NCBI GenBank assembly: GCA_905235065.1
Contig: CAJOJR010000008.1
Span: 1 to 35,876, forward strand
Source: an uncultured Bacilli bacterium
GTDB taxonomy: Bacteria > Bacillota_I > Bacilli_A > RF39 > UBA660
DNA: 35,876 nt
Reading direction: 5' to 3'
A program made the translations under genes and the position numbers. The notes under the pieces are model-generated. The model was not told the origin of the DNA, did not search any database, and saw only the letters and a list, made by a program, of their open reading frames with translations. The stretch's first letter is position 1; the number at the start of each line of letters is the position of its first letter. This document shows, in pieces, positions 1 through 35,876 of the stretch.

Positions 1-33
1 ACAAGCTGCAATCAAAGCAAAGAATAAATAGTT

Positions 34-63
34 GAGATTGAGTGAAAGCTCAATCTCTTTTTG
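34..63 (+). terminator. Rho-independent terminator of the upstream (truncated) gene
   Basis: GAGATTGAG-tgaaag-CTCAATCTC 9-bp stem followed by TTTTT. Confidence 0.8.
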
Positions 64-93
64 TGATATAATGTTAGTTAGAGGTGATACAAT

Positions 94-681
94 TTGATAG
101 TTATATTCGAAGGATTGGATAATTGTGGTAAGACAACTTTGGTTAAAATGCTAAAGGATTACTATGAAAGTATAGGAGTTCCTGCAGAAGTTTCTAAAGA
201 ATTTGAAACTAATATTGGTATAGAACTAAAGAAAATGGCTATTGAAGGTACTTTAGATTCAATTTTAAAAGCATATTTATTTGCTGCAGATAGATATATA
301 AGAATGAAAAATATTAGTAGTGAAGATATAAAAAATAAAATATTGTTATTTGATAGATATGTTCCATCTGCTATTGCATATAGAATGGCAGAAGGTGTTG
401 ATAAAGATTTTGTTTTAAATATTAATTCAGTTTTTCCTAAGGCAGATATAGGTTTCTTTATTGATATTACTCCTGAAGAGTCAGTAAAAAGAAATTCTGA
501 TACAAAATTTAATATTAAATCATCAGTGGAACATTTAGACGAGGTTAGAAAATCATACTTATCAATTTTGAATGAAAATAATTTAATATATATTAATGGT
601 ATGCAACCAATAGAGCAAATATTTAATGAAGTATTACAAAGAATAGAGGAGTATAGAAAAAACAATGTCAAAAGAATTTGA
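94..681 (+). CDS. dTMP kinase-like / deoxynucleotide kinase
   Basis: 195 aa; N-terminal P-loop MIVIFEGLDNCGKTT, DRY motif (LLFDRYVPS), TTG start with SD gaggtgat; extended -10 TGATATAAT at 64-72. Confidence 0.75.
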   Translation: MIVIFEGLDNCGKTTLVKMLKDYYESIGVPAEVSKEFETNIGIELKKMAIEGTLDSILKAYLFAADRYIRMKNISSEDIKNKILLFDRYVPSAIAYRMAEGVDKDFVLNINSVFPKADIGFFIDITPEESVKRNSDTKFNIKSSVEHLDEVRKSYLSILNENNLIYINGMQPIEQIFNEVLQRIEEYRKNNVKRI

Positions 682-1252
682 AGATTTAATGTTACAAATA
701 AAAAAGTGTGAACTTTGTAAAGAAAAATTTGGTTTTAAACCTCATCCTATAATATTAGGAAATGAAAATTCAAAGATTGTTCAAATTAGTCAAGCTCCTT
801 CTGCTACAGTTCATCAAACATTGAAACCATTTACGGACTTAAGTGGAAAAAAACTAAAATATGAGTGGTATAAAATAAGCGATGATGATTTCTACAACCC
901 AGATAATTTCTATATAGCTGCACTTGCACATTGTTATCCAGGGAAAGATAAAAATGGGAACGATAGAATACCCCCAAAAATTTGTTATGATACATGGATA
1001 AAAAAAGAATTACAGTATATTAATAATAAACTTTATATTATAATTGGTGCTAAATCAGCTAAAGTATTTTTTCCTAATGAAAACTTTAATGATTTGATAT
1101 TTAAAGATAATTATATTAATGGAAAACTTACTATTGTTTTACCACATCCATCACCATTAAATATAAAATGGTTTAAAGATCATCCAGAATTTATGAAAAA
1201 TAGAATTTATAAAATAAGAAACATAATAAATAAAGTATTGGAGGAACAGTAA
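665..1252 (+). CDS. Uracil-DNA glycosylase superfamily protein
   Basis: 195 aa; KCELC, ISQAPS, and C-terminal LPHPSPLNIKW motif typical of the UDG superfamily; overlaps the upstream CDS. Confidence 0.7.
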   Translation: MSKEFEDLMLQIKKCELCKEKFGFKPHPIILGNENSKIVQISQAPSATVHQTLKPFTDLSGKKLKYEWYKISDDDFYNPDNFYIAALAHCYPGKDKNGNDRIPPKICYDTWIKKELQYINNKLYIIIGAKSAKVFFPNENFNDLIFKDNYINGKLTIVLPHPSPLNIKWFKDHPEFMKNRIYKIRNIINKVLEEQ

Positions 1253-1569
1253 TGATAGATTTAAAAAAAATACAAAAAGATGTATATCAAAATAAACTAG
1301 ACAAAGGGTTTAATGTTACAGATGTAAATAAGGAATTTTGCTTAACTTATGGAGAAGTAGCGGAAGCTTATGAAGCCTGGAGGAAGAAAGATGATGCTGT
1401 TGGAGAAGAAATAGCTGATGTTGTAATATACTTACTAGGATTATCTGAAATATTAAATATAGATTTAGAAAAAGAAATTTTAAACAAAGTAAATAAAAAT
1501 AAACATCGTGAGTACAAAATAATAAATGGTGTAAATACAAGAATCAAAGAATATGAAGAAACAAAATAA
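1252..1569 (+). CDS. MazG-like nucleotide pyrophosphohydrolase
   Basis: 105 aa; EVAEAYEAWRKKDDAVGEEIADVVIYLLGLSEILNIDLEKEILNKVNKNKHR, the classic EExxE...ExxD MazG pattern; TAATG overlap with the UDG gene. Confidence 0.8.
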   Translation: MIDLKKIQKDVYQNKLDKGFNVTDVNKEFCLTYGEVAEAYEAWRKKDDAVGEEIADVVIYLLGLSEILNIDLEKEILNKVNKNKHREYKIINGVNTRIKEYEETK

Positions 1570-1632
1570 ATATTAACATACGCGAGAAAAGGAAATATTA
1601 TTAAAGAAAAAAATATAGATGAATAAGTAAAT

Positions 1633-1881
1633 TTGGTAAATAAGGAAAGTAGATTTAATACTTCAAAACAAATATGGCTCTTATGTATAGGAATAATTTT
1701 TATAAGTTTTTCATTAGCATTTAGTAATAAAATAAATGTTATTCTTTTAGAAATTCTCTCAACGATTGGTTCTTTTTCTATATGGGAATCTGCGAATAGT
1801 TGGTTGATAGAAAGAAAATTAATTGCTAAGAAAAAAATCAAATTTAAAAGATTAAAAAATGCAGAAATTAAATTTAATTAA
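1633..1881 (+). CDS. Small membrane protein of unknown function (possibly the C-terminal remnant of a longer protein)
   Basis: 82 aa, two hydrophobic segments; TTG start with weak RBS. Confidence 0.4.
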   Translation: MVNKESRFNTSKQIWLLCIGIIFISFSLAFSNKINVILLEILSTIGSFSIWESANSWLIERKLIAKKKIKFKRLKNAEIKFN

Positions 1882-1946
1882 TTTTGGTATTATTTTGACA
1901 AATATGATTTATAACATGCTATAATATATTTGAGAGGAGAAAGATA

Positions 1947-2519
1947 ATGAAAGATATATTTAAAAGAACAACTACTTCAATTATTTGTTCATCTGTTATT
2001 GCTTGTGTTATTGGCCTAATAATGGCAATAAATCCTAGCATGTCAATAAAAACAATTGGAATTGTAGCATCAATCTATATTATTTTGCATGGCATAGTTT
2101 TAATAATATTAGACATTAAAACAAGTGAGAATTATGTTCCATTTGAAGGCATGGCATCAGGAATATTATCTGTTATATTGGGAATTATACTTCTTGGAAA
2201 ACCAGACATTCTTTCAACTGTATTTACAATTGCAATTGGTGTGTGGGTTGCTTTATCAAGTATTAATTCAATTAAAATGGCCATATCAATAAGAAAAGAA
2301 GAAGTACCTTGGATTTTATTACTTTTATTTGGAATTATTGATTTAATTATTGGTATTATTGTTGTATTTAATCCATTTGAGGCGTCATTATCAATAACAG
2401 TATTTGCAGGAATAATGATTATAATCCATTCAATTATAAATATAATTGCTATGATGATAATTAAAAAGGATGCAAAAAAGATAAGTAAAGCAATTGAAAA
2501 GAGATTAAAAGAAATTTAG
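1947..2519 (+). CDS. HdeD/DUF308 family multi-pass membrane protein
   Basis: 190 aa; six hydrophobic segments in the DUF308 pattern (GLIMAINPSMSIKTIGIVASIYIILHGI...); SD gagaggagaaag. Confidence 0.7.
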   Translation: MKDIFKRTTTSIICSSVIACVIGLIMAINPSMSIKTIGIVASIYIILHGIVLIILDIKTSENYVPFEGMASGILSVILGIILLGKPDILSTVFTIAIGVWVALSSINSIKMAISIRKEEVPWILLLLFGIIDLIIGIIVVFNPFEASLSITVFAGIMIIIHSIINIIAMMIIKKDAKKISKAIEKRLKEI

Positions 2520-2567
2520 AGATTTATTGAATAAATTTGATTTTAATTGCTTAGCATAATTGTGAAG

Positions 2568-2596
2568 AAATCAGATATTTTATTATCTGATTTTTT
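2568..2596 (+). terminator. Rho-independent terminator
   Basis: AAATCAGATA-ttttat-TATCTGATTT followed by a T tract. Confidence 0.8.
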
Positions 2597-2601
2597 ATGC
2601 C

Positions 2602-2649
2602 TTGACAATATATAGGGAACTATATATAATGTATATAGGAACCTATATA
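2602..2649 (+). promoter_or_regulatory. Sigma-A promoter (TTGACA-N17-TATAAT) with two MarR-type palindromic operators
   Basis: -35 at 2602-2607, -10 at 2625-2630; operators TATATAG-GGAA-CTATATA (2609-2626) and TATATAGG-AA-CCTATATA (2632-2649). Confidence 0.85.
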
Positions 2650-2663
2650 GAAAGGAAAATAAC

Positions 2664-3083
2664 ATGAAAAATAAGAAAATAGCTATTTTAATTAAAAGGC
2701 TTGCACTAGAATTTGATAAAATTGCCAATCCTAGTTTATCACCTTACGATTTGACACCAACACAATTTAAGATACTTAAATATTTATACGATCACGACAA
2801 TGTAATTGGAATGGATATTCAAAACGAATATTCTATGACTAATCCAACAGTTACAGGAATTATACAAAATATGGAATCTGGCGGTTGGATAGAAAGAGTA
2901 CCAAATCCAAATGATTCTAGAAGTAAGATTATTAAACTTACTAAAAAATCATTAGATAAAAAAGAAATATTATATAACCTGGGAGAAAACCTTGAAAAAG
3001 AATTTACAAAAGACTTGACAAAAGAAGAACAGAAACAACTATTAAATTTATTAAATAAAATGATGGAGGGAATAAATAAATGA
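2664..3083 (+). CDS. MarR family transcriptional regulator
   Basis: 139 aa; winged-helix LTPTQFKILKYLYDHD...MTNPTVTGIIQNMESGGWIERVPNPNDSRSKIIKLT. Confidence 0.9.
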   Translation: MKNKKIAILIKRLALEFDKIANPSLSPYDLTPTQFKILKYLYDHDNVIGMDIQNEYSMTNPTVTGIIQNMESGGWIERVPNPNDSRSKIIKLTKKSLDKKEILYNLGENLEKEFTKDLTKEEQKQLLNLLNKMMEGINK

Positions 3084-4081
3084 AAGTAATAACTATAGAA
3101 GAACATATAACAAGTGAAGACGCTTTAGAAAGTATGATGAAATCACCAGCAGGAGATTTTGGAAAAGATAGAATGAGATTCTTTATGGAGAAAGCAACTG
3201 TAGATGGCAAGTTGACTGATACGGAAAATATTAGAATACCTTATATGGACAAAGTTGGCATTGATATGCAATTATTATCTTATATTAATTTAGCATCTTC
3301 AAATCTTATAGGAGAAGAAAGAACTAATACATGTATTAGAGGAAATGATTTCTTAAAAGAACAAACTCTTAAACATCCAGATAGATTTGGAGCTTTCGCA
3401 ACACTTCCATTATGGGATGTTGAAGCATCAGTTAAAGAATTAGAAAGATGTGTAAAAGAATATGGGTTTAAAGGGGCTTTAGTACAAGGCAAAGTTGATG
3501 GACACTTTTTAGATGAAAAGCAATATATCCCATTATTTGAAAAGGCAGAGGAATTAGATGTACCAATATATTTCCATCCGTCGTTTCCAGTAAAAGAAAT
3601 TCAAGATTACTATTATAATTCTAAAGATGGAAGTTGGAGTAATGAAGTTGCTAATGAATTTTCATCAGCCGGATTTGGTTGGCATATAGATATAGGTATT
3701 CAAGTAGTTAGAATGATTTTATCAGGAATATTTGATAGATGTCCAAATTTAAAAATCATTACTGGTCACTGGGGAGAAGGAATGATAGCCATGCTAGATA
3801 GAATGGACTATATGATGCCTAAAAGTCAAACTGGCTTAAAAAAGAATATTTCTGAATATTATAAAGATAATATTTATGTAACACCAAGTGGAATAGAATC
3901 TCTAGTCAATCTAGAAGCAGTAACTAAATATATGGGAGCAGATCATATTATTTGGGCAGTAGATTATCCATATTTAATGAATGATACAGTAGTAGATTTT
4001 CTTATGAATAGTAATTTAACTGATGAAGAAAAAGAACTTATTTCGCATAAGAATGCTGAAAAATTATTTAAGTTAAATTAA
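3080..4081 (+). CDS. Amidohydrolase-2 family protein (ACMSD / gamma-resorcylate decarboxylase-like)
   Basis: 333 aa; N-terminal EEH metal motif, FHPSFP, TGHWGEG and WAVDYPY motifs; ATGA overlap with the marR stop. Confidence 0.8.
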   Translation: MKVITIEEHITSEDALESMMKSPAGDFGKDRMRFFMEKATVDGKLTDTENIRIPYMDKVGIDMQLLSYINLASSNLIGEERTNTCIRGNDFLKEQTLKHPDRFGAFATLPLWDVEASVKELERCVKEYGFKGALVQGKVDGHFLDEKQYIPLFEKAEELDVPIYFHPSFPVKEIQDYYYNSKDGSWSNEVANEFSSAGFGWHIDIGIQVVRMILSGIFDRCPNLKIITGHWGEGMIAMLDRMDYMMPKSQTGLKKNISEYYKDNIYVTPSGIESLVNLEAVTKYMGADHIIWAVDYPYLMNDTVVDFLMNSNLTDEEKELISHKNAEKLFKLN

Positions 4082-4094
4082 TGGAAGTGGTTAT

Positions 4095-4841
4095 ATGAAA
4101 AGAAATGATCCATCATGGAATCCATGGCATGGATGTCATAAATATAGTGAGGGCTGTAAAAATTGTTTTATGTATTTTTTAGATAAGACTAGAGGTCACG
4201 ACGGAAGCCAAATATATAAAACAAAGACTGACTTTAATTTACCATTAAAAAAAGATAGACAAGGAAATTACAAAATTAAATCAGGAGAATTTGTTAGAGT
4301 ATGTATGTCTAGTGATTTCTTTTTAGAAGAAGCTGATGAATGGAGAGAAGAAGTATGGGAAATGATAAAACGAAGACCAGATGTTACATTTTCACTTTTA
4401 ACTAAAAGAGCTAGTAGAATTAAAGACCATTTACCTAAAGATTGGGGTGATGGCTGGGATAATGTAACTATTGCTGTATCATGTGAAAATCAAAAAAGAG
4501 CTGATGAAAGAATACCATTACTTCTAGAAGTGCCTGCCAAACATAAATGGGTTAGTCTAAAACCAATGATAGAGGAGATTGATATAGATAAATATCTATC
4601 AACTGGTCAAATAGAAATGGTTCTATTAGGCGGTGAAAACTATGAGGGAGATAGACCACTACACTATGAGTGGGTAGAAAAAGTATATAAACAATGTCTA
4701 AAATATGATGTAGAATTCATCTTTGGACAAACAGGAAATTTTTTTGTTAAAGATGGTAAAACATATCACATAGATTATAAAGACCAAATTAATCAAGCCT
4801 TAAAATCAGGCTTGCAAAAAAGAAAAGAAAATAGTAAATAA
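4095..4841 (+). CDS. DUF5131 (phage Gp37/Gp68-like) family protein
   Basis: 248 aa; WNPWHGCHKYSEGCKNCF Cys cluster, VCMSSDFF, LLTKRASRI, VSCENQKRADERIP, VLLGGENYEG motifs. Confidence 0.8.
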   Translation: MKRNDPSWNPWHGCHKYSEGCKNCFMYFLDKTRGHDGSQIYKTKTDFNLPLKKDRQGNYKIKSGEFVRVCMSSDFFLEEADEWREEVWEMIKRRPDVTFSLLTKRASRIKDHLPKDWGDGWDNVTIAVSCENQKRADERIPLLLEVPAKHKWVSLKPMIEEIDIDKYLSTGQIEMVLLGGENYEGDRPLHYEWVEKVYKQCLKYDVEFIFGQTGNFFVKDGKTYHIDYKDQINQALKSGLQKRKENSK

Positions 4842-4854
4842 AGGAGAAATGAAA

Positions 4855-5616
4855 ATGAAAGATATATTTAATTTAAAAGGGAAATATGCTTTGGTAGTAG
4901 GGGCATCTTCGGGAATAGGAAGACAAATGGCAAAAGCCTTAGCGGAACAAGGAGTTAATGTTGCAGTAGCAGCAAGAAGAGTTGAAAAATTAGAAGAGTT
5001 AAAAGGTGAACTTGAGAAATTAGATATAAAATGTATTGCAGTATCATGTGATGTTTCTGATGAAGAAAGTATTAAAAGTTGTGTAGCTACAGTTATAAAT
5101 GATTTTGGTAGAATTGATATTTTATGTAATAATGCTGGTATTGATTTATTTGGAGATTTTTTTACTTATAGTACTGAAAATTGGGATAAAACAATGGATA
5201 CCAATATTAAAGGTATGTTCATAATGAGTAGAGAAGTAGGAAAAATCATGAAAGAACAAAATTCTGGAAGAATTATTAATACTGCCTCTATTGGAGGACG
5301 ATTTGCATCAGAAGGAAATATTGCATACTATGCATCTAAAGGAGCAGTTATTAACTTCACTCGTGCTCTAGCAGCTGATATGGCACCATATAACGTATGT
5401 GTAAATGCTATTGCTCCAGGAGTATTTGACACTGAATTAACTCATGATACCCTAGATACTCCATTTGGACAAAGTTCTCTAGAACGTACTCCGTTAAAAA
5501 GATTTGGAAAAGATGGAGATTTAGATGGAATTCTTATTTATTTTGCATCAGATGCATGTAGTTATTGTACTGGTCAAACTATCTTTGTAGATGGTGGAGT
5601 AACCATGTTATTATAG
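4855..5616 (+). CDS. SDR family NAD(P)-dependent oxidoreductase
   Basis: VVGASSGIGRQMA cofactor motif, NNAG, S-YYASK catalytic motif, FVDGG C-terminus; the track start at 4849 is also possible. Confidence 0.9.
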   Translation: MKDIFNLKGKYALVVGASSGIGRQMAKALAEQGVNVAVAARRVEKLEELKGELEKLDIKCIAVSCDVSDEESIKSCVATVINDFGRIDILCNNAGIDLFGDFFTYSTENWDKTMDTNIKGMFIMSREVGKIMKEQNSGRIINTASIGGRFASEGNIAYYASKGAVINFTRALAADMAPYNVCVNAIAPGVFDTELTHDTLDTPFGQSSLERTPLKRFGKDGDLDGILIYFASDACSYCTGQTIFVDGGVTMLL

Positions 5617-5627
5617 GAGATGATTTA

Positions 5628-6497
5628 ATGAAAACAATAATTATAACTGGAGCAAATTCAGGATTGGGATTAGAAACAGCTAAAAAGGTAGCAAATAATA
5701 AAGATTATGAGATAATACTTGCTTGTAGAAATATTGATAAAGGAAATAATGCAAAAGAAGAAATAGTAAATATTACTGAGAATAATAATATTAAAGTATT
5801 AGAACTTGATACATCATCATTAGAATCAGTTAGGAATTTTGTGCAAGAATTTAAGAAACTAAATAAAAAAATATATGGACTTGTTAATAATGCAGGAATA
5901 TCTCCTATGGGGCATGATGGTTTATCAGTTGATGGAATTGAAATTGTATGTGCAACAAATTATTTAGGACACTTCTTACTTACTAATTTACTTCTTCCTT
6001 ATATGGAAGAGGATGGAAAGATATTCAATGTAACAAGTGATATGCATAATCCTCCTGGAGGAATTGAATGGAGAGACCCAGAACTTTTATTTCACCCAAT
6101 AGAAAATGATAGAAGAAAATATTCTTATTCTAAACTATGTAATATTTATTTTACATATGAATTAGACGAGATATTAAGAAAAGATAATTCTAATATTTTA
6201 GTAAATGCTTTTAATCCAGGTATGATGAACACCAATTTTAGTGGAGGTCATAACAGTAAAGCAAGAACTGCTATGGTTAAACTAACTATGCCAGAAAGAC
6301 TTGGAGATTTAGATAAATCTTCTACTGCACTTTCTGAATTAGTAGTTAATGATAAATATAAAGATTCAGGAAAATATTACGATAGAAGTACTAAGTATAT
6401 TAATTCATCAGAATTATCATACAATGTGGAAAACAGAAAAGATTTATGGAATAAAAGTGTTCTAATTACTGGATTAGAAAAAGGAAACATAAAATGA
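5628..6497 (+). CDS. SDR family oxidoreductase (retinol dehydrogenase / WWOX-like subgroup)
   Basis: ITGANSGLGLETA, NNAGIS, YSYSKLCN; start moved from 5565 to ATG 5628 with SD aggagatg. Confidence 0.85.
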   Translation: MKTIIITGANSGLGLETAKKVANNKDYEIILACRNIDKGNNAKEEIVNITENNNIKVLELDTSSLESVRNFVQEFKKLNKKIYGLVNNAGISPMGHDGLSVDGIEIVCATNYLGHFLLTNLLLPYMEEDGKIFNVTSDMHNPPGGIEWRDPELLFHPIENDRRKYSYSKLCNIYFTYELDEILRKDNSNILVNAFNPGMMNTNFSGGHNSKARTAMVKLTMPERLGDLDKSSTALSELVVNDKYKDSGKYYDRSTKYINSSELSYNVENRKDLWNKSVLITGLEKGNIK

Positions 6498-6847
6498 GAA
6501 AAATAGCACTAATTTTAATTGCTATTATAGTATTGATTACAGGCTGTGCTAAAAAAGAAAATACAGCACCGGTAATAGAATATCAATCTGATGGAAGAGT
6601 TCATATAATTAAAGATGCAACTTTTGAAAAAGATAAATTGGATCATTACTTGTTTTGTCCTACAGAAGAGGATACATCAGATAATTGTAAATGGAAAATC
6701 GCTTTATCAGATTCAGTTGATGTAGCAAGAGTTGGTAAATGGTATTTTTATTTTAAAGGTATTTCAAAAAATGGAGAAGAATCTCCAATATCAAATGTAG
6801 TATATGTAGAAAGAACCGAAGAAGAATTAAAGAGAGTGATGGAGTGA
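6494..6847 (+). CDS. Small lipoprotein
   Basis: 117 aa; signal peptide with lipobox LITGC; ATGA overlap with the upstream SDR. Confidence 0.65.
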   Translation: MRKIALILIAIIVLITGCAKKENTAPVIEYQSDGRVHIIKDATFEKDKLDHYLFCPTEEDTSDNCKWKIALSDSVDVARVGKWYFYFKGISKNGEESPISNVVYVERTEEELKRVME

Positions 6848-6851
6848 TTTT

Positions 6852-7847
6852 ATGAATAAAAAGAAAATATTAGCAATCATTTTAATCATAACACTACTTG
6901 TAATAGGAGGCTATTTTGTGTTTAAAAGATATGTGACAATAGGAGTTAAACAATTAGATAAAAATGAAGAAACAATAATTGATTACACAAATATAAATGA
7001 AGGAATAGAAAAATATGAAGATTCAAACGGAGATATAGCATATATTCCTTCAGACTTCAAAGTATCCTCCAAAAAAGATGAACAAACAATTAGTACTGGA
7101 CTTGTAGTAATAGGTCCTGATGGGAGTGAATTTGTATGGATACCTACAACTAAAACTAAGTTTGAAAGAATCAATTTTGCTCCAAGTGGTATATGGAATT
7201 CTAGTTATGAATTATCTGATTCTAAATCAAATAATGCCTATTATGATGAAATTGATGGGGCAGAATATATCAATATGAAAAATAGTGTAGAAAAATATGG
7301 TGGATTTTATATAGGTAGATATGAAGCAAGTAGATCAGATAATGATAATATTCCATCAGTTAAGAGAATAACTAAAAATGATAATGGTAGAATATGGACA
7401 AATATTTCTCCACAAGATATGAAAATAGTATGTAATAATATGTACTCTGATAATGATACAGTGCAAGGTTTTCTTACTTATGGAATAAACTTTGATACTA
7501 CATTACAGTGGCTAGTAGATAGTGGCTCCAAAACAGAAGAAGATATAAGAGTTGATAGCACAAGTTGGGGTAATTATAGTAATAACACATTTACTGGAAA
7601 TGTTAAATCAGGTACAACAGGAATGTTTGAAGAAACAAAAGCAAATAATATCTATGATTTAGCAGGTAATTATTGGGAATGGACTCAAGAGAGATATGGA
7701 GATAATTATGTTATGAGAAGTGGTGGATATAACTTAATGGGAGGAGAATGTACTGGATCATCATTTCCTGCAGCAAATCGAGATCCATTACCAGGTAATA
7801 ATCATCATCCAAATGTTACATTTAGAGTATCTTTATATTTAAAATAG
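6852..7847 (+). CDS. SUMF1/formylglycine-generating-enzyme-like domain protein with N-terminal membrane anchor
   Basis: 331 aa; FVWIPTTK, GGFYIGRYEAS, NIYDLAGNYWEWTQERYGDNYVMRSGGY, FRVSL. Confidence 0.7.
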   Translation: MNKKKILAIILIITLLVIGGYFVFKRYVTIGVKQLDKNEETIIDYTNINEGIEKYEDSNGDIAYIPSDFKVSSKKDEQTISTGLVVIGPDGSEFVWIPTTKTKFERINFAPSGIWNSSYELSDSKSNNAYYDEIDGAEYINMKNSVEKYGGFYIGRYEASRSDNDNIPSVKRITKNDNGRIWTNISPQDMKIVCNNMYSDNDTVQGFLTYGINFDTTLQWLVDSGSKTEEDIRVDSTSWGNYSNNTFTGNVKSGTTGMFEETKANNIYDLAGNYWEWTQERYGDNYVMRSGGYNLMGGECTGSSFPAANRDPLPGNNHHPNVTFRVSLYLK

Positions 7848-7879
7848 AATGATCGCAAGATTAAGATATTACGAACTTA

Positions 7880-7905
7880 TAAAGCAGGGAAAAATCTGCT
7901 TTTTG
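7880..7905 (+). terminator. Rho-independent terminator closing the MarR operon
   Basis: AAGCAG-ggaaaaat-CTGCTT-TTTG. Confidence 0.65.
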
Positions 7906-7943
7906 TTTGTATGATATAATATTAACAAGTGAGGAGGAATTAT

Positions 7944-8240
7944 GTGAAAAATAACCATTGGGATGAAATTTATAAACTTGCTAAGCAATATTATAATGAA
8001 AATGGTAATCTTTTAATTCCATTTCGCTATGCAACAATAGATAAAATACAATTAGGAAGATGGATAGGAACACAAAGAGGATTATATAAAGAAAATAATA
8101 TATCAAAAGAAAGAATAGATTTACTTGTTAGAAGAAATTCAACAACTAAAAAATTAGAATAAGCTAGATATAAAAGTATCAAAAAAAATATTAGTGAGGA
8201 TGAATATAAAAAAATTATGTAATGAATAATTTGATTTGGT
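7944..8240 (+). pseudogene. Truncated helicase-associated (HA) domain protein remnant
   Basis: WDEIYKLAKQYYNENGNLLIPFRYATIDKIQLGRWIGTQRGLYKENNISKERIDLL matches the HA-repeat pattern, then degenerates; in-frame coding-like sequence continues past the stop at 8160. Confidence 0.5.
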
Positions 8241-8257
8241 AAGTAAAGGAGTAAAAG

Positions 8258-8285
8258 AAAAGACTAGAATAATCTAGTCTTTATT
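8258..8285. terminator. Bidirectional terminator between convergent units
   Basis: AAAGACTAGA-ataa-TCTAGTCTTT. Confidence 0.75.
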
Positions 8286-9051
8286 TATTTTCTCTTTTTA
8301 TTAATTTAGCGTGAAGTACAAGTCTTTCTGTTTTACTATAACAAGTTGATAATGTTAATACTTGATCATCTTTAGAAACATTAGCATTAAAATTGTAATA
8401 ACTTCTTCTTTGTATCATACTTAAAAAGTTTTCAAATTCTTTATCGGTATTGAATCTAACTTTAATATAATCACTAGTGGTACGTATGTGATAAACACTA
8501 AATACTTGCCATAAAGTATTTTCATTTTCAGTAGATAATTTAATAATATGATTGTTTGAATTATTTAACCAATTATTTTTAAGAATATTTCTTAATGAAC
8601 CAAACATAGTTTTATTACGCATACTATGAGCATATAAAACTGTGTTTTTATCATTTAATAAATTATTCTTATAATCTAAAAATACCCAACCAGCATTATT
8701 ATACGATTTATCAAATGAATGTTTTAAATAGTAATTATTATCTTTTCCTTGCACAAACGGATAATTGATATTTGTTCCGTTTACAACAATCCATCCTTTA
8801 ACATCTGGGTTAATAGATTTTAATTTGTTGAAGTCAGCACTCACTAAATTCATATTAGAATTACTTTTTTGTGTAGCCTCATTGTTACTACCATTTTCAT
8901 CTATTTCAATAACTTCGACATTTTCTTCTATTTTTTTCAATTGTATATTTGTATTTTTCTCTTCAATCTTATACATAATAAGAGAGTAAGCAGAGTAAAC
9001 AAGTCCGATAGCAAATATTATAGTAAGTATATTTATAATTTTCTTTTTCAT
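8281..9051 (-). CDS. Class B sortase
   Basis: N-terminal TM, INPDVKGWIVVNGTNINYPFVQGKDNNYYLKHSF, LYAHSM, catalytic TLSTCYSKTERLVLHAKL; ATG chosen at MKKKI. Confidence 0.85.
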   Translation of the reverse strand: MKKKIINILTIIFAIGLVYSAYSLIMYKIEEKNTNIQLKKIEENVEVIEIDENGSNNEATQKSNSNMNLVSADFNKLKSINPDVKGWIVVNGTNINYPFVQGKDNNYYLKHSFDKSYNNAGWVFLDYKNNLLNDKNTVLYAHSMRNKTMFGSLRNILKNNWLNNSNNHIIKLSTENENTLWQVFSVYHIRTTSDYIKVRFNTDKEFENFLSMIQRRSYYNFNANVSKDDQVLTLSTCYSKTERLVLHAKLIKRENK

Positions 9052-9138
9052 TAAATGCATCACCAAACTAATTATACCAAATAATGAATTAAATAAATAA
9101 TACTTTATTATATATTAAGGATAAATTTTAAAAATGAG

Positions 9139-9167
9139 TTGACAAATTACCGCTAAAGATGTATTAT
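9139..9167 (+). promoter_or_regulatory. Sigma-A promoter of the surface protein gene
   Basis: TTGACA-N17-TATTAT. Confidence 0.7.
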
Positions 9168-9203
9168 ATAAAGCAAATTCCATTTGAGAGGGGGAAAATA
9201 AAA

Positions 9204-11165
9204 ATGGACAAAAAAATAAAAACTTTAGTATTATGTTTATTAAGTATGTTGTTATTTGTAAATAATATTAATGCTGAAGAACTTGTTTATGGTGAAGATA
9301 TTCCGGTTGGTAGCGAAAACGAATATCAATTTGTAGAAAACGAAACCATTACAGATGCTTACACTGATTTAACCAGCGAAGAGGCAAATGAATTAAAGAT
9401 TTCATTAGAGTCATCTGGTTATACTACTGTTATCATCAAGAGTTATATGAAAAAAACAGGTGAAGTTACTGATACTGTTGAAAAACATTTTAACACTTAT
9501 GATGAAGCATTAGAGTATATTGAAACTTTAAAGAATAGTGGGCTTCAAGTTGAAAATATTAATTTTGTTTATGACACTGAAGAAGTATCATTAAACGAAA
9601 CTTATTCTACATATGAAGAAGCTAGTGCTGCTTTAGAAGCATTTAAAAATCAATATCAAAATGCTAATGGTGATATTACACCAGTTATAACAGATAACGA
9701 TACAGTGGTTGGAACTATTGAAGGTACAACAGCTTATGAAACATATGAAGAAGCTGATGCAGCATTAAAATCTTTCTTAAGTCAAAATGAAACAGATGAA
9801 TTTTATTTTGTTGGTGAAGTGGTTGGTCCAAAAGGAACTGGTGAATATACAACAAGTATAATAAGTGAATCATTTAATTCTGAAACAGAAGCGGAAGCAT
9901 ATTTATCTAATCTTGAAGCACAAGGTTATACAATTATTGATTCATTATTCACAAATGATACTGAAGAAGTTGAAAGATACTTAAATGAAAGATGTGAAAC
10001 AGAGGCAGAAGCTCAAGCCGCAATTGAAGCATTTAAAAATCAATATCACAATGCTTCAACAAATGTTGAAAAAGTACATGATGAAAATGAAGATACAACT
10101 AATCAATTTAGTCAAAGTTTTAACTCAGAAAGTGAGGCAAATGATTATTTAAACAGTCAATTAGGTTTAAATAATGAAGACACAGTTGTAACTGGTAATG
10201 TTACTTCTTCATCAACAGCTGGTGAAACTTCGACTATTGAAGAAGTATATGAAACAGAAGCAGAAGCACAAGCAAGATTAACAGAAATAGGTAATCAATA
10301 TGAGGTTGTTGAATCTTCTAATATTGAAGAAGTACAAGCTGGTACTGTATATGAAGCACAATTAGTGACTCAAAATCAAAATGAGTATGTAGTAACAAAT
10401 TCACTATTTGTTATTAACAGACATGGTCACAACATATATGTTTGGACTCTAAATGAATTAACTGCAGAAGAGATTGCTGAGTTTAAAAGAACTTATAAAG
10501 AAATGAATAATCCAACTCCAATTGACAATTCAATGCCAAATGTAGATAATGGTATATTTATTCATGGACTTAATAGTAAATTCTTATCAGGAAATAATAA
10601 ATTATTTACAATTGAACAAAAAGAAGATGGATCATGGGTTGCTATAATGGATTCAGGTTCAACTTCACATGTTATTTATGGTGCATTTATTCCTACTAAT
10701 GAATATCATTTAACTGCAAATGTTCATAATAATATTTATACATGGACAGCCAGTGGTAATATCTTAACTAAAGGTTATGATTATATTGTAACTGGAACTG
10801 GTTATGAAACTGTAACATTAGAAAGTGGTGTATTAACTGGTAATAAGAAAATTGAAAATCAAGGTTACTTCTATGATGTAACTAAGAAAGCAAAATCTTA
10901 TACTGTTAACGCAACTGGTACTAAAGAATTAGAGAGCGGAACTTTAACAGCTGATACAACTGAAGATGTTATGGAAGAATTCTATTCATTAGATTTAATA
11001 AGAGAAAAATATGAATTTATTGGTGGTATGGGTGAAGGAGAGGATCCAGAAGAACCTACTGATAATCCTAAAACTGCTGATAATAGTATTTATACTTTAA
11101 TAATTGGTTTCATTTCATTAATTGGTTTAGCTATTACTAGTTTATTAAAGAAAGTTACTGAATAA
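9204..11165 (+). CDS. Cell-wall-anchored surface protein with tandem ~50-aa repeats and NPKTA sorting signal
   Basis: Signal peptide MDKKIKTLVLCLLSMLLFVNNINA; repeated [YF]xTxxEAxAxL modules; C-terminal NPKTADN-hydrophobic-LLKK; start moved to ATG with SD gagaggggg. Confidence 0.8.
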   Translation: MDKKIKTLVLCLLSMLLFVNNINAEELVYGEDIPVGSENEYQFVENETITDAYTDLTSEEANELKISLESSGYTTVIIKSYMKKTGEVTDTVEKHFNTYDEALEYIETLKNSGLQVENINFVYDTEEVSLNETYSTYEEASAALEAFKNQYQNANGDITPVITDNDTVVGTIEGTTAYETYEEADAALKSFLSQNETDEFYFVGEVVGPKGTGEYTTSIISESFNSETEAEAYLSNLEAQGYTIIDSLFTNDTEEVERYLNERCETEAEAQAAIEAFKNQYHNASTNVEKVHDENEDTTNQFSQSFNSESEANDYLNSQLGLNNEDTVVTGNVTSSSTAGETSTIEEVYETEAEAQARLTEIGNQYEVVESSNIEEVQAGTVYEAQLVTQNQNEYVVTNSLFVINRHGHNIYVWTLNELTAEEIAEFKRTYKEMNNPTPIDNSMPNVDNGIFIHGLNSKFLSGNNKLFTIEQKEDGSWVAIMDSGSTSHVIYGAFIPTNEYHLTANVHNNIYTWTASGNILTKGYDYIVTGTGYETVTLESGVLTGNKKIENQGYFYDVTKKAKSYTVNATGTKELESGTLTADTTEDVMEEFYSLDLIREKYEFIGGMGEGEDPEEPTDNPKTADNSIYTLIIGFISLIGLAITSLLKKVTE

Positions 11166-11176
11166 TAATATTGATA

Positions 11177-11208
11177 AAAAACTCTAATATTGCTTAGAGT
11201 TTTTATTT
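11177..11208 (+). terminator. Rho-independent terminator
   Basis: AAAAACTCTAA-tattgc-TTAGAGTTTTT. Confidence 0.8.
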
Positions 11209-11265
11209 TATGTAATAAAAAATGGACATAGTAATATAATTAATTAGAAATAGGGAGGGTAATAA

Positions 11266-11760
11266 GTGATTAATAAACAAAGTTTATGGTTTTTAACATT
11301 ACTTACTCTAGTATTAGTTTTAGGAGTATATTATGTTACTATGCCAAGTGAATTATTAAAATCTAAAAATGTATTAGAGTCTGTTAGTAAAGAAATAGAA
11401 GTAAATGTTACTGAAAGTGATAAACTTGTTGCTTTAAGAGTTGAAAGAGATGAAAAATTAGAAACTACTATGAAAGAGTTACAAACTGTTTTAACATCCG
11501 CAACTTCGACTGCTGAAGAAAAAAATTCTGCTTTCGAAGAATTAAAACTTTTAAATTTAGCTAAAGGTAAAGAAGAAGAATTAGAAAACAAGTTGTTAGA
11601 TGAATTTAAAATTAAATCTTTTATTGAAATTAATGGAGATCAAGTAAAAGTAGTAGTTAATTCTAGTGAGCATAACGCAACTCTTGCAAATAATATAATG
11701 AGAAGTATTCAAAAAGAATATGATAAAAAAATGTATATAACAGTTAAATTTGAAAGTTAA
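11266..11760 (+). CDS. spoIIIAH: SpoIIIAH-like stage III sporulation protein
   Basis: 164 aa; N-terminus INKQSLWFLTLLTLVLVLGVYYV, TSATSTAEEKNSAFEELKLLN, C-terminal ring-building-like domain; GTG start. Confidence 0.75.
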   Translation: MINKQSLWFLTLLTLVLVLGVYYVTMPSELLKSKNVLESVSKEIEVNVTESDKLVALRVERDEKLETTMKELQTVLTSATSTAEEKNSAFEELKLLNLAKGKEEELENKLLDEFKIKSFIEINGDQVKVVVNSSEHNATLANNIMRSIQKEYDKKMYITVKFES

Positions 11761-11774
11761 TAGGTATTAGCTAT

Positions 11775-11802
11775 CACTTATAACTCATTTCCTCATAAAA
11801 TA
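11775..11802 (+). promoter_or_regulatory. Candidate sigma-K-type promoter upstream of gerE
   Basis: CAC-N16-CATAAAATA, resembling the sigma-K AC...CATANNNTA pattern. Confidence 0.35.
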
Positions 11803-11842
11803 TCATAGAGAAAAAATATCAATGGTATGTGAGGGAGTGAAA

Positions 11843-12055
11843 ATGAATAAAAGTATACTTACTAAAAGAGAAAAAGAAGTATTTAATTTATTAGTTCAAA
11901 ATAAATCTACTAAAGAAATCGCAGACGAGTTATTTATAAGTGAAAAAACAGTTAGAAACCATATATCCAATTCTATGCAAAAATTAGGATGTAAAGGTAG
12001 AGCAGGAGCGGTAATAGAATTATTAAAATTAGGAGAAATAAAAATAGAAAAATGA
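11843..12055 (+). CDS. gerE: GerE-like LuxR-type HTH transcriptional regulator
   Basis: 70 aa; LTKREKEVFNLLVQNKSTKEIADELFISEKTVRNHISNSMQKLGCKGRAGAVIELLKLGEI; ATG with SD gagggag. Confidence 0.8.
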   Translation: MNKSILTKREKEVFNLLVQNKSTKEIADELFISEKTVRNHISNSMQKLGCKGRAGAVIELLKLGEIKIEK

Positions 12056-12070
12056 CTTTGTCATTTTTTT
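12048..12070 (+). terminator. Rho-independent terminator after gerE
   Basis: AAAATGAC-ttt-GTCATTTTTTT. Confidence 0.6.
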
Positions 12071-12104
12071 ATTTAGAAAGTAATATAATTTTTTGAGGTG
12101 TTAT

Positions 12105-13055
12105 ATGATTAAACAAATGGCATATAGAAAATTAGCAATAACAACACTTGCTTTATTGATAGTGGGAATACTATATTTCTTTCCAAATAATAAAGAAATA
12201 AAATATAAAGAAATAGTTAAATATTATGATGAAGATAACTTAAAGAGTGTTTATTTAATGGATAAATATAATTATGTTTCTAAATTAAAAGTTCCTATAT
12301 ATGAAAATGATTTATTAGAAATGATAAAAGAAAAAATAAACTATTTAATTATAGGTGATGACTCAAATAATAAAATACCTAATGGATTTAGAGGGTTATT
12401 ACCAAGCGGTACAAGAGTATTGGATTTAAAATTAGATAATGATATACTAACTATCAATTTTTCTAAAGAAATATTAAATGTTAATTCAAATGATGAAGAG
12501 CATATGATTGAGGCAATAGTGTTTACTTTAACTGAATTTGATAAAATTAATAAAGTAAAAATAAACGTTGAAGGTAATCCTTTAACAGAACTTCCATTAA
12601 GTAAAAAGAAATTACCAGAGTTATTGGATAGATCTTTTGGTATAAATAAAATATATGATTTTGAGTCTCTTAATAATTTAACTCAAACTATAGTTTATTA
12701 TGTGAATAAAATTGATAATGAAACATATTACACACCAGTTACAAAGATTAATAATGATGAAAGAGATAAAGTAACTCTCGTTATAGAAGAATTGAAAAGT
12801 AATATTATTTATCAAACAAATTTAAGTACTTATCTAAATCAAGCAGCTAGTTTAGATAAATATGAAATAGAAGGAGATAAAATAATTTTACTCTTTAATG
12901 ATAAAATATTTGATACTAATAGTAAGAATATATTAGAAGAAGTTGAGTATACTATAAGTATGTCATTAATGGATAATTTGGGTGTAAAAGAAGTGATTTT
13001 TAGAGTAAACAATGAAAAAAATGACATAAGTGTCATAAAAACTCTTGAAAATTAA
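12105..13055 (+). CDS. gerM: GerM domain-containing sporulation protein
   Basis: N-terminal TM; two GerM-like modules (GLLPSGTRVLDLKLDNDILTINFSKEIL ... YEIEGDKIILLFNDKIF). Confidence 0.7.
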   Translation: MIKQMAYRKLAITTLALLIVGILYFFPNNKEIKYKEIVKYYDEDNLKSVYLMDKYNYVSKLKVPIYENDLLEMIKEKINYLIIGDDSNNKIPNGFRGLLPSGTRVLDLKLDNDILTINFSKEILNVNSNDEEHMIEAIVFTLTEFDKINKVKINVEGNPLTELPLSKKKLPELLDRSFGINKIYDFESLNNLTQTIVYYVNKIDNETYYTPVTKINNDERDKVTLVIEELKSNIIYQTNLSTYLNQAASLDKYEIEGDKIILLFNDKIFDTNSKNILEEVEYTISMSLMDNLGVKEVIFRVNNEKNDISVIKTLEN

Positions 13056-13073
13056 CTAAAAATATTATATAAT
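13045..13073 (+). promoter_or_regulatory. Sigma-A promoter of tRNA-Arg
   Basis: TTGAAA-N17-TATAAT, 22 nt upstream of the tRNA. Confidence 0.75.
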
Positions 13074-13094
13074 CACTATTGTTATTCAGGAGTT

Positions 13095-13172
<78 letters not shown>

Positions 13173-13176
13173 ATTT

Positions 13177-13199
13177 AACTCAAATGAGTTCTTTTTTGT
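13177..13199 (+). terminator. Terminator of tRNA-Arg
   Basis: AACTCA-aa-TGAGTT-cTTTTTT. Confidence 0.75.
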
Positions 13200-13296
13200 T
13201 TAATAAAGTATTTACACTTTAAATGTAAAATGTATTTATAATAATAATATTAAGGATTAGTATGATATACTTTATAATAGAAAAGAGGTAAAAGAT

Positions 13297-14286
13297 ATGG
13301 AAGAAAAGAAAAAAAGTACGTCACCAATATTAATAGTGATACTATCAGTAGTTGGTATATGTTTAGTAGGGTTCCTAGTGTGGTATGGAGTAAATTATTT
13401 TAAAGGAGAAGAAAAACCGGTAGAACAACAATCGAGCCAAATAAATGAACAACCATCAAACAATAATTTAGAGAATTCTTCAAGCAGTAATAATTCATCT
13501 ACTAGATCACTTAAAATAACTGAATTTATTTCTAATAACAAGTTGCAGATGCATTATTTTAATTCTTTAAAAGGTACTGAATTGATTAATAATATTAATA
13601 ACTTTAAACCAGTTGAAGGATTAAAAAATAAATATGAGAATGATTTCTTAGTAATAACTTATTGCGGCTTTGATGAATGTAGAAATTTTAAATTTACTGG
13701 AGTAACTGGCCAAGTTAAAAAGGCTATAATGTATTATTATGAAGAAAGTGATGATGGTCCTGTTTATGTATTAACTGATAATAATGATTTATACTTTACT
13801 GAGGTTATTTTAGATAAGAATGATAAGGTTTATGAATTATCAAAATTAAGTGAAAATATTGTTGATGTAAAGTATAAAGAAACTTATTGTGGCTTTCCAG
13901 TATGTGGATGCGGATCTGGGGAATATTATTTTTTAGATAATTCTGGGAATTATTTTTTACATTATTATGATTTTGATAATTCAGACAAACTTGTTTTCAA
14001 AAAAATAGATAAAGAAACAATGTTTAAATATAATTTTGAAGGTGTTTCTTTTGATAAAACTAATATTAGGAACGGAGAAATATATTACAAAGATATAGCA
14101 ATAGACACAGTTATAGAACTCTCTGATGTAGATTTTGATTATGTAACAATTATAATTGGAAAAGATAAATATTTATATGAGATAAAAGAAAGTTCAATTG
14201 AAAAAGTGATTGACAAAAAAATAAAAAGTTATAATTTAAAACCTAATGGGTGTGATAATAATATTCTTACAATTGAATTTGAATAA
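13297..14286 (+). CDS. Uncharacterised membrane-anchored extracytoplasmic protein
   Basis: 329 aa; single N-terminal TM then Ser/Asn/Gln-rich linker and globular domain with FxxC pairs (YCGFDEC, YCGFPVCGCGSG). Confidence 0.75.
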   Translation: MEEKKKSTSPILIVILSVVGICLVGFLVWYGVNYFKGEEKPVEQQSSQINEQPSNNNLENSSSSNNSSTRSLKITEFISNNKLQMHYFNSLKGTELINNINNFKPVEGLKNKYENDFLVITYCGFDECRNFKFTGVTGQVKKAIMYYYEESDDGPVYVLTDNNDLYFTEVILDKNDKVYELSKLSENIVDVKYKETYCGFPVCGCGSGEYYFLDNSGNYFLHYYDFDNSDKLVFKKIDKETMFKYNFEGVSFDKTNIRNGEIYYKDIAIDTVIELSDVDFDYVTIIIGKDKYLYEIKESSIEKVIDKKIKSYNLKPNGCDNNILTIEFE

Positions 14287-14376
14287 GTAATGGCACCTCT
14301 TTATGGCACTCACCAACAATAATGATGTAATGCTCAAATAGAAGATGTGCATAAATAACTATAAATAAAGGGATTG

Positions 14377-14399
14377 AGAGAAATATCAATCCTTTTTAT
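14377..14399 (+). terminator. Terminator downstream of the 329-aa ORF
   Basis: GGATTGA-gagaaata-TCAATCC-TTTTT. Confidence 0.6.
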
Positions 14400-14417
14400 A
14401 TAGATTAAATCTGTTTT

Positions 14418-14463
14418 CTTCTAAGCCGTCGGTCACACGTTCGAATCGTGCCGAGGACACCAT
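14418..14463 (+). repeat. Direct repeat copy 2: orphan tRNA-Arg 3' half
   Basis: 46/46 identity to 13127-13172; no 5' tRNA half present. Confidence 0.95.
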
Positions 14464-14524
14464 GTTTGAAATAAAGAGTTTTTAAACTCTTTTTATTTTT
14501 TTAATAAAGTATTATAATTTAAAT

Positions 14525-15399
14525 ATGAAAGACAATTTAATAAGATTAAATATTGGTGAAGTTAAAGAAATAATGCTGAAGAATTATTCAACATACAAGA
14601 TTGGTGGTAGTTCTTTTATGGCTTTTGTTGACATTCTCTTATTAAATTATTAAAGCATTTGGATAAAAATAAAATCAAATATAAAGTTATAGGTAATGCA
14701 TCTAACTTAATATTTAGTGATGATGGTTATGATGGGGTATTAATAAATTTAACTAATATTAGAGTATTTAAAAAATATGGTAATTATTTTACTGTATCTT
14801 CTGGATATAGTTTAAGTAAATTTTCTATGGAAGTATCTAATATGGGATATTCTGGGATGGAATTTTCTACTGGTATACCCGGTCAAATAGGTGGATCTAT
14901 ATTTATGAATGCTGGTTGTTATGGATCAAGTATTTCTAATGTATTATATAAAGTTAAAGTATTAACTGAAGATTATAAGATTAAAACTTTATATAATAAA
15001 GATTTAAAATTTGGATATAGAGACTCAATATTTAAGCATAGTAAACTTATTTGTTTAAGTGCAACTTTTAAATTATGTAAGGGTAATAAAGATGATATCA
15101 AAGCTAAAATAGAAGAATATAGATTAAAAAGATTTAATTCTCAACCTTTGGAGTATCCTAATGCCGGATCAGTATTTAAAAATCCAGAAGGTAATTATGC
15201 AGGTAAAATTATCGAAGAGTTAGGTTTAAAGGGTAAATGTGTTGGAGGAGCATATATATCTCAAAAGCATGCTAATTTCATTGTTAATAAGAATAACGCG
15301 AGTTCAAAAGACATTATAAATTTAATAAATTTGATAAAAAAAGAGGTTAAAAAAGAATATAATATAGACTTAATATGTGAGCAAGAAATTGTCGAATAA
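14525..15399 (+). pseudogene. murB: UDP-N-acetylmuramate dehydrogenase (MurB) with apparent frameshift near 14632-14635
   Basis: 5' frame encodes ...LKNYSTYKIGGSSFMAFVD- then stops; downstream frame continues SLIKLLKHLDKNKIKYKVIGNASNLIFSDDGYDG...IPGQIGGSIFMNAG...NAGSVFKNPEGNYAGKIIEELGLKG. Confidence 0.75.
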
Positions 15400-15421
15400 A
15401 CACTAAAAAAGTGTTTTTTTG
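15398..15421 (+). terminator. Terminator after murB
   Basis: AACACT-aaaaa-AGTGTT-TTTTT. Confidence 0.7.
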
Positions 15422-15432
15422 TGCCTTGGAGG

Positions 15433-15461
15433 TTGAAATCAAAAACATTTTATTGTATAAT
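15433..15461 (+). promoter_or_regulatory. Sigma-A promoter of rpsU
   Basis: TTGAAA-N17-TATAAT. Confidence 0.7.
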
Positions 15462-15492
15462 CTACTTTGTAATGAGAGGAGGGGAGAAAAGA

Positions 15493-15684
15493 ATGACACG
15501 TGTTGAAGTAAAAGACGGTAATGTTGAAGGTGCCTTAAAAAGATTTAAAATTAAAGTGCAAAGAAGTGGTATCCCTTCTGAAATGAAAAAAAGAAAAGAA
15601 TACGCTAAACCAGGCGTAAGAAGAAGAGAAGCTAAAAAAGAAGCTATTAGAAATGCTAGAAAGCACAATAAGAAGTATAATTAG
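15493..15684 (+). CDS. rpsU: 30S ribosomal protein S21
   Basis: MTRVEVKDGNVEGALKRFKIKVQRSGIPSEMKKRKEYAKPGVRRREAKKEAIRNARK; start moved to ATG with SD gaggaggggag. Confidence 0.95.
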   Translation: MTRVEVKDGNVEGALKRFKIKVQRSGIPSEMKKRKEYAKPGVRRREAKKEAIRNARKHNKKYN

Positions 15685-15693
15685 GAGATTACT

Positions 15694-16143
15694 ATGTTAT
15701 ATGATAAATTAAATGCTGATATGAAAACTGCAATGATTAATAAAGATAAAGATACTCTAAGTACATTAAGATATTTAAAATCAGCAATTGACTTATATAA
15801 GATAAATAATAAATTAGATGAAGTTAGTGATGATGTTGTAATAGATATTGCTTCTAAACAAGTAAAAACACATAAAGAATCAATTTTGGAATTTGAAAGA
15901 GGTAATAGATTAGATCTAGCAGATAAATTAAAAGAAGAAATTAAACTATTACAAACATTTTTACCAGAACAACTAACTGATGAAGAAATGGAAACTGAAA
16001 TTAACAAAATATTTGACTTAGTTAAACCTACATCTAAAGCTGATATGGGTAAGATTATGAGAGAAGTAAATACTACTTTAAAAGGTAAAGTAGATATGAA
16101 AAAGATTTCTGAACTTGTGAATAATAAAATAAACTCATTATAA
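15694..16143 (+). CDS. yqeY: GatB/YqeY domain-containing protein
   Basis: 149 aa; ML-DKLNADMKTAM..KDTLSTLRYLKSAI...LPEQLTDEEME. Confidence 0.9.
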   Translation: MLYDKLNADMKTAMINKDKDTLSTLRYLKSAIDLYKINNKLDEVSDDVVIDIASKQVKTHKESILEFERGNRLDLADKLKEEIKLLQTFLPEQLTDEEMETEINKIFDLVKPTSKADMGKIMREVNTTLKGKVDMKKISELVNNKINSL

Positions 16144-16157
16144 AATGAGTTTTTTTG
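16131..16157 (+). terminator. Terminator after yqeY
   Basis: AAACTCATT-ataa-AATGAGTTT-TTTT. Confidence 0.75.
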
Positions 16158-16190
16158 ATGCTTTAAGAATATAATTAAATGGTGAATAAT

Positions 16191-16427
16191 ATGCTAAGAA
16201 ATTTAGTAAGTTATGTAAAAGATAAAGATTATTTAATAGGTATTTATAAAAATAAAGTATATATTTATAATTATAAATATATTGTTGATGTAGATTCAGA
16301 TAATATTAAAATAAACTTGGGTGATAAAAAAATTAAAATAAATGGAAAAAATTTAGTTGTAGAGAAATTAGAAAATAAAGAGGTATTAATTAAACTTGAA
16401 TGTAAAGGTATTGAGTTTTATGAATAA
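16191..16427 (+). CDS. yqfC: YqfC family sporulation protein
   Basis: Position directly upstream of yqfD and DUF1429/YqfC-like pattern; start 16191 preferred over 16179 (SD ggtga). Confidence 0.65.
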   Translation: MLRNLVSYVKDKDYLIGIYKNKVYIYNYKYIVDVDSDNIKINLGDKKIKINGKNLVVEKLENKEVLIKLECKGIEFYE

Positions 16428-17568
16428 TACTATTCAAATAAGAATAATTTGTGATAATTTAAATACATTAATTTACTATTTATCTAGAAATAATATTAAA
16501 TTTGATCATTTATATAGTAAAAAAGATGATCATTATTTTAAAATTTATAAAAATGATTATAAAAGAATAAAAAGAAAGTTTAAAAAAGTTAGAGTTGTTG
16601 GATATTATGGTAAAGAAAGTATTCTTAAATTTATTAAAACAAATTATATATTTTTATTATCATTAATATTAGGTTTGACTATATTATATTTTCTATCAAC
16701 AACAATGTTTTTTATAGAGATTCATACAAATAATGAAGAGTTAAGTAATAAATTATATTATGAACTAGGTACATACAATATAAAAAAATATGGTAGGATT
16801 AAGAGTTATAAAGAATTAGATAAAATAAAAAAAGAAATACTAAAAAATAATCAAGATAAATTAGAGTGGTTAGAAATTAAAAGAGAAGGTACCAAATATG
16901 AGGTGTTGCTTACCGAAAGGGTAATTCCAAATAATGATGATATAATAAATTCTCCAAGGCATATTGTAGCTTCCAAAGATGCTTTGATAAAACATATTAC
17001 ATCTAATAATGGAGTTGTTTTAAAAGATATAAATGACTATGTTAAAAAAGGAGAAATAATAATAAGTGGGGATTTGTATAAAGGTGAAACTTATATAAAA
17101 AGTTTAAGAGCCTCTGGGGAAGTATATGGTGAAGTTTGGTATACAGTTAAAACTGTGGTACCTTATAAATATGTTGAATATGTAAGAACTGGAAAAGTTA
17201 TAAATCATTATTATTTAGATTTTTTAGGTAATAAAATGACTTTAATAGGAAAATATAATACAAATATGTCTATGAATAATATAAAATTGTTGGTTGATAA
17301 ACCTTATTTAGGGATTAAAATATACAAAGAAACAAAAGAGTTATATGATTATAAAGAATTTAAGGTTACTAAAGATGAAGCATATATTGAGGCCATTAAA
17401 AGGAGTGATAAAAGTATCAAAAATAAATTAAAAGATAAAGAATATATAATAAGTAAAAAAGTTTTGAATATTTCACCAATGAGTAGTAAAATAGAGGTAG
17501 AAGTATTTTATAAGGTGTATGAGAATATCACAGATACTTCTTTAATAGAGGAGAAAAAAGAATTATGA
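16420..17568 (+). CDS. yqfD: Sporulation protein YqfD
   Basis: LEIKREGTKYEVLLTERVIP, PRHIVASKDALIKHITSNNGVVLKDINDYVKKGEIIISG, ARASGEVYGEVWY-like motif; TM after basic N-terminal domain. Confidence 0.85.
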   Translation: MNNTIQIRIICDNLNTLIYYLSRNNIKFDHLYSKKDDHYFKIYKNDYKRIKRKFKKVRVVGYYGKESILKFIKTNYIFLLSLILGLTILYFLSTTMFFIEIHTNNEELSNKLYYELGTYNIKKYGRIKSYKELDKIKKEILKNNQDKLEWLEIKREGTKYEVLLTERVIPNNDDIINSPRHIVASKDALIKHITSNNGVVLKDINDYVKKGEIIISGDLYKGETYIKSLRASGEVYGEVWYTVKTVVPYKYVEYVRTGKVINHYYLDFLGNKMTLIGKYNTNMSMNNIKLLVDKPYLGIKIYKETKELYDYKEFKVTKDEAYIEAIKRSDKSIKNKLKDKEYIISKKVLNISPMSSKIEVEVFYKVYENITDTSLIEEKKEL

Positions 17569-18167
17569 AGCAAGAAATAATATCAATGTTAAAAGTGTCT
17601 TGGCCCATTATGGCAATAATTTTAGCAATGGTTGTAATAATAAGGGTTGCATATTTTAGAAACCATAAAAAGAAAGTGTCACTTTTAAATGAAATTATGC
17701 TTTTATTATTTGTTGCTTATATTTTAATGTTATTTCAACTTGTAACATATGAAAACAATGGATTTAATGGAGTTAATTTAATTCCTTTTAAAGAAATATT
17801 AAGATATGACTTCGGAACAAAAGAATTTACCAGACAAGTAATAGGTAATATTATTTTATTTATTCCGTTTGGATTTTTTATAACATATTATGCTAATATT
17901 AAGAATATTGGCTCAGCATTTTTTACAACAGTTGCAGCTAGTATTGTTATTGAAACAGTTCAGTATTTTATAGGTAGAAGTTTTGATATAGATGATATTA
18001 TATTAAATGTAGTTGGTGGAATAATTGGCTTCTTACTTTTTGTAGCACTTGATGCGATTAAAAAGCATTTACCAGCTTTATTTCAAAAGGATATAATATA
18101 TGTAATACTTAGTATTTTATTACTTGTGTTTATTTTATTAAACATATTTGGTGTTATTAGTTTTTAG
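17565..18167 (+). CDS. VanZ family membrane protein
   Basis: NLIPFKEI, GNIILFIPFGFF, ETVQYFIGRSFDIDDIILNVVGGIIGF. Confidence 0.85.
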   Translation: MKQEIISMLKVSWPIMAIILAMVVIIRVAYFRNHKKKVSLLNEIMLLLFVAYILMLFQLVTYENNGFNGVNLIPFKEILRYDFGTKEFTRQVIGNIILFIPFGFFITYYANIKNIGSAFFTTVAASIVIETVQYFIGRSFDIDDIILNVVGGIIGFLLFVALDAIKKHLPALFQKDIIYVILSILLLVFILLNIFGVISF

Positions 18168-18174
18168 GAGGTAT

Positions 18175-18615
18175 ATGGAAGATTTTATTACAAATACAAC
18201 AAATGAGGATGTATCTATTAATGATATTGAAAATATATGCAAAATAACTTTTAAAAAATTAAAGGTTAAAAATCCTATGTTTAGTATAACAATAGTTGAT
18301 AATGAAAAAATAAGAGAGATTAATAGAGATTACAGGAATAAAGATTCTGAAACAGATGTTATTTCTTTTGCTTTTGAAGAAGCAGATGATTACGTATATC
18401 CTGATATGAGATTATTGGGTGAAATATATATTTCGATAGATAAGGCAAAGAGTCAAGCAGAAGAATATGGACATTCATTAAAAAGGGAATTATGTTTTTT
18501 AACAGTTCATGGTCTTTTACATTTACTTGGATATGATCATATTGAGGAATCTGATAGAGTGGTTATGAGGAAACTTGAAGAGGAGATACTAGAAAGTTAT
18601 GATGCAAAAAGATAA
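18175..18615 (+). CDS. ybeY: Endoribonuclease YbeY (rRNA maturation)
   Basis: RNKDSETDVISFAFEE, LGEIYIS, HGLLHLLGYDH zinc motif. Confidence 0.95.
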   Translation: MEDFITNTTNEDVSINDIENICKITFKKLKVKNPMFSITIVDNEKIREINRDYRNKDSETDVISFAFEEADDYVYPDMRLLGEIYISIDKAKSQAEEYGHSLKRELCFLTVHGLLHLLGYDHIEESDRVVMRKLEEEILESYDAKR

Positions 18616-18976
18616 AGGATTAAAAAGAATTAAAAGCAGTTTCAAGTATGCTTTTAATGGACTTATTGATACATATAGAACCGAGCAGTCTGTATGGATA
18701 TATATTCCAGTTGCTTTATTAGTTATATTAATGGGTTTTTTATTAAAAATAAGTAATTATGAATGGATGGTGGTGGTATTAATTTTAGGAATAATTCTAT
18801 CATTAGAACTTGTAAATACAGCATTAGAAGCAGTAGTTGATTTAATTACTAATGAATATAAACCACTTGCTAAAAAAGCAAAAGATACAGTATCAGCAGC
18901 GGTATTAGTATTTGCGGTTGCTTCTGTTATTGTAGGACTAATAATATTTTTACCAAAGTTTATATCATTATTTTAG
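18599..18976 (+). CDS. dgkA: Diacylglycerol/undecaprenol kinase family protein
   Basis: KYAFNGL..TEQSVWIY, LELVNTALEAVVDLITNEYKPLAKKAKDTVSAAVLV. Confidence 0.95.
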   Translation: MMQKDKGLKRIKSSFKYAFNGLIDTYRTEQSVWIYIPVALLVILMGFLLKISNYEWMVVVLILGIILSLELVNTALEAVVDLITNEYKPLAKKAKDTVSAAVLVFAVASVIVGLIIFLPKFISLF

Positions 18977-18991
18977 AAGGAGTAAAGTAGT

Positions 18992-19375
18992 ATGAGGGAA
19001 AAATTATTAAGTTTAATTAAAAATAGTTATGCACCATATTCTAATATGCATTTTGCATGTATAGTGGAAACCGAATCCGGAAATTTATATAGTGGAGTAA
19101 ATGTTGAAAACGCCTCATTCGGAGGAACTATATGTGCAGAAAGAAATGCAATTAATAATGCTATCTCTAATGGTGAAAGAAAATTCAAAGCATTATACTT
19201 AATGGGTGATAATGAGGATAAACTATGCTATCCTTGTGATATATGTAAACAAACATTTTTAGAGTTTTTTGATTCAAATGTGATATTTAATATAATGAAT
19301 ACAAAAGGCGAAATGAAAGTATTAACATTTGAAGAAGTACTTAATACTCATTTTGTAAAAGAGGATTTAAAATGA
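18992..19375 (+). CDS. cdd: Cytidine deaminase
   Basis: SYAPYSNMHF, VNVENASFGGTICAERNAI, CYPCDICKQTFLEF. Confidence 0.9.
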   Translation: MREKLLSLIKNSYAPYSNMHFACIVETESGNLYSGVNVENASFGGTICAERNAINNAISNGERKFKALYLMGDNEDKLCYPCDICKQTFLEFFDSNVIFNIMNTKGEMKVLTFEEVLNTHFVKEDLK

Positions 19376-20259
19376 GAAGTGGTTTTGTAAGTGTTATTGG
19401 AAGACCTAATGTAGGTAAAAGCTCATTAATTAATACAATAGTTGGTGAAAAAGTCGCAATCACCACTTCTAAACCTCAAACAACAAGGGATTTGATTCAA
19501 GGAATATATACTGATGCAGACTCTCAAATAGTTTTTGTAGATACTCCAGGAATTCATAAACCAGTTCATAAATTAGGCGGTTTCTTAAATAGTAAGGCAT
19601 ACTATTCAGTTAATGATGTAGATCTTGTATTATTCGTTGTTGATGGTTCCGAAGAAATCGGAACAGGTGATAAATTTATTATTGAAAGACTTAAAAATGT
19701 TACAAAAAAGGTATTCTTAATAATAAATAAAATTGATAAATTAAATAATGAGGGGATTATTAATAAAATAAATGAATATAAAGATTTATATGATTTTTGT
19801 GAAATTATACCAGTTAGTGCATTAAAAAATGATAACGTAAAAAGAGTGGTTGAAGTATTAAAAGGGTATCTTCCAGATAGTGTTAAATATTTTCCAGATA
19901 ATGATAAGACATCTTCTTCAATGGAATTTAGAATAACAGAAATAGTTAGAGAAAAGGTAATGAATTTAACTGAAGACGAAATACCTCATTCAATCGCTTG
20001 TGTTTTAACTGATTATCAAGAAACTGATAATGTTGCCCATATATATGTAGATATTGTTACTGATAGAGAAGCTTTAAGAAAAATAATACTTGGTAAAAAT
20101 GGAATTAAAATAAAAGAAATAGGAATGGAAGCTAGAAAAGACTTAGAAGTTTTATTAGGCAAACAAGTATACATTGAGTTATATGTAAGAGTACTTAAAA
20201 AATGGAGAGATAGAGAAAAATATATAAAAGAATTAGGTATTTTGAATAGAAGTGAATAA
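19372..20259 (+). CDS. era: GTPase Era
   Basis: GRPNVGKSSLIN, VDTPGIHKP, NKIDKL, C-terminal KH domain KIILGKNGIKIKEIG. Confidence 0.97.
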   Translation: MRSGFVSVIGRPNVGKSSLINTIVGEKVAITTSKPQTTRDLIQGIYTDADSQIVFVDTPGIHKPVHKLGGFLNSKAYYSVNDVDLVLFVVDGSEEIGTGDKFIIERLKNVTKKVFLIINKIDKLNNEGIINKINEYKDLYDFCEIIPVSALKNDNVKRVVEVLKGYLPDSVKYFPDNDKTSSSMEFRITEIVREKVMNLTEDEIPHSIACVLTDYQETDNVAHIYVDIVTDREALRKIILGKNGIKIKEIGMEARKDLEVLLGKQVYIELYVRVLKKWRDREKYIKELGILNRSE

Positions 20260-20299
20260 TTTTTAAGGTTTATTATCATAATTATAGTAGGTGATAATT

Positions 20300-20395
20300 A
20301 TGGATGAAACTAAAAAATTATGGAAGAAATTTTCTGAAACTGGAAAAATAGAAGATTATTTAAACTATAGTAAATCTAAAAAAAGTAACAAATAG
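20300..20395 (+). CDS. yqzL: YqzL-like 31-aa protein (absent from the ORF track)
   Basis: MDETKKLWKKFSETGKIEDYLNYSKSKKSNK; SD aggtgat; same position between era and recO as yqzL in Bacillus. Confidence 0.65.
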   Translation: MDETKKLWKKFSETGKIEDYLNYSKSKKSNK

Positions 20396-20410
20396 TATTT
20401 GTTACTTTTA
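20381..20410 (+). terminator. Terminator after yqzL-like gene
   Basis: AAAAGTAACAAAT-ag-TATTTGTTACTTTT inverted repeat. Confidence 0.75.
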
Positions 20411-20480
20411 AAATAACTTTCAAAAAACTTTTAGGAGAAAGGCTTTATATGAAAGAAAAGATTAAATAAAAATATTTAAT

Positions 20481-20515
20481 TAAGTATCGAAAGATACTTT
20501 TTTATTTGATATAAT
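20481..20515 (+). promoter_or_regulatory. Terminator hairpin fused to extended -10 promoter for recO
   Basis: AAGTATC-gaaa-GATACTTTTTT followed by TGATATAAT (-10 at 20510-20515). Confidence 0.65.
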
Positions 20516-20521
20516 TTAATT

Positions 20522-21259
20522 ATGGAAATTAAAAAAATAGAAGGATTTATATTAGGTAGTACTCCATATAATGAAAGTAGTAAAATATTAAATATATTAA
20601 CTCGTGAATATGGAATTATTGGGGTAATGTCTAAAGGATGCAAAAATATTAAAAGTAAACTTAAAATAGTAAGTGAAAATTTTACTTATGCTTATTTTTA
20701 TATGTATTTTAAAGAAGATAAATTAAGTACTTTAATTGGGGCAGACATTATAAATTATTTTCCTAATATAAGAAGTGATATAACTAAAGTGAGTTTTATG
20801 TCATATTTATCTGAATTAACTAAGAATGTTTATAAACATGAAGGAAATAGTGAGATATATGACTTATTTATATCAAGTTTATTAAAAATAGAAGAAGGAT
20901 TTAATCCTTTGGTTATAAGTAATATTCTTGAACTTAAGTATTTAGATTATTTAGGCGTATCAATAAATTTAGATGGTTGTGTTGTATGTGGAAGTAAAAG
21001 TATTGTGACTCTGTCTTATCAAAAAGGTGGTTATGTTTGTAAAGATTGTAGGACTGCAGAACCTATTATTAATGAGAAAGTATTAAAAACATTAAGGCTT
21101 TATTATTATGTTGATATTAGCAAAATATCTAAACTAGACATAAGTGATAGTGTAACTCATGAAATAGATAGATTTTTAAATACTTATTATGATAGCTATA
21201 CTGGACTTTATTTAAAAAGTAAGAAATTTTTAGAAACGTTAAAAAATATTGAAAAGTAA
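20522..21259 (+). CDS. recO: DNA repair protein RecO
   Basis: N-terminal OB fold EGFILGSTPYNESSKILNILTREYGIIGVMSKGCKN; Zn motif CVVCGS..YVCKDC. Confidence 0.9.
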   Translation: MEIKKIEGFILGSTPYNESSKILNILTREYGIIGVMSKGCKNIKSKLKIVSENFTYAYFYMYFKEDKLSTLIGADIINYFPNIRSDITKVSFMSYLSELTKNVYKHEGNSEIYDLFISSLLKIEEGFNPLVISNILELKYLDYLGVSINLDGCVVCGSKSIVTLSYQKGGYVCKDCRTAEPIINEKVLKTLRLYYYVDISKISKLDISDSVTHEIDRFLNTYYDSYTGLYLKSKKFLETLKNIEK

Positions 21260-21299
21260 ATATCATTAATGTTAAAATATAAGTGTAGGATGTGATAAT

Positions 21300-21539
21300 A
21301 TGGAAACTACAAAAATTTTTGATACACAAGAGCTTAATTTGGCTAATCAAAAAGAAACTTTGAAAGGAATATATGAAGATCTTGAAGAACACGGATATGA
21401 TGCTTCTAAACAGTTGGTTGGTTATCTTATAAGTGGAGATCCTGGGTATATTTCAAGTTATAAGGAATGCAGAAGTAGAATTTTGGAATTGGATAGGAAT
21501 TCTATTTTGGAGTTCATGCTTAAGGAATATATAAAATGA
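21300..21539 (+). CDS. ireB: IreB family regulatory phosphoprotein (DUF965)
   Basis: 79 aa; VYEALEEKGY-like GIYEDLEEHGYDASKQLVGYLISGDPGYISSYKECRSRI. Confidence 0.93.
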   Translation: METTKIFDTQELNLANQKETLKGIYEDLEEHGYDASKQLVGYLISGDPGYISSYKECRSRILELDRNSILEFMLKEYIK

Positions 21540-21970
21540 GATATTTAGGACTTGATTATGGGGCAAGAACGTTAGGAGTATCTATATCTGATGAAACAGG
21601 GACTATTGCATCCACTTTAAAAACAATAAGATATACAGAAGATAAAGAACTTTTAGTAGAACTTTCTAAAATAATAAAAGAATTTAATATAAAAGAAGTA
21701 GTATTAGGTCTTCCTTTAAATATGAATGGCACTAATAGTGTTAGGGGGGCTGAAACTTATTCATTTAAAACCAAGATAGAAAAGAATTTAAAAGTTAAAG
21801 TTCATCTTCAAGATGAAAGATTATCTACAGTCGAAGCAGAAAGAATACTAATTGGAAGTCATATAAGACGTAATAACAGAAAGAAAGTTATTGATAGTAT
21901 GGCTGCAGTTATTATACTTCAAACATTTTTGGATAAAGGAAAGGGTAATTATGAATACAGTATTGATTGA
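21536..21970 (+). CDS. ruvX: Holliday junction resolvase RuvX (YqgF)
   Basis: MRYLGLDYGARTLGVSISD, VLGLPLNMNGT, DERLSTVEAER, DSMAAVIILQTFLD. Confidence 0.95.
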   Translation: MRYLGLDYGARTLGVSISDETGTIASTLKTIRYTEDKELLVELSKIIKEFNIKEVVLGLPLNMNGTNSVRGAETYSFKTKIEKNLKVKVHLQDERLSTVEAERILIGSHIRRNNRKKVIDSMAAVIILQTFLDKGKGNYEYSID

Positions 21971-22193
21971 AAATCATAGTGGTAAGAAAAAAGAATTTAG
22001 ATTATTGTTTGAGTTCATTTGTGAGCGTGGTAGAAAATATGTTGTATTTACAGATGACAGATATTTAAATGATGGTTCACTTCATACAATTGTTGTTGCT
22101 TTAAATAATAAAAATAAAGTATTAAAATCAAGACCAACTATTGAAGATATGAAATATATTGAAAGATTCATGTTATCTTTAAGCGGTGAATAA
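21951..22193 (+). CDS. DUF1292 family protein
   Basis: FRLLFEFICERGRKYVVFTDD pattern; start moved to ATG 21951; position after ruvX. Confidence 0.7.
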   Translation: MNTVLIENHSGKKKEFRLLFEFICERGRKYVVFTDDRYLNDGSLHTIVVALNNKNKVLKSRPTIEDMKYIERFMLSLSGE

Positions 22194-22195
22194 AA

Positions 22196-23299
22196 ATGAA
22201 TGAAAAAAAATTAAAATTGAATAAATTAAAAATTTTGTTATTATCTATTGCGTTATTTATATTAATAGTTTTATTAATAATTATTTTATTGTATAAAAAT
22301 TTAACTTCTCCTGTTAATAAGAAAGATAAAAACATATATACTTTTGAAGTTAAAAGTGGTGAAAATTATTCATCAATCGCCGATGATTTAAAAAAAGAAA
22401 AATATATTAAAAATGAATTAATGTTTAAAGTATTTGTAAAGTTTATGAAACCCAAAAGTTTAGAAGCAGGTATTTATGAATTATCACCTTCAATGAATTT
22501 AAGATCTATTGTAAATACATTATCAAGTGGTGCTAAAGATACAAGAGAAATTGTTAAGATTACTTTTGTAGAAGGCAAAAATATGAGATATGTTATTAAT
22601 AAAATAACAGAAAACTTTGATATATCAGAGGAAGATATTTTAGATAAATTAAAAGATGAAGAGTATTTAAATTCTTTAATTGAAAAATATTTTGTAATAA
22701 CAGATGAGATTAAGAATAAAAATATTTATTATTCTTTAGAGGGATATTTATATCCAGATACTTATGTGTTTTATAAAGACTCTACTATCGAAGAAATATT
22801 TGAAAAAATGATAGATAATTTGGATAGTAAATTAACTCAGTATAAAGATGAAATAGAGAATAGTGGTTATACTTTTCATCAAATGTTAACACTTGCTTCA
22901 ATTGTTGAAGCAGAAGCTGGTAAATCAAATGATAGAAAAGGTGTAGCAAGTGTATTTTATAATAGACTTAAAGATAAGTGGGCGCTTGGTAGTGATGTAA
23001 CCACTTATTATGCTGAAAAACTTGAATTATGGAGTAGAGATTTATACACAAAAGAAATAAAGAGTTGTAACTCATATAACACGAGAGCTTCTTGTATGGC
23101 TGGTAAGCTTCCAGTTGGACCAATATGCAATCCTTCAATTAATTCGGTAATTGCTTCAATTGAACCAAGTGAAACAGAATATTATTATTTTGTTGCTGAT
23201 GTATATGGAAACACATATTTTAGTAAAACTGCTTCTGAACATATTTCAACAGTTAATAGATTAAAGAAAGAGGGCAAATGGTATGAATATGGTAACTAA
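22196..23299 (+). CDS. mltG: Endolytic transglycosylase MltG
   Basis: TM + LysM-like; LEGYLYPDTY, LASIVEAEAG, VASVFYNRLK, GPICNPSINSVIASIEPSETEYYYFVAD. Confidence 0.95.
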   Translation: MNEKKLKLNKLKILLLSIALFILIVLLIIILLYKNLTSPVNKKDKNIYTFEVKSGENYSSIADDLKKEKYIKNELMFKVFVKFMKPKSLEAGIYELSPSMNLRSIVNTLSSGAKDTREIVKITFVEGKNMRYVINKITENFDISEEDILDKLKDEEYLNSLIEKYFVITDEIKNKNIYYSLEGYLYPDTYVFYKDSTIEEIFEKMIDNLDSKLTQYKDEIENSGYTFHQMLTLASIVEAEAGKSNDRKGVASVFYNRLKDKWALGSDVTTYYAEKLELWSRDLYTKEIKSCNSYNTRASCMAGKLPVGPICNPSINSVIASIEPSETEYYYFVADVYGNTYFSKTASEHISTVNRLKKEGKWYEYGN

Positions 23300-23885
23300 T
23301 AAAATACTGGAAATGGAAGAGTACGCCGAAAAAAATGACATACCAATTATGCAAAAATCAGGACTTGAATATATTCAAAGAAAGATAAATAGTATTAATG
23401 CTAAGAATATATTGGAACTTGGTACTGCGATAGGATATTCAACAATTTGCTTCGCAAGTGTTTCGGATGATATTAAAATAACGTCTATCGAAAGAAATGA
23501 AGAAAGATATAAAGAAGCTGTTAAGAATGTTAATGACATCAATTATAATGATAGAGTTAATCTTATTCTAGCTGATGCTCTTGAAATTGATTTGACAGAT
23601 AAATATGATTTGATTATAATAGATGCCGCTAAAGGAAAAAATATAGATTTCTTTAACAAATATAAAAATAATTTAAATAAAAACGGCATTATGATTTTTG
23701 ACAATATGAATTTTCATGGTCTTGTAGGTAAAAGCGATTCTATTAAAGGTAAGAATCTAAGAAATTTAGTTAGAAAAATCGAAATATTTAGAGAATTCAT
23801 ATCTGTGCAAGAAGATTATTATGCTCTCTTTATTGAAGTTGGAGATGGACTATGCATATGCGAGAGAAAAAAAGATATTTTATAA
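23283..23885 (+). CDS. trmR: O-methyltransferase, TrmR/YrrM-like (tRNA 5-hydroxyuridine methyltransferase)
   Basis: ILELGTAIGYSTICFAS, IIIDAAKGKNIDFF, FDNMNFHGLV; synteny mltG-yrrM-yrrN-yrrO. Confidence 0.8.
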   Translation: MNMVTNKILEMEEYAEKNDIPIMQKSGLEYIQRKINSINAKNILELGTAIGYSTICFASVSDDIKITSIERNEERYKEAVKNVNDINYNDRVNLILADALEIDLTDKYDLIIIDAAKGKNIDFFNKYKNNLNKNGIMIFDNMNFHGLVGKSDSIKGKNLRNLVRKIEIFREFISVQEDYYALFIEVGDGLCICERKKDIL

Positions 23886-24664
23886 TTCCAAATGATAAAA
23901 AAATGAATGAATATAATAATGATTCATTCATTTTGCCTTTAAAAGATTTTGCGGTTGGATTTGATGCGTATTTTGATTCTGATGAAATTAATAAACTTTC
24001 ATCAATTTATAATGTATCTATAATTATTAATAAATTTATTCATGAAACTGATTTAGAACTTATAAAAAAAGAGTTATTAAAGCTTAATAATATTGAGTAT
24101 TTTTTTGTTGAAGATTTTTCTTTAATGAATTATATACCTATAGAAAAGATAGTGTTATATCCTAATCATATAATTTCAAATTATTATAGTGTTAATTATT
24201 TAAAAGAATTGGGTTTTGATAATGTAGTTGTGTCTAATGAACTTACTATAGATGAATTAGTTGATATAAACAACCACACTAAATCTAATTTATTTTATAA
24301 TTTAATTTCTAAAAATAATTTAATGTATTCTAAAAGAGAACTTTTAACTAATTATTATGATAATTATGATATAAATGATAGAGGTAATAGAATTGTTGTT
24401 AATGAAGCGGTAAGTGATCATGAATTAATTATTAAAGAAGAAAATAAAGCAACAACTATATTTAATAATAAAATTTTTTGTGCGAATAAATATTTAGATA
24501 AATTAGACGGTTATAATTTTATTGTTAATTTATCAAATATAGATGAAAATGATAAAAAAGTAATATTAGATAATTTTGATAATGAAGAATTATATAAATT
24601 AATAGACTCTGACTTTTATTTTCTTGAAAATAAAATAGTATACAAGGTGGGTGATTTAAAATGA
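23852..24664 (+). CDS. Divergent TrhP1/YrrN-like protein
   Basis: 270 aa; positional equivalent of yrrN; TIM-barrel-like pattern, no U32 Cys cluster; overlaps trmR and the downstream U32 gene. Confidence 0.5.
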   Translation: MHMREKKRYFIIPNDKKMNEYNNDSFILPLKDFAVGFDAYFDSDEINKLSSIYNVSIIINKFIHETDLELIKKELLKLNNIEYFFVEDFSLMNYIPIEKIVLYPNHIISNYYSVNYLKELGFDNVVVSNELTIDELVDINNHTKSNLFYNLISKNNLMYSKRELLTNYYDNYDINDRGNRIVVNEAVSDHELIIKEENKATTIFNNKIFCANKYLDKLDGYNFIVNLSNIDENDKKVILDNFDNEELYKLIDSDFYFLENKIVYKVGDLK

Positions 24665-25839
24665 ATAAACCAGAACTTTTAGCACCTGCTGGAGATTTAA
24701 CTAGATTAAAATGGGCTCTTGATTATGGAGCAGATGCAGTATATATTGGTGGTTATGATTATAGCCTAAGAGCTAATGCTAATAACTTTTCAATTGAAGA
24801 GATTAAAGAAGCCTGCAACTATGCTCATAAATATGGTAAAAAAATATATGTTACTGTAAATATGATATTTCATAACGAAGACTTTAAAAATTTAGATAAT
24901 TATTTAAAAGAATTAGAAAATGCAAATGTTGATTCATTAATAGTAAGTGATTTTGGAGTAATATCTAGGATAAAAGCATTAAATTTAAAAATACCATTTT
25001 TTATTTCAACTCAAATGTCAATTACTAATCACGATGTAATCAATTTCTATGAATCAATTGGAGCTTATAGAGTAGTGCTTGCTAGAGAATGCTCAAGAGA
25101 AGATATTAAAAGTATAAAGAAGCATTCTAAAATTGAAACTGAAACATTCATACATGGTGCAATGTGTACTTCTTATAGTGGTAGATGTGTTATGTCAAAT
25201 TATGTGACATTAAGAGATTCAAATAGAGGGGGATGTTCTCAAATATGTAGATTCACTTTTAAAAATCAAGATAATCCTGAGTTTGCAATGTCATCAAAAG
25301 ATTTAAACATGATTGAATATATTGAAGATATGATTAATATTGGAGTTGAATCATTTAAAATTGAAGGAAGAATGAAAAGCTTATATTATATTGCAACGGT
25401 TACTAATGCGTATAGAAATATAATTGATAAAGTAATAAATAAAACATTAACAAAAGAAACATTAGAATATTATAAGAGAGTATTAAATAGATGTTCTAAT
25501 AGAGAAAATGCCCCACAATTTTATAATAAATATCCTACTGTTTCTGAGCAATATTTTAGTGGTAGACAAGAGGAAAGTAATCAAGATTTTTTAGCAATAG
25601 TTAAATATTATGATGAACAAAGTAATATGGCTATTATTGAAGAAAGAAATTTCTTTAAAGTTGGAAGTGAAGTTGAAATATTTGGTCCTAATATGGAACC
25701 AATTGCATATAAAATTAATACAATATTAAATGATAAGAATGAGTCAGTTGACGCTGCTAGGCATCCACAAGAAATCCTTAAAATAAACGTTCCATGCAAG
25801 GTATGTAAAGGAGATATTATAAGGGTTAAAGTTTCTTGA
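24661..25839 (+). CDS. U32 family peptidase / tRNA hydroxylation protein TrhP2-like (YrrO)
   Basis: PELLAPAGDLTRLKWALDYGADAVYIGG, FIHGAMCTSYSGRCVMSNY, NRGGCSQICRF, SFKIEGRMKS. Confidence 0.9.
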   Translation: MNKPELLAPAGDLTRLKWALDYGADAVYIGGYDYSLRANANNFSIEEIKEACNYAHKYGKKIYVTVNMIFHNEDFKNLDNYLKELENANVDSLIVSDFGVISRIKALNLKIPFFISTQMSITNHDVINFYESIGAYRVVLARECSREDIKSIKKHSKIETETFIHGAMCTSYSGRCVMSNYVTLRDSNRGGCSQICRFTFKNQDNPEFAMSSKDLNMIEYIEDMINIGVESFKIEGRMKSLYYIATVTNAYRNIIDKVINKTLTKETLEYYKRVLNRCSNRENAPQFYNKYPTVSEQYFSGRQEESNQDFLAIVKYYDEQSNMAIIEERNFFKVGSEVEIFGPNMEPIAYKINTILNDKNESVDAARHPQEILKINVPCKVCKGDIIRVKVS

Positions 25840-25864
25840 CAAATGACTCAATTTGTTGTATCAT
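25836..25864 (+). promoter_or_regulatory. Sigma-A promoter of greA
   Basis: TTGACA-N17-TATCAT; overlaps the U32 stop codon. Confidence 0.7.
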
Positions 25865-25894
25865 TATCTAGTCGACAAAAAGGAGAAATGCAAA

Positions 25895-26368
25895 ATGACA
25901 AACAAAGAAATTTTTCTAACAAGTGAAGGTTATTTGGAATTAGAGCAAGAATTGAATTATCTTAAGTTAGAAAAAAGACCTAAAGTAATTAACGCTTTAA
26001 AAGAGGCTAGAGCTTTAGGAGATTTATCAGAAAATGCCGAATATGATGCTGCTAGAAGTGAACAAGCTTCTACTGAAAATAGAATTAAACAAATAGAGTA
26101 TTCACTTGAACATGCAGTAATAATAGATGAAAACGAAAAGAAAGATGGTACAGTTGGACTTGGTTCTACAGTAATTCTTCAATATGATGGTGATGATGAT
26201 ACAGAAGAATACAAAATAGTTGGTAGTGCTGAAGCAGATCCATTTAATAATAAAATATCAAATGAATCTCCAATTGCTGCTGCCATTCTTAATAAAAAAG
26301 TAGGGTCTACTGTTGAAGTAAGCTCACCTGATGGTGTTTATAAAGTAAAAATAGTAAATGTTGCTTAA
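25895..26368 (+). CDS. greA: Transcription elongation factor GreA
   Basis: LTSEGYLELEQELNYLKLEKRPKVINALKEARALGDLSENAEYDAAR; start moved to ATG 25895 with SD aaggaga. Confidence 0.97.
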   Translation: MTNKEIFLTSEGYLELEQELNYLKLEKRPKVINALKEARALGDLSENAEYDAARSEQASTENRIKQIEYSLEHAVIIDENEKKDGTVGLGSTVILQYDGDDDTEEYKIVGSAEADPFNNKISNESPIAAAILNKKVGSTVEVSSPDGVYKVKIVNVA

Positions 26369-26385
26369 ACATTTACTTTTTTTTT
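26354..26385 (+). terminator. Terminator of greA
   Basis: GTAAATGTT-gctta-AACATTTAC-TTTTTTTTT. Confidence 0.85.
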
Positions 26386-26409
26386 GATATAATTTTTTTG
26401 AGGGATAAT

Positions 26410-27345
26410 ATGATTAATGTTTTATATGGAATTCAAAGTGATTTAATTGAAAATTATATAGAAGATTTTGTTAAAAAGAATAAATTAAATAATATAATAA
26501 AATATGACTATAATGATATAAATATTGATACAGTTATTGAAGAAGCATCTTACTTAGACTTATTTGGTGATAAAAAGTTGATTATATTATATAATTGTAA
26601 ATTTTTAACAAGTGAAGAGACATTAGACAACAAATATTTTGAAGATTACATAAATAATCAAAATCAAGTTAACTATTTATTTTTAATAACTAATAATGAG
26701 AATTTAGATGAAAGAAAAAAAATAGTAAAACTATTAAGAAAAAGTTGTGAAGTTAAAGAATTTAATAAATTTAATGAATATGATGCTTATAAATATGTAA
26801 GTGAATTATTTAAGGATGATGGATATTTGATAGAAGAAAAAGCAATAAAAGAAATAGTAAGTAGATTGTCATCTAATATAGGTATGATAAAAAATGAAGT
26901 GGATAAATTAAAATTATATAAATTAGATGATAAGAATATAGTTTTGAATGATGTTTTAGAAATAACCTCAATACTACCAGAAGACAATGTATTTAAGATT
27001 GTTGATGCATTAATAAATAATAATAAAGAAGAAATATTTAAGCTATATAATGACTTTAAATTGATTGGTGTAGATGAAATAGCTTTAATAGCTTTAATAG
27101 CTAATCAATTTAGATTTATGTATCAAGTAAAAGTATTATTAAATGATGGAAAGAATAAGAACGAAATAGTATCATTATTAAAATCTCACCCATATAAAAC
27201 GGAAATAACTATGAAAAAAGTATCAAATTATTCTGAAGAAAAGTTATTAGATATATTATATAATTTATCATTGATTGATGTTTCAGTTAAAACGGGAAAA
27301 GTTGATAAGGGCTATGCATTAGAAAATTTCTTTTTAAACTTATAG
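26410..27345 (+). CDS. holA: DNA polymerase III subunit delta
   Basis: MINVLYGIQSDLIENYI start, LILYNCKFL, SRLSSNIGMIKNEVDKLKLY, ALIALIANQFRFMYQVK, GKVDKGYALENFFL. Confidence 0.85.
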   Translation: MINVLYGIQSDLIENYIEDFVKKNKLNNIIKYDYNDINIDTVIEEASYLDLFGDKKLIILYNCKFLTSEETLDNKYFEDYINNQNQVNYLFLITNNENLDERKKIVKLLRKSCEVKEFNKFNEYDAYKYVSELFKDDGYLIEEKAIKEIVSRLSSNIGMIKNEVDKLKLYKLDDKNIVLNDVLEITSILPEDNVFKIVDALINNNKEEIFKLYNDFKLIGVDEIALIALIANQFRFMYQVKVLLNDGKNKNEIVSLLKSHPYKTEITMKKVSNYSEEKLLDILYNLSLIDVSVKTGKVDKGYALENFFLNL

Positions 27346-27369
27346 TGATTGAAAAATATCACTATTTTT
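27340..27369 (+). terminator. Terminator of holA
   Basis: ATAGTGAT-tgaaaaat-ATCACTAT-TTTTG. Confidence 0.7.
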
Positions 27370-27396
27370 GTTATATTATTAAGTGGGATAGAAAAT

Positions 27397-30300
27397 ATGG
27401 AAGAGAGAATTTTGTTAGCTTTAGAAAATGTAGATGATAGTAATTATATTGATAAAATTATCAATTCTTTTTCGTATGAAGATAGGTTAAAGTTTTTTGA
27501 TAATAACTTTTCATCAAAAGATAAGGAAATTTATAATAATTTAAAATATATTTTAACTGATGATGAAATTAGTGAAATATTGAGAAATAAATATGAAAAT
27601 GAAACAGTAGGTTCAATGGTTGAAGCTATTAATAACAAATATTTACTTTGCCTTTTTAATTCAATTGGTATAGATAATAAAGTAAAGGAATTTTTAAGGT
27701 TGGATAAAACTCTTATGATATATACATGTAATAACATTTTTAATACCGATGAATTAAGAAAAGGTTTAATTGATGGAATTAAAAAAATAGATGAAGACCA
27801 TGATTCACTAGATAGAGTTGTAAATTCTATTATTAACAATATAAAAGATATTGATTTAAAATTAAAATGTATTGATAAGATTGCTAAGATATATCCTAAA
27901 ATATACTTGTATAGTCATATTATTAACATAGATGAAAGCAAAGCGGATCATTATTTTAATGATTTAGGTTTAAGTGACATAACCAAATCAATTTTGATAT
28001 TAAAATGTTCTGATGCACAAATAGCAAAAAAGTATTTTCTAAAATTAGAAGATGATATAGCTAAAGCAAATGCATTTAGAAGATTTGGTATGCAGTTTAT
28101 TGAAGCGTCAAATAAGTTTTTGGATGATGAGGATAAGCATATAGATAATAATTTTACTTTTGAAGATTTAAAAGAAATGTTTCTTTCAGCTAAAGATAAA
28201 AACAATAGAATGTTAATGCTTTTAAAATATAGTGATGCTGAAAAATTTAAATTTTTACCTTTACTTTCAGAAGAAGAAAAAATTGAGTTACTTAGTAATG
28301 TGAGTGATTCAAAGCAATTGTTTAAAGGTTTAAATTATTTAAATGGTATATTAAGTATTACTAGAGTATTAATGTTTTATAAAGGAAAATTTCCTAGGTA
28401 TAGTCAAGAATATAGTAAATTTATCTCTTCTTATGCTGAGATTTTTAACGTTAATTTAGAGCATTTAGTTGAACTTTGTAAAGTTACATCGCTTGAAATA
28501 ATTACGGATTTGGATAATAAAAATATTAGATCACTAATTAATATGGATGATATGGATTTTAATAAATTTGTTTCATTTTTCAAACAAGACAATACTAAAT
28601 TGACTACATACACTTTAAATAATATATTTGATGCCTTTGCGAATAAATCTTTTAATCTTAATTATGACTATATAATGCATTATTATGTTGATGTAATGGT
28701 TTGCTGTCAAAGAAAAGATGATAGTGCCAAAGAAATTATAAAAAGAGTTTTATTTGACTTAGATTATGATTCATTAAAAGGTTATACCGTTGACAGTTTA
28801 TATGATGCATTAGTTAATAATAATCCAACTGCTAAAAAAGATTTTCATGTGTTTTGTAACGAATACATAAAAAACATGAGAAAAAAAGAAGTTGAAATAA
28901 GTGTGGATATGTATAAAGATGAGTACTTAGAAAATGCGTATGAAGCAACTTCAGCAATTAAAGTGATAATGGAGCATGGTAATGAATGGATTTTTGATTA
29001 TTTATCTAAAATGGTGAATGAATTAAACCCAAGAGAAAAGAGTCTATTTGAAGATAAAGTTTTGTTTAATCAAATATATGAATTTAAACTAAATCCAATA
29101 TCATCCCCACCACAAATAGTAAAAACAAATATGTTTACATTTAATAAAATAATGGATAAATTCTATAATATATATAAAGATGATGATAGGGTACTTCAAA
29201 TACTAGACAGTTTTTCTATTAAAAAAGTCCCTGTCATACCTGATATTGATTCAAAATTCTTAATAGATATAATGAAACATTTAAATGCTCGCGAACTTAA
29301 AAACAAATTATTAAATGATGATAATTTATGTAAAACCTTGAATACATCATTAAAAAAGTATAGCTTTTTAGCTTTTAATGAACAGTTTAAAGATATTCAA
29401 TTAGAGGCTGATACATATTGTGATGGCGAAACCATTTCAAGTTTATTTTTAAATTATAGTGATATTATAAAAAGTTTAAAAAAATCTAATACGCCTATAA
29501 GTATGTCTTCTATATTAGATAATGCAGACACTTATAATAAATCTTCAAAAGTATATAAAGATGTTTTTGGTGAAGATAATTTTAGATTAATAACATTAAA
29601 TCCACCATTGAATAGAGCTAACAGTTTAAGGCAAGAAAGAAGAGAGGAATCTTTAAGAAATTATATTAAGTGTTATAAACGCACTAAGGTGGCTGTTCCT
29701 TCATTTGATGAAGATTTTGTAGTTAATAATAAGCAAATAAATGCGGTTGTCGGAAACTTTACAAATCCTATTAATCTTACACTTGGCGAAAGAACTGGTT
29801 CTTGCATGAGGAGTGGTGGCATTGGAGAAGATTTATATGACTTTTGTTTAAATAATGATAATGGTTTCCATATAGTCTTTTCCAATCCTGAAACAGGAGA
29901 ATTTATAAGTAGAGTAAGTGGCTTTAGAAATGGTAATACAGTGTTTTTAAATCTATTAAGAGAGAGCACTGTGGATAATTATGATTCAGATGATTTAATA
30001 AAAGTAATGAAACAAGTTGCAAATAGAATTATAGAAATGAGCAAAGAAAGTAATCATCCAATTGATAATGTTGTAATTTCTCCTGATAGAGCAATGGAAA
30101 ACTATGAAGTTGAGACAGTAAATTTGAATGCTTCAAATATTTTTAAAGGAATGAGTCGTTCATTTTGGTTTGATCTTAGTTCAAATAATGCAATGCTGTT
30201 ATCTAGTTCGAATGATGATTTATTGGTTCCAGTGAATTTAGGACAGTCTAATATTGACTATTATAATGTTCAAAGGGATAAAGTGAGATTAGCCGATAAT

Positions 30301-30576
30301 CCGACCGAAGCAGTTAATCACATAGAAGCACTCGAACAAATATTATCAGGTAAAAAATTAGAGGATATAAAAACGCCTAATGAAGAATATGAGACTTGCT
30401 ATTACGGAGAAGACTGGTATATCGCAGTAGATAAAGAAGGAAAAATATTTAAAAAAGTAATGAGTAAATCAAAAGATTATGAAAGTGCCTTTAAAGAGAT
30501 GAGTGATGTACTTGATGGTGTTCTAAAAATAGAGGAAATATTTAATGATCATGAAGACAAGTTATCTAAAAAATAA
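27397..30576 (+). CDS. Large protein of unknown function (about 1059 aa)
   Basis: Long ORF; mostly helical N-terminal ~750 aa, distinct C-terminal domain NLTLGERTGSCMRSGGIG...FHIVFSNPETGEFISRVSGFRNGNTVFLNLLRES; start moved to MEERILLALENVDD. Confidence 0.85.
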   Translation: MEERILLALENVDDSNYIDKIINSFSYEDRLKFFDNNFSSKDKEIYNNLKYILTDDEISEILRNKYENETVGSMVEAINNKYLLCLFNSIGIDNKVKEFLRLDKTLMIYTCNNIFNTDELRKGLIDGIKKIDEDHDSLDRVVNSIINNIKDIDLKLKCIDKIAKIYPKIYLYSHIINIDESKADHYFNDLGLSDITKSILILKCSDAQIAKKYFLKLEDDIAKANAFRRFGMQFIEASNKFLDDEDKHIDNNFTFEDLKEMFLSAKDKNNRMLMLLKYSDAEKFKFLPLLSEEEKIELLSNVSDSKQLFKGLNYLNGILSITRVLMFYKGKFPRYSQEYSKFISSYAEIFNVNLEHLVELCKVTSLEIITDLDNKNIRSLINMDDMDFNKFVSFFKQDNTKLTTYTLNNIFDAFANKSFNLNYDYIMHYYVDVMVCCQRKDDSAKEIIKRVLFDLDYDSLKGYTVDSLYDALVNNNPTAKKDFHVFCNEYIKNMRKKEVEISVDMYKDEYLENAYEATSAIKVIMEHGNEWIFDYLSKMVNELNPREKSLFEDKVLFNQIYEFKLNPISSPPQIVKTNMFTFNKIMDKFYNIYKDDDRVLQILDSFSIKKVPVIPDIDSKFLIDIMKHLNARELKNKLLNDDNLCKTLNTSLKKYSFLAFNEQFKDIQLEADTYCDGETISSLFLNYSDIIKSLKKSNTPISMSSILDNADTYNKSSKVYKDVFGEDNFRLITLNPPLNRANSLRQERREESLRNYIKCYKRTKVAVPSFDEDFVVNNKQINAVVGNFTNPINLTLGERTGSCMRSGGIGEDLYDFCLNNDNGFHIVFSNPETGEFISRVSGFRNGNTVFLNLLRESTVDNYDSDDLIKVMKQVANRIIEMSKESNHPIDNVVISPDRAMENYEVETVNLNASNIFKGMSRSFWFDLSSNNAMLLSSSNDDLLVPVNLGQSNIDYYNVQRDKVRLADNPTEAVNHIEALEQILSGKKLEDIKTPNEEYETCYYGEDWYIAVDKEGKIFKKVMSKSKDYESAFKEMSDVLDGVLKIEEIFNDHEDKLSKK

Positions 30577-30585
30577 CTTGTTTTT
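30557..30585 (+). terminator. Terminator of the 1059-aa gene
   Basis: ACAAGTTAT-ctaaaaa-ATAACTTGT-TTTTG. Confidence 0.75.
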
Positions 30586-30678
30586 GATTTTAAAAAAAGT
30601 AATTTTAGCATAAAAAAAAATACTTGTAAAGAGAAAAATTAAAGAAAAAAAATTTTGTAAAAATCTAATGTTTTTGTG

Positions 30679-30707
30679 TAGACAATTTCAATTTTAGTTC
30701 TTATAAT
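30679..30707 (+). promoter_or_regulatory. Sigma-A-like promoter of lon
   Basis: TAGACA-N17-TATAAT upstream of SD aggaggt. Confidence 0.65.
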
Positions 30708-30730
30708 AAACAATTAAACAGGAGGTAAAA

Positions 30731-33049
30731 ATGATTAAAACCAACTTACCAGTTATCCTATTAAAAGGTCTAATTTTACTTCCTAATCAAGAAGTAAGAG
30801 TTGAACTTACTAATCCGATTACTAAGAAAGTTATTAATATATCAAAACTTTATCATGATGATGAAGTGTTAATTGTGTGTCCTCAAAATTCTTTAGAAGA
30901 AGAGCCAGATATAAATGATTTACCTAATATTGGTGTTATTGGTAAGATTAGAAGTTATATAGAGCTTCCTAATGGAGGTTCGAGAGTGGTTATAAGTGGA
31001 ATAGAGAGAGTAAAAGTTTATAACTACGTAAATTATTCTAATGAAGATGATATATTAGAAAGCATTGTTACTCCAATTGGTAAAATTGAAACAGATGAGA
31101 TTGAAGAAACTGCAATATTAAGAAAATTAATGAGTGAACTTGATAATTATATTAATAGTTCACCTAATATATCAAATTCAATTATGTCTCAAATTAAAGG
31201 TATAGTTGATCTGGATAAATTAACTGATATTATATCAAATTTTATACCTCTTAATTTTGATAAAAAATTATCTTTAATGCTAAATATCAATCCAATTGAA
31301 AGAGCCAAATATTTAATTAGGGAAATGTCTATCGAAATCGCAATAGGTGAATTAGAAGAAAAATTAGATAGAGAGCTTAAAACAGAACTTGATGATGCTC
31401 AAAAAGAATTCATATTAAAAGAAAAAATAAAAGTTATTAGAGAAGAACTTGGTGAAAAAGATGCTAAGAATTCTGAAGTAGAGAAACTTGAAAACAAATT
31501 AAAAATTATAAAATGTAGTTCAAAAGTAAAAAATAAAATTAAAAGTGAAATTGAAAAATATAAAATGATTCCAGAAACTTCTCCAGAACTTTCTGTAACA
31601 AGAAATTATATTGATTATTTACTTAGAATTCCATGGGATAAAAAAACTGAAGATGTTACAAATTTAAAAGATATTGAAACTCATTTAAATGAAACTCATC
31701 ATGGTATGAATGAAGCAAAAGAAAGAATTATTGAATACATTGCCATAAAAGATAATATGCTTGAGAAGAAAAGCCCTATTATATGTTTGGCTGGCCCTCC
31801 TGGTGTTGGTAAAACAACTTTTGCTGAAAGTGTAGCTTCTGCTTTGGGAAAAGAATTTGTCAAAGTATCACTTGGTGGATTAAATGATTCATCAGAAATT
31901 CTAGGTCATAGAAGAACATACATAGGGGCAAATCCAGGTAAAATAATATCCGGTTTAGTTAAAAGTGGTGTTAAAAACCCGGTTTTCTTACTTGATGAAA
32001 TTGATAAACTAACAAAAGATTTTAGAGGCGATCCTGCTTCTTCATTACTTGAAGTGTTAGATCAAAATTATAATTCAAAATTTATGGACAATTATATCGA
32101 TTTACCAGTTGATTTAAGTGAAGTATTATTTATTGTAACTGCTAATGATATTTATAATATACCACCAGCTTTATATGATAGATTGGAAATTATAAATATT
32201 AATGGATATACTTTTGATGAAAAAATTATGATTGCTAAAGATTATTTAATAAAGAAGGCTCTTAAAAACAATAAAATATCCGAAAAAGATTTAGTATTTA
32301 ATGATGATATAATAAAAGATATAATAGATAATTATACAAAAGAATCTGGTGTAAGAGAGTTGGATAGACTTATAAATAAAATTATAAGAAAAGTAATAAC
32401 AGAACATAAAAAAAGTAAAAATAAAATTAAAAACATTACCTTAAATGAAAAAGATGTTAATAAATATTTAGGAACTCCAAAATATAAAGAAGATATTGTA
32501 GAAATTAATTCAACGGGTGAGGTAAAAGCATTAGCTTGTTCATCGTATGGAGGCAATATAATAACAATAGAATCTTTGTTAATAAATGGAAAGGGTGAAA
32601 TAAAATCTACTGGTAGTATAGGAGATGTTTTAAAAGAAAGTATAGAGGTAGCCCTTTCTTATATAAAGTCAAATTTAAAAACATTTAAAATTAATGAAGA
32701 ATTATTAAAAGATAAAGATCTTCATATTAATTTAAGAGAGGGAGCAGTTCCTAAAGAAGGACCTTCCGCAGGACTTGCTATAACAACATCTATAATAAGT
32801 GAACTTTTAGGTAAGAAGATACCATCTAATATATCAATGACTGGTGAAATAACTTTAAAAGGTAATGCTTTAAAAGTTGGAGGTATCAAAGAAAAATTAC
32901 TTGCTGCAGTACAAAATAAAATTAATAAAGTATATCTTCCAATTAATAATAAACCAGATGTTTTAGAAATTGATAAAAATATAATTAGTAAATTAAAAAT
33001 AATTTACGTTAAAAATTATATTGAAATATTTAATGATTTATTTTCATAA
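30731..33049 (+). CDS. lon: Endopeptidase La (ATP-dependent protease Lon)
   Basis: GPPGVGKTTFAESVA, LLDEIDKL, GDPASSLLEVLDQNYNSKFMDNYIDLPVDLSEVLFIVTAN, EGAVPKEGPSAGLAITT catalytic Ser. Confidence 0.98.
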   Translation: MIKTNLPVILLKGLILLPNQEVRVELTNPITKKVINISKLYHDDEVLIVCPQNSLEEEPDINDLPNIGVIGKIRSYIELPNGGSRVVISGIERVKVYNYVNYSNEDDILESIVTPIGKIETDEIEETAILRKLMSELDNYINSSPNISNSIMSQIKGIVDLDKLTDIISNFIPLNFDKKLSLMLNINPIERAKYLIREMSIEIAIGELEEKLDRELKTELDDAQKEFILKEKIKVIREELGEKDAKNSEVEKLENKLKIIKCSSKVKNKIKSEIEKYKMIPETSPELSVTRNYIDYLLRIPWDKKTEDVTNLKDIETHLNETHHGMNEAKERIIEYIAIKDNMLEKKSPIICLAGPPGVGKTTFAESVASALGKEFVKVSLGGLNDSSEILGHRRTYIGANPGKIISGLVKSGVKNPVFLLDEIDKLTKDFRGDPASSLLEVLDQNYNSKFMDNYIDLPVDLSEVLFIVTANDIYNIPPALYDRLEIININGYTFDEKIMIAKDYLIKKALKNNKISEKDLVFNDDIIKDIIDNYTKESGVRELDRLINKIIRKVITEHKKSKNKIKNITLNEKDVNKYLGTPKYKEDIVEINSTGEVKALACSSYGGNIITIESLLINGKGEIKSTGSIGDVLKESIEVALSYIKSNLKTFKINEELLKDKDLHINLREGAVPKEGPSAGLAITTSIISELLGKKIPSNISMTGEITLKGNALKVGGIKEKLLAAVQNKINKVYLPINNKPDVLEIDKNIISKLKIIYVKNYIEIFNDLFS

Positions 33050-33052
33050 TAG

Positions 33053-33093
33053 AAACTTTTCTTTCATAGTATTAGTGAAAGGAGAGTTTTTTT
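33053..33093 (+). promoter_or_regulatory. lon terminator hairpin that also pairs with the SD of spoVID; candidate sigma-E promoter elements at 33046-33073
   Basis: 14-bp stem (two G-U pairs) 33053-33066/33076-33089 followed by U tract and ATG; ATA-N16-CATAGTATT. Confidence 0.6.
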
Positions 33094-33822
33094 ATGAATA
33101 GTATAATTCCATTTAAAAAGAATATTATATTTAAAACACAAATAAGTGAAATAACAGATATATCACTTTCTCATGATTATAAAATATTAGATGATATTAT
33201 AGATGGAGAATTCTATTTATCTGGTTCTTATAAAATGACAGAAGCAAGTCTTATAAATGAAGATTTTTACTACAATATACCATTTAGTATCGCGCTTAGC
33301 GAAAGAATAGATAAAGACACAATTAATTTAAAATTAGAAAGTTTTGAATATAAAATAAATGGAGACACACTTTCTCTAAGTGTTAATTTAAATATGGAAG
33401 CAGAGGAAAAAGAACAAGAAGAAAGAAATATAATTGAAGACATAAAAGAAGGTATTGATGATATAAAAGAGGGTATTGCTGAAAAATTAGGACTAGATGA
33501 TAATAAAAATGAAATAGCTGAACAGCAAGAAGAAGTAAAAGAAGAATTAAAAGACATAGAAGAACCAGTTGATGATAACAAAACCAATATTAAAGAAATT
33601 GACACAGAATTAAATGATAATACCATAAATGGTTTATTATCAACCATAGATGAATCAGGATCTTATATAACTTATAAAGTACATATTTTTAGAGATGGTG
33701 ATTCCATTGAATCAATTTCTGAAAAATATAATGTCAGTATTGAAGATATAAAAGAATACAATGATATTAACACAATTAATATTGGGGATAAAATATTAGT
33801 TCCATATATTTATAATGAGTGA
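33094..33822 (+). CDS. spoVID: SpoVID/SafA-like spore coat morphogenetic protein with C-terminal LysM
   Basis: N-terminal SpoVID-like domain (KKNIIFKTQISEITDISLSHDYKI...GEFYLSGSY), acidic Glu-rich linker, C-terminal LysM DGDSIESISEKYNVSIEDIKEYNDINTINIGDKILVP; followed by ysxE-like gene. Confidence 0.75.
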   Translation: MNSIIPFKKNIIFKTQISEITDISLSHDYKILDDIIDGEFYLSGSYKMTEASLINEDFYYNIPFSIALSERIDKDTINLKLESFEYKINGDTLSLSVNLNMEAEEKEQEERNIIEDIKEGIDDIKEGIAEKLGLDDNKNEIAEQQEEVKEELKDIEEPVDDNKTNIKEIDTELNDNTINGLLSTIDESGSYITYKVHIFRDGDSIESISEKYNVSIEDIKEYNDINTINIGDKILVPYIYNE

Positions 33823-34675
33823 AGTAGTTAATGGTAAATCTAGAATAATAGATGAAGAAGATGGTAGATATTTCTTAAAACAGACAGATAAAGATATTGG
33901 AAATTTATTTGAGTATCTTCATCAAAGAGGATTTGATTATATTCCTGAAATAGTTGAAACATCAAATGAAGGAATAAAATATAAGTATATTGAATCTAAT
34001 AATGAAGATATTAACTTAAAAAGAATTGAACTTGCTAAAGTATTATCGTTTTTACATTATAAAACAACGGAACATAAAGATGTTAGTAAGTATAAATATA
34101 GAGAGATATATGATAAATTATCAGAAAAATGTGAATATATTTCAAAATATTATGATGATTTAATTGAAAAAATAGAAATGGAGGCATATCCATCTCCATC
34201 ACATTATTTATTAGAAAGAAATTTTAGCTTAATATTGGGATCAATAAATTTTATTAAAAGTGAACTTAAAAGATGGTTTAAATTAGTTGAAGATAAGCAA
34301 AAAGAAAGAGTATGTATAGTTAATAATAATCCCAGATTAAATCATTTAATAATAGGGAAAAATGAAGTTCTAACTAATTGGGATAGTTATATGGTTGATA
34401 CGCCAATAATAGATTTATATAAATTATATAAAAATGATAGAAATTATGAAGAATTTGGAGAAATATATAGTGAGTATAATGAAAATTTTAAATTAACTGA
34501 AGAAGAAAAAAAACTGTTTTTCATAATGATTGCTATTCCCCCAAAAATAGTTGAAGTTTCTTCAGAAGTTATAAATACAAAGAATGTTAAGGAAATTATT
34601 AATTATTTATCTAAAACAAATAAATTTATAAGTTCAGTAAACTCTAAAAAAGAAGTAAATAATAAATCCAATTAA
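33815..34675 (+). CDS. ysxE: CotS/YsxE-like spore coat protein (kinase-fold)
   Basis: 286 aa; phosphotransferase-like fold (YFLKQTD, AKVLSFLHYKT, CIVNNNPRLNHLIIGKNEVLTNWDSYMVDTPIIDLYKLYK); synteny spoVID-ysxE. Confidence 0.7.
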   Translation: MSEVVNGKSRIIDEEDGRYFLKQTDKDIGNLFEYLHQRGFDYIPEIVETSNEGIKYKYIESNNEDINLKRIELAKVLSFLHYKTTEHKDVSKYKYREIYDKLSEKCEYISKYYDDLIEKIEMEAYPSPSHYLLERNFSLILGSINFIKSELKRWFKLVEDKQKERVCIVNNNPRLNHLIIGKNEVLTNWDSYMVDTPIIDLYKLYKNDRNYEEFGEIYSEYNENFKLTEEEKKLFFIMIAIPPKIVEVSSEVINTKNVKEIINYLSKTNKFISSVNSKKEVNNKSN

Positions 34676-34828
34676 TAAAAGTAAAATAATTATATTAATT
34701 CTTAAAGGAAATATAAGTGTAAATATAATTTGCCATATTAAAAATAATATGAATATAAAAGTTATAATTACATTGTATATTTCTTTATTTTTTTTATATT
34801 TTTCATAAAATTGATTAAATTTCTTCAT
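34634..34828 (-). CDS. Small two-TM membrane protein of unknown function
   Basis: 64 aa; basic N-terminus and hydrophobic segments; SD-like agaggg upstream; convergent overlap with ysxE. Confidence 0.45.
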   Translation of the reverse strand: MKKFNQFYEKYKKNKEIYNVIITFIFILFLIWQIIFTLIFPLRINIIILLLLIGFIIYFFFRVY

Positions 34829-34922
34829 TATAAGACCCTCTTAATATATTATATATTTTTAAATTCTATAAAGTTCTTTATTTTTAGATAATTTTATAAT
34901 ATAATTTATAGTAGGTGAAAAT

Positions 34923-35876
34923 ATGAAAAAGGGTTTTATATCAATGACAGTTATTTATTCATTTTTACTAATATTTATATTTACATTATTAGCTCTTTTG
35001 GTTTTATACACACAAAAATCTAGATTAGTTGATTCAATTGTTTATGAAGCAAAAGAAGAAATATATAATAGAGAAGATGAATATGATTTAGCCCTTAAAT
35101 TTGAATATACTGGTAGTTATCAAACATATACCGCTCAAAAAGAAGGATATTATTTTATAGAAACTAAAGGGGCTCAAGGTGGAGGAAATATTTCAGATGC
35201 ATCAAAAGGTGGCTTTGCATCTGGATATATATATTTAAATGAAGGGGATACATTGTATGTATATGTAGGTGGTAAAGGTGGAAGTACAAGTTCATCATCA
35301 AATGCGGGTGGCTGGAATGGTGGTGGGCCTAGCGGTACTAACACTGCTGCATATAATTATGGTGGAGGCGGTGCTACAGACATAAGATACTTTGGATCAA
35401 CAACTCCATCTTCAAGTGATTTGGCATGGAATTCCGAACTCGGACTTAATTCAAGAATTATGGTAGCCGGAGGTGGAGGCGGTGGTCTTACACATACAAC
35501 TACTGCAGAATATAATTGTACCGGTGGAAATGGTGGTAACTTATATGGTGGTCCTAGTATGCTAAGTGATTATAATCAAGCGTCTCTTTCTGCAACAGCC
35601 GTTGCAAGTGGGGGAACTCAAACAGCTGGAGGCACAGATGGATCAACTGCTGCAGGCGCTTCAACAAGAACTGGTTTATTTGGTTCTGCATCTCAAACAG
35701 CAACAGGCTCTTGGGGTGGGGGCGGCGGTTCTGGTTATTATGGTGGAGCAACAGGTTTTGGACGTGGAGGTGGTGCGGGTTCATCGTTCATAAGTGGATA
35801 TATAGGATGTAATGCAATAACAAGTTCAACTGATAGAACGCCATCGAATACTGTTAAACATTATAGCGGAAAATAC
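34923..35876 (+). CDS. Glycine-rich (PF12810-type) surface protein with pilin-like N-terminus; truncated by window end
   Basis: My translation: MKKGFISMTVIYSFLLIFIFTLLALLVLYTQKSRL...FEYTGSYQTYTAQKEGYYFIETKGAQGGG...GGFASGYIYLNEGDTLYVYVGGKGG...GGGGATDIRYF; open to the window edge, so not in the ORF track. Confidence 0.8.
   Translation, partial: MKKGFISMTVIYSFLLIFIFTLLALLVLYTQKSRLVDSIVYEAKEEIYNREDEYDLALKFEYTGSYQTYTAQKEGYYFIETKGAQGGGNISDASKGGFASGYIYLNEGDTLYVYVGGKGGSTSSSSNAGGWNGGGPSGTNTAAYNYGGGGATDIRYFGSTTPSSSDLAWNSELGLNSRIMVAGGGGGGLTHTTTAEYNCTGGNGGNLYGGPSMLSDYNQASLSATAVASGGTQTAGGTDGSTAAGASTRTGLFGSASQTATGSWGGGGGSGYYGGATGFGRGGGAGSSFISGYIGCNAITSSTDRTPSNTVKHYSGKY

Follow-up and report, generated by a model that had tools for sequence, protein, structure and literature searches.

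The 44-bp gap between lon and a spoVID-like coat morphogenesis gene in an uncultured Bacilli genome probably fuses a transcription terminator, a lock on the spoVID Shine-Dalgarno (SD) sequence and a sigma-E-type promoter into a single element. RNA extended from lon would fold into a hairpin of 14-17 bp with seven U after it, which would act as the intrinsic terminator of lon; in RNA escaping termination, the same hairpin would hold the spoVID SD and an outer helix would hold its start codon, leaving the coat gene poorly translated during growth. The DNA of the 5' arm would double as the spacer of the sigma-E-type promoter, and mother-cell transcripts, starting inside the 3' arm approximately at the SD, would lack the 5' arm and be freely translated. 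The evidence, read from the DNA sequence and from comparison with relatives, consists of the hairpin, its U tract, the absence of any other terminator, the promoter motif, the geometry that joins them and a recurrence in six genera with differing arms. From these we infer the start site, the use of sigma-E rather than sigma-K, the efficiency of termination and the size of the translational block.

The lon-spoVID junction and its predicted fold

The window, which is the whole 35,876-nt stretch of DNA that was analysed, carries lon followed by the spoVID-like gene and a ysxE-like gene (Table 1), the latter two probably in the same operon. The protein of the spoVID-like gene had no SpoVID HMM match, and we use the name because of the synteny with ysxE and what we take to be an N-terminal resemblance to SpoVID; in Bacillus, too, spoVID adjoins ysxE. 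Farther along the window (34923-35876) lies an ORF that is open at its end; its N-terminus is hydrophobic, and it has a long, glycine-rich domain of the ALK/LTK type. The genome (0.88 Mb in 40 contigs) encodes a SigE-like protein, with a profile match of 298.9 bits that falls below the 348.6 cut-off, adjoining a SigG-like one, as well as further sporulation-type sigma factors. Those of its relatives that have a name are uncultured, chiefly metagenome genomes of Bacilli type, and predictions put spore formers in some orders, RF39 included (PMC10868615).

Table 1. Coordinates of genes and regulatory features at the lon-spoVID junction
Feature	Position	Strand	Basis or remark
lon, ATP-dependent protease, upstream vegetative gene	30731-33049	+	TIGR00763, 742 bits, above curated cut-off
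Outer helix, 5' side, pairing with 33092-33098 (start codon)	33043-33049	+	RNAfold
-35 element ATA, in last lon codons	33046-33048	+	ATA at spacer 15/16 in family
5' arm (anti-SD), within -35/-10 spacer	33053-33066	+	AAACUUUUCUUUCA; fold extends arm to 33051-33067
-10 element CATAGTAT	33065-33072	+	Family consensus CATATANT, T at position 8 in 95%
Hairpin loop, 7 nt	33068-33074	+	RNAfold
3' arm, SD inside	33076-33089	+	UGAAAGGAGAGUUU; pairing and stem score
Shine-Dalgarno AAAGGAG	33078-33084	+	Sequence
Predicted sigma-E transcription start (inferred)	33078-33080	+	Conserved purines 13-15 nt past C of CATA
U tract, seven U, reaching start codon	33087-33093	+	U runs of at least 5 before ATG in hairpin loci
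spoVID-like coat morphogenesis gene, LysM at C-terminus	33094-33822	+	PF01476; synteny with ysxE
ysxE-like spore gene	33815-34675	+	TIGR02904, E 4e-21, below curated cut-off

An earlier note on this DNA had described a 14-bp pairing between the two arms, and this was exact in every base and coordinate, as was its placement of a GGAG motif 9 nt 5' of the ATG. Two of the 14 pairs are G-U, the GGAG lies at 33081-33084 and the ATG at 33094, and lon ends at 33049. Folding with RNAfold lengthened the stem to 17 bp (33051-33067 with 33075-33091) and added a 7-bp outer helix between UUCAUAA and UUAUGAA, the 5' side of which contains the lon stop codon together with the ATA of the -35 element, and the 3' side the start codon, so that the spoVID start codon is predicted to be covered besides the SD. 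The minimum free energy of the hairpin was -23.6 kcal/mol compared to an average of -10.9 for 200 shuffles, none of which was as good (z -5.1), and its stem score of 31 was reached by none of 400 shuffles of the upstream region in which the SD and spacer were held fixed. The calculated cost of freeing the SD in read-through RNA was 14.2 kcal/mol; shuffled sequences needed about 3.3, and RNA that begins just 5' of the SD needed 0.4. No riboswitch or known leader family accounts for the structure, as Rfam searched at gathering score over the whole window returned a sole match, a tRNA at 13095-13168, and nothing at the hairpin.

When SD-covering stems were ranked over 410 genes sampled from 395 kb of the same genome, called by simple ORF calling with no curated annotation, that of spoVID came first. 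The second-ranked stem of the sample (G000 C6:20769-21296, minus strand, L146) lies behind GGTGGTACCACG, which looks like the T-box leader of a valS-like gene. Further candidate SD hairpins are present at other genes. Upstream of a gene for a collagen-like (GPTG-repeat) protein (G000 C4:32523-32870, plus strand, L144), the hairpin ACCTTTATTATAA/TTAAAATAGAGGT covers the SD and has a -10-like motif, TTCATATA, in its loop; yabP (G000 C3:20525-20812, minus strand, L153) is preceded by ATA-N16-CATA with a spacer segment, TTTTCTTTC, able to pair over 9 bp with the SD GGAGGAAAA. At L013 (G033), a 13-bp perfect inverted repeat found by eye, TTCATATATATTT/AAATATATATGAA, extends from about 40 nt before spoVID into the gene; its two arms contain the -10 and the start codon respectively, and the SD falls in the loop between them.

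A promoter of the sigma-E type within the hairpin had also been proposed, and its ATA, 16-nt spacer and CATAGTAT are present at this junction. We compared 97 spoVID upstream regions, 90 obtained by family search and the remainder from congeners and named records, and found the motif kept across the family at the expected distance. CATA occurred between -48 and -16 in 80/97 loci (13 expected), and alignment on CATA gave CATATANT, the eighth position being T in 95%; 61 of the 80 also had ATA upstream with a spacer of 15 or 16. The promoter reading is well supported, since ATA-N15/16-CATANNNT stood no more than 40 nt from the start in 58 of the 97 loci compared to 0.5 expected from dinucleotide shuffling. 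The pattern also stands before 9 of the 410 sampled genes of this genome, where 1.8 would be expected; gerQ and a sporulation gene of the YlmC/YmxH type belong to these nine. In B. subtilis, spoVID is switched on by sigma-E (PMC517825), and from the motif the sigma factor here would likewise be sigma-E rather than sigma-K. Transcription is predicted to start at about 33078-33080, which would remove the 5' arm and leave roughly 16 nt of 5' UTR, starting at the SD. The suggestion that a start near 33080 frees the SD is consistent with folding, in which the predicted probability of the SD being unpaired was 0.00 for read-through RNA and rose to 0.91 for the predicted sigma-E transcript. The long RNA is thus predicted to pair the SD and the short one to leave it open, and the 5'-arm DNA is where the promoter is situated.

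Recurrence of the hairpin in relatives

A strong SD hairpin was found in ten of the 97 relatives, belonging to six genera (G000 and G001; G107; G036 and G145; G140, G146 and G147; G117; G048). Eight of the 97 loci reached a stem score of at least 27, compared to 0.09 expected from shuffles keeping dinucleotides and the SD, and in each of the ten hairpin loci the promoter pattern was present and its -35/-10 spacer contained the 5' arm. Arm sequences vary between genera. As a MAFFT alignment of the hairpins left the arms out of register, we replaced pair counting with an arm-swap test, in which 5' segments paired with their own 3' partner at a mean of -14.3 kcal/mol versus -8.0 when the 3' segment came from another genus; 2 of 80 swaps were as good as the own pairing. 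Within genus g140, G146 carries AUCUCC/GGAGAU and G147 UUCUCC/GGAGAA, so that both sides differ and the pair is preserved; conservation of pairing is judged from few sequences per genus, and genus mates are non-independent.

On a Lon tree, which omits G048 because it has no lon match, the hairpin trait requires at least four gains or losses, ruling out a single origin with simple inheritance. Most relatives (87/97) have no strong SD hairpin and carry a separate terminator or none that was detected, with the SD unpaired; the hairpin therefore appears recurrent, not ancestral. Outside the ten hairpin loci there was no excess of spacer-SD complementarity (P 0.36), which excludes a rule that all spoVID promoters show such complementarity and suggests that the lock is optional, not required. 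The gene upstream of the hairpin is lon in g1, g36 and g107 and was judged by eye to be ParC/GyrA-like in g140 and LepA-like in G117, so lon is not an obligatory neighbour. The earlier note would have been refuted by a stem without covariation or conservation in relatives; pairing recurs with different arm sequences and so withstood this, but it is not general at lon-spoVID junctions.

Termination, ribosomes and the Shine-Dalgarno lock

The hairpin has the layout of an intrinsic terminator, a 17-bp stem followed by the seven U, although its stem holds only 3 G-C pairs and a simple terminator scan of 30000-35876 did not include it among the two sites listed, as it fell below the scan thresholds. 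Where other loci have an ordinary spacer between SD and ATG, the hairpin loci have a U-rich tract: the 8 nt next to the start held a mean of 6.3 T compared to 2.7 elsewhere, and T runs of at least 5 preceded the ATG in 8/10 of these loci versus 2/87 of the others. A separate terminator upstream of the -10 was present in none of the ten and in 56 of the 87 others (Fisher P 9e-5). The U tract and the absence of any other terminator suggest that the hairpin took over termination.

These same two features would be expected if the element were a compact terminator and nothing else, with occlusion of the SD a by-product of no regulatory weight. The purine-rich SD would then have been re-used as the 3' arm because the gap is short, and occlusion would add nothing, since hardly any read-through would escape termination. 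The family does pack terminators tightly up to the -10, as in the many loci where the T tract of an ordinary terminator abuts the -10 CATA. We nevertheless consider this explanation unlikely, because many relatives fit a separate terminator into equally short gaps (39-58 nt) and leave the SD untouched. Additionally, spoVID was the one gene that combined the promoter, an SD hairpin and a long U run in the parts of five genomes that were sampled; the few other genes with SD hairpins there lacked the promoter pattern or the long U run, and a genome-wide habit of a compact genome was not seen.

The spoIIP gene, a sigma-E gene in B. subtilis (PMC517825), also argues against a terminator alone. In genus g36, SD hairpins of different sequence precede spoIIP in G036 (L225, 11 bp) and G145 (L224, 15 bp), and 12-bp SD hairpins without a U tract precede it in g140 (L206, L207) and in G073 (L213), where in both cases the gene before spoIIP resembles gpr. 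Overall, SD hairpins at P < 0.05 were found in 6 of 20 spoIIP upstream regions versus 1 of 26 for lon, the vegetative control. The separate terminators in short gaps elsewhere, the combination seen only at spoVID in the sampled genome parts and the spoIIP hairpins together point to a lock beyond termination, and we infer that selection acts on the translational block as well as on termination.

The fused terminator, lock and promoter must also be weighed against translating ribosomes. Those finishing lon could open the hairpin, in which case spoVID would be tied to lon translation instead of being silenced. In g1 and g36 just 1-3 nt separate the stop codon from the 5' arm, and masking the stop and 12 nt there raised predicted SD exposure to 0.40-0.78, including a rise from 0.00 to 0.40 at this locus. 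The statement that read-through RNA cannot be translated is thus too strong, since a ribosome terminating at lon would partly free the SD. In E. coli, a terminator a few bp past a gene is almost fully repressed (PMC4824070); the B. subtilis polymerase outruns ribosomes (PMC13323073), and the hairpin could therefore form. Coupling as the purpose of the arrangement is improbable, given that in G107, g140, G117 and G048 the arm is 6-21 nt off and the same mask leaves SD exposure at 0.00-0.15, that a U tract before the ATG opposes co-transcription and that the promoter was found in all ten hairpin loci. Chance complementarity between a T-rich promoter spacer and a purine-rich SD, which from composition alone still yields about -5 kcal/mol when arms are swapped between loci, is scarcely credible in view of the excess of high stem scores, the own-partner pairing far above swaps and the stem kept between congeners.

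Known systems and meaning for the family

The comparison with the phage T4 lysozyme gene e drawn in the earlier note is apt (PMC3014915), and B. subtilis sigG is closer (PMC5942855). In T4 (McPheeters 1986; review PMC3014915), a long early RNA hides the gene e ribosome-binding site (RBS) in a hairpin, and late promoters in the 5'-strand DNA just upstream of the RBS yield RNA that is well translated, an effect measured at approximately 100-fold. The spoVID element shares the RBS hidden in a long RNA and the gene's own promoter within the 5'-arm DNA, here as predictions from sequence, whereas gene e is a phage gene with T4 late promoters and, in that review, no described role for the hairpin as terminator of the preceding gene. 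For B. subtilis sigG (spoIIIG), a hairpin of 20+ bp has been proposed to block translation of RNA reading through from the upstream operon and cannot form in RNA from sigG's own promoter (PMC5942855, its references 9 and 52). Both are sporulation genes with a proposed read-through hairpin that own-promoter RNA would lack; however, the operon upstream of sigG, spoIIGA-sigE, is sporulation-specific and the promoter is of the sigma-F/sigma-G type, as opposed to the housekeeping protease upstream, the sigma-E-type promoter and the hairpin with a U tract found here. The sigG gene of G000 (C1:65069-65842, minus strand, L141) has a small RBS hairpin, AUAUCC/GGAUUGU, of -8.2 kcal/mol, and a sigG leader hairpin of similar size has been reported in Bacilli (PMC5942855).

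In the T4 intron gene I-TevI, the RBS is hidden in RNA of the early and middle periods, and the 5' part of the structure lies by the late promoter (PMC3014915). Unlike the spoVID element, this is a phage intron gene and is not presented as terminating an upstream gene. Read-through RNA of the IS10/IS50 transposase folds over the SD and the element's own transcript does not; these are mobile element ends, with no developmental promoter or terminator. Hiding of the SD in read-through RNA combined with a local promoter that skips the lock is thus known from scattered cases (T4 e, I-TevI, sigG, IS10). From T4 e and sigG the spoVID element differs in its probable role as terminator, in following a housekeeping gene and in an apparently repeated origin in which the promoter spacer supplies the anti-SD arm.

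A broader proposal, which we put forward tentatively, is that a terminator, an SD lock and a sporulation promoter within about 45 bp have arisen repeatedly in one uncultured Bacilli lineage and insulate mother-cell genes, namely spoVID after lon or other housekeeping genes and spoIIP after a housekeeping-type gene or gpr. A hairpin behind gpr would stop translation of spoIIP in the wrong compartment. Here the lock can be traced across a family, in about 100 upstream regions, where it seems to have arisen repeatedly, the anti-SD arm comes from the part of the promoter left free between -35 and -10, and the lock would also serve as terminator of the preceding gene. If true, this would be a way for small genomes to isolate developmental genes from adjacent housekeeping transcription, and other cases might come to light if promoter spacers were searched for complementarity to the SD.
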